This document shows positions 1-55,243 of a stretch of 55,243 nt of DNA, one piece after another. The first letter of the stretch is position 1. Each line of letters opens with the position of its first letter. The stretch is from a virus. Where the stretch lies: the IMG/VR virus record IMGVR_UViG_3300025669_000038, positions 1-55,243 of that record. One strand, given 5' to 3'. The notes beneath the pieces are model-generated. The model ran no database searches and had not been told where the DNA came from. It saw nothing but the letters and a program-made list of their open reading frames with translations. Both the position numbers and the translations under genes were made by a program.

Positions 1-126
1 ACAAGACCGTCTGGGCTGCATCCGAACAAGCCACTATCGTCAAGGCAGAATCCGACCTCATCAACCAGAACGTCTTGCTCCATTCCGTAGACTTGTCGGC
101 TTTCTTTCTCTCGCCGGATGCCTTCC
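1..126. repeat. Terminal direct overlap, left copy
   Basis: Bases 19-126 are identical to 55136-55243. Bases 1-18 match 55118-55135 except at 6, 9, 12 and 18. All four changes are third-codon positions in the nuclease gene and keep the amino acids. This is the overlap of a circular or circularly permuted genome, not two gene copies. Confidence 0.92.
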
Positions 127-323
127 GCGGTCGCACGTGATGAGTAACCTTCTTCAACGATCCCTGACATCCTCTGAGCTACTAGCGTATGCAGATAGCC
201 CTCTCGCGACTTCGATATCTCGCCCTTGCTGGTAATGATCTTGCTGAAGTTCGATGACGTAGGAACTCCGCACCGCTCGTCAAACCACTCTTGCGAACGC
301 TGCTCGCACATCAAGATCCTCAT
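1..323 (-). CDS. YqaJ-type recombination exonuclease, N-terminal part
   Basis: This is the N-terminal half of a YqaJ-family (lambda exonuclease-like) nuclease, which trims double-strand ends so that an annealing protein can load. The start ATG at 323 overlaps the stop of the annealing-protein gene in an ATGA. The frame reads MRILMCEQRSQEWFDERCG and then a PTSSNFSKIIT segment, the usual opening of this family. It stays open to base 1 and continues without a shift into the frame entering at 55243, which carries the catalytic motifs. The whole protein is about 200 residues, typical for YqaJ domains. The cut is only where the circular molecule was linearised. Family confidence is high. Confidence 0.85.
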   Translation of the reverse strand, partial: MRILMCEQRSQEWFDERCGVPTSSNFSKIITSKGEISKSREGYLHTLVAQRMSGIVEEGYSSRATAEGIRREKESRQVYGMEQDVLVDEVGFCLDDSGLFGCSPDGL

Positions 324-988
324 TTCGCATCCAGCTTTCTGAGCGTCTGCATGAAGCCCTCATGGACCGCCCCCGCTCCTGCAATTTGACATTCTTCCTT
401 GATCTGATCTGCGTGCGTCGGCCACCAATTCTTGAACTCTTCAACGTCGCGGTCTTCCGATGCCTTCTGGCAAGCAATCAACCACGTAGCGACCTTGTCA
501 CCATCGGCCGGGATGTTGTACTTCGATCCGTCCCACCGGCCGAAGTAGATGTCAGCACCGAATCCAAGCGCCTTACACGCAACGCTAATGGCATCTGTGA
601 CCGCCATCTTGAACCCTTCGTCGTTCGTGTAGGCGTGGTCTTTTTCCTTCTCGACTAGCTTGTTGCCGCCGATACCTAGGATTGCTTCAGACCATTCGCC
701 GCCAATCTTGACGTGCAGCTTGATCTCTGCGCTGCATATCACTTCGTGGCACGCGGCTTCTTCAAGATACTTACCTTGATCCGTCCACGTCCTGACGATC
801 TCATACCGCCATCCGAATCCGATGACGCCGAACAATTCGGTGAGTTTTTGGATTCGCCACATCGGGTTGATGTCACTCTTGCCGCTTATCCGGCCGCCGA
901 CAATCGTCTTCAGTGCATCTGCTGGCGGCTGATGGACCAAGTCCCACAGCTTCATGCCTTCCAGCAGCGTCGTTTTTGCGTCGCTCAT
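320..988 (-). CDS. Rad52-like single-strand annealing protein
   Basis: The product is 222 residues. It has a GGRISGKSDINPMWRI block, then GWRYEIV, IGGNKL, a TDAISVACKALG stretch and an ADIYFGRWDGSKY tail, a pattern I associate with phage Rad52/Sak-type annealing proteins. Such proteins pair complementary single strands and act with an exonuclease. The nuclease gene follows with an ATGA overlap, which is the standard two-component cassette. The start is set by GGAGGCACGA before ATG at 988, where ATG also overlaps the stop of a 37-codon upstream ORF. The exact subfamily (Sak, Sak3 or Erf-like) cannot be settled by eye. Confidence 0.8.
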   Translation of the reverse strand: MSDAKTTLLEGMKLWDLVHQPPADALKTIVGGRISGKSDINPMWRIQKLTELFGVIGFGWRYEIVRTWTDQGKYLEEAACHEVICSAEIKLHVKIGGEWSEAILGIGGNKLVEKEKDHAYTNDEGFKMAVTDAISVACKALGFGADIYFGRWDGSKYNIPADGDKVATWLIACQKASEDRDVEEFKNWWPTHADQIKEECQIAGAGAVHEGFMQTLRKLDAK

Positions 989-1098
989 TCGTGCCTCCTA
1001 GATAAAGAGACTGGGTATCCCATCTGAAGCAATCCGCGACCAATTCGCGAATTGGACGTTCCTAACTCTTCGTAGGGATACCCAATCAGTCTGCTCAT
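985..1098 (-). CDS. 37-residue upstream ORF coupled to the annealing protein
   Basis: A 37-codon ORF starts with ATG at 1098 after a good GGAGG site eight bases upstream. Its TGA overlaps the ATG of the annealing-protein gene (ATGA). The product begins MSRLIGYPYEELGT and ends in a basic SRRHE tail; I recognise no domain. It lies between the promoter at 1128-1160 and the annealing gene, so it would be the first translated frame of that transcript. It could be a real small protein or a leader peptide that couples translation. The nucleotide sequence holds nested inverted repeats. Confidence 0.55.
   Translation of the reverse strand: MSRLIGYPYEELGTSNSRIGRGLLQMGYPVSLSRRHE
1012..1084. repeat. Nested inverted repeats in the annealing-protein leader
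   Basis: The outer arms TGGGTATCCC (1012-1021) and GGGATACCCA (1075-1084) are perfect 10-bp complements. Between them lies a perfect 16-bp palindrome, CCAATTCGCGAATTGG (1040-1055). All of it falls inside the 37-codon upstream ORF, downstream of the promoter at 1128-1160. In RNA the arms could form a long hairpin reaching towards the ribosome site of the annealing gene. In DNA the central palindrome could be a protein site. No U tract follows, so it is not an intrinsic terminator. Confidence 0.6.
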
Positions 1099-1127
1099 TC
1101 GTCTAACCTCCGCAGATCAGATGATCC

Positions 1128-1160
1128 ATCCTATCATTTTTCGAGAGGTAGGTCAAGAGG
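1128..1160 (-). promoter_or_regulatory. Early promoter 1 with tandem CCTCTYGA element
   Basis: On the minus strand TTGACC (1151-1156) and TAGGAT (1128-1133) are separated by exactly 17 bp. CCTCTTGA (1153-1160) overlaps the -35, and CCTCTCGA (1141-1148) repeats it 12 bp later within the spacer. The same arrangement occurs at 3499-3531, 40088-40120 and 49850-49882. The -35 sits on the stop codon of the ATPase gene. Transcription would begin near 1121 and serve the 37-codon ORF, annealing protein, nuclease and SWIM protein. Confidence 0.75.
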
Positions 1161-2553
1161 CCTCTGCTTCCTTCTCCTCTTCTGCGGGACTGAGTTCTTC
1201 TGCCCTCAACGCCAGCATTTCCTTCTCTCCAACAACGTACCCGCCATCAATCAGTATTGAGACTTCTGGGCCATTCCCAACGCGCTCGATCCAGATATGG
1301 GCGTCATACTCCTTCGCCAGCGCGTACATCAATTCCATGTTCTTGTCATCCAATAGCGAGCCATCGTGAATCAGCATGATCGGCAGCATCGGCCTGTTCT
1401 CATCTGGGCAATCATCAGTCGTCGCTAGGGCTAATCCCATACCTACTGATACTCGCCACATCTCGGCCTGAGAACATTGCTCGAACGGGATCTCGTTGAA
1501 CGTCACGCCGGCATCGCCAAACCCAAGCCCTGCGACAGGGAACTTGGCCTTTTTCACCGCATCTGTTTTCTTCTGCACGAGAGCTTTAATCTCCGCAGTC
1601 AATGCAGCGGACTTCTCCGTAGCTGCGCTCAGAAACTCTATCTGGTTCTCATAGTCCGCGTTCTCGGATATCTTCGCGTTCAGTCCTTGTGCCCCTGAGA
1701 TCTTGTCTCGGATTTCGTCTTCGTCCTGATCAACCAAATCATCGATAGCTAGAGCTCCGGCATTGCGTTTCTTCGTTGCCGCGTCAAGCGCGCGTTGCTT
1801 ATCAGCTAACAGTTTTTCCGCTTTAGCCACATTACTCTCAAGCGTATCAACATCACGCAGTATCGAGTCCACAGTCAACGCCAGATTCTTTTGCTCGCTG
1901 CGCTTTCCCTCGTTCGTGGCATTCACGTTCTGGCGAGATGACAGCTCATCCATCAAGTCGCTGACGGACACCATCAGTACCGGCGCATCGTCGTGGAATG
2001 TCATCTCCTCGAAGACGGCTTTCAGGGCAACGGCTTCCTTATTGACGGTGGTTCGTTCTGCATACTTCGCAGCTCGTTGTTCTTCGAGCTTCGACGTATC
2101 AACGCCCGTCAGCATCTTCAGGGTTTCCAACTGCTTCGGCGGTTTCTGATTCACAAACGCCAAAGGATCGAACGTGAGGATCCCAACCAGTTCATCGAGG
2201 ACGTCTTGGGGTGAGTTCGGCTCCCATCCTTCGCTGTTCGTGACCTTCAGATACGAATTCGTCAACGTAAATGTCCGAGTGACAATCAGCCACGGTTTCC
2301 ACGTCTTATTTACTTTCTTTGAGATCGTCACCCCGATAGAAGCGTGATCCTCACCGTCTCGTATCGGCTTCTTAGGGCAAAGAGCCATGCCACCCAACGC
2401 ATACGAAATACAGTCAATCGTCGATGATTTCCCAGCTGCGTTCTCTCCACCAATCACAATCACGTTCTCGCCTTCTGGCGGCGTGATGTCGATAGCGTGA
2501 ATTCGCTTGATGTTCTCGGCCACTAACCTTGTGACTCGAACGGTTTCGCGCAT
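1153..2553 (-). CDS. SbcC/RecF-like AAA ATPase with central coiled coil
   Basis: The 466-residue product has a Walker A motif GGENAAGKSS near residue 37, a long charged coiled-coil-like middle (roughly residues 150-320), a signature-like CSQAEMWRVSVGMGLAL segment near 355 and a Walker B-like LPIMLIHDGSLLD near 395. This is the head-coil-head plan of SMC/RecN/SbcC ATPases. It precedes the annealing protein and nuclease, so a role in recombination or end processing is likely. The start follows GAGGAGG with eight-base spacing. The coil is short compared with cellular SbcC. The exact reaction is unknown. Confidence 0.8.
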   Translation of the reverse strand: MRETVRVTRLVAENIKRIHAIDITPPEGENVIVIGGENAAGKSSTIDCISYALGGMALCPKKPIRDGEDHASIGVTISKKVNKTWKPWLIVTRTFTLTNSYLKVTNSEGWEPNSPQDVLDELVGILTFDPLAFVNQKPPKQLETLKMLTGVDTSKLEEQRAAKYAERTTVNKEAVALKAVFEEMTFHDDAPVLMVSVSDLMDELSSRQNVNATNEGKRSEQKNLALTVDSILRDVDTLESNVAKAEKLLADKQRALDAATKKRNAGALAIDDLVDQDEDEIRDKISGAQGLNAKISENADYENQIEFLSAATEKSAALTAEIKALVQKKTDAVKKAKFPVAGLGFGDAGVTFNEIPFEQCSQAEMWRVSVGMGLALATTDDCPDENRPMLPIMLIHDGSLLDDKNMELMYALAKEYDAHIWIERVGNGPEVSILIDGGYVVGEKEMLALRAEELSPAEEEKEAEAS

Positions 2554-2618
2554 TTCATTTCCTCCTCTTTTCTCCGCTCGCTTGCCTCGTCGGACACAGA
2601 TACGAGCCTACTGTGTGA

Positions 2619-2644
2619 CGATCCCGCCCCGGAGAGCAGGATCG
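2619..2644 (-). other. Hairpin upstream of the ATPase gene
   Basis: CGATCCTGC (minus strand) pairs with GCGGGATCG over an 8-base loop, a 9-bp stem with one G-U pair. It lies in the 97-bp gap between the zinc-finger gene and the ATPase gene. No U run follows, so it is probably a processing or stability element in the mRNA. It may also have no function. Confidence 0.35.
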
Positions 2645-2650
2645 TTTCGG

Positions 2651-3457
2651 CTAGGGTGCTGAACACAGGCCGGGAGGAAAATCGGCACACCCTATCCCCT
2701 CTACTAGCTCTTTCTCCCACGTCACGTCTTGCTCATCGAGATACTGCGATACGTCAAACCAAATCTTGAAGCTGTTCCAGACAGTCTGCCATCGTTCGTC
2801 CGGCTTGATCGCTTTCAGGTCAACCAGGCGAATCGCATGGCGAACCATTGCAGCTCGCAACTTCTCGATGTCTTCAGGCCAGGTGAAATTTGACAGGCTC
2901 GCTATCATCCCGTCTGACAGGTCTCTGATGTCTTGAACGACCTTCGCTTCGCTCCGACCTCGCCGATGTACCAGCTCTTCTGCAAACTCTTCTGTCGGCA
3001 CAAACACGTGACATCCTTCGGCCGTTGGATCTTCACATGCCTCGAGCCCGTTGTTGAATTTCACACAGTTTCCGCAGATGCCCCAGCCTTCTAGATTCAC
3101 GATTTCAATCCCAGCGGGCGCAGGCTTTATGGCGTCAGCCAGTACCCGCTTGCCTGTTCCGCCGCATTCGCCGCAAACGCACGGCACATCTTCGACCGCG
3201 AATCCGCTTCCTCCTCGTTCCTTCTCGTACTCGCCGGTGCCATCACACGCTTCGCAGATCTCATATCCCCGGTTCGCCATCCACGCGTCGAGCGAATCTT
3301 TAGCCTCGCCCCACGACATACCGAACGATTCCATGAGAGCCGGAATTGCAGCAATCATGTTTCCAGCCCAGGACCCCGCCCTACCAGCCTTGAAGCCGTC
3401 GAGGAATAGCGCGGAATAATACGGCCAATTTTCTGGCCTGGCTCGTGATTCGCTCAT
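2651..3457 (-). CDS. DnaJ-type zinc-finger protein of unknown function
   Basis: The 268-residue product carries a CEACDGTGEY ... CVCGECGGTGKR pair near residues 70-105, the CxxCxGxG pattern of the DnaJ cysteine-rich zinc finger. A second cysteine group (CGNC ... CED ... C) follows near 130-150. There is no J domain, so it is not a DnaJ chaperone. The start at 3457 follows GGAGG and lies about 35 nt after the predicted start of early promoter 2. It is the first gene of the unit leading into the ATPase and recombination genes. Function is unknown. Confidence 0.65.
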   Translation of the reverse strand: MSESRARPENWPYYSALFLDGFKAGRAGSWAGNMIAAIPALMESFGMSWGEAKDSLDAWMANRGYEICEACDGTGEYEKERGGSGFAVEDVPCVCGECGGTGKRVLADAIKPAPAGIEIVNLEGWGICGNCVKFNNGLEACEDPTAEGCHVFVPTEEFAEELVHRRGRSEAKVVQDIRDLSDGMIASLSNFTWPEDIEKLRAAMVRHAIRLVDLKAIKPDERWQTVWNSFKIWFDVSQYLDEQDVTWEKELVEGIGCADFPPGLCSAP

Positions 3458-3498
3458 TTCGTTTTCCTCCTGTTGTCTGTTCCCTGTGTCCATGACTT

Positions 3499-3531
3499 AC
3501 CTTAGCACGTTTCGAGAGGTTTGTCAAGAGG
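3499..3531 (-). promoter_or_regulatory. Early promoter 2 with tandem CCTCTYGA element
   Basis: TTGACA (3522-3527) and TAAGGT (3499-3504) are 17 bp apart on the minus strand. CCTCTTGA (3524-3531) and CCTCTCGA (3512-3519) form the 12-bp-period direct repeat shared by four promoters. Transcription would start near 3492 and read into the zinc-finger gene at 3457 and the ATPase gene. Confidence 0.78.
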
Positions 3532-3560
3532 AAGCAGCAAAGGATTTGCAAAGGGTTATC

Positions 3561-3592
3561 AAACAGAAAAGCCCGTCCGCGAACGAACGAGC
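3561..3592 (-). terminator. Intrinsic terminator with UUCG loop
   Basis: On the minus strand GCTCGTTCG (3584-3592) pairs with CGGACGGGC (3571-3579) around a TTCG tetraloop, a 9-bp stem with two G-U pairs. TTTTCTGTTT follows directly. This is a textbook Rho-independent terminator. It lies about 50 bp downstream of the -10 at 3650-3655 and before early promoter 2, so it would end a very short transcript and also insulate the early unit from late read-through. Confidence 0.8.
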
Positions 3593-3643
3593 CTTCCCTG
3601 AATGAGCGAAACACGCACTACGCTGGAAGAAGTACGGGTTTAC
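3561..3643 (-). ncRNA. Candidate small RNA of about 80 nt
   Basis: A promoter with 17-bp spacing (3650-3678) and an intrinsic terminator (3561-3592) bracket about 80 nt with no usable ORF. Apart from the terminator, CTTCC near the 5' part can pair with GGAAG and AGCG with CGCT, giving an internal stem before the terminator hairpin. Its place between the last late genes and the first early promoter suits a regulatory RNA. It could also be a short attenuated transcript, like the short RNA made from the lambda late promoter before antitermination. No RNA family is recognised. Confidence 0.55.
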
Positions 3644-3649
3644 CCGGAC

Positions 3650-3678
3650 ATCATAGCACAGCTCTGTCTTGCGGTCAA
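3650..3678 (-). promoter_or_regulatory. Sigma70-like promoter for the short RNA
   Basis: TTGACC (3673-3678) and TATGAT (3650-3655) on the minus strand are separated by 17 bp. It lacks the CCTCTYGA repeat of the early promoters. The predicted start is near 3643, followed within about 80 nt by a strong terminator. Confidence 0.6.
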
Positions 3679-3801
3679 CACACAACTCTTGCAGTCATCG
3701 TCCGTACGGCCCCATTGCCTTCGTATAGGGTTGTAGGTGTAATTGCCCGGTTGAAGACGTTTACGACCCCGCTAACTTCCTCGTGGGGGCTCATGGCAAG
3801 G

Positions 3802-3894
3802 CTATAGATTCCCGGTTGTCAACAACCCGAGGAATATCCCAATCACAATACCGATCAGCGCTGCAATGATCCCTTCAAGCATCCACCAGATCAC
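3802..3894 (-). CDS. 30-residue single-pass membrane peptide
   Basis: A GTG at 3894 overlaps the TGA of the lipoprotein gene (GTGA). The product begins MIWWMLEG and then has one uninterrupted hydrophobic helix rich in Ile, Leu and Gly before a short TTGNL tail. Coupled translation with the lipoprotein and its place at the end of the late genes suggest a role at the membrane. It could be a lysis accessory, a spanin-like partner or a superinfection factor. A longer reading from an upstream in-frame GTG is possible. It is too short for confident family assignment. Confidence 0.55.
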   Translation of the reverse strand: MIWWMLEGIIAALIGIVIGIFLGLLTTGNL

Positions 3895-4739
3895 AGCACG
3901 CTCGAAGGCGTCTGAACTGATCCACACCCGATGTACGGGTTGGCCGGTATCATCTGAACGTCCAGCGTTGTAGCACCTTGCTCATCTTCCCACGTTGTCG
4001 TGATTGTTACGTCTGTGCCTTGCCGCGTATCTGTCGGCCACTTCAATCCGCATGTAGCGCCTCCAGGATAGCCAGACACCCCCCAGTCAGGCGGCGAGTA
4101 TGGAAGCATCGTAGGATTAGAACTGTGACTGTCGATGAACAAACCCCACCCCTGAATGAACATGAAGGCATTGTAGATCATCCGCCCAGTGTCAAGCCTG
4201 ACGTGATACTCTTCGATCGTGCCATCCCACGGGAACGCCCCAGTATAAGGAGGGCAGAACACGGCAAGCCCTCCGTATATCCCCCACTCGACTGTGGCGT
4301 CAATTAGTTTGATGGGCCCACCTTCAGGATCGTAGGCGCGGGGATAGGTTATGATGTACCGTTCCCTCGCGTGCAGTGTCCACTGATTAGTGATGAAGTT
4401 GATAACAAGCCGCCCAGGGACAGGGCCAGTATTGCGAAGCCAGATCGTCTCAGTAGTCGTCTGTGAATCGCTGCCATCGAACCAAACTACCGTCACATCA
4501 GTTGGCAGCGCATTGATGGTAACGATCAGCGTGTTGTTGGTCTGAGTGTACGTCTTGCCTTCAACTGAGAACGTATATTGCCCTCCCGTCACACCAAGCG
4601 CAATCAAGGTCACTTCGCATGGCGGGTAGGAGGAATCGGGAACGGACAGAGTAAGCGTGCTGACTGTGCTTGTAGGGAAACACCCAGCCAACCAGCCGAG
4701 TGGAACAATTAACAGGAAAAGTAGAAGTATTCGCTTCAT
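3891..4739 (-). CDS. Secreted lipoprotein, beta-rich
   Basis: The start chosen at 4739 follows GGAGGTGCGGA and gives MKRILLLFLLIVPLGWLAGC, a lipoprotein signal peptide with lipobox LAGC. The mature part (about 260 residues) is rich in Thr, Val, aromatic residues and short beta-like stretches, with an immunoglobulin-like look near residues 30-110. It should be lipid-anchored and exported. I recognise no family. With the barrel-like protein upstream it may alter the host envelope, for example in superinfection exclusion, or act as part of lysis. Confidence 0.7.
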   Translation of the reverse strand: MKRILLLFLLIVPLGWLAGCFPTSTVSTLTLSVPDSSYPPCEVTLIALGVTGGQYTFSVEGKTYTQTNNTLIVTINALPTDVTVVWFDGSDSQTTTETIWLRNTGPVPGRLVINFITNQWTLHARERYIITYPRAYDPEGGPIKLIDATVEWGIYGGLAVFCPPYTGAFPWDGTIEEYHVRLDTGRMIYNAFMFIQGWGLFIDSHSSNPTMLPYSPPDWGVSGYPGGATCGLKWPTDTRQGTDVTITTTWEDEQGATTLDVQMIPANPYIGCGSVQTPSSVL

Positions 4740-4765
4740 TCCGCACCTCCAAGTACGAGAACGCG

Positions 4766-4791
4766 CGCGGGGCAACTCGTATTACCCCGCG
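4766..4791 (-). other. GC-rich hairpin before the lipoprotein gene
   Basis: CGCGGGG (minus strand) pairs perfectly with CCCCGCG over a 12-base loop in the 88-bp gap between the barrel-like gene and the lipoprotein gene. No U tract follows, so it is more likely an mRNA stability or processing element than a terminator. Confidence 0.4.
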
Positions 4792-4827
4792 ACTGCGCAA
4801 GGAGGGCAACCTTCATCAGGCTGCCTT

Positions 4828-5352
4828 TTACAGATCGATGTCGAAGTCAATCCTCAGACCGAACAACGGGCGCAATAGCCAGTTGCTCGTGGATACCTGC
4901 CACGGGATATTCAGCCCGGCCCATATCTCGAGCGGACCAACATACCCGGACGTCATGAATCTAGGAACCAAGGCCACCATTAGAATGTCCGCCGGATAGT
5001 TCATGTTGTAGGTGATGTCGCACGCGAATGTAATCTCGCATCCGTAGATGAGCGTTCCTGCCGTGTTGACGATCGCCTGTTGGTCGAATCCGATGTTTGA
5101 TTCAAACCCCAAACCCATGTCGTTGTCTGAGTCTAGAAGATCGGCGTCGTCATACGTAAATCCGACGTTGATAAACCACGCAGGCGAAAGCATCCCCTCG
5201 AGCGTAATCCCTGCATCCAGAGTGGGCGATGGTACAACGCCGCCGACAATCTCAGGAACGTTCACCTCAACCCACGGATTCAAACTCGGCCCTGCGAAAG
5301 CGACCGCCGACATTGCCAACATCAAAAGCGATAGAACTAATGCCTTTTTCAT
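4828..5352 (-). CDS. Signal-peptide outer-membrane-like protein
   Basis: The 174-residue product starts with MKKALVLSLLMLAMSAVAFAG, a classical signal peptide with an AFA cleavage site. The rest alternates polar and hydrophobic residues with many aromatic and acidic positions (INVGFTYDDAD, LRPLFGLRIDFDIDL) and ends in hydrophobic strand-like residues. This looks like a small beta-barrel of the outer membrane. Its ATG overlaps the stop of the preceding gene. A phage-coded outer-membrane protein implies a diderm host. Receptor masking is a plausible role but is inferred. Confidence 0.6.
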   Translation of the reverse strand: MKKALVLSLLMLAMSAVAFAGPSLNPWVEVNVPEIVGGVVPSPTLDAGITLEGMLSPAWFINVGFTYDDADLLDSDNDMGLGFESNIGFDQQAIVNTAGTLIYGCEITFACDITYNMNYPADILMVALVPRFMTSGYVGPLEIWAGLNIPWQVSTSNWLLRPLFGLRIDFDIDL

Positions 5353-5573
5353 TGTGTTGCCTCCTGCTCTTCGTCGTCGTCTGGAATGTCAAGAGCCTTC
5401 CGAATTCCAGCAACAAACCTATCGTCGAGAGTGTTGTCCGTTCGCGCTGCCAGCTCCTCAAGGCCATCAAGGATCATGTCCGCGAACGACCTCCAATTTT
5501 CCTTTGTGACAAAGTGGCTAATTGCGCCACCAATCACATCATTGAGAACCTTCTTCTTGAGCCATGTAAACAT
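5349..5573 (-). CDS. Small amphipathic protein near the holin-like gene
   Basis: The 74-residue product begins MFTWLKKKVLNDVIGGAISH and ends in an acidic DDDEEQEATQ tail. It looks mostly helical, with an amphipathic N-terminus that could lie on a membrane. It sits between the holin-like gene and the signal-peptide protein, with an ATGA overlap to the latter. I recognise no family. A role in lysis or membrane association is inferred from position only. Confidence 0.55.
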   Translation of the reverse strand: MFTWLKKKVLNDVIGGAISHFVTKENWRSFADMILDGLEELAARTDNTLDDRFVAGIRKALDIPDDDEEQEATQ

Positions 5574-5611
5574 GTTTCCGCTCCTTTTCGTGGATCGGCC
5601 CTAGCGTATCG

Positions 5612-5869
5612 TCACGCTTTAGTCAACCCGTACTGTATCGCCATGAACGCCAAAGCCCCGGCCGCCGACAGAAACGTAGTCAGCATCAAGATAACCAGCG
5701 CCCACAACTGCTTCCTGATCGTATCCAAGGCTCCGTTTTGAATCGTTTGATAGGTCTTCAGGTTTGACACTTCTACTGATATGGCCGCGCCCTGAGCGCA
5801 TTCTTCCCGCCTCTCATGCCCTGTGTAGTCCCTCGTCAGGCTCCGTCCGTTTGTCATCAGCTTCGCCAT
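5612..5869 (-). CDS. Holin-like protein (XhlA-type pattern)
   Basis: The 85-residue frame has a polar N-terminus, then SNLKTYQTIQNGALDTIRKQ and a C-terminal hydrophobic helix WALVILMLTTFLSAAG. An amphipathic segment followed by one membrane span near the C-terminus resembles XhlA-type holin or hemolysin proteins. It overlaps the upstream gene by 56 bases if ATG at 5869 is used. ATG at 5857 or a GTG at 5770 just before SNLKTY are alternatives. It is the best holin candidate in the window, though no endolysin stands beside it. Confidence 0.55.
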   Translation of the reverse strand: MAKLMTNGRSLTRDYTGHERREECAQGAAISVEVSNLKTYQTIQNGALDTIRKQLWALVILMLTTFLSAAGALAFMAIQYGLTKA

Positions 5870-6299
5870 CCTTCTCTATGATCGGGTCAAGCCCTAGAAG
5901 TATTGACGGCAAAACCGTAACCGGCTCTCCGTCTTTCCCTTTGTATGCATTCCCTGAAGCTCTCAACGTAAGCAGGTCAAGCGAGATAGGATTGATGTCC
6001 AGCTCAACATCCTCGTTCACTAGAATGGAGAATGCCTTTCCGAACTTCTCTTGCTCGCCTTCGTCGAACTTCACTGGGCCATTCGGCGTACCGTCTTCAG
6101 TTACCAACTTGCCGTCTTCCGTCTGGCCGAACTCATTCAGCAGTTGAATCCTACGCGCTTCAAATGCCTTCTGTGCAAGTCCGACCTTCTTCGCAACCTT
6201 CATCAGCTTGTACGCCGCGCTTATCTCAAGCGGGATGGCACTCACGATAGCGCCTAGTGAGTCTGCCAATTGTTTGATGTTGCCCGCAAGTATCTTCAC
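5814..6299 (-). CDS. DUF1617-like phage protein
   Basis: The 161-residue product starts with GTG after GGGAGGGAAC. It has a helical N-terminal half (IPLEISAAYKLMKVAKKVG ... RRIQLLNEFG), a short acidic linker and a segment EDVELDINPISLDLL. This pattern resembles the small phage proteins grouped as DUF1617, often encoded near holins at the end of late operons. No function is known for that family. Assignment is by eye and only moderate. Confidence 0.5.
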   Translation of the reverse strand: MKILAGNIKQLADSLGAIVSAIPLEISAAYKLMKVAKKVGLAQKAFEARRIQLLNEFGQTEDGKLVTEDGTPNGPVKFDEGEQEKFGKAFSILVNEDVELDINPISLDLLTLRASGNAYKGKDGEPVTVLPSILLGLDPIIEKDGEADDKRTEPDEGLHRA

Positions 6300-6309
6300 G
6301 TTCCCTCCC

Positions 6310-6396
6310 TCAGATTTTCCAGCTAAACGTTACGAACGACCATTGTTCATATCTATCCCATTGTATAGAACTGCCATCCCCGTTCAAAATATTCAC
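6310..6396 (-). CDS. 28-residue coupled ORF after the tail-fibre gene
   Basis: The GTG start at 6396 shares its first G with the TAG stop of the fibre gene (TAGTG). The frame runs 28 codons to a TGA at 6310. The product is rich in Trp and aromatic residues (QWDRYEQWSFVTFSWKI) and matches nothing I know. Tight coupling is the main support. Confidence 0.35.
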   Translation of the reverse strand: MNILNGDGSSIQWDRYEQWSFVTFSWKI

Positions 6397-8042
6397 TACG
6401 CTTCTTCCCTGAATGCAATATATCTAGTGGCCCCTCCAACATCACAGGTTATCAGCCCTTCATGCCCGATCTTCAAAGAGACAGAATCCGTCGCCACGAT
6501 GCCTGTTATAGTCAGCACGGACGATGCGTTTACCTGTACGATTAAATCATCCTCTGAATCCAACCTCAGATCACCACCAGAGTAAATCAGGAAGTCTTTA
6601 TTCACTCCGGATGTCATATTGATGTAATTCGTCAATGACACTTCCCATAGACCATTCCCGAGGTCTAGCCACTGGTGAGCCGCAATGTCCTTTGTGATAT
6701 AATCGCAGCCGGTAATGTTGTGATATGTCGCTCCGTCCTTGAAAACAACAGTATCATTGATATTGAGTTTGTTTACGGTTACAGCGCCATCAACGATTGC
6801 CGAAGAGCCAACTGAATTGTTCTCCATCATAGTCGCGATGATCTCTACTGACGCCGGGCTGATCCGAGCGAAATTCATTGTCCCAGAATCAATATCGTCA
6901 GCTACTAGCGTTCCCCTGATGTCAGCGCCAGTACAAAACAGCTTCCCGGCCTTCGTCACGCGAAATGGGGCAGAAGCAGGGGTTGCATGCCCGGCATAGA
7001 TTCTATAGGTTGCGTCAGCGCCGTCCAACACACCAACGTCGTTGCCAGTTCCTGCCGTAATGGTAGTGGCGGACGAGATTTTGTCGCCAGTAATAGCATT
7101 CGCCTTGATGCTGTCAGCGACAACCTCTCCAAGACACACGATGTTCATTGCGAAGATCGAGATGGCTACTAGGTTGTTATTGTTCGCCGCGCAGACTGTA
7201 GTCGAGCCGCCTGCCGTGTCTGGTATTGAGCTTTCGGTTGTGTCGTCCTCTCCGATGAACGTGGCGGAATAACGATAGGCACGCGTGCCGATGTTCGTCT
7301 GCATCAGGACGTCTTTGTGCATGCACCCAATCAGCCCTTCAGGGAACAGCTCTGTCCAATAAGTACCAGAATCCCAGGAAGACGGTGCAGGATCTACGTT
7401 GCCGTCCTCATCACGCCAGTTCGTCCCTGCGTCGTCCGTGTACTGGAACCACAGTCTAATGCTGCGAAGCCCTACAACGCTCGATGGTGGTGTCTGGAAG
7501 GCTATCCCCATCATGGCGTAACCCTCAACAACGCCGTCGCCGCCGATAGAGTCTTTGAAGATTAGGCCGTTTGCGTCATCTGGGATAACAGGAGCCGTAC
7601 CAATAGGAGTGTTTGACGTATCGCTCAGCTCAGCGCTTGCCGCTGATTCATTGCCGCTTGTGTCGATAGCCGTGATGACGAAATAGTATGTCTTCGTCGT
7701 ATCGCTTGCGGGATATGTGTATGCCTCAGTCGTGCCAACCAGCGTCTTTTTGTCGTACGTCTCATCGTCCGTTATGACAATGCTGGCGGACTCAGAGCGG
7801 TACACCGCAATGTCTGAGAGGTCATAGCACGGGTTCCCATCATCGTTGAGTGTAGGGTTCACCCATGTCAGGGTAATCCCTTCGGCTATTCCGGCAATGG
7901 CAAACGAGGACGGCGTAAGAGGAGCAACGGTATCAACAGCAGCCGTGACGTGAACCTCTTCGCTGAAGTCGCTCGCCCATTGGCTAGGCAGTGCGTGCAG
8001 CGTGTCAAGATTCCGTACACCCCTAAGCGTTGAATAGCTCAT
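6396..8042 (-). CDS. Tail fibre or tip protein with fibronectin-like domain
   Basis: The start at 8042 follows GGAGGAAAA and gives a 548-residue product. Residues about 40-140 form a fibronectin type III-like unit (ITLTWVNPTLND ... YYFVITAIDTSGNESA). The middle has DSIKANAITGDKIS and a GKLFCTGADIRG segment, motifs common in the C-terminal parts of tail tip and fibre proteins. The C-terminus is beta-rich. It is the last large structural gene before the membrane-gene cluster, so it is probably a distal tail or receptor-contact protein. Confidence 0.65.
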   Translation of the reverse strand: MSYSTLRGVRNLDTLHALPSQWASDFSEEVHVTAAVDTVAPLTPSSFAIAGIAEGITLTWVNPTLNDDGNPCYDLSDIAVYRSESASIVITDDETYDKKTLVGTTEAYTYPASDTTKTYYFVITAIDTSGNESAASAELSDTSNTPIGTAPVIPDDANGLIFKDSIGGDGVVEGYAMMGIAFQTPPSSVVGLRSIRLWFQYTDDAGTNWRDEDGNVDPAPSSWDSGTYWTELFPEGLIGCMHKDVLMQTNIGTRAYRYSATFIGEDDTTESSIPDTAGGSTTVCAANNNNLVAISIFAMNIVCLGEVVADSIKANAITGDKISSATTITAGTGNDVGVLDGADATYRIYAGHATPASAPFRVTKAGKLFCTGADIRGTLVADDIDSGTMNFARISPASVEIIATMMENNSVGSSAIVDGAVTVNKLNINDTVVFKDGATYHNITGCDYITKDIAAHQWLDLGNGLWEVSLTNYINMTSGVNKDFLIYSGGDLRLDSEDDLIVQVNASSVLTITGIVATDSVSLKIGHEGLITCDVGGATRYIAFREEA

Positions 8043-8056
8043 TTTTCCTCCGGCTG

Positions 8057-9316
8057 TTATCCCCAAGCCATTATAATGTTGGCCTGAACGCCTGATTCCG
8101 CGTCACCTGTTGCATATAGGCTTATTGCAGTACCCTCAGATAGTGTGTATGTCTGTTCTCCTGCGCCAGTTTGATCGCCGCTCTTGAAGTATACGCCGGA
8201 GAATCCCGCAAAATCTGCTTCGATGTCTCCACCTGAATCGTCTTGAAAGTATATGCCGAGGTAGTCCCCGGCCTTTACTTCAAGAGCAATAGGGTTAGAC
8301 GATTCGTCGGTTGTGATTGTTTGTTTTGATCCAGCAGTGACATTCCCAATGGTGACGGAATCACGCGGCGTGAACTTAGCCCCATCCCTAGAGGCGGTAA
8401 CGATCTTGATCGTGCCTACTAACATCGAATCATGAGCCCATATCTCTACGCTGGTAATCGTTCCAGATAAATTTGCTGGATTGTCTAACCCGAAGCTGGT
8501 TAGTCCATCAGAGTAGAACGACGCACGATTTATCGCTCCTGCCCCCATATCAATAGGTTCGCCTAATGTTTCGAAATCATACGACACGCCGTAGCTAGTA
8601 CCCTCAGAGTTAACGGCGTAAGCTCTTATGCGGTAATCTGTCGCAGCTGAAAGACCCGTCAGCCCTTTGGTGTACGCGCCAGTTCCAAAGTCGCCGTCAT
8701 CGTACGCGACGCTATCAGCCGTTGTTGGATCTCCTGACGTTCCGACCCTATAACAGAATCCGCGCCTGGTAGCGTTCACTCCACCTGTATCTGTAATGTT
8801 CCCATTGCCAGTCACCGTGGTTTGTTCAATCGCGCTCGCCGCTTGTGTCGTGACTGTAGGCGCTTCATGAGCAGTTCCTTCTCCATATACACTTATATCA
8901 TAAGCAGCGTCGTACAGAAAATACAGTTGCTGTCCTGCGCCAAATTGATCTCCAGCCTTATACCAAACACCAGAACCACCCGTATCAGATTTTTCTAGAC
9001 CTCCAACGGAAAAGTACATTCCAACTATATCGTCAATGGTTGCATCGCAGTCAAGGCCGCTAAATGTCTGCGTGCTGCCAGCGGTCACTGTTCCGATAGT
9101 CTCAAAGTCATTGGGTGTGTAATTACCTGATCCATCAACACTAAATGTGCCGACTTTGTTGGTTCCAGTCATGCTGTACCCTGTAAATGCGTAAATCTCA
9201 AAACTTGTAATTATTCCTGTGGCATTTACCGGGTTTGAGATATTCAGATATGTAGTTCCTGCGGTAACAGCTGAATCGCGGTCAATCGCCGCTGCCCCTA
9301 CATCAATCGCAGCCAT
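8057..9316 (-). CDS. Fibre-like protein with duplicated beta domain (copy B)
   Basis: The 419-residue product has two copies of one module, at about residues 1-145 and 255-410. Each opens with an IDxGAxAI(D/N)R motif, passes ITSxEI(Y/W), a TAGSxQT block and a GDxxGxGxQ motif, and ends with ISxY(G/A). A fibronectin-like domain (TVTGNGNITDTGG ... RIRAYAVNSEGTSYG) lies between them. A paralog with the same plan is at 22720-24000. The design suggests an adhesin or fibre part. I cannot name the module family. Confidence 0.6.
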   Translation of the reverse strand: MAAIDVGAAAIDRDSAVTAGTTYLNISNPVNATGIITSFEIYAFTGYSMTGTNKVGTFSVDGSGNYTPNDFETIGTVTAGSTQTFSGLDCDATIDDIVGMYFSVGGLEKSDTGGSGVWYKAGDQFGAGQQLYFLYDAAYDISVYGEGTAHEAPTVTTQAASAIEQTTVTGNGNITDTGGVNATRRGFCYRVGTSGDPTTADSVAYDDGDFGTGAYTKGLTGLSAATDYRIRAYAVNSEGTSYGVSYDFETLGEPIDMGAGAINRASFYSDGLTSFGLDNPANLSGTITSVEIWAHDSMLVGTIKIVTASRDGAKFTPRDSVTIGNVTAGSKQTITTDESSNPIALEVKAGDYLGIYFQDDSGGDIEADFAGFSGVYFKSGDQTGAGEQTYTLSEGTAISLYATGDAESGVQANIIMAWG

Positions 9317-9339
9317 CTATCTCACCCCGCTCTGCCTTA

Positions 9340-10932
9340 TTAAGGCAACCTAAATACAAGATTCACGCTCAAACCATTTGGCGCTGTCCCGCTGTGTATG
9401 GCATCTACGTCTACATAAATTTGGTCGCCAGTATTGACATCATCATTTGACGCGTTAACAACCCCATCAGAAGCAAAGAATTCGTCGCCCAATGTGATTT
9501 TGGTTGACAACATATCGGCGTCTGATCCAGCTCTACGTCTCCTCACTTGGATGTCTGTCGCCCCTGTGACTCCCTTGTCCGTCACTGAGGCTGTTGCGTC
9601 AACCAGATCCCACCCATTGAATGTAGCTGGAATTGTGAACGCATAGGTGCCGTTAGCAACCGTAACTGCCGTTCCACTCGCAACAGGAGCTATGCAGAAA
9701 CCTTTTTCTCCATAATTTGACCCAGCCAATGAATCTGGCGTCACTGCCAATGTCACGCTTGTGCCCGTGTCTACCTCAGATGCTATAGTGAGTTCGACTA
9801 TTCCTGCCACAGTTGTAGAAGAATCCGAAACTCCAAGAGTTGCTCTCGCCGTAGCTGCATCAGCGTCGTCAAGGATCGATTGAGCAAAACCAGTGCATGA
9901 AATCATGCCAATAGTGCCTGCTCCAGTTCCAACGATGATTTGGTCATCTGCGAATGTAAGACCAGCTAAAGCCGTTAGTTCAGCATCTGCCGTCTGGAAG
10001 TAGCTTGCTGCATGGCCTTCCAATTGAGAGGCGTTCAGATTCGCCACAACGGTCGTGCTGGCTACTGTGAACGGTGCTGTGCCCGTGGCTTGATCGCTAG
10101 CAAATCTTAATGCTGTAATCGTATAAGCTGCAACATCCCAATCAGCTGTAAGAGGAACCGATCCATCAGCTAGAAGATCACCTCCACCGGCAGCAGCGGC
10201 CCAAGCAGGGATTCCACCAACAACTTTCAGATAGTATCCAGCTGTGCCAATTCCTACGTTATCCCAATTCCCGCCTGCGTTTCTGTACAGGATGTCTCCT
10301 GTCGCCTCAGTCATTGCAGCGACGTCAGTATGAGTTGCAGAATCTAGCGCATGCGCAGTTCCGCCGCCCTCTGCTTCCCACGCAGGAGCGCCAGTATTTA
10401 CTTTAAGAACGTGGCCGTTGGTCCCAATAGGAAGTCTTGTTAATATCCCGCCTGCGCTGCGATAGTACATGTCGCTGGTGGCATCTGATCCGAGAGTCAT
10501 TGTCACGCCAGCAATAATAGCTCCAGCAGAGAGAGTAGCTGTTGTTACTGTTCCTAGTGTCGTGATGCTTGCAGTGCCAACCCAAGACGATAGTGCTGTG
10601 TTTTCTACGTTGTTTAGAGACAGGTCGGTTTTCACTTCCGAGTAACTTCTGCCCGCTATCGTGTCTGCGTCTGTGAATCGCGCGAAGTCATTAGCAACAG
10701 GCGTTCCACTGGTATCTACTGATCCGCCACCGATATTAGCATCGACATAAGCCTTGATCGATTGTTGCGTCGCCAGCTTCGTAGCAGAGTTAGACGCCAT
10801 TGTGTCTTCATCAAGGCAGTCTGAAATGTTCGCAGTTGTCGGGAAGTCGATGTTATGGCCGGCAAGATTTAGATCGCCAGTCAGCGCAGTCGACAGAGCC
10901 ACAGGCAGTCGTACCGCTGGATTATTAGCCAT
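9340..10932 (-). CDS. Tail fibre protein with collar-like repeats
   Basis: The 530-residue product has a phage fibre motif near residue 45 (SATKLATQQSIKAYVDANI), low-complexity Gly/Ala/Thr segments and a C-terminal beta-rich domain. One segment (AELTALAGLTFADDQ ... ILDDADAATARATLGV) recurs in the fibre-like protein at 25780-27273, so the two proteins share an exchangeable module. It overlaps no neighbour and stands between two other tail-associated genes. A structural fibre role is likely. Confidence 0.65.
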   Translation of the reverse strand: MANNPAVRLPVALSTALTGDLNLAGHNIDFPTTANISDCLDEDTMASNSATKLATQQSIKAYVDANIGGGSVDTSGTPVANDFARFTDADTIAGRSYSEVKTDLSLNNVENTALSSWVGTASITTLGTVTTATLSAGAIIAGVTMTLGSDATSDMYYRSAGGILTRLPIGTNGHVLKVNTGAPAWEAEGGGTAHALDSATHTDVAAMTEATGDILYRNAGGNWDNVGIGTAGYYLKVVGGIPAWAAAAGGGDLLADGSVPLTADWDVAAYTITALRFASDQATGTAPFTVASTTVVANLNASQLEGHAASYFQTADAELTALAGLTFADDQIIVGTGAGTIGMISCTGFAQSILDDADAATARATLGVSDSSTTVAGIVELTIASEVDTGTSVTLAVTPDSLAGSNYGEKGFCIAPVASGTAVTVANGTYAFTIPATFNGWDLVDATASVTDKGVTGATDIQVRRRRAGSDADMLSTKITLGDEFFASDGVVNASNDDVNTGDQIYVDVDAIHSGTAPNGLSVNLVFRLP

Positions 10933-11328
10933 TTACACCGCCTCCATGTCCTGAGTCGTCCTGGTTACGATGACGTTATGGATGTCTTCTGTCCCATCGT
11001 TCACAACCATCACGCAAGCATAGAGAGGATCGCTCCAAATTCCCTTCGTGATCTGTTCTCTTCCTCCCGCTGTTGCGATCAAATCGAACGAGCTATAGTC
11101 TTGCGTGTCCCACACATTCTCGTCTGTGCCTCCTACTGGAGATGTCCTTACGTGCGCCGTCACAGTCCCTGCTACAGAGAATGTTCCTTCCATTGTCAGT
11201 GCAAACGAGCTTGATACGTCCATGTCAATAGTTGCGCATTCTGTCCCGCCCGGAGAAGCAGGAATGGTTGATCCTGCTGGGAGAGTTCCTATCGTCATAA
11301 TTATCTCTTTGCTTTTGTCGAAGCTCAT
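10933..11328 (-). CDS. Small virion-associated protein, paralog of 22490-22689
   Basis: The 131-residue product starts after GGAGATAGC. Its N-terminus has the pattern I-M-x-I-G-T-L ... T-I-P-A ... G-T-E-C-A, which also begins the short frameshifted gene at 22490-22689. The remainder is beta-rich and ends IVTRTTQDMEAV. Both copies sit beside fibre-like genes, so it is probably a fibre or baseplate accessory. Function is unknown. Confidence 0.5.
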   Translation of the reverse strand: MSFDKSKEIIMTIGTLPAGSTIPASPGGTECATIDMDVSSSFALTMEGTFSVAGTVTAHVRTSPVGGTDENVWDTQDYSSFDLIATAGGREQITKGIWSDPLYACVMVVNDGTEDIHNVIVTRTTQDMEAV

Positions 11329-11329
11329 G

Positions 11330-12892
11330 CTATCTCCTTCCTTGCGGCGACATAGATATTGCCGGGAAATTCCTCAACTTGAAATACACGTCGACGCCAT
11401 GCGGCAGCGGGTCAATCGTCACCGAAGAACTCCTGGACGTTGTTGTAGGCTCTACAGGATAGTGCAACTGGTCTTCGTAGGATAGATAGACGGCTGTATA
11501 CCCATACCAGTACGCCTTGCACCGCGCCCATCTGATACTCATTGCGCTGCGCGTTTCACCCGTTCTCGTTTGATAAGCCCATCTACGAAAGCTCAATACT
11601 TGCGGTGTGGGCAGCTTCGTCATGCCTCCCTCGAGCCACTCAAGGCGCTGGCGTTGGCGCTCCTCTTCAGTCAGCTCGCCACTCAGCCACCGGCCCCTCA
11701 GACCGATCACCATGTCAGCAACTCCAGTGTATGTGGTTCGACCACCTACCAGAGCCGGAGACAAGTCGATCACAACACCAGTGATTCCAATCTGCATCGT
11801 GTAATCGAGGAACTGGAATTCCACCAATTCATTCAACTGGGGCTCTGCCCACAAGACATCCAGGTCAACCGCTACGCCTGGGCTTGGCGAACCCAGATCG
11901 TGAGCTGCGTAATCTCTCAACCGCTCGGCTCCTGCAAGTGTTCTGACTGGGCTATTGTTATCCAACACCAACCTCATCACTCGATGCAGTTTCGTCCCGT
12001 CGCCGGCTGGGGTACCGTACTTCGCACGAGCTGCTTCATCCTTGGCTGCTGTCGTTATTTTCTGCGCTCCGTTACTCAGCTCGAACACAACTTCAATGGA
12101 CGTCCGGACGTCCTCAAGGCCCGACCTAACGTTTCGGCGTTTGCATTCTTCTGCCCACGTGTGATCTGGCACGGTCTTGTCGCGTAGCGGGTTTACCAAC
12201 GTTAGATAGAAGCCCTCTTCGGGCGTGCTTTCTCCTGAGCCATCATCGTAGGCTACTCCCGCTGCATGATGTCTCGCTGACAATATGTATCCCGTAATTT
12301 CGATTGCAGTTTGCAGCGCATCCCACGTCGAACCTGTCTTCGTTATGTACTCAGTGACCTGGAGATATGGATCGTCCGCGATCACTACATGCGCCAGCTT
12401 ACCAAGGAACCCTGAATCCATCAGAATGCTTCTCAACAACGAGGTTGCCAGATCTCTGTCTTTGTAGACGATATTCACCAAGCGGTCGCGTTCCTTGATC
12501 GGCTGAGTGACGCCAAACGGAGCAAAGAGAACGGTGTGCATTTTCGAGTCAACAGCCAAGCTATCCACGTCCGCCCCGCAGTACCCTTGAAACAGCACAA
12601 CCCAGCCGGACCCGGTGTCGTAATCAACCTGGACTTCATGATTCTCTGTCAGTATCGGATCGTTCGCGGAGCTGCCGTCTTGGTTCAACGTGGACAGCTG
12701 GTCTTCAGGCTCAAGGGACAAATTCTGCGACACATAGTCATGGGCGTTGTCGAACGTGATCGAACACTCGTAATCAGCAGCGTCAATGTCACCCGCAACC
12801 ACAGGGCCAGTAATCACGCGATCCGACAGATCAACCTCTGTGCCGTCGTCGTGCCAGACACGTACTCTCGTCTTGACGATGTTCCTTGGCAT
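11330..12892 (-). CDS. Tail tip or hub-like protein
   Basis: The 520-residue product follows the tape-measure gene and has beta-rich features expected of distal tail or hub proteins, including an N-terminal VRVWHDDGTEVDLSDRV segment, a central TGSTWDALQTAIEITGYIL helix and a later NELVEFQFLDYTMQIGITG block. I see no lytic motif. Its position after the tape measure and before the fibres supports a baseplate-hub role. A distal-tail role is the alternative. Confidence 0.5.
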   Translation of the reverse strand: MPRNIVKTRVRVWHDDGTEVDLSDRVITGPVVAGDIDAADYECSITFDNAHDYVSQNLSLEPEDQLSTLNQDGSSANDPILTENHEVQVDYDTGSGWVVLFQGYCGADVDSLAVDSKMHTVLFAPFGVTQPIKERDRLVNIVYKDRDLATSLLRSILMDSGFLGKLAHVVIADDPYLQVTEYITKTGSTWDALQTAIEITGYILSARHHAAGVAYDDGSGESTPEEGFYLTLVNPLRDKTVPDHTWAEECKRRNVRSGLEDVRTSIEVVFELSNGAQKITTAAKDEAARAKYGTPAGDGTKLHRVMRLVLDNNSPVRTLAGAERLRDYAAHDLGSPSPGVAVDLDVLWAEPQLNELVEFQFLDYTMQIGITGVVIDLSPALVGGRTTYTGVADMVIGLRGRWLSGELTEEERQRQRLEWLEGGMTKLPTPQVLSFRRWAYQTRTGETRSAMSIRWARCKAYWYGYTAVYLSYEDQLHYPVEPTTTSRSSSVTIDPLPHGVDVYFKLRNFPAISMSPQGRR

Positions 12893-12949
12893 TCGCTATC
12901 CCCTCGCTCTCAGCCCAGCACCTGTGGTGGATCGTGGTCCTTGCGCCTC

Positions 12950-12984
12950 AAAAATGGAAAGGCTCTGAGCGCCAACTCAGAGCC
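12950..12984 (-). terminator. Intrinsic terminator inside the tail operon
   Basis: GGCTCTGAG (minus strand, 12976-12984) pairs perfectly with CTCAGAGCC (12961-12969) over a TTGGCG loop, and TTTCCATTTTT follows. This is a strong 9-bp Rho-independent terminator. Unless bypassed it would stop tape-measure transcripts before the hub and fibre genes. Confidence 0.85.
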
Positions 12985-13023
12985 AAAGACGCCTTCTCAT
13001 CACGAGAGTTAAGAGGTCTATTG
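12950..13023 (-). ncRNA. Candidate small RNA of about 74 nt in the tail operon
   Basis: A near-consensus promoter (13030-13058) and a perfect terminator (12950-12984) enclose about 74 nt between the tape-measure and hub genes. The 5' half can fold on its own: AGAC pairs with GUCU, and inside that UCUC pairs with GAGA over a GUGAU loop. The 3' half is the terminator hairpin. No ORF with a ribosome site is present. The layout matches an independent small RNA, or a promoter-proximal terminator under antitermination control of the downstream fibre genes. Confidence 0.6.
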
Positions 13024-13029
13024 AGTAGT

Positions 13030-13058
13030 AGTATAGCTAAATTCCAGAGTATAGTCAA
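13030..13058 (-). promoter_or_regulatory. Strong sigma70-like promoter in the tail operon
   Basis: TTGACT (13053-13058) and TATACT (13030-13035) on the minus strand are 17 bp apart, with an AT-rich spacer. It lies just after the end of the tape-measure gene and lacks the early-promoter CCTCTYGA repeat. Transcription would begin near 13023. Confidence 0.7.
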
Positions 13059-13077
13059 ATTAAGCGACCTCATGATC

Positions 13078-16000
13078 TCACCTCGCCTCCCTGAGCCCTG
13101 CCGAGGTCGATTTCTTCCCCGTCAGTCTCTTTCCTCTTCGTTGGATCGAGCGCACCGTGTAGTCGCTGACCTCTCGGCCGCCGACGTACACGTGAACCTC
13201 AGTTGTTCCACCACCGCCGTTAAGCCCAGCCAATACCCCCGCCTGTTGCGTTTGATTCAAGATGATTTCTTGTCCATGAGTGAGCGACATACGGGGCTGC
13301 CCAATCGGCCCGGGGACCACACCGCCCTCTGCGAATGGTAGGAGTCCCATTCCTGACCCGCCTCCACCAAGGTCAGCTAACCAAGCATTTCTCTCTAAGA
13401 ACCCAACTGCATCTTCGAGATTCGTAACAAGATCAGTCAGCGCCGCCTCAAGTCGAGTGAGCAATATCCTCTCAATCGTGTCCCAATGTGTGTCAATGAA
13501 GTTAATGAGTCGGATTAGGACAGGCTCTACAGTTGTCCACACACTTGCCAGCACTTCCAAAACCCCCTCCAATAGCGGAACTATATACGGCGCGAGAATA
13601 TCCACGATGCTTTTCAATTGCTCCCACAAACTCGATAGGATTTCTCCCAACAGCGGGAATGCCTTGCCCTTCAAGAATGGCTCCATCTCTGTTGTCCACC
13701 ACTCGCCAAACCCAGCAAAGAACTTTTGGAAGCTCGGCATGAGATCTGTGATAATAAACTCCGAGAGTGGAATCAACGCACCTTCTAGCAGCGTGTTGAT
13801 CACTGGAGAAATCGCATTAGATAGCGCTGCGAAAAACTCCGGCAGCTTTCTTCCTATCGTTCCAAGATTCACAGAGAATGCCGCGAGATTAACGGCTGTC
13901 GCTTCAAACGTGTCAACGATGAATCTCGCCACACCAAGTATGTACCCCAGGAACAGATCGAGACCACCCTTGAGAATTTTAGGCAACGTGTTTTTCAAAA
14001 GCGTTTTCATATCAGAGTCAATGTAAGACGCAAGCGCAACTAGCCCTTCGCCCAGCCACTCTAATGAATCCAGCACCGCTGCCATAATTGGCTCGCCAAC
14101 TGCTGCCCATACGGATTCTAGTATCTCAGCTGCGTTTTTGAACAGCTGGATCATGTTTTCGATTTGCACTCCGAATCTTGTAATCAAATGATCGACCCAC
14201 GTAAGCGTATCGTCTAGTTCGTCTTCTAGCGGTTCATCTCCTGGCCATATAGCTCCAGGGCTTGCCGCCTCGTATGCTCTTGCAGCTCGTTTCCAGGATC
14301 TAGGAACGCCAACCTCAGTTAACTTGGATTTATCAATCGCGGTAATCACAGCTGCGGTAATCCCAAATATGCTTTGAATGAGGCTGAATACAGGCTTCAA
14401 GAACCCCAGCAACAGATTAAATATCATGCTTTGAAGATCGCTAGCAGCCTTCTGCATTGCCTGATAGTTTTCGGTCGAAGTTATGAGATCGTTGAAACTG
14501 TCAGCCAGCTTAGTCGCAGCATTCTCTATTACGCTCCACATATCAACGATCCTGTCTTTCAGCCATGTGAACGTATCGAGTATCTTCTGCCTTGCAGCAG
14601 TAGCCATATCATTCAACGCAGTGAAGATAACGGCGATCCCTTGAATGGCGCCAGCTATTGGATTGACTAGAAATGTTTGGAGTGCGCCGAACATGCCGCT
14701 TGCAAACGCCGCTACCTTCTCAGGCAACATTCCAATCACCGCGTCAATTGCTTCGCTCCATCCTTCAGCTAGCCAATCGGCGATCTTCGTTTGCCATGAT
14801 CCTGCGGGGTCAGGCACATCCGCAGGTGCAGGTGCAGTCCCTGTCCCTGTCCCCTCTCTAGGGCCATGCTGAGGCGGCGCCCCAAACAATTCAAACGGGT
14901 TCACGCCTGGTGTCATATCCCAAGCATTCGCAACGTCCCTAGCAGCCGTCTTTGATTGCGCCACTATCTTATCTAGAACAGTCGCAATACCGGGGACTAG
15001 GTCTTGGAATGATCCAAGAATGCTAGTGACTCCATCAGACCACGCATCTGCCATATCGCTAGCCGAGTCTCCTGATGCCACAATCTCTATCCTGAGTTCG
15101 TCTAGCTCGCCAGCAATTCTTGACAGCGTTCCAATATCCATGTCAAATAGCTTGTCAAGTTCTGATCCTGCCATATTGATTGCCATCGTTAATATCTCAG
15201 ACACCTCTGCGGCTCTATTCGCAGAATCGGCCAGATCTTCAAATGACCCTACCATGTCGCCAACGCGCTCCACATTCATGCTAGCGGCTTCGGCTAGAGG
15301 AGTGAGAATGCCTTTCAAGATCTTAAATGATGTATACGCGGCAACAGCAGCAATCCCGACAGGGCCAAGAGCTACCCCTAATCCCTTAATCGCCAGAGTC
15401 AATGTCTTAAATGCGGTGATTATTTTCGCTGCAACTAGGAGCCCTGTAACTGCGAGGATTGCCTTTAGCCCTATGACAACCTTACCGTAATTCTTGATGA
15501 ACCACTCGACCCCTTTCTTAATAGTTTCAAATAATGACGACAGCCCTTCCTCGAGCGCATCGCTCTCCTCTGCCCATACATTGAACTCATTCACAGCTGG
15601 GATGATTGCATTTTCAACCAGATCCTGGATTATAGGAATTATCTTATCGCCAATCGTAACAAGCATCGCGTTCCATGATCCGGCTAGTATTGTCATCTGC
15701 CCAGATAGCGTATCCATCCTAGTGTCAGCCATTTCCTGCGCTGCGCCAGCTGCGTTCTTTAGCAAAGTCGCTAGCTCGCCAAGCCCATCATTCTCTTGAA
15801 CAAGAGCAGCGATTGCAGGCCCTGCGCGTTTTCCCATCATGTCTAGGATATCGCCAGTATCTGCGCCAGCTTCTTCTAGTATGTTCATGATGTCTATGAA
15901 GCCCATCAACTCTCCGTTAGGGTCGCTAATGTCCGCCATTGTGACGCCGACATTCGCAAGCGACTCCACAAATCCATCTGTCTCTGCTATCAACTCAGCG

Positions 16001-16683
16001 AATGCATACCGCAACGCAGTCCCGGCCTGTGATCCCTGGATACCAGCATCGCCCAACTTTGCAATCGCAGCTACCGTCTCTTCCAAAGAGAAGCCAGCAG
16101 CACGGGCAAGCGGAGCAATGTACTTCATCGACTCGCCAAGCATAGACACGTCTACGTTCGCACTAGCGGCAGCCTGAGCGAAGACATCAGCGACCCTTCC
16201 TGCGTCAGATGCTTCAAGCCCCATCGCACGAATGGTCTTCGACGTAATATCGGCTGCTTCTCCAAGAGAGATAGAAGCGGCGGCGGCAAGCGATGCAGCC
16301 CCGTCAACACCACTTAGAATCTCTTCAGTAGAGAATCCAGCGCGTCCAAGGGCCTCCATCCCAGCGGCGATGTCTACCATTGTGAATTTGGTATCACGCC
16401 CTAGCTGCTTAGCCTTATCTGATAGGAGTTCAAACTGCTTCGCGGTAGGCTGTGTTACTGCCTTTACGTCAGCCATCGCTTGCTCAAACTCTGACGCAGC
16501 ACTTACCGCTTTGGTGAGTAAAACAACAGAAGCGACGACTACGGCTGCCCCCATAACCGCCACTGCTTTCGTGAATTTCGCTGTGGCGGCGCCTGCGCTC
16601 ATCATGGCTCTGTTGTAGCCAGCCGCATTCCCGCCTACGATGACGTTGATGTTCTTCGCAAATCCTGTAGTCCCAAACATCAT
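13078..16683 (-). CDS. Tail tape measure protein
   Basis: The 1201-residue product has the TP901-type core: AASEFEQAMADVKAV, GRDTKFTMVDIAAGMEALG and a SLEETVAAIAKLGDAGIQGSQAG segment in the first 250 residues. Long helical and hydrophobic stretches follow, and GGGGTTEVHVYVGG near the end. Tape measures set tail length at about 1.5 angstrom per residue, which would give a tail near 180 nm. The ATG overlaps the stop of the frameshifted chaperone. No sheath gene is present, consistent with a siphovirus. Confidence 0.95.
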   Translation of the reverse strand: MMFGTTGFAKNINVIVGGNAAGYNRAMMSAGAATAKFTKAVAVMGAAVVVASVVLLTKAVSAASEFEQAMADVKAVTQPTAKQFELLSDKAKQLGRDTKFTMVDIAAGMEALGRAGFSTEEILSGVDGAASLAAAASISLGEAADITSKTIRAMGLEASDAGRVADVFAQAAASANVDVSMLGESMKYIAPLARAAGFSLEETVAAIAKLGDAGIQGSQAGTALRYAFAELIAETDGFVESLANVGVTMADISDPNGELMGFIDIMNILEEAGADTGDILDMMGKRAGPAIAALVQENDGLGELATLLKNAAGAAQEMADTRMDTLSGQMTILAGSWNAMLVTIGDKIIPIIQDLVENAIIPAVNEFNVWAEESDALEEGLSSLFETIKKGVEWFIKNYGKVVIGLKAILAVTGLLVAAKIITAFKTLTLAIKGLGVALGPVGIAAVAAYTSFKILKGILTPLAEAASMNVERVGDMVGSFEDLADSANRAAEVSEILTMAINMAGSELDKLFDMDIGTLSRIAGELDELRIEIVASGDSASDMADAWSDGVTSILGSFQDLVPGIATVLDKIVAQSKTAARDVANAWDMTPGVNPFELFGAPPQHGPREGTGTGTAPAPADVPDPAGSWQTKIADWLAEGWSEAIDAVIGMLPEKVAAFASGMFGALQTFLVNPIAGAIQGIAVIFTALNDMATAARQKILDTFTWLKDRIVDMWSVIENAATKLADSFNDLITSTENYQAMQKAASDLQSMIFNLLLGFLKPVFSLIQSIFGITAAVITAIDKSKLTEVGVPRSWKRAARAYEAASPGAIWPGDEPLEDELDDTLTWVDHLITRFGVQIENMIQLFKNAAEILESVWAAVGEPIMAAVLDSLEWLGEGLVALASYIDSDMKTLLKNTLPKILKGGLDLFLGYILGVARFIVDTFEATAVNLAAFSVNLGTIGRKLPEFFAALSNAISPVINTLLEGALIPLSEFIITDLMPSFQKFFAGFGEWWTTEMEPFLKGKAFPLLGEILSSLWEQLKSIVDILAPYIVPLLEGVLEVLASVWTTVEPVLIRLINFIDTHWDTIERILLTRLEAALTDLVTNLEDAVGFLERNAWLADLGGGGSGMGLLPFAEGGVVPGPIGQPRMSLTHGQEIILNQTQQAGVLAGLNGGGGTTEVHVYVGGREVSDYTVRSIQRRGKRLTGKKSTSAGLREAR

Positions 16684-17263
16684 TCACGTCCTTTTAGCTT
16701 GGCATTCATCCCCGCCAGCTTTCGCAGATCAGAGTCACGCGGCTTCGCAGAGCCATCTTCGTTGAGCTTCGCGTACCCCCTTTGCAATCTTCCTATTTCG
16801 TTCAGTGTCAACCGATACATGGAGTTCGGGCCGATATAGCAATAGCCCTGCGTGTGCATCCACGCCTCAAACTCCTCTTCTAGCTCTATTCGTTTTTTTC
16901 CGTGACCACCAAGTTCCCGTCTTCGTCGGTTTCAACATCTACCTTGTCGGACAAACCAGACGCCTTGACGATTGCCGTGACAAGCTCGTTGACGGTCTTC
17001 CCTTTGAACTCTTTCTCGACGTACTCAGGGGTGATGTGGCTCATGCTCGGTTCCACCATGTGCTTCTTGAGGAACTCCGTGAGCGTCTTCGTGTTGTCCA
17101 GCTTTCCTGCACCCGTCAGCGCATTGGCATCGCCATACGTCATCGGGATAACTAACACCGTTCCGAACTCTGTCTGTTCCTCCAAGGGTACGATCTTGTC
17201 ATCTCCGTCACGCTTGACGGTCATCGACTCAATCGTTGCACGTTGATCCTGCCTTACTTCCAT
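16680..17263 (-). CDS. Tail assembly chaperone, -1 frameshift fusion (gpGT-like)
   Basis: Ribosomes slipping -1 at 16892-16898 pass the TAG at 16886 and read a second domain to a TGA at 16680-16682, which overlaps the tape-measure ATG as ATGA. The fusion is about 194 residues. The extension has an EFEAWMHTQGYCYIGPNSMYR segment and a basic C-terminus. In lambda the equivalent fusion binds the tape measure while the short form coats it. The extension has no start codon of its own, which supports production only by frameshift. Confidence 0.85.
16886..17263 (-). CDS. Tail assembly chaperone, short form (gpG-like)
   Basis: The start at 17263 follows GGAGG with seven-base spacing and begins MEVRQDQRATIESMTVKRDG; an upstream in-frame ATG at 17293 is less well placed. 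The product is 125 residues and ends VVTEKNE. It stands between the tube gene and the tape-measure gene, the usual place of the first chaperone. Its last codons contain the slippery sequence that makes the fused form. Confidence 0.8.
   Translation of the reverse strand: MEVRQDQRATIESMTVKRDGDDKIVPLEEQTEFGTVLVIPMTYGDANALTGAGKLDNTKTLTEFLKKHMVEPSMSHITPEYVEKEFKGKTVNELVTAIVKASGLSDKVDVETDEDGNLVVTEKNE
16892..16898 (-). promoter_or_regulatory. Programmed -1 frameshift site A AAA AAC
   Basis: The minus-strand heptamer AAAAAAC is in the exact phase required (X XXY YYZ: GA-A AAA AAC), two codons before the short-form TAG. The -1 frame is then open for about 70 codons to the tape-measure start. This is the conserved tail-chaperone frameshift position. 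Confidence 0.88.
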
Positions 17264-17355
17264 CAGTGTCCTCCTGTCTTTTCCTTTACCCATTTGGTAA
17301 CTCCTAACGCTGCTCGTGCCGCCGCCGACCAATTCGACGGCAGCACGAGAGCAGG

Positions 17356-18543
17356 TTACGTAATTGCGATGGACGTACCCTCAAACACGTTATTGAGCTG
17401 CATGTACGCCTGTCCTTCTGTCACGCTCTTTTCACCTGGAGTGATGAGAGCACATCCTCCAATCGTGAGCACCGAAGATGTCATTGTCCACACAATATCT
17501 GCTATGGTAGACATCAAGTGTCTCTCGATTTGATTCTGGTACTCACGTTCACCAACCACAGTCGCAGAAAGCTGAATCGTACGATTGCCTTCAACGACAC
17601 GCTGCGCTCTTGAGTTAGATCGCGGGAGAACAGTCACGCTGTTGTCAATCGACAGCTCAATCGAGTTGATGTCATACGCCAAATCACCACCGCCATAGGT
17701 GATGGTGTCGCCAAGGAACTTCTCGTACACATCGCCAGTACCAAGAGCGGCAACACGCGTCGCGCCGGTAGGCAAAATCGGCACTCCGAGATCCCCTTCA
17801 GCATTGGCGTAATCGTTCTTGCCGTAGATCGTGACGAGCGTTGCACCTTCAACCGTAACAGCCCACACCGTCCCGTCGCACTGTGCGCCTAGCAACGCAG
17901 CATCAATCGAGGCGAAAGTCGTTGTACTGGTCCCGCTGATTACGATGGCTTCCTGCACACCATCGTCGTCTTCTACCGTGAGCGTAGCATCATCGCCAGC
18001 TTCGCTTGAGGTGACAATCAACGTAGATCCAAGCACCGGCTGATGGATCTCGTACTGTCGGCCTTTCTCTGCCATGTACGTGATCTCCGCGAGCATCGGA
18101 CCCGCCGACGACGGATCTCCTGATAGCTTCCCTGACCCTGGCTTTGCGCCGTCAATGACAACGTAGGTACGAATACCACCCGCATCATTGCCGCCCTGGA
18201 AATGTTCCTCACGAGCAACGATCGTTCGTGCTTCGAGCAACTGATCCGTGTCGCGGGAACAAACCTCGTAGAATGGCGTGTCTGCAGCAATTGTGCCCTG
18301 GAGTCGATACAACACTGTGAAAGTATGCGTCTCCAACCCAGTGTCGTGCTCTAAGGGATCTACCCCGCCAATTCCTCGACGCGCTTCTGCCCCTGCGTCG
18401 GGATTCCAAGACCAACTTTGAATCACATCGCTGAACGGGGAGAACGTCCCGCTAGCAGGCAACGTCCCACCACATTCCTGGTACGAATCGAGTCGCTGAT
18501 TGCGAATACCAGCTTCAAACACCGTCTTTGTCAAACATGGCAT
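17356..18543 (-). CDS. Major tail tube protein (probable)
   Basis: The 395-residue product starts at ATG 18543. Beta-rich sequence dominates, with WSWNPDAGAEARRGIGG near residue 45 and a late NSRAQRVVEGNRTIQLSAT segment. The C-terminal QAYMQLNNVFEGTSIAIT resembles tube-protein endings. It precedes the tail chaperone genes, as tube genes do. An insertion of about 60 residues with repeated Thr and Asp (near 180-240) may be an added surface domain. Family is inferred mainly from order and fold impression. Confidence 0.6.
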   Translation of the reverse strand: MPCLTKTVFEAGIRNQRLDSYQECGGTLPASGTFSPFSDVIQSWSWNPDAGAEARRGIGGVDPLEHDTGLETHTFTVLYRLQGTIAADTPFYEVCSRDTDQLLEARTIVAREEHFQGGNDAGGIRTYVVIDGAKPGSGKLSGDPSSAGPMLAEITYMAEKGRQYEIHQPVLGSTLIVTSSEAGDDATLTVEDDDGVQEAIVISGTSTTTFASIDAALLGAQCDGTVWAVTVEGATLVTIYGKNDYANAEGDLGVPILPTGATRVAALGTGDVYEKFLGDTITYGGGDLAYDINSIELSIDNSVTVLPRSNSRAQRVVEGNRTIQLSATVVGEREYQNQIERHLMSTIADIVWTMTSSVLTIGGCALITPGEKSVTEGQAYMQLNNVFEGTSIAIT

Positions 18544-18544
18544 A

Positions 18545-18742
18545 CTACTCACCACCCTCTACTACTTCTTTCTTGACTGGTTTCGCTTCGACCACTTCGA
18601 CGGAAGAATACTTCTTGACCATAGCTTGGCCGATCTTATCCGTCACAACCGCCTTGCCGCGTTTGTCGAACTCAACGGGAGCGTCCATGATCGCTGGATC
18701 AAACAGACGCTTCGTCCCGCTATTCGTGCATTTGATCTGCAT
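18545..18742 (-). CDS. Small protein preceding the tube gene
   Basis: The 65-residue product begins MQIKCTNSGTKRLFDPAI after GAGGAG at proper spacing and ends in an acidic and lysine-rich tail (VVEAKPVKKEVVEGG). It lies directly before the tube gene. I recognise no domain. Many phages have a similar short gene here, so a structural or assembly role is possible. Confidence 0.5.
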   Translation of the reverse strand: MQIKCTNSGTKRLFDPAIMDAPVEFDKRGKAVVTDKIGQAMVKKYSSVEVVEAKPVKKEVVEGGE

Positions 18743-18759
18743 GAACATCTCCTCTACTC

Positions 18760-19275
18760 CTACGGTTTCTCGGCAAAAGCCATCGCGCCAAACGGCGTGA
18801 CGTTGTAGCCTTCTGCCTCCAATATCGGCACCAACTTGTCGCCCTTTTCCCCTCCAGGTGAGTAAACGTCGTCGATCAAAAACGCGGTCATAGGACCGAC
18901 CACAAATCGCAGCCTCTCGTACAGCCCCACTATCTCGTCTGCATCGTTTTCTGTATCCAACAAGATGAGGTCAAATGGCAGCAAAGGCGGCAACTTCTCG
19001 ACACTCGGCAGGAACACTACCTTGCCCGCTCTCACAGCCTCTTCAATGGCTCTGAACGTCAAGCACTCGGCCAAGGTGCCTGGATCAATATCGATGGACA
19101 CAAGACCCATCACATCGTCGCTCTCGGCAAACCTGAGCGTTGACCATCCGTCGCCTTCAGCGTATTGAGGTTGCGCGTTCCTCAATCGACCAAGCTCCAG
19201 TACCTTAATTTCGGATCCTAACCGCACTGCTTGTCTTTCTATCGCAACGGCGATCGCTTCACTCTTCTTTATCAA
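18760..19275 (-). CDS. Class I methyltransferase-like protein
   Basis: The 171-residue product starts at TTG 19275 after GGAG. KVLELGRLRNAQPQYAEGDG is in the position of motif I of a Rossmann methyltransferase, though without the usual GxGxG. VSIDIDPGTL follows at motif II and FDLILLDTEND at motif IV. A later FLIDDVYSPGG segment fits the same fold. It follows a FkbM-like gene and a glycosyltransferase, so it may modify a glycan or a virion protein. Substrate unknown. Confidence 0.6.
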   Translation of the reverse strand: MIKKSEAIAVAIERQAVRLGSEIKVLELGRLRNAQPQYAEGDGWSTLRFAESDDVMGLVSIDIDPGTLAECLTFRAIEEAVRAGKVVFLPSVEKLPPLLPFDLILLDTENDADEIVGLYERLRFVVGPMTAFLIDDVYSPGGEKGDKLVPILEAEGYNVTPFGAMAFAEKP

Positions 19276-19420
19276 GGGCTATCTTCTCCTGTAGCTCAGC
19301 AATCTTTTCCAGCTCCTCGCGGAATCCCTTTGCTTCACATTTCGCCAACTTGAGTTGTTCGATCAATGTGCCCAGATCCTCCACGACAACCCTGACCTCA
19401 ATCGGGTTAGGTATCTCCAT
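19259..19420 (-). CDS. 53-residue coiled-coil protein
   Basis: An ATG at 19420 opens a 53-codon frame that overlaps the end of the FkbM-like gene by 14 bases and the start of the next methyltransferase-like gene by 17. The product is highly charged and helical (LGTLIEQLKLAKCEAKG ... LEKIAELQEKIAL), a probable coiled coil. It is tightly packed into the operon. Function unknown. Confidence 0.55.
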   Translation of the reverse strand: MEIPNPIEVRVVVEDLGTLIEQLKLAKCEAKGFREELEKIAELQEKIALDKEE

Positions 19421-20195
19421 TAGACTCTTCCTCGACAATCTCTGTCCACGGCAACTTGCTCACTTGTCGCCATCGTGCGCTCTGCAACGGCTTCTGCTCG
19501 CATCTGAATGCTTCTTCAGCAGTCACCGTCTCAAACGGGGATTCGATGTCATCTCTTAGGAAGAATGCGTTCACGCCAACGGGGTTACACCCGATCAAGC
19601 GATAGCCTTTCTTCCGTCCGAGGATTTCGAGCGCGGCCAACGACGCCCCGAAGTAGAACCCTGAGAAGTTCGTCTGCCACTTGAACTCGGAATTGTACGG
19701 CATTACAACGGCGCGCTTCTTGCCTGGGGCCGGGTTGTATTCGATGACGACCAACCGCGCTGACAGCTCCAGTGCTTCCCAAATCCAGTAGTCATTTCCA
19801 TCAAGGTCGATGGACAACAGATCGACTTCTTCAGGGGCACTGACAAGATCCATCGTCGCGCTCAGGGTCTCTAGTGTGATGCGTGATTGCCAAGCCTTCA
19901 CAGCGCCTCGATCGATCTTCATTCCCTTTGTCACAGCGATGAACTGTCGCACCACGTTTCTGTCAGCGTCAATGAACGTACCGCCGAAGCCTTCTTCATC
20001 CATCAACCGCCATGCGTTGCACTCAGGAACTCCGAATCCCATCTCAAGAAACCGCTTCGACACAAAACCGATCTCCGAGAAAATATGGGCAATAATTCCG
20101 TCCTCACCATTCTGAGAGAACCTCTTTGCAGCGTTCTCCGATAGCCATTTTGTCTTGTCTACAACCGTAGTTTTGTCGTCCGTCTTATCAGACAT
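19407..20195 (-). CDS. FkbM-like methyltransferase
   Basis: The 262-residue product begins after GGAGCGAAACT. It has FSQNGEDGIIAHIFSEIG, a FLEMGFGVPECNA motif in the SAM-binding position, EVDLLSIDLDGNDYWIWEAL and VVIEYNPAPG, then GYRLIGCNPVGVNAFF near the end. This is the pattern of FkbM-type methyltransferases often found in glycan clusters. It directly follows the two-domain glycosyltransferase, which suggests methylation of a transferred sugar. The acceptor cannot be seen. Confidence 0.72.
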   Translation of the reverse strand: MSDKTDDKTTVVDKTKWLSENAAKRFSQNGEDGIIAHIFSEIGFVSKRFLEMGFGVPECNAWRLMDEEGFGGTFIDADRNVVRQFIAVTKGMKIDRGAVKAWQSRITLETLSATMDLVSAPEEVDLLSIDLDGNDYWIWEALELSARLVVIEYNPAPGKKRAVVMPYNSEFKWQTNFSGFYFGASLAALEILGRKKGYRLIGCNPVGVNAFFLRDDIESPFETVTAEEAFRCEQKPLQSARWRQVSKLPWTEIVEEESNGDT

Positions 20196-20206
20196 AGTTT
20201 CGCTCC

Positions 20207-22393
20207 TTATCCCCTCACCACGAATTTATCGACCGTAGATTCATCGAACTCAAATTGCAGTGTATCACGGAAGCCCATGTTCCGATACAGTTGCTCATTC
20301 CCGAACATCCCTACCTTGCCGATGTACCTGGCTCGCGGAATCACCGTCGCAACTCGCTTGATACCTTTGATGTCACACCACTTATCGAACACGCCATCGA
20401 ACCCTGAGATGTGGACTCCGTATTTCGCACATACGGCACGATGAGGGATGTTCCAATGGCTATCGCCTACAAATTCCAGGTACTCATCAAACTCAGGCTT
20501 GAGCTGATCGTACACGCTTCGAGGCATCAGGTATCCAAGCCATCGCCATCGACCGGGACGCGCTACAACGTCTCTCGATTGCTTCAACGTCACGCCTACT
20601 TCATTGAGCTTGGCATCTGTCGGAATATGGCGCTCTTCTGTAGCCTGTGCGCCTACAATCGCATTCGGGAACTGGTTATGCAGCTTCAACAGAACGTCAA
20701 TGTAATCGCGGCTCACCACATGGTCATCATCGAAGAACATCGCTGCTTCATAACCAACATCGTCGAACACTTCGGCCATTGCGCTGTGTAGCTGATGGGC
20801 AATGCACCAATTCAGTTCTTTCACGTCAACAACAGCGGCCTTGAATGGCGCCGCGTTGAGCAGTTTGGCACAATTGCCAGTCAGCTCTTGGTTCTTCAAC
20901 ACATGCTCTTCAATCCCGTATGGCAACTCCTGATTCTTCCACCCATCCTGTCTCAGGAACCAATCCACAAGGTCAGCCATCGTGTTCTCAGCCAGCGCGT
21001 GGAGCGTCGGGGCAAGATACTCTGCCCGATTGAACGAGAACACACAGCCCGCAATGTCGTTTAATCCCAGCATGGCTGTTCTCGGATCTCTTACTAGCAT
21101 ACCGGCCTTCTCAGGATCGACGTTCTCAACCGGCTCCACTGGAGACGACCAAGACACCTTCTTGGGCTTCAGGTTCTTCTCGATCTCATCGAACCGCTCG
21201 ATCCACTGATCTCCGATATTCTCCCACGAGAATTGCTGGACCCACTGACAAGCGACCTTGCCTTTCTCTTCAAGTCTAGTTCTGACCGTATGCGCCCTGC
21301 AAAGAGCTTCGGCAACATCTACAGCCTCAAAGGTAAATCGAGTGCTTTGCTTTCCAAGCGTCCACTCTTCACCGGACATAGGAACAAGCCAGCCGTGAGG
21401 CGCTTCGATAACATCAGGCTCACCAAGAACCGTCTTCCTCATCCGAATCCCTTCAGGCATCCCTAGCAGCTCTGGCATCGAACTATAAGCAGTCGCAATC
21501 ACCGGCTTGCCACAAGCGAACGCCTCTACAATCGGCATCCCGAATCCCTCGCCAGCATTCGTGTTTAGGATCACGTCACAGGCGTTATAGAACTTCGCCA
21601 TTTCAACGTGACTGACGCCGTGCCTGATGATGTCTGGATGAGGCATGAACACCTTGCCGGCCAATCCGAAATGCTTTGCCATCTCCTCGACGTTGAACGC
21701 GCTCGAGCCAGTTCGGTTGCAGTGGAGATACAGCCTCGCCTTGTCATCCCCAGTGCGTTCAAGGAACATAGCAAACGCCTTCAGGTTCACTTCATACTTC
21801 GCTCGTGTTCCCTGGTTGTTTTTGAAGATCCCAACCATGAAATCATCTTGAGCCATCGGTTGCTGAAATACTTCTTCCTTTGAGGTGGCTCTAGGCTTCA
21901 TTACCCGCACGTCAACACCGTGATAGATGGGTTTGCCAATCGGGTACACGTCACCGATGCCCTCTCTGATAACGCGCTCTCCAAACTGGCAGTACGGAAT
22001 GATGTGTACTGCGCCCTTCATGAGCTTCGTCCATAGCGGTGAAAGCGGATCATGGTCAACTGGAGGGTAAAGCGCGTACCTCAGGCCAGAATTCGCGACC
22101 GGCTGACCTCCCGACCAAGCGTCAAAATTCAATAGCCACAAGTCAGGCTTCTCAAGTGACTGCACAATGGGCCAATCTTGAATACCGAATTTGCCTCCCT
22201 GGTTTGTTGAACTGTAGACAGTTACACCATCCCAATCGAACGGTTCGCAGTGGCTCAGACCTGAAATGGCAAACTCTACCATCTGGTGGTCTGAGTGTTT
22301 CTGGACGTGTTGGACGATGTTTTTGCACAGCCGTCCATAGCCCGTAGCCTGCAAATGAGCGTTGCCTGACCATACTATTTTCATAGGAGTCAT
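20207..22393 (-). CDS. Two-domain glycosyltransferase (GT-B plus GT-A)
   Basis: The 728-residue product joins two transferases. The N-terminal part (to about residue 410) has a GT-B plan with NTNAGEGFGMPIVEAFACG, the E-x7-E signature of GT4-like enzymes. The C-terminal part (about 440-700) has AMFFDDDHV, a DxD-type metal motif of a GT-A fold, and a late EFVGDSHWNIPHRAV segment. It lies between fibre-like and tail genes. Addition of a two-sugar unit to a virion protein or host polymer is plausible but inferred. The start could be ATG 22393 or the ATG three codons later. Confidence 0.75.
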   Translation of the reverse strand: MTPMKIVWSGNAHLQATGYGRLCKNIVQHVQKHSDHQMVEFAISGLSHCEPFDWDGVTVYSSTNQGGKFGIQDWPIVQSLEKPDLWLLNFDAWSGGQPVANSGLRYALYPPVDHDPLSPLWTKLMKGAVHIIPYCQFGERVIREGIGDVYPIGKPIYHGVDVRVMKPRATSKEEVFQQPMAQDDFMVGIFKNNQGTRAKYEVNLKAFAMFLERTGDDKARLYLHCNRTGSSAFNVEEMAKHFGLAGKVFMPHPDIIRHGVSHVEMAKFYNACDVILNTNAGEGFGMPIVEAFACGKPVIATAYSSMPELLGMPEGIRMRKTVLGEPDVIEAPHGWLVPMSGEEWTLGKQSTRFTFEAVDVAEALCRAHTVRTRLEEKGKVACQWVQQFSWENIGDQWIERFDEIEKNLKPKKVSWSSPVEPVENVDPEKAGMLVRDPRTAMLGLNDIAGCVFSFNRAEYLAPTLHALAENTMADLVDWFLRQDGWKNQELPYGIEEHVLKNQELTGNCAKLLNAAPFKAAVVDVKELNWCIAHQLHSAMAEVFDDVGYEAAMFFDDDHVVSRDYIDVLLKLHNQFPNAIVGAQATEERHIPTDAKLNEVGVTLKQSRDVVARPGRWRWLGYLMPRSVYDQLKPEFDEYLEFVGDSHWNIPHRAVCAKYGVHISGFDGVFDKWCDIKGIKRVATVIPRARYIGKVGMFGNEQLYRNMGFRDTLQFEFDESTVDKFVVRG

Positions 22394-22489
22394 TCTCCTT
22401 TCTATTCAGCCAGCGTCACGTTGGCACTGGCTGACGTATTCTACCACGAACACGCGGCTCAGACTATTCCACGCCACGCTCATTCACCC

Positions 22490-22689
22490 CTAGCTTGTGT
22501 ACACGAAATACCTGAAATGCACGAGCAGCGCCTTACTTCCTGCCGTAGCGCACATTACCCGCGCATAGATCGTCTCGCCTGCCCTGTGTTGAATACCGCG
22601 CACTCCGTTCCGCTGATAGCCGCAGGGAGAGTCGCTGTCGCTGCAAGCGTCCCAAGGTTCATAATCTCAACTAGCGAATACTCAGACAT
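22490..22689 (-). pseudogene. Frameshifted small virion-associated gene
   Basis: An ATG at 22689 after GGAGGGAACG opens a frame whose N-terminus repeats the pattern of the 131-residue protein at 10933-11328 (NLGTLAATATLPA ... GTECA). It stops early at 22555. The -1 frame continues sensibly from about residue 37 with GETIYARVMCATAGSKALL and ends HFRYFVYTS at 22490. One missing G near 22580 would restore a 66-residue protein. A sequencing or assembly indel and a true frameshift mutation are both possible. It follows the fibre-like gene at 22720. Confidence 0.55.
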
Positions 22690-22719
22690 CGTTCCCTCCT
22701 GCCATACTTAGTCGTTCTT

Positions 22720-24000
22720 CTAGTCCACATTCGATATTCCGAGAATCGTCTTGTATGACGCGATCGGTTCGCCATTCCACGTTGCGAGTTCAGCGATCGG
22801 TGTTCCCAAGAGAGTCTTGATGCTTGTTACCGCCGCTGCACCTACGCCATAACAGCTCATAGCGGCTGTGGAACCTCCATCAGCGTACGTTTGCTCCCCA
22901 GCCCCAAATTGATTTCCGGATAGGCAATAAACTCCGCTTCCGCCGCTTGTCGCACGTTCTATTGCGCCGGTGGGAGTATAGTAGTTGCCCATGTAATCGC
23001 CTGAGGTAACATCAATATCGAGACCCGTGAATACTTGTTTCGAGCCTTTCGTTACGGCGCCAATAGTGTGCGAATCACGCGAGGTGTAATCAGTACTAGA
23101 ACCAAAGAATGTCCCAACAACAACGCCTGCCCCATCCGCCGTATCAAACCATAGTTCTACAGACGTTATTGCCCCGGTATCGTTCGCGGGATTTGTAAGA
23201 TCAATACGGGTATAGCCCGTGCCAAAGTTACTGTCGCGATCAATCGCCGTACCGCCTATATCAATATCCGTTGTCTTAAACGACTGCGCCGCGCCGTAGT
23301 ATGTCCCTAGCGAGTTAGTCGCATAAGCACGGTAGTAGTAGGTGGTCCCGCCTGTCAATCCAGTCTCTGCCGAAGTGAACGCGCCTTCTGAGCCTGCGCC
23401 TTCCTCAGTATAGTCATCCGCCCCTGCGATGTTTACAGGATCGCTTCCGGCTTTCCAGCAGATACCGTGCTGGGTAACGTTCCCGTCACCGTCGTCTGTG
23501 ATATTGCCATTCCCTGTTACGGTCGTTGCCCGGACGAGAGTCGCTGCTTGAGTGGTGACGACAGCAGCAGTGCCGCCTGTGCCGTATAGACTCATTATGT
23601 AACCAGCAAGCAATACGTATGTTTGTTCACCGGCAGCGAATTGATCGCCAACCTTATAGTAATATCCAGCTCCGCTACTACTTTCTCGATCCATGAGACC
23701 AGCAGACCAGTAAGCGCCGATGTATTCGCCAGAGGCCACATCGATAGTCAGTCCTGTAGCCGTCTGCTTGCTGCCGCTGGTTATGGCGCCGATGACTTCC
23801 GAATCATTGGGAGTGTAATCTGTCCCGCTGCCAGAGAACGTTCCGGCTTTTAAGTCAGAGAGATTGAGCAAACACCATACCTCAATACTTGTTATAGTCC
23901 CCGTACCATTTGCAGGGTTATCTAGCGTTGCGAATGTAACACCATAGCTTTGTACGCCCGACCGATTAACTGCGGCAGCACCAATATCAATTGCAGCCAT
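22720..24000 (-). CDS. Fibre-like protein with duplicated beta domain (copy A)
   Basis: The 426-residue product repeats the plan of the protein at 8057-9316: MAAIDIGAAAVNR opens the first module, a fibronectin-like domain with TTVTGNGNITDDGDGN follows, and DIDIGGTAIDR opens the second module. Each module ends at GAGEQTY or AAGEQTY. A C-terminal extension of about 40 residues (IKTLLGTPIAEL ... YKTILGISNVD) is unique to this copy. A fibre or adhesin role is likely. Confidence 0.6.
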   Translation of the reverse strand: MAAIDIGAAAVNRSGVQSYGVTFATLDNPANGTGTITSIEVWCLLNLSDLKAGTFSGSGTDYTPNDSEVIGAITSGSKQTATGLTIDVASGEYIGAYWSAGLMDRESSSGAGYYYKVGDQFAAGEQTYVLLAGYIMSLYGTGGTAAVVTTQAATLVRATTVTGNGNITDDGDGNVTQHGICWKAGSDPVNIAGADDYTEEGAGSEGAFTSAETGLTGGTTYYYRAYATNSLGTYYGAAQSFKTTDIDIGGTAIDRDSNFGTGYTRIDLTNPANDTGAITSVELWFDTADGAGVVVGTFFGSSTDYTSRDSHTIGAVTKGSKQVFTGLDIDVTSGDYMGNYYTPTGAIERATSGGSGVYCLSGNQFGAGEQTYADGGSTAAMSCYGVGAAAVTSIKTLLGTPIAELATWNGEPIASYKTILGISNVD

Positions 24001-24003
24001 AAT

Positions 24004-24471
24004 CTATCTCGCCACCTCTAGCCCTTCATTGACATCCACGAGCCGCGCATTCAGTTCATCTCTTTCGGTTGACTTTTCTTGATAGGTCCCCGCCTCAACG
24101 GGCCGCCCAGAGCCTGTCTTACGCGCCATGATGCGTGAGGCTGCTTTGGAATCATCACCGCTCAATGCATCGTCTAAGCTGGATATTGTTACTCCGTCGA
24201 ACGTCTCAGCTATCAGGGCGTTCAATTCAGCCTTGGTGATGTCAGGATCAACAGTGATGAAGTGGCAAAGACACGGATTCAGCTCTTTTGCAGTGGGAAC
24301 AAGTTCCCTCAGCTTTTCGTCTGCGAGTTCCTTCTCTGTATACGGCCGCGTCGGCTTGTCCACATAATGGATCGCATACGTCTTGTCTCCGATGTCTGGA
24401 TACACATCGAGCCTCACCTTCAGCTTGCCTTTGTGCTCATGCGTTCCTGTTGTGTTTACTTTTACTTTCAT
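24004..24471 (-). CDS. Hypothetical protein in the fibre cluster
   Basis: The 155-residue product begins MKVKVNTTGTHEHKGKLKVR after a GGGAAC site. It is polar, with a charged helical C-terminal half (STERDELNARLVDVNEG). It follows the 243-residue fibre-like gene and precedes the duplicated-domain gene. I recognise no family. Position suggests a fibre chaperone or structural accessory, without proof. Confidence 0.5.
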   Translation of the reverse strand: MKVKVNTTGTHEHKGKLKVRLDVYPDIGDKTYAIHYVDKPTRPYTEKELADEKLRELVPTAKELNPCLCHFITVDPDITKAELNALIAETFDGVTISSLDDALSGDDSKAASRIMARKTGSGRPVEAGTYQEKSTERDELNARLVDVNEGLEVAR

Positions 24472-24480
24472 TGTTCCCTC

Positions 24481-25212
24481 CTATACCAGCGTTGCATATG
24501 TATGCCCGCCCTTGAAAGATATGCTGTCAGCTGTTGGGGCCGCGGCCACAATTCTAACAACGAAGTCAGTAGTTCCAGTAGGTGCCGTAGATGTCAGGAG
24601 TCCAGCCGTAGCTGCGCTCAAGAAGACAGGCTTATTGACAGTGAATGTTGGGAACTCGTCATCCGCCCGGATCATTCCGTCCATCAACAGAGTTCCGGTT
24701 GCATCAGTTACAGCTGCAATGACACACATGCCAACCTCTCCGAGAGCAGTAGCAACGCCAGTAGCATTCGTCTTTTCCCACTTGCCGGTGGATGCCATGT
24801 AGTAGCAGTACCCGTAGACAAGCCCTGTCGTTCCTGCTGTCACATCACGCGTGATCCCTGTCCACTTAGTATCGGCACTGAGAACAGGGTCCAGCTTGAT
24901 CGTCACATTCTCGGGCAAGGCCGCGGACAAGATCAGCGTTTGCATCTCAGCTACACTCAATGCCTTGACATCACCACTCGTGATCCTTCCTAAGATCGTT
25001 TGTTCACCGATAGTCAGTGCCGTGGGTGTATTGTTAGTGGTGGCCGCTAAGACACTCTGCGCGTCGTACAAGTGATGCATAAGGAATTCCCAGTTCACAG
25101 CACCGTCGCCGATGAAGACTTGATCTGTGTCGGTGCAATACGCCAACTCGGCCTGTGAAAGCGTGATCAAGTCCGTGAATAAGCCGCGCCTCACCTTCAC
25201 TGTATTAGCCAT
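24481..25212 (-). CDS. Fibre-like protein sharing the MAN...RRG N-terminal module
   Basis: The 243-residue product opens with MANTVKVRRGLFTDLITL, then ELAYCTDTDQVFIGDGAVNW, a motif seen in many phage fibre and tail proteins that define a sample point. The protein at 25780-27273 has the same N-terminal module (STDTFQMHVGSGAANYEILMH), so the two are partial paralogs. The C-terminal part is beta-rich. It is likely a virion surface protein. Confidence 0.6.
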   Translation of the reverse strand: MANTVKVRRGLFTDLITLSQAELAYCTDTDQVFIGDGAVNWEFLMHHLYDAQSVLAATTNNTPTALTIGEQTILGRITSGDVKALSVAEMQTLILSAALPENVTIKLDPVLSADTKWTGITRDVTAGTTGLVYGYCYYMASTGKWEKTNATGVATALGEVGMCVIAAVTDATGTLLMDGMIRADDEFPTFTVNKPVFLSAATAGLLTSTAPTGTTDFVVRIVAAAPTADSISFKGGHTYATLV

Positions 25213-25214
25213 GT

Positions 25215-25724
25215 TTATACCTTCTTTGTCCGTTTCTTCAGTAGTTGATCATATCGGGCTTTTAGCTTCTCGATTTCGAGTTCCTTGTCGTGAATCGCAA
25301 CAGCAAATTCACAATGTGCGACTTCTAGATCATTTCTTGCGGCCTTTGCGTCGTCGACCAACACCTGCTTCAGGGCTTCCATAGCGTCTATATCCGCGAT
25401 CGCCTTGTCCCGGTCCGCGATATCACGCCTTAGTCCATCGATGGTATCAGCCAATTTGACATTCTTGTCTCCCAGCAACCCATTCGACTTCTTGAGTGCA
25501 TCCCGTTCCTGAATCTGGGCTACTTGCTCTTGTATAAGCGTAGCCATTGCATTTATGCGCCCGACCGCCACATTCAACATCTTGTCCTTGTTCAGAGAAG
25601 CTACCACCCATTCACCGATCTCGTGCTTGAGGTCATCGTCTGTGACCAATGACGGTCTTGCTTGTTGAACCGGTGCTGCTGGCTGAACCGGTGTCGCTTC
25701 TTGCGTTACCTTTGCCTCTTCCAT
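25215..25724 (-). CDS. Coiled-coil protein in the fibre cluster
   Basis: The 169-residue product has a Pro/Gln/Ala-rich N-terminus (EATPVQPAAPVQQ) followed by about 120 residues of heptad-like charged helix (LADTIDGLRRDIADRDKAIA) and a basic KKRTKKV end. A rod or oligomerising coiled coil is likely, perhaps a fibre stalk or accessory. The start follows GGGAGGGC. Confidence 0.55.
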   Translation of the reverse strand: MEEAKVTQEATPVQPAAPVQQARPSLVTDDDLKHEIGEWVVASLNKDKMLNVAVGRINAMATLIQEQVAQIQERDALKKSNGLLGDKNVKLADTIDGLRRDIADRDKAIADIDAMEALKQVLVDDAKAARNDLEVAHCEFAVAIHDKELEIEKLKARYDQLLKKRTKKV

Positions 25725-25747
25725 TCTATTGCCCTCCCAGGATGCCG

Positions 25748-25769
25748 TGAGGGGGCGTTAACCCCCTCA
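25748..25769 (-). other. Strong GC hairpin between fibre genes
   Basis: TGAGGGGG pairs perfectly with CCCCCTCA over a six-base loop (8-bp stem), with an outer GCC/GGC extension. It fills most of the 55-bp gap between the fibre-like gene at 25780 and the coiled-coil gene. No U run follows, so it may protect or process the mRNA rather than end it. Confidence 0.45.
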
Positions 25770-25779
25770 GGCGTTATTC

Positions 25780-27273
25780 CTACACAAATGATCCTCCATC
25801 CACAATATTCGCCGCTGCCGTCAGAAGTAGATACCCCGACTTGTCCGGCGCTGTAATCGTGCGCGTCCCCGAAGTGGATGCGCCTGTCAATTGGTAATTG
25901 TTCGTCGCTGGGGTTCCTGAACTACCAGCGAACCACAGATCTTTGAACGGCAAAGTGGCTGATCCGAAGTCATCGGCCGCGGCTACATCAGGAAGCAATG
26001 CAGTGTTAAGCGCGACGCTTGCAAGATTGTCCAATGCAGGAGTTGCAGCAGTACCGGACGTGAAGTTGTCGGTGACCCACTTCTTGGTTGCCGCGTCTTG
26101 GTCCGACACAGGATCGAGGACGCCAGTGATCAGCTGCGCATTCATTGCAAATGAAGCCGTAGCTCCACCGGACAGCAAAGCCATTGTCTCAGCTTTGGAT
26201 AGGCCGTTGATACCAGTCGCAGTCCACACTGCAACCTCTGTGTCTAGTGGCGTGCCATCGACTTCAACAAGGTTGTTGTCAGCAATGCCGATTGTCTGCT
26301 CTGCAAGGACATTCGTACCAGGAACGACACCAAGCGTAGCCTGAACAGTCGCTTGATCTGCGTCGTCAAGAATGGTCTGCGCAAATGTCGTACAGTCAGC
26401 CGTAGTGACAGTGCCAGCGCCATTACCAACGATCATCTTCTGATCTGCGAAGGTGAGGCCGGCGAGTGCTAGCAATTCCGTATCGCTGATCGCAATGTCG
26501 TTGCCAGTCTTCGTCAGGCCGGTTCCGGCAGTGACGTATCCTGTGCTTGAGAACTGCGCGAAGGCGATCGCAGTCGTGTCAACAACGATGTCTTCCGGTT
26601 CGTTACTACACACCCAACCAGTAGAACCAAGCGTTGTGCCGTCATCGATGAACACAAAGCCGCCTGCGAATTCAGTAGCCGCGTCCATATCGGCAGCGCG
26701 CGCCCATGCGCCTGCGGCCGAAACGTAGACACCATTCTCTTCAGTAGCTGTCTGGCTCTTAACAAGAACACGGTCCGTCGATGTCAAGATACCGTCAAGC
26801 GTCTGTTCGCCCGACAACGTAATGTTCGCAGTCGTAGCACACGCCACAGAAGCATGGACTGTCAGTCCTTGTGCAACAGCATCAACGTACGCCTTGGTGG
26901 CGGCATCCTGCGCGCCGGTAGGGTCAGTGACGCCCGTGATCTTGTGGGAGTTCATCGCGAAGTCGGCACCGGCTTGACCAGTCAGGATCGCTATAATCTC
27001 TGCACCTGTCAGTGCGCCAATATCGCCAGACGCCTTACGGCCGACAATACGACTTGCCGCAATCGTCGTCGCCACAGGAGTATTGTCCGAAGTAGCGATC
27101 AACATCGTGTTCGCGCCGAACAGTTGGTGCATCAAGATTTCGTAGTTCGCAGCCCCGCTACCAACGTGCATCTGGAATGTGTCTGTACTGAACCCCATTT
27201 CACCCGCTGCAAGGTTGCCCTTAGACACGAGTTCGGCGGCGGTTCCCCTCATAATCTGGATCTGGTTAGCCAT
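25780..27273 (-). CDS. Fibre-like structural protein
   Basis: The 497-residue product opens with MANQIQIMRGTAAELVSKG and an N-terminal module shared with 24481-25212. It contains two AATKAYVD/AATKKWVTD repeats typical of phage tail fibres. One stretch (ELLALAGLTFADQK ... ILDDADQATVQATLGV) also occurs in the fibre at 9340-10932. It ends with a Gly/Thr-rich beta region and VDGGSFV. It should be a virion fibre or spike component. Confidence 0.65.
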   Translation of the reverse strand: MANQIQIMRGTAAELVSKGNLAAGEMGFSTDTFQMHVGSGAANYEILMHQLFGANTMLIATSDNTPVATTIAASRIVGRKASGDIGALTGAEIIAILTGQAGADFAMNSHKITGVTDPTGAQDAATKAYVDAVAQGLTVHASVACATTANITLSGEQTLDGILTSTDRVLVKSQTATEENGVYVSAAGAWARAADMDAATEFAGGFVFIDDGTTLGSTGWVCSNEPEDIVVDTTAIAFAQFSSTGYVTAGTGLTKTGNDIAISDTELLALAGLTFADQKMIVGNGAGTVTTADCTTFAQTILDDADQATVQATLGVVPGTNVLAEQTIGIADNNLVEVDGTPLDTEVAVWTATGINGLSKAETMALLSGGATASFAMNAQLITGVLDPVSDQDAATKKWVTDNFTSGTAATPALDNLASVALNTALLPDVAAADDFGSATLPFKDLWFAGSSGTPATNNYQLTGASTSGTRTITAPDKSGYLLLTAAANIVDGGSFV

Positions 27274-27286
27274 GTTTCTTCACCTC

Positions 27287-27679
27287 TTAATCTGAGAACG
27301 ACCCGCCATCGATCGACTCACTATTTTCCCACTCTCCACTTGTGGAGTTGTACACCAACCGTTCGCCATTAACGATTGCCGATATTGTCACGTCGTCCAG
27401 ATCTGTAAGCGAAATCGTCTCCGCCACAGATTGCAGTCCGAAGTCTGCCCATGCGCTGCCGTTGTATCGTCTGAATCCCATCGCGCCTGATGCCGTGTTC
27501 GTCCCGTCGTCAAGATACACATACCCCTCAAGTGGATCGTCAGGCTCAACAGCAGATGGCGTCACGTTCTTAAAGAGCGTCACCATCGATGTGAAGCTCA
27601 ATGGTACTTGGGGCGGAATTAACGAGCTCAGCCCGACAGGGGTTGCAGTGGTCGTGTTGTTGATCGTTATCGAAGCCAT
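27287..27679 (-). CDS. Small fibre-associated protein
   Basis: The 130-residue product has MGFRRYNGSAWADFG and a C-terminal SLTDLDDVTISAIVNGERLVY segment followed by SESIDGGSF. These short motifs are common in phage fibre and neck-whisker proteins. Its ending resembles the end of the downstream 497-residue protein (VDGGSFV). It lies at the top of the fibre cluster. Confidence 0.55.
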   Translation of the reverse strand: MASITINNTTTATPVGLSSLIPPQVPLSFTSMVTLFKNVTPSAVEPDDPLEGYVYLDDGTNTASGAMGFRRYNGSAWADFGLQSVAETISLTDLDDVTISAIVNGERLVYNSTSGEWENSESIDGGSFSD

Positions 27680-27985
27680 CTACGACACATCCTCTGTTAT
27701 GATGATTGTCAGGTTTTCGTCATTCGGAAATGTCTGAATGGAATCATCCGCGAACGTCACCTCGAATTCAGCAGGGTAACATCCAGCAGTTACCGTATCA
27801 GCAGCAACCCAGTCATACCTCGCTGTGCCAGCCGTTCCGTCGACAACGACGGCAGTTGCGTCCACGTGCGTGCCCATGTGGAACACAACAGTTGCGGTTG
27901 AAAGGTCTACTACCACGCCATCCTGTGCCAACGTAACGGACAAGGATGGGTTCGTGTCGTTCCGCTTAATGAATACCTCTGTCAT
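27680..27985 (-). CDS. Phage Ig-like/baseplate-type small domain protein
   Basis: The 101-residue product has IKRNDTNPSLSVTLAQDGVV near the start, then VDLSTATVVFHMG, ARYDWVAADTVTAGCYPAEFE and a final FPNDENLTIIITED. This pattern recurs as a free-standing beta-sandwich in many tailed phages and resembles the N-terminal domain of BppU-like baseplate proteins. It marks the change from neck genes to fibre genes. Confidence 0.6.
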   Translation of the reverse strand: MTEVFIKRNDTNPSLSVTLAQDGVVVDLSTATVVFHMGTHVDATAVVVDGTAGTARYDWVAADTVTAGCYPAEFEVTFADDSIQTFPNDENLTIIITEDVS

Positions 27986-28024
27986 GGTGATCGCCCCACT
28001 GCATTCACGGCTATAGGGCTGGAC

Positions 28025-28480
28025 TTATGAGCACTTGAGGTATCCATATTGCACCTCCGCAATAAACCTGAACGTCGGCGGCTTCGTTTTGGCATCTACT
28101 TGACCGAACCCACCACCCCACGCTATAAAATCGATATCTGTGATGTCTTCATAGTGAGCCAATAAAATCCGTTGAATTTCTTGGACAAACTCAAACCGTG
28201 CTTGCTTCGGATTCATAGCCGCTGTCGCCCGTGTTACCCAGACGTTCAGTGCCAGCGTACACATGATGTACTGATGAGGTGCCCCGTTGACTGCCAAGCC
28301 AAAGAACTTCACAGGCCCGTTCGAGATCGGCGTCTCTACCGGGTGCGTCAACGACACTACCGGCCTCTTTGCTGCCAGGTCGTACCATCCTGTCGAAATG
28401 TCAGGCGTGATCGCGCTCGTGTTGTCATCATCCCAGTTGTCTTCTAGGAGACTTTTGAGAGACATCACCGGATCATTCAT
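28025..28480 (-). CDS. Tail terminator/neck-type protein (probable)
   Basis: The start at 28480 overlaps the stop of the nucleotidyltransferase gene (ATGA) and gives 151 residues beginning MNDPVMSLKSLLEDNW. The core has QARFEFVQEIQRILLAH and a beta-rich C-terminus ending VQYGYLKCS. Size and order after head-closure genes match tail terminator proteins. The match is by position and general pattern only. Confidence 0.5.
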   Translation of the reverse strand: MNDPVMSLKSLLEDNWDDDNTSAITPDISTGWYDLAAKRPVVSLTHPVETPISNGPVKFFGLAVNGAPHQYIMCTLALNVWVTRATAAMNPKQARFEFVQEIQRILLAHYEDITDIDFIAWGGGFGQVDAKTKPPTFRFIAEVQYGYLKCS

Positions 28481-28902
28481 GCTTTGACCGCCTTCAGAAT
28501 CTCCGAGCTTTGCCGCAACTGAGGACACACACCAAATACCATCTTAATGCCCAGCTTTTCACACACCTCTGTCTCTGGAATCGTTTCCGCCGTCTGGTCG
28601 CCGCCGTTGGCGAATATCCATTCGTCGCCTTCATCAACGGCTTCGTGAACCATCTCAATCGTCCGACATACAGACCTGTCGAAATCCATCGACACAAAGA
28701 CTGTTGACACAGATCTCAACGCCTTTACAATCCGCGCCCTGTCTGCAACGCCCATGAATTCTATCGAACCCTTTAGCTTGACCTGTTCATCGTTATTAAC
28801 GAGGACAATGAGCTCGTCGCCCAACTTTCTCGCAGCTTCAAAATACTCAAGATGCCCAACGTGAACAGGGCTGAAATATCCCGATACCAGAATTCGTTTC
28901 AT
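28477..28902 (-). CDS. Cytidylyltransferase-like nucleotidyltransferase
   Basis: The 141-residue product begins MKRILVSGYFSPVHVGHLEY, with HVGH as the HxGH nucleotide-binding signature of the cytidylyltransferase superfamily. VNNDEQVKLKG and MGVADRARIV follow as in glycerol-phosphate and sugar-phosphate enzymes. Such enzymes activate alcohol phosphates or sugars as CDP or ADP derivatives. It is set between head-closure and tail-terminator genes with overlaps on both sides, an odd place for a metabolic enzyme. It may supply precursors to the glycosyltransferase. Confidence 0.75.
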   Translation of the reverse strand: MKRILVSGYFSPVHVGHLEYFEAARKLGDELIVLVNNDEQVKLKGSIEFMGVADRARIVKALRSVSTVFVSMDFDRSVCRTIEMVHEAVDEGDEWIFANGGDQTAETIPETEVCEKLGIKMVFGVCPQLRQSSEILKAVKA

Positions 28903-29252
28903 GGTCCGTTCCTTTCCGTTTTCACTGTGATCTGACCGTTCCGCTGGTCATCCGCCTCTTGGACTGAAAAGGTGGCTCCGTCATCCACGATCGCTGACGG
29001 CTGAGTTGATGATCCGTCATACAGCGTAACCGTGTCTTTGACGTGGAACGTAGCTCGGTTTGTGGGGGTGGCCCCGCCTTCATTCATCTCATTCTCAGGG
29101 TAGTCTCCCATCACACGAATGGCCTTGATCGTACTGGAGGTTGCAATAAGAGTGGCATCACCGTAATCATCCTCGCCGCCAAGCGTGTAGTTAATCAGAA
29201 CGACATCATGGCCGTACCTTTCGATGTGCCGTCTTGCCGCACCGCCGCTCAT
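28899..29252 (-). CDS. Head closure-like protein
   Basis: The 117-residue product begins MSGGAARRHIERYGHDVVLI and has DYGDATLIATSSTIKAIRVM, then a beta-rich C-terminus with a TVTLYDGSSTQ segment. This is the usual pattern of head-tail joining (head closure) proteins. Start and stop overlap both neighbours. Confidence 0.6.
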   Translation of the reverse strand: MSGGAARRHIERYGHDVVLINYTLGGEDDYGDATLIATSSTIKAIRVMGDYPENEMNEGGATPTNRATFHVKDTVTLYDGSSTQPSAIVDDGATFSVQEADDQRNGQITVKTERNGP

Positions 29253-29596
29253 TTCATCTCCTCAGATTGGACGCCTTTCATCAGATCGCCAGTGTCGATG
29301 ATCTCCTTCTCCTGAATCAGTTTCTTCACGTTGGCTTCGGTCCGCAAGGCCACAAGTTGGATAAGGTGCTGGACGCTATGAGCCTTCAATGCCAATTCCC
29401 CAATCGCGGCCTCTGCTGCCTGGGCTCCAGGTCGCCAGTGAGGTCGTGCTTCAAAGGATGCGGTCCCCAACTCTTGATAGATGTCATACGCAACATCTCC
29501 TTGGAATACTCGCCACGGATGTGGGGTTGCCTGGACAGCAGAAGAGAACATCTTCGTCACAGCGGTCATCCCAATCGCTTGAACCATAAACGCCAT
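29249..29596 (-). CDS. Neck/head-tail connector protein (HK97 gp10-like position)
   Basis: The 115-residue product is mainly helical, with WRPGAQAAEAAIGELALKAHS and a C-terminal KEIIDTGDLMKGVQSEEMK. IDTGDL(M/L)KG is a short motif I associate with HK97 gp10-type tail-completion proteins. Genes on both sides are connector-like. Assignment is moderate. Confidence 0.55.
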   Translation of the reverse strand: MAFMVQAIGMTAVTKMFSSAVQATPHPWRVFQGDVAYDIYQELGTASFEARPHWRPGAQAAEAAIGELALKAHSVQHLIQLVALRTEANVKKLIQEKEIIDTGDLMKGVQSEEMK

Positions 29597-29607
29597 GACA
29601 GCCCTTC

Positions 29608-29997
29608 CTACGTTTCTTTCATTACTCCATCGACTGCTTCACGCCCCAAGTACGATATTCCAGCCTTTCGCAAATCCATCTTCCGCAGCGTCCCTGTTGG
29701 ATCGAACGCCAGAGCTTGCTGACCGAATCGAGTGAACTCCAACCCCATCGCAGTCTTGCCGCCATAGATAAATGTAGTATCTCCAACATCGCTCGACTGT
29801 TCTTGACGTTCGCGTATTGCTGTGAAATGAGCCGCAAGCCATCGCTCGATTTCAAATAGAGTAGCGGCGGTTACACCTGAGTCTGCCGCCGCCACCCTAT
29901 CAGTCAAGTTGCTTGCCGCCGTAATGAACGCAGAGAGATTCCTAAGTTCCGTCTCAATTACTTCCCTAACATCCGCACTCCTTACCCTGACGGCCAT
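29608..29997 (-). CDS. Head-tail connector protein
   Basis: The start at 29997 gives 129 residues beginning MAVRVRSADVREVIETEL, just after the capsid stop. ERWLAAHFTAIRERQEQSSDVG is the helical core and GLEFTRFGQQALAFDPTG the C-terminal motif of phage head-tail connector (adaptor) proteins of the gp6/gp15 type. A longer in-frame reading overlapping the capsid gene is unlikely. Confidence 0.7.
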   Translation of the reverse strand: MAVRVRSADVREVIETELRNLSAFITAASNLTDRVAAADSGVTAATLFEIERWLAAHFTAIRERQEQSSDVGDTTFIYGGKTAMGLEFTRFGQQALAFDPTGTLRKMDLRKAGISYLGREAVDGVMKET

Positions 29998-29999
29998 CT

Positions 30000-30989
30000 C
30001 TAGCTCTGTCCGAGGTTGTCGTCGAAACAGATGCCAGAGTTGCCATCGTAATCCGACTTCACTCGTGCCGCCATGACGGCCATGACCTTGAAGTTCGACT
30101 GCATACCACCGTAGGTATCCCATTCAACGACCATGAGATCTACTGCAATCGAGAGGTCGACGACTTCCGCCATCATCTCAACCAGCACGATGTCGCCAGA
30201 TCCAAGCACACCCGTCATCTTCACGTCAGCGATCTGAGGAAGGGACTTGAGGATTTCGAGGTACGTCCGGTCTGCGTAGCTGTCGCGCTTGAGCAGATCC
30301 ATCCATTCCTTCGATGTCACGTACAGGATAAATGGCCCGTAGTGATGTGCATTCTCAGCAGCCAAGATCATCTTGAGGACGTCAATCTCGATGTTCGCCG
30401 GCGTGCCTGTCCAGTTACCCGTACAGGCCACTTCATTGGCGTCCGAGTGGTTGATGTATCCAGGTAACGTATGCCCTCCAACCACAATCGCGCTACCGTT
30501 GAACAGCGCATCTTCGAGCTTGTCGACAACCTTGCGAGTGGCCTGACTCACCATCGTAGTGTCGATCGGAGATCCGTTCTGCTCGCTGGCAATCAACTTC
30601 CTGATCGGAATCTGGAAATCGACGTGAGTGATAGGGATCGGAATCGTCACTTCTCCGTAGTCAGGAGCGTTGTTCGCGCCAGGAGTGATGCCGCTCATTG
30701 ACTGCTCGGCCACGAGGTCGTCACTCAACGTCTGCCAGTAATCATACATGTACCCGATTCCGCCCAGATTGCGAGTCAACCCACGAGACTGAAGGTCAGC
30801 GATGCCGTTCAACCTTTGTTGGGCGACCTCAATCACCTTGCTGTCGATGGCAGTCCACGCGTCCTTCGGAAGCGTTGCGTTCGTTCGGAGAGCCTTTGCA
30901 ATATCCCAATTGTTCGCCCGCAGTTTCTGCAGGATGTTCCCAGTAAACAACTGCGCGGGAGACGAAACCTGAACTTGTCCCTTCATCAT
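30000..30989 (-). CDS. Major capsid protein, HK97 fold (encapsulin-like type)
   Basis: The 329-residue product has YGEVTIPIPITHVDFQIPIR near residue 115, then LEDALFNGSAIVVGG and GYINHSDAN. Beta and helix spacing resembles capsid proteins related to encapsulins (linocin M18 type). It follows decoration-like genes and precedes connectors, the standard place for the capsid. There is no long N-terminal scaffold domain, so scaffolding must be separate. Two adjacent ATGs are possible starts. Confidence 0.75.
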   Translation of the reverse strand: MMKGQVQVSSPAQLFTGNILQKLRANNWDIAKALRTNATLPKDAWTAIDSKVIEVAQQRLNGIADLQSRGLTRNLGGIGYMYDYWQTLSDDLVAEQSMSGITPGANNAPDYGEVTIPIPITHVDFQIPIRKLIASEQNGSPIDTTMVSQATRKVVDKLEDALFNGSAIVVGGHTLPGYINHSDANEVACTGNWTGTPANIEIDVLKMILAAENAHHYGPFILYVTSKEWMDLLKRDSYADRTYLEILKSLPQIADVKMTGVLGSGDIVLVEMMAEVVDLSIAVDLMVVEWDTYGGMQSNFKVMAVMAARVKSDYDGNSGICFDDNLGQS

Positions 30990-31417
30990 AGCACCTCACA
31001 TCTGATTTGCGTAATACCGTCAGCTGCGATTGTCGCCGTTTCCATCACTTCAGCAATCGCCTCCCCAACAATCGGACTGGCTGCATAGATCCCAAAGCCA
31101 GCACCATCTGAAACGAGCTTGTTCGTTGCGGACAGCGTAGCTAGAGCCGATGACGTAGCGCACAAAACAATCTCATCGCCAGCTCGAGGCATCACAAACG
31201 GAACTGTGTCGGCCGCCGCATACGTCGCGCTAATCACCTTGTCGCCAGATTCGATGACGACTCTGAGAGTCGGATCGAGCGTGCCGCTGAGAACCTGGAT
31301 CGAAGTGCCCGAGGCATATTCGACCAGCATACCTGGACGCAGCGCAGCGTCAGCAGGCCATTCCTTCTTCAGCGGATCTGACGGCGTTGATCGCACTACA
31401 ATTGTTCGTCTTGACAT
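30986..31417 (-). CDS. Capsid decoration-like protein, short paralog
   Basis: The start at 31417 gives MSRRTIVVRSTPSDPLKKE, matching the opening of the next gene upstream (MAQRTIVIRTTPEGPLRKE). The 143-residue product continues with ALRPGMLVEY, VVIESGDKVI, YAAADTVPFVMPRAGDE and ends ITQIRCEVL. It aligns with both ends of the 270-residue protein but lacks its central domain. Placement next to the capsid gene suggests a decoration or stabilisation protein. Confidence 0.6.
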   Translation of the reverse strand: MSRRTIVVRSTPSDPLKKEWPADAALRPGMLVEYASGTSIQVLSGTLDPTLRVVIESGDKVISATYAAADTVPFVMPRAGDEIVLCATSSALATLSATNKLVSDGAGFGIYAASPIVGEAIAEVMETATIAADGITQIRCEVL

Positions 31418-31432
31418 ATCAACCACCACCTC

Positions 31433-32245
31433 CTACAGGGCTTCTACCTTGATCTGCGCTATCGCTGAAGTCGTTGTGACGGCTTCTATGGCACGAGCCA
31501 AACCAGATGCGCGAATAGCTGTTTCCAAGTCACTGGCGCCAGACGTAATTTCTCCAACGTCTACGCCACCGGATAGCGTTCCATCGTTCGTCGCTTCAAC
31601 AACACCGGCGCTTGTTCCTAGCGTAGCAGCAAGCACCAACTGAGCAACACTGGTATTCGCATTCAACAGCGTAACCAGATCGGACGCAATCGCCGTTCCA
31701 ACTTCGCACGTGATGTCATTACCAATCACTGAGATACCTCCAGCGTCAGCTGTTCCATCAACGTAGTCAATCGAGATTCCGTTTCCCGCAGCCCCAGCAT
31801 CAACCGCTGTGAAATGGATCGCGTTGTTCGTACCGTCAGCCGCTTGAGTCCCGTCAAACCCAGTCGTCAGAGAAGCAGAAACAGCTGTTCCTGCAATTCC
31901 AAGGTCGAGAGGTATAAGTGTCCCAAGCCGACCACTGCCTACCGACTGGAGAACTTCATTGATCGTGATCACCTGTGTACCGTCGAGCCAGGCATAGAAC
32001 TCATCGCCAGGACGCGGACAAACGAACGGAACGGTATCTCCGCTCGCATACGTGCCACCGACAACAGTGGTCCCACTTTCGATCACAACCTTCACCGAAG
32101 GGCAGATCGTTGCAGACAGAGCACCAATCGTTCCGTCGCCACTCCATTCAACCAGTTGTCCTGGTTGGAGTGCGGCATCACTGGTAGCTTCCTTCCGTAA
32201 CGGCCCTTCAGGGGTCGTCCTAATGACAATCGTTCGCTGCGCCAT
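31433..32245 (-). CDS. Capsid decoration-like protein, long paralog with inserted domain
   Basis: The 270-residue product shares its first 120 residues and last 25 with the 143-residue neighbour, pointing to a tandem duplication. Between them lies an extra unit of about 120 residues with DAGAAGNGISIDYVDGTADA, TCEVGTAIASDLVTLLNAN and GTLSGGVD, a pattern I know from phage surface proteins. The added domain may project from the capsid. Confidence 0.6.
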   Translation of the reverse strand: MAQRTIVIRTTPEGPLRKEATSDAALQPGQLVEWSGDGTIGALSATICPSVKVVIESGTTVVGGTYASGDTVPFVCPRPGDEFYAWLDGTQVITINEVLQSVGSGRLGTLIPLDLGIAGTAVSASLTTGFDGTQAADGTNNAIHFTAVDAGAAGNGISIDYVDGTADAGGISVIGNDITCEVGTAIASDLVTLLNANTSVAQLVLAATLGTSAGVVEATNDGTLSGGVDVGEITSGASDLETAIRASGLARAIEAVTTTSAIAQIKVEAL

Positions 32246-32246
32246 T

Positions 32247-33674
32247 TCAGCTCGCCGCCTTCAGAAGTACAGACGGAGGTGCCGGAATAGCATCTGCTGC
32301 GTTCGTCCGAGGAACACCTGCCCCAAGGAATGACACCGGCGTGAAATGGGCGCTCAGTTGCGTCAATGCGTCTACCGACATCGTGGCGAGGACTTCAGGA
32401 GTCATCGTGCACGCTTCGTTCGCTGCCAGTGCATCAAGCATCCCTTGGCGGGATTGTGCCAGTTCGATCTTGGAGTTGGCGACATAGGCTGCGACTTCAC
32501 CGAACGTCACGCCTGTATTCCCGATGGGCGTATTCTCGTTCAGTGCCACAGGCTCGCCAGGTGCAAGCTCGACCGGCTCGACAGGCACAGGTTCGCCAGG
32601 CACAGGCTCGACCGGCTCGACAGGTACAAGAACGGCAGGCTCGCTGTGTTCCATCATCCACGCCAACTGATCATCCGTCGTGTTGGCAACCAAATCATCC
32701 GCTACGCCTCGTTCTGACAGCGCTTGGATCATCTCTTCTCGACTCATACCGTCCACCTCCCGTAAAACTCTCATCAGTCCAGTCTTGAACCGACTCCAAA
32801 CACTTACTGCTTGTTCTTCGCACGGTGTCTTCACAGGTATCTCCTCGTTAGCAACCACGTAGGTCACTGTTCTATCAACTTCCGTGGCGTCTCCAAGCGT
32901 GATACCGGTGTCTGTAATCTGATAGCTCACTTGGAAATATGACTCTGCGCCGTTCTCAAACACGTTGAACACCACTGAATCTTCGTATAGGTCTGAAATC
33001 CAGACGCTCTCTTCATCCTCGCTCCGTACGGCACGAATGGCTTCGAGGACTGCATCTTCTCGCTGCCTGACGCTTTCGCCTTCGCGGAGGTTTATCCTCA
33101 TGCCAACCCCCTTCTCATTAACACGTCCTGCGCCGCAGCCATCAGCCCACGAGCAAGCTCCAATCGCGTTCGGCAACACAGCAATGTGATCGGGTCTCAG
33201 GTTATGCTGAATTCCCACGTATTCTTCGCCATTGAACGATCCTTCGACCACTTCAAGATCCAGCAGATAACCTGTGGAGACTTCAAGCGGCTCGCCGTTC
33301 TGTAGCTTGTTCAAAGCTACTTCAGCGTCACCACCAAGCTCCAGAGCCTTCTCAATGTCAATCCACAGCTCGCCCTTCAGTGTGGCGCCAGCATAGATGG
33401 GATTGTAGAGCCGCCCTATCACTTCCTCGTCAATGATGTCTCTCGTTCGCGAAGACACATTCTCGCCATTCTCCGTTGGATGACCTACTGGCACTGGAAT
33501 ATCCGACCATTGATCCAACGACACTGACAGTAGCTCTTCTGCCGAAAGATACTCGCCGTTCATCACGCCTTCTTTGACAGCAACTACCGGAACCACGATG
33601 TACTTCCGTCCATCACGTTCTTCTTCTCGTGACTCTGTAGCAATCGTGTTGAAGGTCATCATTCGTTCTTTCAT
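32247..33674 (-). CDS. Prohead protease/scaffold-like protein (DUF2213-like)
   Basis: The start at 33674 overlaps the MuF-like stop (TGATG) and gives 475 residues. The N-terminal half has DIPVPVGHPTENGENVSS, LKGELWIDIEKALELGG, LEVSTGYLLDLEV and PDHIAVLPNAIGACS, the pattern of DUF2213-type prohead proteins. A middle insert and a VEPVEPVPGEPVPVEPV repeat linker (about 32550-32640) lead to a helical C-terminal part like a scaffold. Protease plus scaffold in one chain is common, but no catalytic triad is certain. Confidence 0.65.
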   Translation of the reverse strand: MKERMMTFNTIATESREEERDGRKYIVVPVVAVKEGVMNGEYLSAEELLSVSLDQWSDIPVPVGHPTENGENVSSRTRDIIDEEVIGRLYNPIYAGATLKGELWIDIEKALELGGDAEVALNKLQNGEPLEVSTGYLLDLEVVEGSFNGEEYVGIQHNLRPDHIAVLPNAIGACSWADGCGAGRVNEKGVGMRINLREGESVRQREDAVLEAIRAVRSEDEESVWISDLYEDSVVFNVFENGAESYFQVSYQITDTGITLGDATEVDRTVTYVVANEEIPVKTPCEEQAVSVWSRFKTGLMRVLREVDGMSREEMIQALSERGVADDLVANTTDDQLAWMMEHSEPAVLVPVEPVEPVPGEPVPVEPVELAPGEPVALNENTPIGNTGVTFGEVAAYVANSKIELAQSRQGMLDALAANEACTMTPEVLATMSVDALTQLSAHFTPVSFLGAGVPRTNAADAIPAPPSVLLKAAS

Positions 33675-34531
33675 CACACCACCGGACCCCATGCGCATTG
33701 GCAATTAGGATGAGCTGGCTGCATCCCATGAGCCTCTGCAATCGTGAACTCTACTCCGTTATTTGGAGGGCAGATATTCTGAGGGCAAGGACCGCCGCCG
33801 AAGATCCAAAACACCTTGCTCACACGGTAGTCAGTGTAGCGATTCAAGCTCGCCTCACTCTGAGCGAAAGCAGTCTCGGTTCTCGCAAGTGTCCGTGCCC
33901 TCGCAATACCTATCCCTTCAACTCGCCCGGCCATCATCGTGGCAATCTGACGCGGGCCTTTCCCAGCCACCATCCCTTCGACCAACACACGGGAAATCTG
34001 TTGGCTCATCGTTTGCGTGATTCCGTTCAGTTGGTCAAAGGCCCGAGTGAACATGAGTCCCAAAGCATCTGCATGAACTGGGGCTGAAAGGACAGCACCA
34101 ATAGCCTGCGCTGAATCTACGGGGACCAGCCCCAGCTCTTGCATCCTCAGCTCTGCCCACTCTACACCCTTCACGTAGGATCGCTTGATGTACGTGTTCT
34201 GCCATCCGGTATGAGCCACCACACTACGGCCCTCGAATCTCAACACTTCCAAGACTCCAGCATCTTCTTGAATCGCCAACCATCGCATGAACGCGCTGGC
34301 TTTGTCCGCTGCCCTCGGATACGTATAGACAGCGTTCAATCTGAGCGTGTTAGTTGCAGCCTTTTTTACCGTGCCCCCAAGAGCGTTCTCCTCAATCAGC
34401 GCGTTCTTGATCTCGCCAATCAGCCACTTAAACCGGTTTGTCACGTCAGCTTCATACTGATCCCAGATTGGCTTCAACCCGACCCCCGGATCTTGTTCTG
34501 CGTGAACTGCTATACTAACGGCTTGACACAT
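33674..34531 (-). CDS. Phage MuF-like minor head protein
   Basis: The 285-residue product has the MuF C-terminal signature: IGIARARTLARTETAFAQSE, a CPQNICPPNNGVEFTI stretch and AHGMQPAHPNCQCAW at the end, with cysteines and histidines likely to hold a metal. MuF/SPP1 gp7-like proteins enter the head next to the portal. The gene overlaps the portal and the protease-like gene. Confidence 0.85.
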   Translation of the reverse strand: MCQAVSIAVHAEQDPGVGLKPIWDQYEADVTNRFKWLIGEIKNALIEENALGGTVKKAATNTLRLNAVYTYPRAADKASAFMRWLAIQEDAGVLEVLRFEGRSVVAHTGWQNTYIKRSYVKGVEWAELRMQELGLVPVDSAQAIGAVLSAPVHADALGLMFTRAFDQLNGITQTMSQQISRVLVEGMVAGKGPRQIATMMAGRVEGIGIARARTLARTETAFAQSEASLNRYTDYRVSKVFWIFGGGPCPQNICPPNNGVEFTIAEAHGMQPAHPNCQCAWGPVV

Positions 34532-35849
34532 GCGCTCTCCTGATTCTTGCGAACTGTCTCTGGATCTCTGGATTCGCTTCGTCCAATGACTGTACGACCA
34601 ACTGGGTTTCGTCGCGCTCTGCTGAGAAGCCTACCGCAACTCGAATCTCCGCTTCGCTGAAGTAATCCAGCGGCATCCCGTTTGTAGCGTCGTGCATTGC
34701 TTTTGCTCTCTTCTCATAGATCTCTGCTATCTCCAGGTCTGTCAGGTAGAACAACTTGGGCCATTGCACTTCGTACTCCCCATTCGCCGGGGCCTTCAGT
34801 ACGCCTATGTCGACAAACCTGTCGATCAAGCGTCGCAACATCATCGGCTCGGCAAACTGTTCTTGGCGTTCGGCTACACGGCCAAGCCAGTTCGCTTCGT
34901 CTTGAGACGATGCCAGGTCGCCGCGTTCACTTCCAAGGAGGATTCGCTGCGGGATTCCGGTCTTCCCTGAGATGAGCTGGATCAGCACCTTGAAGACGCT
35001 AGCCGGATCGGATGGATCTGCGCCAAGCTCTTTGAAGTCGATGCCTTCCACCGAGATGATTCGTTGAAGGTTATGGATGTAGTTCTGCCATGCTTCTTTC
35101 GCAGCCTCTTCAGCGTCTTCGTCAACCTCGTACCCCTCTTGTGCCACGAGGGCATATCCCTTGATCGCATTCTGCCAGAAGGACTCAGCCGATGCTCCAA
35201 CAACCTTGCTCACGTCGAACAGATAATCGAACACTTTTTGAAGCCGCGGTTCGCCATACACTTCATTGTCGAGCAACCCTTCCGCCACATGGATGACACG
35301 GCTCCAATGGACTTTGGTCTTCTGTGTTGACCCCCCGAAGTCAAGATCGCCTGCGGTGTCTACCTCGTAGTATTTCGGCTGGCCGAAGCGTTCGTTATTC
35401 GTATCCGTTTCAAACTCTTTGATCGTTGCGTACTTCTCACTGTACGGCTGCAAGAATATAATGGAATCTTCGGGCACGGAGCCAATCTCTTGATCAAGTA
35501 GTCCATCCTTCGTACCAATCAGGATAATCCCGTAGCGACCAATACCAGAGAGCCGATCAGCACGCTCGAGGAAATGGAAGATCTTGAGTCGCTTGGCAAG
35601 CGCTGCCCATGCTTTCGCAAAGGAACCTTCTTCGCCGCCAGAGTCAAGTACCTTTGGTGTCTTTCTCCAAGTCGTCTTCGCTGGGGCATCTACGATAACG
35701 CTGGCAAGGCCATTGCGATCGTAGTAGCCTTTGAAATCGTCAATCGTGGGATCCGTCTTGTATCCGAGGTTGGCGTCGATATCGCGGTCTGAACCAAACT
35801 GCAATCCAGCTTTCCTAGCCAGATTTGATCGTGCCAAAAGGTCGTTCAT
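34515..35849 (-). CDS. Portal protein (DUF1073-like)
   Basis: The 444-residue product has LASVIVDAPAKTTWRKTP, ADRLSGIGRYGIILIG, HVAEGLLDNEVYGEPRLQK and GIPQRILLGSERGDLASSQD, the pattern of DUF1073 portal proteins. Portals form the ring at the packaging vertex. The MuF-like gene follows with a 17-base overlap. A candidate promoter lies 30-60 bp upstream. Confidence 0.85.
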   Translation of the reverse strand: MNDLLARSNLARKAGLQFGSDRDIDANLGYKTDPTIDDFKGYYDRNGLASVIVDAPAKTTWRKTPKVLDSGGEEGSFAKAWAALAKRLKIFHFLERADRLSGIGRYGIILIGTKDGLLDQEIGSVPEDSIIFLQPYSEKYATIKEFETDTNNERFGQPKYYEVDTAGDLDFGGSTQKTKVHWSRVIHVAEGLLDNEVYGEPRLQKVFDYLFDVSKVVGASAESFWQNAIKGYALVAQEGYEVDEDAEEAAKEAWQNYIHNLQRIISVEGIDFKELGADPSDPASVFKVLIQLISGKTGIPQRILLGSERGDLASSQDEANWLGRVAERQEQFAEPMMLRRLIDRFVDIGVLKAPANGEYEVQWPKLFYLTDLEIAEIYEKRAKAMHDATNGMPLDYFSEAEIRVAVGFSAERDETQLVVQSLDEANPEIQRQFARIRRAHVSSR

Positions 35850-35878
35850 ATAGCCCCCAGAAGCTCCACCGTGGGACT

Positions 35879-35908
35879 ACTCTACCACTTCTTGGCACTC
35901 AACGTCAA
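35879..35908 (-). promoter_or_regulatory. Candidate head-operon promoter
   Basis: TTGACG (35903-35908) and TAGAGT (35879-35884) on the minus strand are 18 bp apart in the 92-bp gap before the portal gene. The predicted start near 35872 leaves a leader of about 20 nt. The -10 is weak, and the CCTCTYGA repeat is absent. Confidence 0.35.
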
Positions 35909-35941
35909 TGTTTTTGCGATATTCCTTGCAGCGGGTTTTTC

Positions 35942-36145
35942 TTAGAACTTGAGCGGTTGAGGACGGAGATACAGCAGACTGCCATCAGATGGCTGCGTTG
36001 ATGTAGTCACAGTCGTTATTTGCGTCGAGTGCCCGCAGTTCATACACGTGATAGTCGTCACGTTTTTTTCGACGTGTTTTTCTGACTCACTCGAATGGCA
36101 TTTATTGCACTCACGCACTTCGAGGTCATCGCACTGGACGAACAT
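35942..36145 (-). CDS. Small zinc-ribbon protein
   Basis: The start at 36145 gives 67 residues beginning MFVQCDDLEVRECNKCHSSE, then TTITCMNCGHSTQ. The CxxC pairs (CNKC, CMNC) suggest a zinc ribbon. It overlaps the previous gene by 20 bases and is the last gene before the portal promoter region. Function unknown. Confidence 0.55.
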   Translation of the reverse strand: MFVQCDDLEVRECNKCHSSESEKHVEKNVTTITCMNCGHSTQITTVTTSTQPSDGSLLYLRPQPLKF

Positions 36146-36311
36146 TGGCTTTCTCCTTCTTCGGGTACTGGGGCCTATGGCGCTCAAGCAAGGCGTCCGC
36201 TCGTGAGATGATGAATGGTATTGCTTCGATTTGGTGACTGTGAGGGGCTAAGGAGGCCCGTATCTCCTCTATCTCATCAAGTAGGGTTGTTATAGTGTCA
36301 CTTCGGCTCAT
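36126..36311 (-). CDS. Small helical protein
   Basis: The 61-residue product begins MSRSDTITTLLDEIEEIRAS and is helical with a basic C-terminus (RPQYPKKEKANVRPVR). It overlaps the next zinc-ribbon gene. No family recognised. Confidence 0.5.
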   Translation of the reverse strand: MSRSDTITTLLDEIEEIRASLAPHSHQIEAIPFIISRADALLERHRPQYPKKEKANVRPVR

Positions 36312-36340
36312 CGGCTTGTACCGTCCTTTGGTTTCACTCT

Positions 36341-36754
36341 CTATGGCTTTCCTTCTAATTGTCCGTATGGCGCTGCGTCTAACACAACAAGCAGCTCGTT
36401 CGCCAACTCAACAGCCTTCACACCTGACCCCGCTGCAGCCATATCACCAAGTGGAAGCATCGCAATGGATCTGACGTAGCCTCTAGCTGTTGCGATCACT
36501 TTGTTTGCATCCTTAGTCCACTCACTGAACGGGATGGCTCTGTTGTTGATCCCATTGTCGTTAGTCATCTCAATCTCCTTGTGTCTGCGTACTTGCCCCG
36601 TAGCTCTATTGTCACGAAACGCTCTGAACTGTGGCTGTCCATCTTCTATGCGAAAGTCCATCTTGTGAACTAGCCCGCAATCACAGCACGCCATCTTGTA
36701 TCCTTCAAGAACCGGCTGAACCCATTCGCCTTCATCTGGCTGTTCGTATCTCAT
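36341..36754 (-). CDS. Hypothetical protein with CxC motif
   Basis: The 137-residue product has ACCDCGLVHKMDFRIEDG near residue 22, a motif that recurs in small phage proteins, and a helical C-terminal half that could start separately at an internal MTNDNGINNRAIPF. Its ATG overlaps the upstream stop. No function is known. Confidence 0.55.
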   Translation of the reverse strand: MRYEQPDEGEWVQPVLEGYKMACCDCGLVHKMDFRIEDGQPQFRAFRDNRATGQVRRHKEIEMTNDNGINNRAIPFSEWTKDANKVIATARGYVRSIAMLPLGDMAAAGSGVKAVELANELLVVLDAAPYGQLEGKP

Positions 36755-37047
36755 CGCTCATCCTCGACAGGCATGGCCAGGAACGTAACCGGGAACTTCC
36801 AGGTTTTGCTGTAGACCACCCGACACCTCACTGTGCCTTTGAACTCATCACGAACTCCAACATCGTAGACCGCAACGGTATTCGTCCTCTTCTCAATCAG
36901 CTGGCAGTTGCCTTTGCGAATGTCATCCCCTATCTGCAGAATCGTATCAGCTCCGATGAAGATTCCATACCGCTGTTTGGCTCTCTTGATCGCATGAAGG
37001 ATCTTGCACATGCGCCATTTGTCTTTGCGCTGTTTGTCTCGTATCAA
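36751..37047 (-). CDS. Hypothetical protein
   Basis: The 98-residue product begins MIRDKQRKDKWRMCKILHAI, basic and helical, then a beta-rich half (NTVAVYDVGVRDEFKG ... VYSKTWKFPVTFLAMP). It overlaps both neighbours by four bases. The second half could be a small barrel. No family recognised. Confidence 0.55.
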   Translation of the reverse strand: MIRDKQRKDKWRMCKILHAIKRAKQRYGIFIGADTILQIGDDIRKGNCQLIEKRTNTVAVYDVGVRDEFKGTVRCRVVYSKTWKFPVTFLAMPVEDER

Positions 37048-37328
37048 TTCACTGACACTAGGCGTCCTTTTCCAGCGTTCCGGTACTCCAACCGTTTCCC
37101 CGTCTCTGCCATGTCCTTCATGCCACTCGGAGCGAATCCGAACGATAGCAACCTGTCATTTCTCAGCTTCAGAGCAACCGGGAAGACGCCATCTGCTCGC
37201 AGCTCAAACCCGATGAACAACCATCTGCCTTCACCAACTGTGAAATCAGTACAACCGCCAACGTCGTTCACGCTGACGACATACCCACGATTCACCTTCT
37301 TCACTTCGGCTACCGTATGGACGATCAC
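37044..37328 (-). CDS. Hypothetical beta-rich protein
   Basis: The 94-residue product starts at GTG 37328, overlapping the TGA of a 31-codon ORF (GTGA). It has VAEVKKVNRGYVVSVNDVGG and a FTVGEGRWLFIGFEL core. Beta-strand pattern dominates. No family recognised. Confidence 0.5.
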   Translation of the reverse strand: MIVHTVAEVKKVNRGYVVSVNDVGGCTDFTVGEGRWLFIGFELRADGVFPVALKLRNDRLLSFGFAPSGMKDMAETGKRLEYRNAGKGRLVSVN

Positions 37329-37420
37329 TCAAATCCCTTTGCTGTGTCCATACAATGTGATGCAGGTATTGGCAGGAATGGAGAGCGAGCTAAGGCAAGG
37401 GCAACCCTGTTATCATTCAT
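37325..37420 (-). CDS. 31-residue coupled ORF
   Basis: The ATG at 37420 overlaps the stop of the membrane-protein gene (ATGA), and its TGA overlaps the GTG of the next gene (GTGA). The product begins MNDNRVALALARSPFLP and ends MDTAKGFE. Overlaps at both ends support translation. Function unknown. Confidence 0.45.
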   Translation of the reverse strand: MNDNRVALALARSPFLPIPASHCMDTAKGFE

Positions 37421-37824
37421 CCTCCCCCGTGCTCATTCATCGTCTGAGGCTTGAACATCCACCACGGCGAAATCGTGATATATTCTGCTTTGGCGATGAG
37501 ATCGTTCAGATCGCGTATTGTGTTTTGGATCTCGCGCTTGATCTCAAGCCCTTCTAGTCCTTGTCCGAGTGTTGCATCGTCAGATATTAGAGCTGTCTGC
37601 TGCTCTATTGTGCGCTCTAACGCCGCAATCTTGAATGGGATTGATAAGCACGTCGTGTGCTGACTGATTGTTATTAGCACACTAATCCCTAGGGCTACAA
37701 TTAACAGCACACTTCCTAATGCTGATAACCATTCAGCTCCTTTATGTTTTATAAACGCCAACCCTGTGACAATCAGGCTGATAGACACCACGCACAAGCT
37801 ACACAACAACCACACAGTAAACAC
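37417..37824 (-). CDS. Two-span membrane protein with coiled coil
   Basis: The start chosen is GTG 37824 after AAAGGAGGC. Two hydrophobic helices (VWLLCSLCVVSISLIVTGLA and WLSALGSVLLIVALGISVLI) are followed by a helical, charged domain of about 70 residues ending MNEHGGG. It is probably an inner-membrane protein with a cytoplasmic or periplasmic coil. No family recognised. Confidence 0.55.
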   Translation of the reverse strand: MFTVWLLCSLCVVSISLIVTGLAFIKHKGAEWLSALGSVLLIVALGISVLITISQHTTCLSIPFKIAALERTIEQQTALISDDATLGQGLEGLEIKREIQNTIRDLNDLIAKAEYITISPWWMFKPQTMNEHGGG

Positions 37825-37872
37825 CACGCCTCCTTTGAAACAAACCACCAATCTCCTTCAGCTTAATTGGAA

Positions 37873-38091
37873 TCAAGCAAACGCGTCAAAAACAATCTTG
37901 CTGGCCCCACATTCGGCGCATGTAACCTTTAGGTATCCTCCTGTCCAAGGTGCGTCAATCCAGTTCACTAGAAACTTGCTCGAGCCACACGTACATTTAA
38001 CTGTTGACTTCTCCTCTCGCGCAGTTTCATCGAGATAGTGTTTTTCCGCCTCTCTGTTGGTGTTCGCTTTGTATTTCATCTCTATGTTCAT
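37873..38091 (-). CDS. Small zinc-ribbon protein
   Basis: The start at 38091 follows GGGAGAAGAA. The 72-residue product has CTCGSSKFLVNWID and later CAECGASKIVFDAFA, two CxCG/CxxCG knuckles of a zinc ribbon. One of several such proteins in this block. Function unknown. Confidence 0.6.
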   Translation of the reverse strand: MNIEMKYKANTNREAEKHYLDETAREEKSTVKCTCGSSKFLVNWIDAPWTGGYLKVTCAECGASKIVFDAFA

Positions 38092-38104
38092 TTCTTCTCC
38101 CTCT

Positions 38105-38329
38105 TTACCACCCGAAGTCAGGGCAGCAGAACTCCACATCCGACCTGTCCGTCAGTTCTGCACAGCACAAGGGGTACTTACCTATGTCTGGATTTGCTTC
38201 CAAGTACAGCTCTTTTGCCCGTGCCTCAGTAGCGGCTAGAACTATCGTCCCAGACGAACCATAGCATTCTGGTTCTACGTGATAGATCTTCATCCGCGCC
38301 TCGTCCAAGATCGCTTCATTCTGAATCAT
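38105..38329 (-). CDS. Small cysteine-containing protein
   Basis: The start at ATG 38329 overlaps the stop of the preceding zinc-ribbon gene (ATGA). The 74-residue product has KIYHVEPECYGSSGTIVLAA, TEARAKELYLEANPDIG and ends CCPDFGW. The first half resembles small phage proteins that begin KIYxVxP. No function known. Confidence 0.5.
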   Translation of the reverse strand: MIQNEAILDEARMKIYHVEPECYGSSGTIVLAATEARAKELYLEANPDIGKYPLCCAELTDRSDVEFCCPDFGW

Positions 38330-38463
38330 CCGTTCCTCCAATCTGATGCCCCTTGCTCTGCTGCGTATTTGCAGGACTCACATCTCACTGCGCGTTCAAT
38401 CGGATTGTGATATACGATGTTGATCAACACAGCCCCGCAGTTAGGACATAGTTCATTCATCAT
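38326..38463 (-). CDS. 45-residue zinc-ribbon protein
   Basis: The ATG at 38463 overlaps the previous stop (ATGA) and follows GGAGGTCT. The product has ELCPNCGAVLINIVYHNP and RAVRCESCKYAAEQGASDW. Two CxxC knuckles in 45 residues indicate a minimal zinc ribbon. Its own stop overlaps the next ATG. Confidence 0.6.
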   Translation of the reverse strand: MMNELCPNCGAVLINIVYHNPIERAVRCESCKYAAEQGASDWRNG

Positions 38464-38669
38464 AGACCTCCGTCCATTGATCCATCAGCCGGGATTGATC
38501 CACCAATCAAGAGCGGGCACCAATCTGGCGGCGGACCATATTCATGAACAGCCCCAGGGGTGTAGGTGCCTGAAACATCCGGCACATCTATAAGCGGATG
38601 GACACAGCTAGTCCACATGAAGAAATCCTTTATGTGCGTACATTCACCGCACGTCTTTGGATCTTTCAT
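38460..38669 (-). CDS. Cysteine-rich small protein
   Basis: The 69-residue product begins MKDPKTCGECTHIKDFFMWT and contains CVHP and PPPDWCPLL. The spacing CxxC ... C ... PxxCP resembles small phage proteins with a single metal site. It overlaps the next zinc-ribbon gene by four bases. Confidence 0.55.
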   Translation of the reverse strand: MKDPKTCGECTHIKDFFMWTSCVHPLIDVPDVSGTYTPGAVHEYGPPPDWCPLLIGGSIPADGSMDGGL

Positions 38670-38681
38670 TTGTCACCTCCT

Positions 38682-38939
38682 CTAACCAGAATGGACTATA
38701 TAGTACAGCCCGCAGACAACACACCGCGCGGATGTTTCCCATTCGGCTGTGCGTAACACCTCAAACCTCTTCGATCCGCAGCCACGGCAAACTAGACGAT
38801 CAAACGGTTCGTTGTCTGACGTAAACTCCTCTGTGCGTCTACCTTTATTCCATGTTTTAAGCGTTCCTTCACTCCACGTCATATCATTGCGCTTGACATT
38901 ATCCGCGCTAGGATTTAATACTCCTTCACACTCATTCAT
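38682..38939 (-). CDS. Zinc-ribbon protein
   Basis: The 85-residue product begins MNECEGVLNPSADNVKR and has LVCRGCGSKRFEVLRTA and ARCVVCGLYYIVHSG, a four-cysteine ribbon. Its translation start (AAGACGATGAATGAGTG) is the same as that of the DUF551-like gene at 40057, suggesting copying of start regions within this block. Confidence 0.6.
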   Translation of the reverse strand: MNECEGVLNPSADNVKRNDMTWSEGTLKTWNKGRRTEEFTSDNEPFDRLVCRGCGSKRFEVLRTAEWETSARCVVCGLYYIVHSG

Positions 38940-38972
38940 CGTCTTGTTCCTCCCTCACTAAATCCTGCCCTT

Positions 38973-39083
38973 CTAACAACCCCTCGTGAGGATCGCTTTC
39001 AGCTTTTCTTTGGTGTCGTCATCCAATGACGGGGACGCAATTAAGGCATATAGTAAATCGGTCATGTCGTTGTAGCGACTCAT
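38973..39083 (-). CDS. 36-residue protein
   Basis: An ATG at 39083 after GGGAGGAGTG opens 36 codons. The product begins MSRYNDMTDLLYALIASPSL and ends with a helical KEKLKAILTRGC. It is a small acidic helix pair with a good ribosome site. Function unknown. Confidence 0.5.
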   Translation of the reverse strand: MSRYNDMTDLLYALIASPSLDDDTKEKLKAILTRGC

Positions 39084-39102
39084 CACTCCTCCCTGAGAAT
39101 AT

Positions 39103-39426
39103 TCACTGCCGGGATGCGCCCTTCCTATCAAGCGGAAACGACATAGAGAATCCGCAAGTGTTGAATTGTAGGTCTATCGCCGCATCCTTGGCTTCGGCGA
39201 TCATCCGACTACGCTTGACGGCCTCTTCGTATTCTCCCTGACTTCCAGCGAAATTGAACATCCATGCCTCTGTTTCATTGTGTGGTTCCATCGAACCCAC
39301 AACACAAGTCATCCATAGTGCACTCACCTCTGGCGGTATCCTACACGCATTGTAATCGTGCTCGTTGGCTCTACATTCCAGTATGAATACTTGGCTTTCT
39401 AAAGCTTTGATACGCCTATTAAACAT
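39103..39426 (-). CDS. Hypothetical protein
   Basis: The 107-residue product starts after GAGGAATA and begins MFNRRIKALESQVFILECRA, probably a short coiled coil, followed by a mixed region with MTCVVGSMEPHNETEAWMFN. No family recognised. Confidence 0.5.
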   Translation of the reverse strand: MFNRRIKALESQVFILECRANEHDYNACRIPPEVSALWMTCVVGSMEPHNETEAWMFNFAGSQGEYEEAVKRSRMIAEAKDAAIDLQFNTCGFSMSFPLDRKGASRQ

Positions 39427-39463
39427 TATTCCTCTTTATGGGAGATCATCCGAGCACCGCTCT

Positions 39464-40057
39464 TTACTCTTCCAGGTATTTCGTAAGCTTCATTATGCCA
39501 GTCGCTTCATCTACCCAACTGCGTGGCACTAATACCATCGGTTCAAGCGGTCTATATTCGTGCATCCCTCCAAACCTCGAACAGCAATCAGGGCACCCCA
39601 GATACACTCCTGGGCATCTGTACCCAGGGAATCTCGGTGTTGGGTCTGTAATCGTTATCCATCTGGCGTTGTGACTGCCGCAACAAGTGCATTCGACTGT
39701 GCCATAAAGCTCTTCCTTTGCCGCCCTGAGCTTCTGATTCATTTCCTCCTTAATCTCTTTCTCTATAATGGTGCCTATTGGAACCTCTGCCCAGTATGTA
39801 ACTCCCTTCACCTGCCTATCGTACGATCCGAAATCAACCCATCCGCGAGGACCTGGGCCTCCTCCCAAAGCGCAACCTCCATTTTGCGACATGGCGACAT
39901 CTTCGCTCACGAACCGCGCCATTCTCATCGTCGGTGTTTCTTGCTTAGTATCCACGACAACGAAAAACTCCTTCGCGTAATTGTATTCTGGCAATCTATC
40001 AGCAGCAGATACAAAGTGTAGCTCTACAATTGTCTTATCCATAACGCACTCATTCAT
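39464..40057 (-). CDS. DUF551-like protein with zinc ribbon
   Basis: The 197-residue product starts after GGAGG. Residues about 8-95 follow the DUF551 pattern: FVSAADRLPEYNYAKEFFVV, a variable middle and VKGVTYWAEVP. The C-terminal half has VECTCCGSHNARW and GCPDCCSRFGG, a zinc ribbon. DUF551 domains are common in phages and unassigned. It is the first gene after early promoter 3. Confidence 0.6.
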   Translation of the reverse strand: MNECVMDKTIVELHFVSAADRLPEYNYAKEFFVVVDTKQETPTMRMARFVSEDVAMSQNGGCALGGGPGPRGWVDFGSYDRQVKGVTYWAEVPIGTIIEKEIKEEMNQKLRAAKEELYGTVECTCCGSHNARWITITDPTPRFPGYRCPGVYLGCPDCCSRFGGMHEYRPLEPMVLVPRSWVDEATGIMKLTKYLEE

Positions 40058-40087
40058 CGTCTTGCCTCCTGTTTTTATGCGTGACTC

Positions 40088-40120
40088 ATACTAGCGCGTA
40101 TCGAGAGGATTGTCAAGAGG
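40088..40120 (-). promoter_or_regulatory. Early promoter 3 with tandem CCTCTYGA element
   Basis: TTGACA (40111-40116) and TAGTAT (40088-40093) are 17 bp apart. CCTCTTGA (40113-40120) and CCTCTCGA (40101-40108) form the shared 12-bp-period repeat. It would drive the accessory block between terminase and portal from about 40081. Confidence 0.8.
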
Positions 40121-40133
40121 TCTTCGCGATCAC

Positions 40134-40292
40134 TCAAATCCCTTTCCTGATCCGCCTTTCCGTTCTGCGCCGGGCACTTCTATTCCGTGCCTCAGCTTCG
40201 AGGCGCTCTAGTCGGACTGCAAGCCACACGCTCAGGCACACTAGGACCACAAAGCCAGCCGCCAGCACCCATACAACGCCCTCTAGATTCAT
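40134..40292 (-). CDS. 52-residue single-span membrane protein
   Basis: The ATG at 40292 overlaps the stop of the next upstream gene (ATGA). The product begins MNLEGVVWVLAAGFVVLVCL, one membrane span, then a strongly basic helical tail (RSARRRTERRIRKGI). It is the last gene before early promoter 3. Function unknown. Confidence 0.55.
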   Translation of the reverse strand: MNLEGVVWVLAAGFVVLVCLSVWLAVRLERLEAEARNRSARRRTERRIRKGI

Positions 40293-40585
40293 GGTCGATC
40301 CCTGAACTCGTGCTTGTCTCCACGCTGGCTCATGTACCAGTGAGCTCCCCACCACTCCACATTCCCCTGCAAGGCTTCAAAGATCTGCGTGTGCCGTGGA
40401 GAGGCCATCGTCATCGCTAGCTTTCTCGAACTCCTCGACAGAACTCCTGCTTGATCCCAGGCTTGCATGATGAATTTGGTCAAGCCGTCAAAGTCATCAG
40501 CATCCCACTCCTTGATTGCCTCGAGTGATTCAGCCTTCAACTCTCCGTTGTCCGTGAACTGCGGTTTCGGGTCTTTCTTTGCCAT
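40289..40585 (-). CDS. Hypothetical protein after the large terminase
   Basis: The start at 40585 (after GAGGTTGAG) gives 98 residues beginning MAKKDPKPQFTDNGELKAES. The core DFDGLTKFIMQAWDQAG is helical. It follows the terminase gene closely. No family recognised. Confidence 0.55.
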   Translation of the reverse strand: MAKKDPKPQFTDNGELKAESLEAIKEWDADDFDGLTKFIMQAWDQAGVLSRSSRKLAMTMASPRHTQIFEALQGNVEWWGAHWYMSQRGDKHEFRDRP

Positions 40586-40599
40586 CTCAACCTCCATTT

Positions 40600-42189
40600 C
40601 TATTTCTTACCCATCGCTCGTGCCTTCTTCTTGCCCTTACGCGACAACCCGAATAACTCAGCAAGCCCATGCACTACCGCATCGAGATCATCAGGAGAAA
40701 GCATCGGCGGTCCTGTCCATGTCGTCTGCTGCAATTCAAGCGCCGGATATTTCCCTACATGATGGATCCTTCTTTGCGTGTACAGCCCTGACACGGGTTC
40801 AGCGCGGCCCTTCTTTGACTCGGAGGCGGTTATCCCGAGGTAATGTACATTCGGGTTTCTACCCCTTATGGCGGATCCTAGCCACTCGCCACCCTGGTTG
40901 ATCTCCGCGACAACCAAAGTCGCATCGAACCTATCATACGCCTCGATGACTTTCACAACAGCTCCATCAGGTGTGTAGATCCCCGAGAAGTTGGCCCGGA
41001 CATATCCATGCATCGTGTCCAACGCACCTATCATCGACTCCTCGCCTTCCCGGTAGAACGGGGCACCTGAAGACAAGACATAGATCCCATGCTTGGCACT
41101 CGTCTTCTTCGATGTCGTTGCAGGATCCCATCCGATAATGGTCCTGTACAACTTCGGTACCTGGCCATCCCCGATCCTCAGTGCCTCAATCAGTCCCATC
41201 TTCCACAGCGCACCGGTAACATCAGCAGACGGATTCTGTTCATACATCGCCTGCCACATTCGTTCATTGGCCATAACAGCGCGAATCTGCATCAATCTCT
41301 TCTTGCCGAACCTCTTAGGCCACAAGGCATCGCCAATCTGCTTTCGTCCAGTACCATCATTGATGGGCTTTCCCGTTCCATTCTCACCCTCGCCCACAGG
41401 TATACCAGTGGGCTTGCCATCAACACCAATGCCCTCTTCCTGTGCGGTGGCGGCAAACTCCACCACTTCCCAGACAACCCCGCTACTCTCTGCCTCTGCC
41501 TTCAACTGGCCTACTAGATCCTTGACGTGAAGGCGAGACATAACGAGGATGATTGCTGCGCCTGGGGCCATTCGCGTCATCAGTGTTGACTTGATCCACT
41601 TGAGGTCTTTTGCCTGATACGTTGGCGACTCAGCCTCTTCCATGCTCTTGTGTGGATCCTCGATCAATGCAAGCGCGGCACCTCTTCCCATCAGGGGGCC
41701 ATCAACTCCGGCCGCCTGTACCTTCCCTCGATGGTTGGCAACGTGCCATAACTCCACAGCGGATGTCTCTTTGGATAATTCCAGATCGAACAAAGGGGCT
41801 GCATAGTCCACGAATAGCCGTCTTGCATCTCTGGACATGTCCTTGGCTAGACTGGCTGTGTGTGCCCCTATGATGACTTCTTGATCTGGATTGCGGCCCA
41901 AGAACCACGCAGGTGCATTCCTTGATACAACCTCACTCTTGCCGTGGCGAGGCGCGATACACACCATGATTAGCTTGATCTCTTCATGCCCTCCATTGAT
42001 CCACGCCTCAGCTTCTTCAACCTTCTCGCATAGGATCTCCAAATGCTTATTACTCTTCCATCCGTTGTTGTCGCAAGTCCCACCTGAATATTCACAGAAC
42101 GCAGACAGACTTCCCTTCGCTTTCTCTCTGAGCGTCAGGCGTCTTTGTTCAATCGCTGTCTGGAGTGTTTTCGGCAATGTACTTATCAA
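40600..42189 (-). CDS. terL: Terminase large subunit
   Basis: The 529-residue product is the ATPase/nuclease that packages DNA. Walker A is APRHGKSE near residue 80, Walker B is ALALIEDPH near 175, and the RNase H-like nuclease begins with IGWDPATTS near 360, with an acidic VVAEINQGGEW segment later. The PRHGKSE form groups it with headful-type phage terminases. It overlaps the small-subunit gene by 41 bases; the start at 42189 is TTG, so the true start may differ by a few codons. Confidence 0.93.
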   Translation of the reverse strand: MISTLPKTLQTAIEQRRLTLREKAKGSLSAFCEYSGGTCDNNGWKSNKHLEILCEKVEEAEAWINGGHEEIKLIMVCIAPRHGKSEVVSRNAPAWFLGRNPDQEVIIGAHTASLAKDMSRDARRLFVDYAAPLFDLELSKETSAVELWHVANHRGKVQAAGVDGPLMGRGAALALIEDPHKSMEEAESPTYQAKDLKWIKSTLMTRMAPGAAIILVMSRLHVKDLVGQLKAEAESSGVVWEVVEFAATAQEEGIGVDGKPTGIPVGEGENGTGKPINDGTGRKQIGDALWPKRFGKKRLMQIRAVMANERMWQAMYEQNPSADVTGALWKMGLIEALRIGDGQVPKLYRTIIGWDPATTSKKTSAKHGIYVLSSGAPFYREGEESMIGALDTMHGYVRANFSGIYTPDGAVVKVIEAYDRFDATLVVAEINQGGEWLGSAIRGRNPNVHYLGITASESKKGRAEPVSGLYTQRRIHHVGKYPALELQQTTWTGPPMLSPDDLDAVVHGLAELFGLSRKGKKKARAMGKK

Positions 42190-42559
42190 GTATCTTCAGC
42201 CTCTCCTCTAGCTCTTCGTTGCTCAGCTTAGATAGGTCGTTGACTTGTATCGGGCCACCGTCTGGCCCTGAGTGCTCGTGCTTAGACGCATCAGACTGGC
42301 CAAGCATTTGGGTGCCCATCCACTTCAACATCTGCGGGTTGCCGTCTTTGATGGCTGACTTCAACTGCGCTTTCCTAAGCGATATCCGTATGCGCGCGCG
42401 CCCGCGCACGATAGCTTCCGCAATGCCTGGCTCTTCCTTCCTGCGTCGATCGAGAGTATCAGTTGAGACGCCAAGGCCACTTGCGATCTCTTCCATAGTA
42501 CAATCATACGATGCTAGCGTCTCTACTTTTGCGGAATCGAGCTTGATCTTCTTACCCAT
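42149..42559 (-). CDS. terS: Terminase small subunit
   Basis: The 136-residue product has a helix-turn-helix unit (DCTMEEIASGLGVSTDTLDRR) followed by RISLRKAQLKSAIKDGNPQM and MLGQSDASK, the usual layout of DNA-binding small terminase subunits. The large subunit follows directly. Its ATG overlaps the stop region of the methyltransferase gene. Confidence 0.85.
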   Translation of the reverse strand: MGKKIKLDSAKVETLASYDCTMEEIASGLGVSTDTLDRRRKEEPGIAEAIVRGRARIRISLRKAQLKSAIKDGNPQMLKWMGTQMLGQSDASKHEHSGPDGGPIQVNDLSKLSNEELEERLKILDKYIAENTPDSD

Positions 42560-43817
42560 CGCACTTCACCGGCTCTAGTCCGTGTAATGCCATGCGCTCT
42601 AGCACCACAGCGACGTACTTCGGCTCCAGTTCCATGCCGTAACAGACGCGGCCCTCTTGCTCGGCAGCGACTACGGTTGTGCCTGAGCCGAGGAATGGGT
42701 CAGCTACTTGCCCCTCATGGTTGCGGATAGGACGCGCCATGCACTCGATAGGTTTCTGGGTCCCGTGGCCTTTGTCGCCCTTATCATCAACGACCAGCTT
42801 GATGTCCCATACCGTTGACTGGCTACGATCACCGATCCATTGAGCCTTGTTCCCCTTTCGGACAGCATACCAGCATGGTTCATGTCGCCAGTGGTAGTGG
42901 CCTCTCGAGATGGCAAAAATTGTCTTTCTCCAAATGATCTGGCTTCTGATTTGGAATCCAGCAGCGAGGATCGCACTTCCCGTTTCTATAATGTGGTCAC
43001 CGGGTGGTGACCAGGAATATAGGACTTTGCATGGCCAGTCACGAAAGACCTCTCCCCAATCCGTGCGATCGTCGTTCGATACCTCTCCTATGCGGCGAGC
43101 CGCATAGCTTATGTGTCCTTTCGCTGCAGCCTCGTTGCGCCAGTTCGGATCGTATTCAACTCCGTAAGGCGGATCAGTGACCATCAGATAAGGCTCTACC
43201 CCATCGAGCAGCACCTCCACATCCCCAGTGTCAGTTGAATCCCCACACATCACACGATGCGTCCCAGCCTTGCCGGGTATCTCCCATATCTGCCCACGCT
43301 CAACTTCCCACTTCTCAAGCAACTCGGCAGCCTTGTCAACCATCTTAGATGTGGCCTCGCTATCGTCTTCAGGCTCCTCTAAGTCCTCGAACCCCATCAC
43401 GTCCAGGTCGATGTCTTCGATCTCTCCGAGCAGGTCACCAAGCATATCATCGTCCCACTCAGCCAACGTTGAGATCTGATTATCTGCCAGCGCCAGAGCC
43501 TTGCGCCGTGGATCGTCCGTCTTCAGATCAACGCGGCGGACAACGATAAGCTCCTTGCCGGATGTCTCAATCTCTTTCACGGGGATGCCTAGTTTGATGG
43601 CCTCCTCGTAGACTGCGTTTCCCCCTATAACAACCCCAGAAGCGTCTACAACGATGGACCGACCAGCACCTAGTTCACGTAGAGACTTCTCAACGGCAGA
43701 CTTGTTGCGCTCAGGATGCGTTCGTGCATTACGCGGATCCAGCTTGTACGTCTTTTCCTTCTTCGCTTTCGGTACAGTCCGTGCGGCGTTTTTTTTGGGC
43801 ATGTTTTTCGTCGTCAC
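42552..43817 (-). CDS. ParB-domain/DNA methyltransferase fusion
   Basis: The 421-residue product starts at GTG after AAAGGAGACG. Residues about 25-115 form a ParB/Srx-like domain (GAGRSIVVDASGVVIGGNAV ... LALADNQI). A DNA methyltransferase follows with TDPPYG (motif IV) near 213 and DPFLGSGTTVVAAE (motif I) near 382; this order is that of beta-class N6-adenine or N4-cytosine enzymes. Such fusions are frequent next to phage terminase genes and may protect phage DNA. Confidence 0.85.
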   Translation of the reverse strand: MTTKNMPKKNAARTVPKAKKEKTYKLDPRNARTHPERNKSAVEKSLRELGAGRSIVVDASGVVIGGNAVYEEAIKLGIPVKEIETSGKELIVVRRVDLKTDDPRRKALALADNQISTLAEWDDDMLGDLLGEIEDIDLDVMGFEDLEEPEDDSEATSKMVDKAAELLEKWEVERGQIWEIPGKAGTHRVMCGDSTDTGDVEVLLDGVEPYLMVTDPPYGVEYDPNWRNEAAAKGHISYAARRIGEVSNDDRTDWGEVFRDWPCKVLYSWSPPGDHIIETGSAILAAGFQIRSQIIWRKTIFAISRGHYHWRHEPCWYAVRKGNKAQWIGDRSQSTVWDIKLVVDDKGDKGHGTQKPIECMARPIRNHEGQVADPFLGSGTTVVAAEQEGRVCYGMELEPKYVAVVLERMALHGLEPVKCDG

Positions 43818-43872
43818 CTTACGTCTCCTTTAGCCCCTTATTTACTGTCAGCCCTATTACACCGCTGTCTTT

Positions 43873-43929
43873 TCACTCAAGATACTTCAGGCACGCGGTC
43901 TCTTGTTTCGCTGTTAGTCCAGCCATCAT
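43873..43929 (-). pseudogene. 18-residue terminase-like remnant
   Basis: The ATG at 43929 overlaps the upstream stop (ATGA) and opens 18 codons reading MMAGLTAKQETACLKYLE. LTxKQExxCxxYL is the opening motif of another small-terminase family (Terminase_2). The frame stops at once, and no continuation is visible before the methyltransferase gene. It may be a relic left when the present small subunit was acquired, or a chance peptide. Confidence 0.4.
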
Positions 43930-44288
43930 TCATCCTTCGGCTCCACAACAACATGCCCGAATGCCAGTGCCTCCAGGTTATCCAACAGTCGCCCTATGGC
44001 TATAGATTGCTCTTGTGCCATCCAATCGGTGTCCGGTTCTCCGTCATGGCTGGTTGCCAACCACCGTCTCTTTAGATGCTCCTCTATCTTCGCTAGCAAC
44101 AGAACCCAAACTCTATCTATCAGTATTCCATCCATATCACTTTTGAACCTCCATCCGTGCTCTCTCGCTTGCTGGTACGTGTCTCGCTTGTCATATCCTG
44201 CAAATGATCCAGGATTCCGCGTATCTTCACCTACGCACTTTGGACAGTCACAATACAAGTCGATCGAATATCCTCCAACTATCGGCAT
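43926..44288 (-). CDS. Hypothetical protein with CxCxxC motif
   Basis: The 120-residue product begins MPIVGGYSIDLYCDCPKCVG. An early DTRNPGSFAGYDKRDTYQQA segment is followed by a helical C-terminal half. The CDCPKC motif and following region resemble small phage metal-binding proteins. Function unknown. Confidence 0.55.
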   Translation of the reverse strand: MPIVGGYSIDLYCDCPKCVGEDTRNPGSFAGYDKRDTYQQAREHGWRFKSDMDGILIDRVWVLLLAKIEEHLKRRWLATSHDGEPDTDWMAQEQSIAIGRLLDNLEALAFGHVVVEPKDE

Positions 44289-44289
44289 G

Positions 44290-44481
44290 TCATAGCTTCT
44301 TCCCTCGTTGCTGTACTTCCTTGCCGGTTCTGCTCTTCATCGTCTTGCCGGTGATGGCCTTCGTGGTGCAAGCAAGGCAAAGTCCGTTGGCGCACCTTCC
44401 TGGCTTGCCGCACTCATCGCACTTGCTATCGTAGTTCACGTTAATGCTAAATCCCTTGCCCGTCGTTACTCCCTTCACCAA
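44290..44481 (-). CDS. Small zinc-finger protein
   Basis: The 63-residue product has SKCDECGKPGRCANGLCLAC, four closely spaced cysteines, and a basic C-terminus. It may bind zinc and nucleic acid. It overlaps the previous gene by 35 bases, so a later start is possible. Confidence 0.5.
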   Translation of the reverse strand: MVKGVTTGKGFSINVNYDSKCDECGKPGRCANGLCLACTTKAITGKTMKSRTGKEVQQRGKKL

Positions 44482-44743
44482 TCAGCTCGTCAGCACAATT
44501 CTGGCATAGCGTTCGGTTTCCTATCTTGGCGAAGGCAGCCAATGCCATCAGTTCGCCATCCTCGTGCGGCCTCTTGCACCAATAGCATCGATTCAAGTTC
44601 GCGATGTTTCTCGCCCTGGCGTCCCTAAACTTCGTTGACATCCTATGATAGTCGCGCTTACACCATCGGGCGCGGATCGTCTTCTTGTGAGCTGGGATAA
44701 TCCTAGACAGTTCCAGCGGCATAGCACTCATCCCCTTCAACAT
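44447..44743 (-). CDS. Zinc-finger protein, HNH-like cysteines
   Basis: The product (up to 98 residues; a start at ATG 44722 has better spacing to AAGGGG) has NRCYWCKRPHEDGELMALAA and TLCQNCADELIG. The two CxxC pairs bracket about 20 residues, as in treble-clef fingers. The basic N-terminus could contact nucleic acid. No catalytic His is evident. Confidence 0.5.
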   Translation of the reverse strand: MLKGMSAMPLELSRIIPAHKKTIRARWCKRDYHRMSTKFRDARARNIANLNRCYWCKRPHEDGELMALAAFAKIGNRTLCQNCADELIGEGSNDGQGI

Positions 44744-44913
44744 GGCGGATACGTCTCGCGCAAAGGCTCTTTGGCTGGCAGTGGACGTTGATAGGCGTCT
44801 CGCATCTTCTGAACTTCAGCAGCCGGCATGAAAAACGCATACGGACCAAACGTTACGCTGAGGATCTTTCTCCAATTCTCAATCTGCTGCGGCGTAAGCT
44901 TGCTATCCATCAT
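44737..44913 (-). CDS. 58-residue hypothetical protein
   Basis: The ATG at 44913 follows GGAGGGAG and overlaps the preceding stop (ATGA). The product begins MMDSKLTPQQIENWRKILSV, then YAFFMPAAEVQKMRDAYQRP. The opening LTPQQIENWRKIL is a phrase seen at the start of small phage proteins. Function unknown. Confidence 0.6.
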   Translation of the reverse strand: MMDSKLTPQQIENWRKILSVTFGPYAFFMPAAEVQKMRDAYQRPLPAKEPLRETYPPC

Positions 44914-45167
44914 CTCCCTCCTCGAACCAAGCTAGGAACCTTCGTCATCCTTTGGCTGCATCGGTGGCCCATCACAGGGCGAGCGTCATGCTGCAATCCA
45001 CCATACCGTCGCAGCTCATTCAGTCTATTGCTCACAATCACCCACGCACATACGGCTGTCCACATTCCATCGATTGCTGTAGTCATAGAACTGAACGTCA
45101 TTTCCATCTTACTGAGCAAGTCGTCCATCACCACAGGAAGCATTTCTACTCTAGGCTCTAGGTGCAT
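44910..45167 (-). CDS. Small membrane-associated protein
   Basis: The 85-residue product begins MHLEPRVEMLPVVMDDLLSK and has one possible membrane segment (DGMWTAVCAWVIVSN) followed by a basic tail. It overlaps both neighbours. An internal ATG could be the true start. Function unknown. Confidence 0.45.
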   Translation of the reverse strand: MHLEPRVEMLPVVMDDLLSKMEMTFSSMTTAIDGMWTAVCAWVIVSNRLNELRRYGGLQHDARPVMGHRCSQRMTKVPSLVRGGR

Positions 45168-45333
45168 TTCTTCCCGCCTTCTCGTAGCCTAAGTGAGTTT
45201 CTGCCTGGGCTATACGTCGAGCGCGATAGGACCCGAGTACTACACGTGGCTGTCGATCAAATGCACCTATCCCGATCAGCCATCCGATAACGAACAATCC
45301 TCCGACACATTCGAGAACCACGAATCCGCTCAT
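45151..45333 (-). CDS. 60-residue single-span membrane protein
   Basis: The start at 45333 overlaps the upstream stop (ATGA). MSGFVVLECVGGLFVIGWLI forms a membrane span, followed by a basic tail (RQPRVVLGSYRARRIAQAE). A small inner-membrane protein of unknown function. Confidence 0.5.
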   Translation of the reverse strand: MSGFVVLECVGGLFVIGWLIGIGAFDRQPRVVLGSYRARRIAQAETHLGYEKAGRNAPRA

Positions 45334-45590
45334 AGCCCCTCCCACTTATCCGGCGCGGCGAGCGCAGCCAAGTCGTGAAAATCCACAACCCTCACCGACA
45401 GTCCAAAAGCCGTCTCGTGCGAAACAAAGATGTCGTTCCCATGACCCCCGCCACAGATCTCCTCAGCCTCTTCACGAGAATACTTCCCAGCGTTAGTCAA
45501 GCTTGACGTGTACCCTGCTCTCAGTGGTTTCCAGAACAGGCACTTCCCTTGAGCCTTCTCCTTGGTCGTCACTATCACGAATCCGCTCAT
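45330..45590 (-). CDS. Hypothetical protein
   Basis: The 86-residue product starts after GGAGGATAA and begins MSGFVIVTTKEKAQGKCLFW, a stretch shared in style with small phage proteins. GKYSREEAEEICGGG suggests a helix before a turn. No family recognised. Confidence 0.5.
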   Translation of the reverse strand: MSGFVIVTTKEKAQGKCLFWKPLRAGYTSSLTNAGKYSREEAEEICGGGHGNDIFVSHETAFGLSVRVVDFHDLAALAAPDKWEGL

Positions 45591-45659
45591 TTATCCTCCA
45601 GTACTATGCCGTCGAGCCAACCGCACTTTCCTCAGACAGCATCTATATCCTTGTTTCTG

Positions 45660-45950
45660 CTAGGAAACCTCCGTTGTTGTCGTAACTGAAGACAGCGTCC
45701 ACTTCCCGCGTACCCGTCTTGGAATGTGCTCCCCGACCCAATCCAGTTCGGCTCGATGGAAACGCACCGTCTTGTTCCCGTCACGGATAGACACTACGTC
45801 ACTGCTGCATGACACGCTATCCACAAAGTACCTATAACCGTCGATTCTGACATACTGCCACCTCTGGCTCTTTGATAAACCTAATTTCAGTCTGAACGCC
45901 TGGCCATACATGCCATCTCCATCCCACGGCTTATCGGCTTTCAGGTACAT
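45660..45950 (-). CDS. Hypothetical beta-rich protein
   Basis: The 96-residue product has LSKSQRWQYVRIDGYRYFVD and KTVRFHRAELDWVGEHIPRR. Alternating hydrophobic residues suggest a small beta fold. No family recognised. The 69-bp gap after it holds no convincing gene. Confidence 0.5.
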   Translation of the reverse strand: MYLKADKPWDGDGMYGQAFRLKLGLSKSQRWQYVRIDGYRYFVDSVSCSSDVVSIRDGNKTVRFHRAELDWVGEHIPRRVRGKWTLSSVTTTTEVS

Positions 45951-45978
45951 ACATCAGCCTCCTCTATTGAATTGCCCT

Positions 45979-46314
45979 TCATGCCAACTTCTCGCCATGA
46001 CGATGAGGCCGTGTGGTGTTGTAAGCGATCTTCGCGGCCATAGCCCCTTCGATGTCCAGTCCGTGCTTGCCGGCGTGATCTAACAGGCGAATGATGGCAT
46101 CGGAAATCTCTTCTTCGTGATGACTGAACGCAGGGATCTTGTCAGACGGTGCATCCAGGTCTCCATCACGGTAATGCTCGTAGCACTCTGAAAATTCCGT
46201 GTTGACCAGAGTGAAGATGTCGCCTAGCGAACGATCCTCTTCCCACCAACCCTTCTCAACGGCAATCGCGTGGATGTCATTCTGAAGCTCTAATATGAAT
46301 TTCCTGATCATCAT
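45979..46314 (-). CDS. MazG-like nucleotide pyrophosphohydrolase
   Basis: The 111-residue product has GDIFTLVNTEFSECYEHYRD, where E-F-x-E resembles the first metal-binding helix, and FSHHEEEISDAIIRLLDHAG with EEEISD as the second EExxD helix of all-alpha NTP pyrophosphohydrolases. These enzymes hydrolyse NTPs and can alter nucleotide pools or stress signals during infection. Confidence 0.75.
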   Translation of the reverse strand: MMIRKFILELQNDIHAIAVEKGWWEEDRSLGDIFTLVNTEFSECYEHYRDGDLDAPSDKIPAFSHHEEEISDAIIRLLDHAGKHGLDIEGAMAAKIAYNTTRPHRHGEKLA

Positions 46315-46316
46315 TC

Positions 46317-46760
46317 CTAAATCTCCTTCAGCAACGCGGCGAGCTCGCAGCCAGGATTATGTTCCCACAAAGAGCCAGGCGTCTTATCTCTCCCCGCCGC
46401 GCACACCGGACATGCAGATAACACAAAGTCGATCTTCTCAAGCATTTCACGATCCATCACCACCTTGTCTGTCGGCGTCGCCCTAATGGCGAATTCCGCT
46501 TGCTTCGTCAACTCGTGTACGAGGAATCGTGATGGTGTATTGAGCAGGCTTTCTGTGGTCAGGGATGTTGCTGCTGCACATAGTTCCTTCAGTATTGGTC
46601 TGAGAATCGCGTTGTCGATGTTCGCTTTGTTCAGCGCAATCATTATGGCAGCTAGCTCTGCGTGGGCTTGCTTCCTAAACGACTCCATCTCGTCCGGGTT
46701 CGTTTCTGTTGATTCCCCCCCGGCCATCTTGATACATTCACAGATTGTGTCAGCGTTCAT
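46317..46760 (-). CDS. Hypothetical helical protein
   Basis: The 147-residue product begins MNADTICECIKMAGGESTET and is helical, with a late CPVCAAGRDKTPG knuckle and HNPGCELAALLKEI. CxxC ... HxxxC could bind a metal. ATG overlaps the upstream stop. Function unknown. Confidence 0.55.
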   Translation of the reverse strand: MNADTICECIKMAGGESTETNPDEMESFRKQAHAELAAIMIALNKANIDNAILRPILKELCAAATSLTTESLLNTPSRFLVHELTKQAEFAIRATPTDKVVMDREMLEKIDFVLSACPVCAAGRDKTPGSLWEHNPGCELAALLKEI

Positions 46761-47059
46761 GGCGACTCCTCTTCAACAACGCGCTCGACGAGCTTCTTGC
46801 CGCAATAGCAACAGAATTTAGCGTCATTGTCGGACGGTGTTCCGTCGATGTACACAAACTCGTGCCCGCAATCCGTTTGCCATGTATCGCAGAAGTCTCC
46901 GAACGGATCTTCTTGCACCCATTCGCACTCGCCATTCTCCTCCAGCAAAGACTCGATGACGCGAATAAGATCATCTGTCTCATCAATCAGGCCGTGGCCT
47001 CGCGCCACTTGATTGCCTCTGGTCTTCTCCAACAGCGGCCTGATGTCTTCTCGTTTCAT
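46757..47059 (-). CDS. Zinc-ribbon protein with helical N-terminus
   Basis: The 100-residue product begins MKREDIRPLLEKTRGNQVAR and ends with an acidic zinc-ribbon-like part: CDTWQTDCGHEF and KFCCYCGKKLVERV. The same type of zinc-ribbon tail is common in phage hypothetical proteins. Overlaps with both neighbours are four bases. Confidence 0.55.
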   Translation of the reverse strand: MKREDIRPLLEKTRGNQVARGHGLIDETDDLIRVIESLLEENGECEWVQEDPFGDFCDTWQTDCGHEFVYIDGTPSDNDAKFCCYCGKKLVERVVEEESP

Positions 47060-47535
47060 GGCGACTCCTCAGAATGTCCGATGTCTTCAGCCGTCATTAG
47101 GACCGTACTCACGTCACGATACAACTCGCTCCACTGCTGCGCTGACATCTCAACCGATGACGTGTCTGCGAAGATGTACTCAAACCTCTCGGCCGCGAAC
47201 ATCCGATGCCATGCGTAGATTCCTTGGGCCTTGTTGCCCAGATGCTCTTCCAACAACAACCAAGCTGCGTGCGGTGTATCCGCGATCACCCAGGCGCTAT
47301 AGCAACCAGCAACCCCTACCCACAATCTGATTTCGCTCATCCCTTCCTCCATCGCCGCATCCTTCAGAGCTTTGTCGATCCAACAGGTAGGACCATGCGT
47401 TTGCGCCAACCCGCAAGCGGGGCACAGCAGGAACAGCCCTGATACCTCGCCATGATCGGTTTCAGGCACACAGTGTTCGATCTCTCGCAGCTTCTCGCCA
47501 TCAACCAGCACCCACTTCAATCTTGGTTCGCTCAT
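47056..47535 (-). CDS. Hypothetical protein with cysteine knuckle
   Basis: The 159-residue product begins MSEPRLKWVLVDGEKLREIE and has LLCPACGLAQTHGPTCWIDK, suggesting a metal site. Its start region (47530-47570) is a near copy of the start region at 1093-1133. No function is known. Confidence 0.55.
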   Translation of the reverse strand: MSEPRLKWVLVDGEKLREIEHCVPETDHGEVSGLFLLCPACGLAQTHGPTCWIDKALKDAAMEEGMSEIRLWVGVAGCYSAWVIADTPHAAWLLLEEHLGNKAQGIYAWHRMFAAERFEYIFADTSSVEMSAQQWSELYRDVSTVLMTAEDIGHSEESP

Positions 47536-47548
47536 TCGTTTAACCTCC

Positions 47549-47725
47549 TCAGATCAGATGGTTCATCCTACCCCTTTTTGGCAAATACCTTCTCAAGACC
47601 CATATAGGCCAGAACAGCATTGTCGCCCCAGCAGCCACATTGTCACCATATTTGTAGTTGCGAGAAGCGTGCCAGATACCTATCGCCAAATATGTAACGA
47701 TTGATACAATGATTCCCGCTGTCAT
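47549..47725 (-). CDS. 58-residue two-span membrane protein
   Basis: The ATG at 47725 follows AAAGGAGTTGGACGA. Two hydrophobic helices (AGIIVSIVTYLAIGIW and GATMLFWPIWVLRRYL) are joined by a polar loop. It ends within the copied start region of the next gene. A small integral membrane protein of unknown function. Confidence 0.6.
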   Translation of the reverse strand: MTAGIIVSIVTYLAIGIWHASRNYKYGDNVAAGATMLFWPIWVLRRYLPKRGRMNHLI

Positions 47726-47743
47726 TCGTCCAACTCCTTTCGC

Positions 47744-47896
47744 TTACAGTCGATCCTGCAGCTTCATCATCAAGACGGCTGCTTCTGACGTAGAACATTT
47801 GAGCAGCTGATAGTTTCCACTAGCATCAACCACTCCGACATAGATGTGTACCACGCCTTTCCTTATCTCCACTGTCACGCTTTGCATGTCGCTCAT
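47744..47896 (-). CDS. 50-residue hypothetical protein
   Basis: The ATG at 47896 follows GGGGAGGATGA. The product begins MSDMQSVTVEIRKGVVHIYV and ends with a helix (EAAVLMMKLQDRL). A beta-hairpin plus helix fold is likely. Function unknown. Confidence 0.55.
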   Translation of the reverse strand: MSDMQSVTVEIRKGVVHIYVGVVDASGNYQLLKCSTSEAAVLMMKLQDRL

Positions 47897-47910
47897 TCAT
47901 CCTCCCCGCA

Positions 47911-48402
47911 TCACTCATGGCTCTCCTGTTTAACATAGCTCGGCACAACGATACATTCCGAGCAAATCCCTCCTGGGCACGGGCCACCGGCATCGCCTGG
48001 GGTATTAACGCAGAGAGTTCCTTTGATACCTCTCTTCTTCTCAGGATCAGGAGCAACAATCTGGACAGGATGCTCCCCTTTCGCAAGAGGACAGGCATCG
48101 CCATCATGCAGCCAGGTGAACAGCTCAGTCATCAGCCAGTAATCACGGTTGCACTTCTCAGTCTGTTCGTACAGCTCAAACAGCAGATTGCACTTCTCGC
48201 AAGGCCCGACAACAGCCACCCAATTCCTCATAAATAAAACCTCGTGCTCCCCGAACTTACCTACATTCCGACTCCTCATGGCATCGTAACCAACAACCTC
48301 AAGCCTCTGCCCCCGACTTACCTCTAGGGGCGTAGTTGAGTCACGCCCGAATGTTCGCTCGTCTTTCATAGCAACTACTGTTCCGATCGGGAGCTTGTCC
48401 AT
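47911..48402 (-). CDS. Zinc-binding hypothetical protein
   Basis: The start at 48402 gives 163 residues beginning MDKLPIGTVVAMKDERTFGR. GPCEKCNLLFELYEQTEKCN and CPGGICSECIVV give several paired cysteines. The first half looks like a small beta barrel. Two further in-frame starts lie upstream. Function unknown. Confidence 0.5.
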   Translation of the reverse strand: MDKLPIGTVVAMKDERTFGRDSTTPLEVSRGQRLEVVGYDAMRSRNVGKFGEHEVLFMRNWVAVVGPCEKCNLLFELYEQTEKCNRDYWLMTELFTWLHDGDACPLAKGEHPVQIVAPDPEKKRGIKGTLCVNTPGDAGGPCPGGICSECIVVPSYVKQESHE

Positions 48403-48457
48403 CACATATTCCTCCTCGCACATTCTCGTCACGCCAGAAAATTGGCCCAATTTTTCT

Positions 48458-49027
48458 TCATGACACAGATTCTACTTCGGCGTCACTGCGATCTCCTGAG
48501 AGGCCCAGAGCACGTTCATGGTGTATTGGGTTGTTTGCGTCGCCGCGAACGCTTGGGGCGGTCATAGGATCTCTGACACCGGCTGTTCTGAGTATGCGGA
48601 GGGCTTCACGAATCTCAAAGTAATACCGGGCCGCGGCACCATCCCCAGCGTATACCGGATCGCCTTGCCCTTCATCTAACACATCGTTATTGGCTACGAA
48701 CAATCCGAGCGCACCAGTTAACGCTCTCGCAACTCGCTCCAGATCGGCTCCTGTCAACTTGTCTTGTGGTTTCGGCCATCCACCATTCTCGTATTTAACT
48801 TCACCGTTGTACACTACGCCACGCGACATGTGAGCCAGCCCTGTGTTATCGAGGGATGATCCATCCAGCGTATTCACGTAGTGGCCACAGTCCAGGCAGA
48901 AGACAACGTACATACTCTTGATTAGGAGATCTAGCTTGCCGTGGACTATTGCTATGGAACCAGCAGGGACATAATTCCTATGAAGGCATACATCCTGCTT
49001 CTCTTGCGGTTTCTGCTCATTCATCAT
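48458..49027 (-). CDS. Hypothetical protein
   Basis: The 189-residue product starts after AAAGGATAA. VVFCLDCGHYVNTLDGSS suggests a metal site. The C-terminal half is helical (LERVARALTGALGLFVAN ... YYFEIREALRILRTAG). No family recognised. Confidence 0.5.
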   Translation of the reverse strand: MMNEQKPQEKQDVCLHRNYVPAGSIAIVHGKLDLLIKSMYVVFCLDCGHYVNTLDGSSLDNTGLAHMSRGVVYNGEVKYENGGWPKPQDKLTGADLERVARALTGALGLFVANNDVLDEGQGDPVYAGDGAAARYYFEIREALRILRTAGVRDPMTAPSVRGDANNPIHHERALGLSGDRSDAEVESVS

Positions 49028-49120
49028 TTATCCTTTCTGCTCTGTCGAGCCTGTCGGCAACGGCCAGTGGAAAAACGCGCCGCGCTCGACGATAGTCGAT
49101 TTGTTCTGTTGGATTCCCAT
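49028..49120 (-). CDS. 30-residue ORF
   Basis: An ATG at 49120 after AAGGGGTGA opens 30 codons beginning MGIQQNKSTIVERGAFFHWP. It is packed between a membrane peptide and the next gene with three to five bases between. Function unknown. Confidence 0.4.
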   Translation of the reverse strand: MGIQQNKSTIVERGAFFHWPLPTGSTEQKG

Positions 49121-49125
49121 ATACA

Positions 49126-49230
49126 TCACCCCTTATTTCGGTTTGATGCGTCCATGCAAAGCGCTATACCGCCGAATACTGAGAAGATGATTACAGCTAT
49201 TCCGAGCAGTCTCCAGAATACGTCCATCAT
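49126..49230 (-). CDS. 34-residue single-span membrane peptide
   Basis: The ATG at 49230 follows GGGAGGGA and overlaps the preceding stop (ATGA). MMDVFWRLLGIAVIIFSVFG is a membrane helix, followed by a short polar tail. Function unknown. Confidence 0.5.
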   Translation of the reverse strand: MMDVFWRLLGIAVIIFSVFGGIALCMDASNRNKG

Positions 49231-49610
49231 TCCCTCCTTCCTATGTCCGGTCCATCAGCTAACTTCATACAAGCCGCCGCGATCTCTCTCAACAGTATGC
49301 CAGCCTCCTCTCCCTTTCTGCCGGCCTCCTCGAGCCTGACTGCGCGCCATCGTTCTGCGAGAATGTCCTCAACAGTTTGCCAGATGTTCCTACCTTCGCA
49401 CGTCTTCTCTGCTGCTACGACAACATCATCCCACGATCCAAGACGTGTATATACTGCATGGATTTCCGTTGTTGTTGCAATAGTCGTCACCGCGATCGCT
49501 CTCTCGATGCGCTCTCTCATCAAATCTGACGTGCTCGGCTCAGGTCTCAGCTTCTCAAGCGCCTTTATGGCTTCGTGGTATCGTCTGCATTGCTTAGAAA
49601 GGTCCATCAC
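49227..49610 (-). CDS. Hypothetical helical protein
   Basis: The 127-residue product starts at GTG 49610 (GTGA overlap) or ATG 49607. It is helical throughout (SKQCRRYHEAIKALEKLR, AERWRAVRLEEAGRKGEEAG). It is the second gene of the unit behind early promoter 4. No family recognised. Confidence 0.5.
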   Translation of the reverse strand: MMDLSKQCRRYHEAIKALEKLRPEPSTSDLMRERIERAIAVTTIATTTEIHAVYTRLGSWDDVVVAAEKTCEGRNIWQTVEDILAERWRAVRLEEAGRKGEEAGILLREIAAACMKLADGPDIGRRE

Positions 49611-49792
49611 TGCGCCCTTGTGATCTTGAGATAGGTTTCGTTGCCGTCCGTCTTCAGCTCAACCCGTGCATCATCTCCAACTCGCAGATTCACGAGATCT
49701 TGAAACGCTGGCGGAATCGTTACCATCGCACTGCCGCCTTGGTCGCGAACCTTGCGGATCTGTCCTGCCTTCTTGTCTTCTGGCTTACTCAT
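49607..49792 (-). CDS. AbrB/MazE-fold DNA-binding regulator
   Basis: The start at 49792 follows GGAG with six-base spacing. The 61-residue product has IRKVRDQGGSAMVTIPPAFQ followed by LRVGDDARVELKTDG, the swapped-hairpin pattern of AbrB, MazE and SpoVT proteins, which bind DNA as dimers. It is the first gene after early promoter 4, so it could control that promoter family. An antitoxin role is less likely because no toxin gene is adjacent. Confidence 0.75.
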   Translation of the reverse strand: MSKPEDKKAGQIRKVRDQGGSAMVTIPPAFQDLVNLRVGDDARVELKTDGNETYLKITRAQ

Positions 49793-49849
49793 TTTCAGCT
49801 CCTCGTTCTGTTGGGGCACCGATCCTCCTGAGTTCTGTGTCCATGCTTC

Positions 49850-49882
49850 ATACTACCACGATTCGATAGGTTTGTCAAGAGG
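49850..49882 (-). promoter_or_regulatory. Early promoter 4 with tandem CCTCTYGA element
   Basis: TTGACA (49873-49878) and TAGTAT (49850-49855) are 17 bp apart. CCTCTTGA (49875-49882) is followed 12 bp later by CCTATCGA (49863-49870), one change from the other three promoters. It would start transcription near 49843, just upstream of the AbrB-fold gene. Confidence 0.78.
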
Positions 49883-49901
49883 CCACCTTATGCCTCCCTC
49901 A

Positions 49902-50075
49902 TCATGTTGCCGATGAATGCGAATGCCCCCCGACAGCGATGAGGGGGCCTCCTGCAATCCACCACCATCCAACGAACATCAGCCTGATGCCGCAGACCAT
50001 GACCACGAACCACGCGACTAACCATCGGCTCCTGTTCATGTGCCTTCCAACCCAAGCGTCAACCCTTTTGAACAT
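49902..50075 (-). CDS. 57-residue membrane protein
   Basis: The ATG at 50075 follows GGAGGCGCTAC. After a basic N-terminus the product has hydrophobic segments rich in Trp and Val (WLVAWFVVMVCGIRLMFVGW, then WIAGGPLIAVGG), probably two spans, and ends HSHSSAT. Function unknown. Confidence 0.5.
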   Translation of the reverse strand: MFKRVDAWVGRHMNRSRWLVAWFVVMVCGIRLMFVGWWWIAGGPLIAVGGHSHSSAT

Positions 50076-50325
50076 GTAGCGCCTCCTCGTATAGAAACGC
50101 CGCCTTCGCTTCGTCTGATAGAACCTTGAACCGCTCCCACATATCCCAGAAACCTTTTGGCGTATTCTTACGTGGATCAAGGTCCGATCTGCGCAATGGC
50201 ATCGGTCCGTGGTAGCGATGCACCTCGAATAGAAACCCGCCGTACTCGTAGATCGGATGGAAGCCGCATACAAAACCATCAGGTACGCCTGGCTTGTCGC
50301 TTTTTAGTCGTAGGCACGGCGCCAC
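50059..50325 (-). CDS. Hypothetical protein
   Basis: The 88-residue product starts at GTG 50325 after GAGGAG. It has FVCGFHPIYEYGGFLFEVHR and a helical C-terminus (DMWERFKVLSDEAKAAFLYE). It overlaps both neighbours. No family recognised. Confidence 0.5.
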   Translation of the reverse strand: MAPCLRLKSDKPGVPDGFVCGFHPIYEYGGFLFEVHRYHGPMPLRRSDLDPRKNTPKGFWDMWERFKVLSDEAKAAFLYEEALHVQKG

Positions 50326-50549
50326 TCCTCCTCGAATAGGTCGAGTAGCTCTACAAGAACCGCGTCCGCCTTGGAGGTCAACATGCTAGAGCCAGAACGA
50401 ACGCTCTCGATCTTCTTTCTCACTGGCTTAAGCTTCGCGGTGATGACTTCAATCATCCCTGCATCGTCAAGCCCGCCATCGTGCGTTAAGTTATGCTTGC
50501 CTTCTATCTCTCTGATAGTTGCGACGATCTCACTCGCTATCTTCATCAT
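50304..50549 (-). CDS. Small helical protein
   Basis: The start at 50549 overlaps the stop of the HNH-like gene (ATGA). The 81-residue product begins MMKIASEIVATIREIEGKHN and is helical throughout. No family recognised. Confidence 0.5.
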   Translation of the reverse strand: MMKIASEIVATIREIEGKHNLTHDGGLDDAGMIEVITAKLKPVRKKIESVRSGSSMLTSKADAVLVELLDLFEEEWRRAYD

Positions 50550-51487
50550 TCCTCCCCATCCGTTTCTTGCTCGATCTCGCTCAGGTCGTGGACGCAATCC
50601 TTGCCCTTGATGATCGAGCTTGACCGCATCAAAACCGTTGGCTTGATCCCTGCTTTCTCAATCATCCTGTCTGCCTCAAGTTCGTCCTTAGCTCTGAACG
50701 TGTGGATCGTCACGTCTCCCACGAGCGCCTTGAAAGGCGACGTCCCGTCTTCGCCCGGATACTTGTTGTTGTACTGTGACCACGCTTCTGCAGGAGGCAA
50801 TTCCGCGAACCATCCGGCGATCTCCTTTAACTCTGAAGCCGGAACGCTGCGGATCTTGTCCAGCACGTGAATCGAAACGCCTTCTGCGATGTCCATGATG
50901 TCAGACATCATCAACGCAACTCGCACCCGCTTCTTGGCCTCTTGACTCGACAGGCCAAGCTCTGACGTAATCTCCAGATAATCGACTGCGGCGTTAACCG
51001 CTTTTGCGATTCCTTTTTCCTTGATCCAACGAATAGTCTCAGCGGCTCCCATTGCGCTTTTACGTTCGGTCGCGAGCTGTGATCTCAGCGTTTTGTACTG
51101 TTCCTCGGTCTGCTTCCACGTCCATTTGTTGTAGAACCACAGTTCGTGTGGCAGCACTTCTATTTCAGATGGCGTGTAGATCACCATCCGGCCACGCTTG
51201 TCTTTGCCGTCCTTGTCGAATCCGTCACCACCATCAGGCTTGCCGGTAGCTCGCTCGAACGCTTCCCACTCCCACAAACCGTTAGGCCGAAATCTAGCGT
51301 GGCAAGCCGAGCATGATGCTTCCACATTTCCTGGCTGATTCAGCACGTGCGATGACAGTAGCCCGCCAATCCCTTGATGAACTCGATGGCTGATCTCTGT
51401 CGCCTTGACTGGCTCTGTGTGCCAGAACTGACATAGGCCGTCTGCGGCCTTCATCACTTTCTTGCGTACTGCTGCACTAACAGCCAT
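50546..51487 (-). CDS. HNH-like endonuclease domain protein
   Basis: The 313-residue product has ADGLCQFWHTEPVKATEISH, then HRVHQGIGGL and VEASCSACHARFRP, the His and CxxC pattern of an HNH nuclease in the first 70 residues. The remaining 240 residues are helical and of unknown function (KWTWKQTEEQYKTLRSQLA; LDKIRSVPASELKEIAGWF). It could act on host or phage DNA or in packaging, though it is far from the terminase genes. Confidence 0.65.
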   Translation of the reverse strand: MAVSAAVRKKVMKAADGLCQFWHTEPVKATEISHRVHQGIGGLLSSHVLNQPGNVEASCSACHARFRPNGLWEWEAFERATGKPDGGDGFDKDGKDKRGRMVIYTPSEIEVLPHELWFYNKWTWKQTEEQYKTLRSQLATERKSAMGAAETIRWIKEKGIAKAVNAAVDYLEITSELGLSSQEAKKRVRVALMMSDIMDIAEGVSIHVLDKIRSVPASELKEIAGWFAELPPAEAWSQYNNKYPGEDGTSPFKALVGDVTIHTFRAKDELEADRMIEKAGIKPTVLMRSSSIIKGKDCVHDLSEIEQETDGEE

Positions 51488-51496
51488 GGTCCTCCT

Positions 51497-51721
51497 CTAG
51501 GGCGCGGATACGAAGGATGATCCCGTTGGGCGGTGGAATTCATGCCGACTGACTTCCTTCCCTTCACGCATAACTAGAACGTAGCCTACATGGAACTCAC
51601 ACATGTCTCCTTTCTCGACGGGAATGTTCACCTTGTAGTCAATCTGGCCGTTCGTGGTCTGGGCTGTGATCCCGGTGATAGCTCCGCTAAGTCCTACTTT
51701 TCCTTCCTGTACTTTCATCAT
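51497..51721 (-). CDS. Hypothetical small beta protein
   Basis: The start at 51721 follows AAGGAGATGGG. The 74-residue product has GAITGITAQTTNGQIDYKVN and EFHVGYVLVMREGKEVSRHE, alternating beta strands. No family recognised. Confidence 0.5.
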   Translation of the reverse strand: MMKVQEGKVGLSGAITGITAQTTNGQIDYKVNIPVEKGDMCEFHVGYVLVMREGKEVSRHEFHRPTGSSFVSAP

Positions 51722-51738
51722 CCCATCTCCTTTTTTGG

Positions 51739-52053
51739 TCACACATCGAAGCGCAACTGCCCTTGTTCTGTCGGCGGTTCAATCTTCACAAGCCGATAGT
51801 ACCAATGGATTCCCCGCCGCTCTCTCTCCAACTTCACTCTGGCTAGCCGTTCCGATCCAAGGTAGTAGTCACCATCAGGAAGCTGCTGCCTGATATGCGA
51901 TGTCCGTGTAGACAAAGCGTGAGTCTTCGCGACTTCAGCGAGAGTGCTGCCAATGAACCACCTTCCTAGGCTTTCTTCGAGATGCCGGAAGATCTTCGCA
52001 GTCGCATTCGTTCTGTACGTCCCGTCAGGATTCACCAGCTTGCATACGCTCAT
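51739..52053 (-). CDS. Possible DNA-binding protein
   Basis: The 104-residue product has TAKIFRHLEESLGRWFIGST and LAEVAKTHALSTRTSHIRQQ, which could form a helix-turn-helix, followed by a beta wing (GDYYLGSERLARVKL). A winged-helix regulator is possible but not certain. Confidence 0.45.
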   Translation of the reverse strand: MSVCKLVNPDGTYRTNATAKIFRHLEESLGRWFIGSTLAEVAKTHALSTRTSHIRQQLPDGDYYLGSERLARVKLERERRGIHWYYRLVKIEPPTEQGQLRFDV

Positions 52054-52067
52054 CCGAACACGCTCCT

Positions 52068-52313
52068 TTACTCTCCGGGCGCGTGGTTAAGTACTTTGCC
52101 GCCTAGCGGCGTTCCGCCCATCCATGACCTGCCTCCATGCTTCTCTCTATATGACTTCTCGGCGTCTCTCAACGCGATGTAGTCAATCGGCGGTAATCCA
52201 AGAGACGCTCTGAAAGCATTGAATCCATCCGCAACCTGTTTGCTCTCTGCCAAGACATCGAGAGCAAGATCTTTCACGTATTCTCCGTGGTACCCGTCTT
52301 CTGGAATAGCCAT
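52068..52313 (-). CDS. Hypothetical protein
   Basis: The 81-residue product begins MAIPEDGYHGEYVKDLALDV and has FRASLGLPPIDYIALRDAEK. Mainly helical with a glycine-rich end. It lies directly behind the replication genes. No family recognised. Confidence 0.5.
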   Translation of the reverse strand: MAIPEDGYHGEYVKDLALDVLAESKQVADGFNAFRASLGLPPIDYIALRDAEKSYREKHGGRSWMGGTPLGGKVLNHAPGE

Positions 52314-52316
52314 TTC

Positions 52317-52505
52317 TCATTCCACCTTTCTCAATGGATCGTAATGCCAGCACGTGGGAATGAGGCAGTGGTATCCGGATCCGCCGTCATCATATTGAAC
52401 ATGCACGTTGTGGAAGCCATCTACTTCGTCAACTGTTCCAACATTGCCGTCATTATCCGCAACTTGATCGCCAACTTTCGGTAAGGACAGATACGGTTTA
52501 TCCAT
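52317..52505 (-). CDS. Small SH3-like protein
   Basis: The start at 52505 follows GGGAGGATGTG. The 62-residue product has LSLPKVGDQVADNDGNVGTV and VHVQYDDGGSGYHCLIP, a pattern of short strands like small SH3/KOW barrels. The gene before it has a similar layout, so the two may be related. Function unknown. Confidence 0.5.
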   Translation of the reverse strand: MDKPYLSLPKVGDQVADNDGNVGTVDEVDGFHNVHVQYDDGGSGYHCLIPTCWHYDPLRKVE

Positions 52506-52518
52506 CACATCCTCCCTT

Positions 52519-52677
52519 TTACCTGCCCGGCATCTCTTCAATCTCGCGTGTGAAATAGTACGACTCTCTCCCGTCTTTTAGCTGAACGAGCCAAACACAG
52601 CACCTCTCCTCAGGTTGTTCCTTGCCGACAATGATGCCGTAGCCGTCCGCTGTCTTCACTTGTGATCCGATGTTCAT
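52519..52677 (-). CDS. 52-residue SH3/KOW-like protein
   Basis: The ATG at 52677 overlaps the stop of the helicase-loader gene (ATGA). The product begins MNIGSQVKTADGYGIIVGKE and has CVWLVQLKDGRESYYFTREI. Turns at GxG and alternating strands suggest a small barrel like the next gene. Function unknown. Confidence 0.6.
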   Translation of the reverse strand: MNIGSQVKTADGYGIIVGKEQPEERCCVWLVQLKDGRESYYFTREIEEMPGR

Positions 52678-53264
52678 TCCGCATCCCTTCTATCATCCCC
52701 GCGCAAAGAAAGCATCTTGCACGACCCTCGCCACCTAGACAGAACTCGATCTCCGTATCTCTTTGCCATCTCTGGAGCGTCAAGATTAGTTGTGACCATG
52801 ATAGGCTTTTCGTTCTCCCATCGATAATCAAAGATTGCCTGCAACGCTACCCAGATGAAGTCGCTGCCAACCTTCTCGTACTCAGTGCCTAGATCGTCGA
52901 TGAATAGAACGTCAGCTGCATTCGCATCTCCAACTGGATCAGTAAAGTCTACAACTGACGACCGGACCGCATTTGCTAGATCATTGGCCTTCCAATAGAC
53001 GTATCTTCGGTAAGGCGAATAGGATTCAAGACCATCCTCCAGTTCTCTCATGACAGGAATGTTAGCAGCCTCTATATCGTTCAGCGTAGAAATGATGATA
53101 TGAGTTTTGCCAGTACCTACTGGACCGCTTATGATGAGTCCGCCTATCTCCTCAGACACGATCTTCTTCGCATGCTCAACGGTTGATTTGTTAGCAGAAT
53201 TCACATTGCACGTTTCTAGAGATACGTTCTTGAACCGCGAGCCAATCTTTGATCCGAGTATCAT
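52674..53264 (-). CDS. DnaC/IstB-like helicase loader
   Basis: The start at 53264 lies three bases after the initiator stop and follows GAGGAG; it gives 196 residues beginning MILGSKIGSRFKNVSLETCN. Walker A is GPVGTGKTH near residue 50, Walker B VLFIDDLG near 120, and a VTTNL sensor near 160. The protein should load the replicative helicase at the origin, together with the initiator encoded directly upstream. No phage helicase gene was found, so the host helicase is the probable partner. Confidence 0.82.
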   Translation of the reverse strand: MILGSKIGSRFKNVSLETCNVNSANKSTVEHAKKIVSEEIGGLIISGPVGTGKTHIIISTLNDIEAANIPVMRELEDGLESYSPYRRYVYWKANDLANAVRSSVVDFTDPVGDANAADVLFIDDLGTEYEKVGSDFIWVALQAIFDYRWENEKPIMVTTNLDAPEMAKRYGDRVLSRWRGSCKMLSLRGDDRRDAE

Positions 53265-53265
53265 A

Positions 53266-54135
53266 TCACTCCTCGTCGAACTTGAAGTCGTTTGGATCTC
53301 TGGTTTTCGATCTGTTCGGTTCGCCGTTACGGGATGGCTTCTTCGGCTTATCCCAGTCTTCCCAGTGACGATCCGGCCCAATGAATGTCGCCGCTCGCTT
53401 GATGAACTTAGGCTCAGCACCATCAGCGATACAGAACTCACGGTAATGCTTGGCCGCTTGAATGATTACAGATGGATCAACTGGCTTGTGGCCGTTCTCT
53501 TTCCCTGGGCGTCCATTCACAGTTGTAGTCGTCCATGCCTTTCGCGCCTTCGTCTTTTCTTCGCTGCGCTTCATTGCCAAGAATTCTTTCCAGAAGACTT
53601 CAAAGAGATCAGTCGAACCTTTTTCGACCAATAGTTTCTTTGGGTCTGGGTCTAGTCTTGTCTGGGTCTTGTCTGGGTCTAGGTCTAGAGGTACGTTTAC
53701 GGTACGTTTACGGTACGTAGACGTTACGTATTCTGAAAGTGCCTGTTCTTCTAGGTTTGAAGGCTCTCTCGGGAACCTATCATCAGGTGCTATGTCCTTC
53801 CTGAATCTCCTCCGTGAATTGATCAAATGGAGGTATTCTGTACCATTAACGGAATAGGTTGCTGCGATAGGTCCGACCGTACACGTAACGAGTTCGTTAC
53901 GCCAACGGGCCGTTTCCGTTACGTTTATCTCGCCATTAGACCAACGATGAGGAAACAGCGTAGCCAACAGCATTTTAGGATCAGCGTAGTAGTTGCCATA
54001 ATCGTCAGCCTGGGCTATAAGGCGGGTGAAAAGAGTCTCTGCGCCAAGCGACAGCGCATTGACCTTCTCGCTGAATGGATAGGATTTGAGTAGTGGATTC
54101 CATGGTTCGCGTTTTGTGGTACCTTTCGCTGGCAT
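53266..54135 (-). CDS. Replication initiator (phage O/DnaD-type)
   Basis: The 289-residue product has SLGAETLFTRLIAQADDYGN and a winged-helix-like N-terminal domain ending near EYLHLINSRRRFRKD, typical of phage replication organisers. A repeat-containing linker (DLDPDKTQTRLDPDPKK) follows, then a C-terminal domain with FWKEFLAMKRSEEKT. The loader gene follows at once. The linker and preceding codons hold DNA iterons, as in lambda gene O, where the origin lies inside the initiator gene. Confidence 0.75.
   Translation of the reverse strand: MPAKGTTKREPWNPLLKSYPFSEKVNALSLGAETLFTRLIAQADDYGNYYADPKMLLATLFPHRWSNGEINVTETARWRNELVTCTVGPIAATYSVNGTEYLHLINSRRRFRKDIAPDDRFPREPSNLEEQALSEYVTSTYRKRTVNVPLDLDPDKTQTRLDPDPKKLLVEKGSTDLFEVFWKEFLAMKRSEEKTKARKAWTTTTVNGRPGKENGHKPVDPSVIIQAAKHYREFCIADGAEPKFIKRAATFIGPDRHWEDWDKPKKPSRNGEPNRSKTRDPNDFKFDEE
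53641..53735. repeat. Iteron cluster inside the initiator gene (candidate origin)
   Basis: On the plus strand four adjacent 11-bp units begin at 53692, 53703, 53714 and 53725: TACGTTTACGG twice, TACGTAGACGT and TACGTATTCTG. The period is close to one helix turn. The adjoining 53641-53691 holds a second degenerate series built on GTCTGGGTCT and GTCTAG. The layout resembles the iterons of lambdoid origins. Confidence 0.7.
53884..53901. repeat. Inverted repeat related to the iterons
   Basis: CGTAACGA and TCGTTACG form an 8-bp inverted repeat with a 2-bp centre inside the initiator gene, about 150 bp from the iterons. CGTTACG also occurs at 53722-53728 and 53917-53923. The site may be bound by the same initiator protein. 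Confidence 0.5.
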
Positions 54136-54221
54136 TCCTTCATCTCCCCTTTGGATAAGAGTGTGTGGGACGGCCTGCCTTCCAAAGACAGGCGCTGGCG
54201 CCTAGGTCAAGCCGCCCCACT
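54136..54221 (-). other. Structured 5' leader of the replication operon
   Basis: GTGGGGCGGC (54211-54220) pairs with GCCGTCCCAC (54165-54174), a 10-bp stem starting within one or two bases of the predicted transcript start. Inside it, AGGCG/CGCCT (90-94 with 199-203 of 54100) and GCCTGTCTT/AAGGCAGGC (54185-54193 with 54173-54181) share bases and so exclude each other. A leader that can switch fold may regulate translation of the initiator. No known riboswitch class is recognised. Confidence 0.5.
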
Positions 54222-54227
54222 ACCACA

Positions 54228-54256
54228 ATTATAGCATCCTACACGCTAGAATCCAA
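54228..54256 (-). promoter_or_regulatory. Extended -10 promoter of the replication operon
   Basis: TTGGAT (54251-54256) and a perfect TATAAT (54228-54233) are 17 bp apart on the minus strand, with TGC directly before the -10 (extended -10). The start would be near 54221, about 86 nt before the initiator ATG. The CCTCTYGA repeat is absent, so it is controlled differently from the four early promoters. Confidence 0.8.
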
Positions 54257-54301
54257 TATCCAAACCGCGACATAGAACACGGCCACCACCTCGTAGGGCG
54301 A

Positions 54302-54325
54302 ACGCCCCCAACCGCCAAGGGGCGT
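54302..54325. other. GC hairpin between SWIM gene and replication promoter
   Basis: ACGCCCC and GGGGCGT form a perfect 7-bp stem over a 10-base loop in the 232-bp intergenic region 54136-54367. Without a U tract it is not a clear terminator. It may limit read-through from the recombination genes or belong to a regulatory site. The rest of the gap holds the promoter and leader. Confidence 0.4.
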
Positions 54326-54367
54326 CCATGTGTGCGGAAGTCAAACATCGGCGGTTGATTTGTGTGC

Positions 54368-54832
54368 CTACTCTTTTGCCATCTCATCCTGCGCCGCCTT
54401 TCGTGCTAACATCACTGTTCCATCAACGAGCATCTGCATACCAGCATTGATTTTTTGTTGACCATCAGCAATTAGTTTCAGAGCGGCGATAGATGCGTCT
54501 GGATTGAGAGTCCCAGGCGCTGACGCGGGGGATGGTTTGTCTTCAGATTTCTCTTGCGGCGGTTTGTCCTTCGTGACAATCCCTTTGGCTACCGCATACT
54601 GGGCTACCAAATGCCAGCACAACTTCGTCGCTGGGCACATGCACGTGCCATTCAGAATGGACTTGTCTCCAGGGTCTTTTTTGTGCGGCTCGAGATGTGT
54701 CGTATGCACGTCTTCTGGATTCGTCTTCGACTGGACGTAGGCTAGCCCTTTCTCATCCAACGTGACCAGCTCGATCACGTTGGATGGGAGACTCGATATC
54801 TTCGCTAGGATGTCGGCCACGAGGATCTTCAT
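54368..54832 (-). CDS. SWIM-type zinc-finger protein
   Basis: The ATG at 54832 overlaps the nuclease stop (ATGA). The 154-residue product has NGTCMCPATKLCWHLVAQYA, a CxCx5CxH unit matching the SWIM zinc-finger pattern, near residues 63-75. A Pro/Ser/Lys-rich linker and a C-terminal helix (ADGQQKINAGMQMLVDG) follow. SWIM domains occur in recombination and DNA-binding proteins. Coupling to the nuclease suggests a partner in recombination. Confidence 0.65.
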   Translation of the reverse strand: MKILVADILAKISSLPSNVIELVTLDEKGLAYVQSKTNPEDVHTTHLEPHKKDPGDKSILNGTCMCPATKLCWHLVAQYAVAKGIVTKDKPPQEKSEDKPSPASAPGTLNPDASIAALKLIADGQQKINAGMQMLVDGTVMLARKAAQDEMAKE

Positions 54833-55243
54833 CTCTGCATCTCCTTTTTGAAGCTCTTGCAGAGAGCGTCGATTTCCTTGGCCGCTGCTACCAGTGCCGC
54901 CCTCAGCTTCACATGAAAGTCTTCATCTGGGAACACGCGAATTATCAGCATCCTCATTCCTGGGTAGTACGAAACGAAGTCCCACCATTTCCTGCCGCTC
55001 ACCAATAGGCTTCCTTGCACCTGATGGAAGTATTGCGATGGCAGTTTCGGATCCAACAGCAACGCAACCTGTGTCTTGCCTTCAGGATTCTTCAGCTCGA
55101 CACCGCCATCTTCTCCAACAAGTCCATCCGGGCTACATCCGAACAAGCCACTATCGTCAAGGCAGAATCCGACCTCATCAACCAGAACGTCTTGCTCCAT
55201 TCCGTAGACTTGTCGGCTTTCTTTCTCTCGCCGGATGCCTTCC
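54829..55243 (-). CDS. YqaJ-type recombination exonuclease, C-terminal part
   Basis: The frame enters from base 1 of the window and ends at 54829. It carries GLFGCSPDGLVGEDGGVELK, giving the SPDG and ELK residues of the PD-(D/E)xK active site, and later KLPSQYFHQVQGSLLVSG with the conserved Gln. The C-terminus is helical (AAAKEIDALCKSFKKEM). A start at 55200 would be an artefact, as it lacks the N-terminal helix found at 1-323. Confidence 0.88.
   Translation of the reverse strand, partial: EGIRREKESRQVYGMEQDVLVDEVGFCLDDSGLFGCSPDGLVGEDGGVELKNPEGKTQVALLLDPKLPSQYFHQVQGSLLVSGRKWWDFVSYYPGMRMLIIRVFPDEDFHVKLRAALVAAAKEIDALCKSFKKEMQR
55118..55243. repeat. Terminal direct overlap, right copy
   Basis: This is the second copy of the 126-base overlap with the window start: 108 bases are identical and the outer 18 carry four synonymous changes. 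Joining the ends once gives a circle of about 55,117 bp with an intact nuclease gene. Confidence 0.92.

Follow-up and report, generated by a model that had tools for sequence, protein, structure and literature searches.

Most likely, the locus described here is a tailed phage's origin of theta replication, located within the gene for the phage's initiator protein, and the phage very probably starts to copy its DNA at two clusters of short repeats within that gene. An earlier sequence-only reading had proposed a candidate replication origin in the initiator gene; the families to which the genes belong, constraint at the DNA level and the presence of the same iteron type elsewhere now support it.

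The window that we analyzed, meaning the whole stretch of DNA, is a complete IMG/VR virus record of 55,243 bp. Its first and last 126 bases (1–126 and 55118–55243) agree except for 4 mismatches close to one edge, which makes it probable that the contig represents a complete tailed-phage genome closed into a circle. Genes for portal, terminase and tape-measure proteins were found in the window, and a YqaJ-like exonuclease gene extends to the junction of the record ends. Elsewhere, a 39-bp tandem repeat (32547–32628) lies inside a gene with a profile match to DUF2213/head maturation protease, and a 728-aa protein (20207–22393) carries a group-1 glycosyltransferase domain and, in its C-terminal half, a weak match to family 2. 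GC skew is negative and monotone across the whole window; since the major genes are all on the minus strand, the skew is uninformative as an origin marker, a check that the sequence-only reading had proposed.

The initiator gene and the adjacent helicase-loader gene

The proteins concerned are encoded as follows:

53266–54135, minus strand: replication initiator gene, 289 aa (PHROG matches at E 2e-12 to 6e-5; wHTH topology in AlphaFold2)
53824–54072, minus strand: predicted winged helix-turn-helix (wHTH) DNA-binding domain, residues 22–104 (AlphaFold2 and fold matches)
53266–53643, minus strand: C-terminal domain, from about residue 165 to the end (blastp comparison of N- and C-parts; PHROG 26426 match)
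52674–53264, minus strand: DnaC-like helicase loader (phrog_50, E 4e-31; phrog_3277, E 3e-17)

The initiator is thus laid out as an N-terminal wHTH domain, a linker and a swappable C-terminal domain. It matches PHROGs for replication protein (26426, E 2e-12, spanning residues 170–279), replication initiation (270, E 1e-11), primosomal (9327) and DnaD-like (1701) proteins. A Pfam search of the initiator returned no family at E ≤ 1, neither a lambda O family nor the RepA_N domain (PF06970), and there was no O-like name among its PHROG matches.

We built an AlphaFold2 model of the N-domain with ten relatives. The model (mean pLDDT 72.8) places helices at residues 30–42, 53–60 and 72–83 and wing strands at 91–104, which gives the order helix-helix-helix-wing. 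Replisome organizer proteins were among its best viral fold matches, and a Foldseek search of the fold against the PDB returned winged-helix matches that were weak and generic, with no E-value under 0.001. The full-length model is of low confidence from about residue 109 to 177, the predicted disordered linker. The C-terminal domain is presumed to load the helicase or to contact the loader. PHROG matches and a start codon scan place the helicase-loader gene directly after the initiator gene, with its likely ATG start at 53264, 1 bp beyond the initiator stop.

Two arrays of 11-bp repeats inside the initiator gene

Three groups of repeats were located within the gene:

53878–53923, minus strand: iteron array A, CGGAAACG GCC CGTTGGCG TAA CGAACTCG TTA CGTGTACG (CG phasing, synonymous identity)
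53690–53734, minus strand: iteron array B, three perfect CGTNNACG-NNN units and one degenerate unit (TRF, motif scan, shuffles)
53641–53686, minus strand: short TAGACC/CAGACA tandem repeats, lying 3′ of array B when read on the coding strand (TRF)

Each repeat unit is 11 bases long and has a palindromic core; on the coding strand it reads CGTNNACG-NNN. Because it consists of CGTNNACG plus three bases, CG recurs every 5 and then every 6 bp. Array B contains the four abutting 11-bp iterons that had been noticed from the sequence: three perfect units at 53716–53723, 53705–53712 and 53694–53701 and a degenerate one at 53727–53734, read by the motif scan on the coding strand as (AGAATACG TAA) CGTCTACG TAC CGTAAACG TAC CGTAAACG TAC. 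TRF reported an 11-bp tandem array at 53690–53729 with 3.6 copies and 89% matches, and array B gives the strongest short-period tandem self-match in the window (28/33 at period 11). Array A, ~ 150 bp away, has four 11-bp-phased cores with 0–2 mismatches each on the coding strand. It sits in the folded domain, outside the linker, and covers codons for the predicted recognition helix (residues 72–83, 53887–53922). When alternating 5/6-bp CG runs were counted across the whole 55-kb window, array A had 9 CGs (53878–53922) and array B had 7 (53694–53727); the next best run had 3.

Other elements of the sequence-only reading also proved to be present, some in altered form. Its inverted repeat exists (53877–53891/53894–53908, 80% complementary) but is better seen as part of the 11-bp-phased array A. 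The cluster, described there as within 300 bp of the initiator gene, lies inside the gene, as the title of that reading had it, and not merely near it. The second, degenerate repeat series is the GTCTGG/TAGACC run at 53641–53686. This TAGACC tract encodes the linker LDLDPDKTQTRLDPDP, and together with array B it encodes the predicted disordered linker between the N- and C-domains. The 30-bp blocks around the arrays are 40–67% AT, and a pronounced AT-rich tract, as known from ori-lambda, was not seen there.

Proteins of the wHTH type often autoregulate. The arrays might accordingly be an operator or silencer of the initiator's own operon, working by repression or as a transcription block, with the real origin elsewhere; that array A forms a separate cluster and that no AT-rich tract is evident would both fit such a role. 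We regard this as very unlikely. The arrays are deep inside the gene, away from its promoter, and array B occupies the same linker position as in many initiators, including the annotated origin gene of phage Tuc2009. In addition, tandem self-match and CG-run scans detected no competing iteron cluster in the window.

Constraint on the arrays at the DNA level

We asked whether the repeats might arise simply from a flexible, repetitive linker in the protein, without any function at the DNA level. The TAGACC tract indeed codes for a simple LDLDPDP linker, and low-complexity linkers occur in many initiators. Peptide repeats, however, cannot generate an 11-bp period, because 11 is not a multiple of 3 and the repeat cycles through all three frames. 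The period-11 self-match was reached in 0/5000 synonymous codon permutations within the gene and in 0/5000 redraws from genome codon usage, and the count of the motif ACGTA[AC]C was reached in 0/5000 given the protein. The TAGACC tract was less extreme in the shuffle tests (23/5000 and 5/5000) and may partly reflect linker coding.

Synonymous codon identity was compared in seven sequences, the window and six relatives. It was 0.80 in residues 71–87 and 136–148 versus 0.53 elsewhere, a value that no circular shift of the array mask attained. Residues 71–87, which cover array A, had a synonymous identity of 0.82 and ranked 1 of 136 windows of that length; array B alone had 0.77 and ranked 12 of 140. 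These sequence comparisons indicate that the repeats are under constraint at the DNA level in the relatives.

The refutation by amino-acid repeats that the sequence-only reading had itself suggested was thus put to the test, and the origin reading was not refuted by either the synonymous shuffles or the synonymous conservation. On these two grounds, we rejected the amino-acid-repeat explanation for arrays A and B. That the repeats as a whole merely follow from the linker peptide is highly improbable, also since array A lies in a folded domain; this explanation is disfavored for both arrays and survives only for the TAGACC tract.

Inheritance of the N-domain together with the arrays

Six close relatives of the initiator were found, 66–70% identical to it across the N-terminal part, along with one distant relative (L015) at 41%; a scan of genome contigs returned one relative only. 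All six close relatives keep both arrays. The distant one keeps array B only and lacks array A, and the CG phasing of its array B was reached in 87/2000 shuffles and is not compelling alone.

A narrower version of the origin reading takes array B alone as the origin and array A as a recombination or regulatory element fixed for some other reason. It draws on the absence of array A from the distant relative and on the lack of a comparable second array among the 67 pattern loci described below. We think this version unlikely, though deserving of serious weight: array A shares unit and phasing with array B, it is present in all six close relatives, and synonymous conservation is stronger at array A than at array B.

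Comparison of N- and C-parts by blastp showed that the C-terminal domain of the initiator in the window is unrelated or only weakly related to those of the close relatives, which also differ from one another. Two of these relatives, L003 and L009, share 96% identity in the N-part, and their C-parts match over only ~ 21 linker residues; the C-part of L003 resembles that of L005, and that of L009 resembles L007. Across the first 150 codons L003 and L009 differ at 37 positions, with array A contained in a 65-nt mismatch-free stretch and the differences in array B falling only outside the CG steps. Their DNA homology fades in and just after the TAGACC tract. Since N-parts are kept and C-parts are swapped at this position, the N-domain and the arrays behave as a unit that is joined to the C-part at the short-repeat tract. 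Two near-identical phages (L005:1101–1841 and L006:5953–6603) differ in how many copies of a IKAGGYIKAGWF-like tandem peptide repeat are encoded by the gene that follows the initiator; L015, too, has a repeat protein close by.

The window also encodes a ParB-like domain, forming the N-terminal part of a fusion to an N6/N4-type DNA methyltransferase (42552–43817). The arrays could on this account be a partition site, centromere-like, for the phage's ParB-like protein. This is extremely unlikely, as that protein is encoded ~ 10 kb away, the motif is found across many initiator families, and the initiator N-domain and the arrays travel together between phages regardless of which gene comes next.

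Occurrence of the iteron type in other phages

We scanned IMG/VR DNA for exact matches to three tandem CGTNNACGNNN units, a pattern blind to genes. The scan returned 67 contig stretches with a locus GC of 0.26 to 0.70, and 57 of these 67 lie at residue 95–170, the linker, of an ORF of 180–400 aa. In control scans with the same units at other spacings, period 12 gave 66 stretches, 12 of them so placed, and period 10 gave 21 (8 so placed). The period-11 ORFs belong mainly to DnaD-like, primosomal and replication-initiation PHROGs; those at period 12 are mixed and include ribonucleotide reductases and some initiators, and many of those at period 10 are one family that is present in the period-11 set too. 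In some initiator-family genes, CGTNNACG cores are in tandem at 10-bp (L151–L171) or 12-bp spacing (part of L085–L150). Iteron spacing may be family-specific. A few pattern matches (L035/L079, L045, L049/L061, L051 and L070) lie outside any plausible initiator ORF and may be due to chance.

The 67 stretches are not independent and fall into clusters of 38, 16 and 3 and a few smaller ones. By hhalign of N-domains, the family of the window links to L084 (97%) and L040 (82%) and shows no detectable homology to the large Firmicutes-phage and DUF1376 clusters (2% and 0.1%). As no homology was detected between the N-domains of the large clusters and that of the window, it is unproven that the motif goes back to a common ancestor. 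A second alternating run of at least 5 CGs in the same ORF was seen at none of the 67 pattern loci.

Acinetobacter phage AbP2 and Streptococcus phage Javan64 are named phages with CGTNNACG-type units. Short repeats of other kinds were also seen: an 11-bp repeat with a different sequence lies in the initiator linker of Lactobacillus phage phiAT3 (L175:1389–1430), and gp49 of Listeria phage A118 (L178:9609–10541) has short repeats of other periods.

Comparison with known intragenic origins

In lambda-type O genes, the origin lies in the middle of the initiator gene as several tandem inverted-repeat iterons, and a helicase-loader gene follows (PMC7466680). The locus described here shares with phage lambda O/ori-lambda, and with the O genes of Stx phages, the intragenic position of the origin, here a predicted one, the tandem iterons and the loader gene next to it. 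The iterons of lambda are ~ 19 bp long and stand beside a clear AT-rich tract, whereas here they are 11 bp long, form two arrays with no marked AT-rich tract seen nearby, and the initiator matched no lambda O model. The parallel with lambda O/ori that had been drawn from the sequence holds for the logic of the arrangement; it does not extend to the protein, no lambda O homologue by any model matched, and a pronounced AT-rich tract was not seen.

The N-terminal DNA-binding domain of plasmid pSK41 Rep binds four Rep boxes located centrally within rep, where the origin encodes the linker, and the C-terminal domain is separate; in the hybrid Rep of pPR9, N-domain and origin were exchanged as a unit (PMC5703833). 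Known or putative origin boxes that are central in the gene and encode the linker between N- and C-domains are common to this RepA_N-family protein and to the initiator here, a likeness of working and not of membership: pSK41 and pPR9 are plasmids with other iterons, and the initiator has no RepA_N match. That N-domain and arrays are kept and C-domains swapped is comparable with pPR9 versus pSK41, with the difference that here the C-domain is the part replaced around a conserved N-domain.

The rep gene (orf16) of Lactococcus phage Tuc2009 is annotated 'contains origin of replication'. Its product is a DnaD-like initiator, and, similar to the window, the linker has four 11-bp repeats and then short AGGAT-type repeats. 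It differs in the iteron (CAACCAAATGT versus CGTNNACG), in belonging to another N-domain family and in having one array. The AbP2 primosomal protein, with a DUF1376-type N-domain, and the Javan64 initiator likewise have tandem 11-bp CGTNNACG-type linker units and then short tandem repeats, but each has a single array and an N-domain without detectable sequence relation to that of the window.

A model for initiation

What the sequences show is the gene family, the repeats with their position and their conservation as DNA, and the swapping of C-domains beside them; binding, melting and origin firing we infer, in line with what has been described for lambda-type O (PMC7466680) and pSK41 Rep (PMC5703833). 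In both arrays, the 11-bp CGTNNACG iterons would be bound by the N-terminal wHTH domain. With a palindromic unit at each helical turn, the sites would lie on one face of the DNA, where the initiator would multimerize. The DNA would then open beside array B, toward the side of the TAGACC repeats and the linker, and the C-terminal domain, with the DnaC-like loader from the adjacent gene, would deliver the host replicative helicase. Array A may belong to the origin as a second part, acting for instance in looping, or be a control site; it could be a regulatory site instead of an origin part.

Implications

Origins inside initiator genes have precedents among other phages and plasmids. The doubling of the cluster and the breadth over which the CGTNNACG repeat type is spread look undescribed, judging from a partial, open-access literature in which we found no paper describing a CGTNNACG iteron family. 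As a tentative but quite possible generalization, initiators with sequence-unrelated N-domains would share one 11-bp palindromic grammar, CGTNNACG-NNN, in their linker DNA; N-domain and iterons would make up one cassette, joined by recombination at the short repeats downstream; and in the clade of the window, array A shares its DNA with codons for the recognition helix that is presumed to read it, so that protein and site would be forced to co-evolve.

If the shared grammar holds, origins would be readable from sequence across many phages, and confirmation would yield a signature by which the replication origins of uncultured phages could be located from sequence. It would also mean that a DNA-binding domain and its sites act as one exchangeable unit, and that the codons for a recognition helix lie inside the site which that helix presumably binds, which would tie origin specificity to protein evolution.
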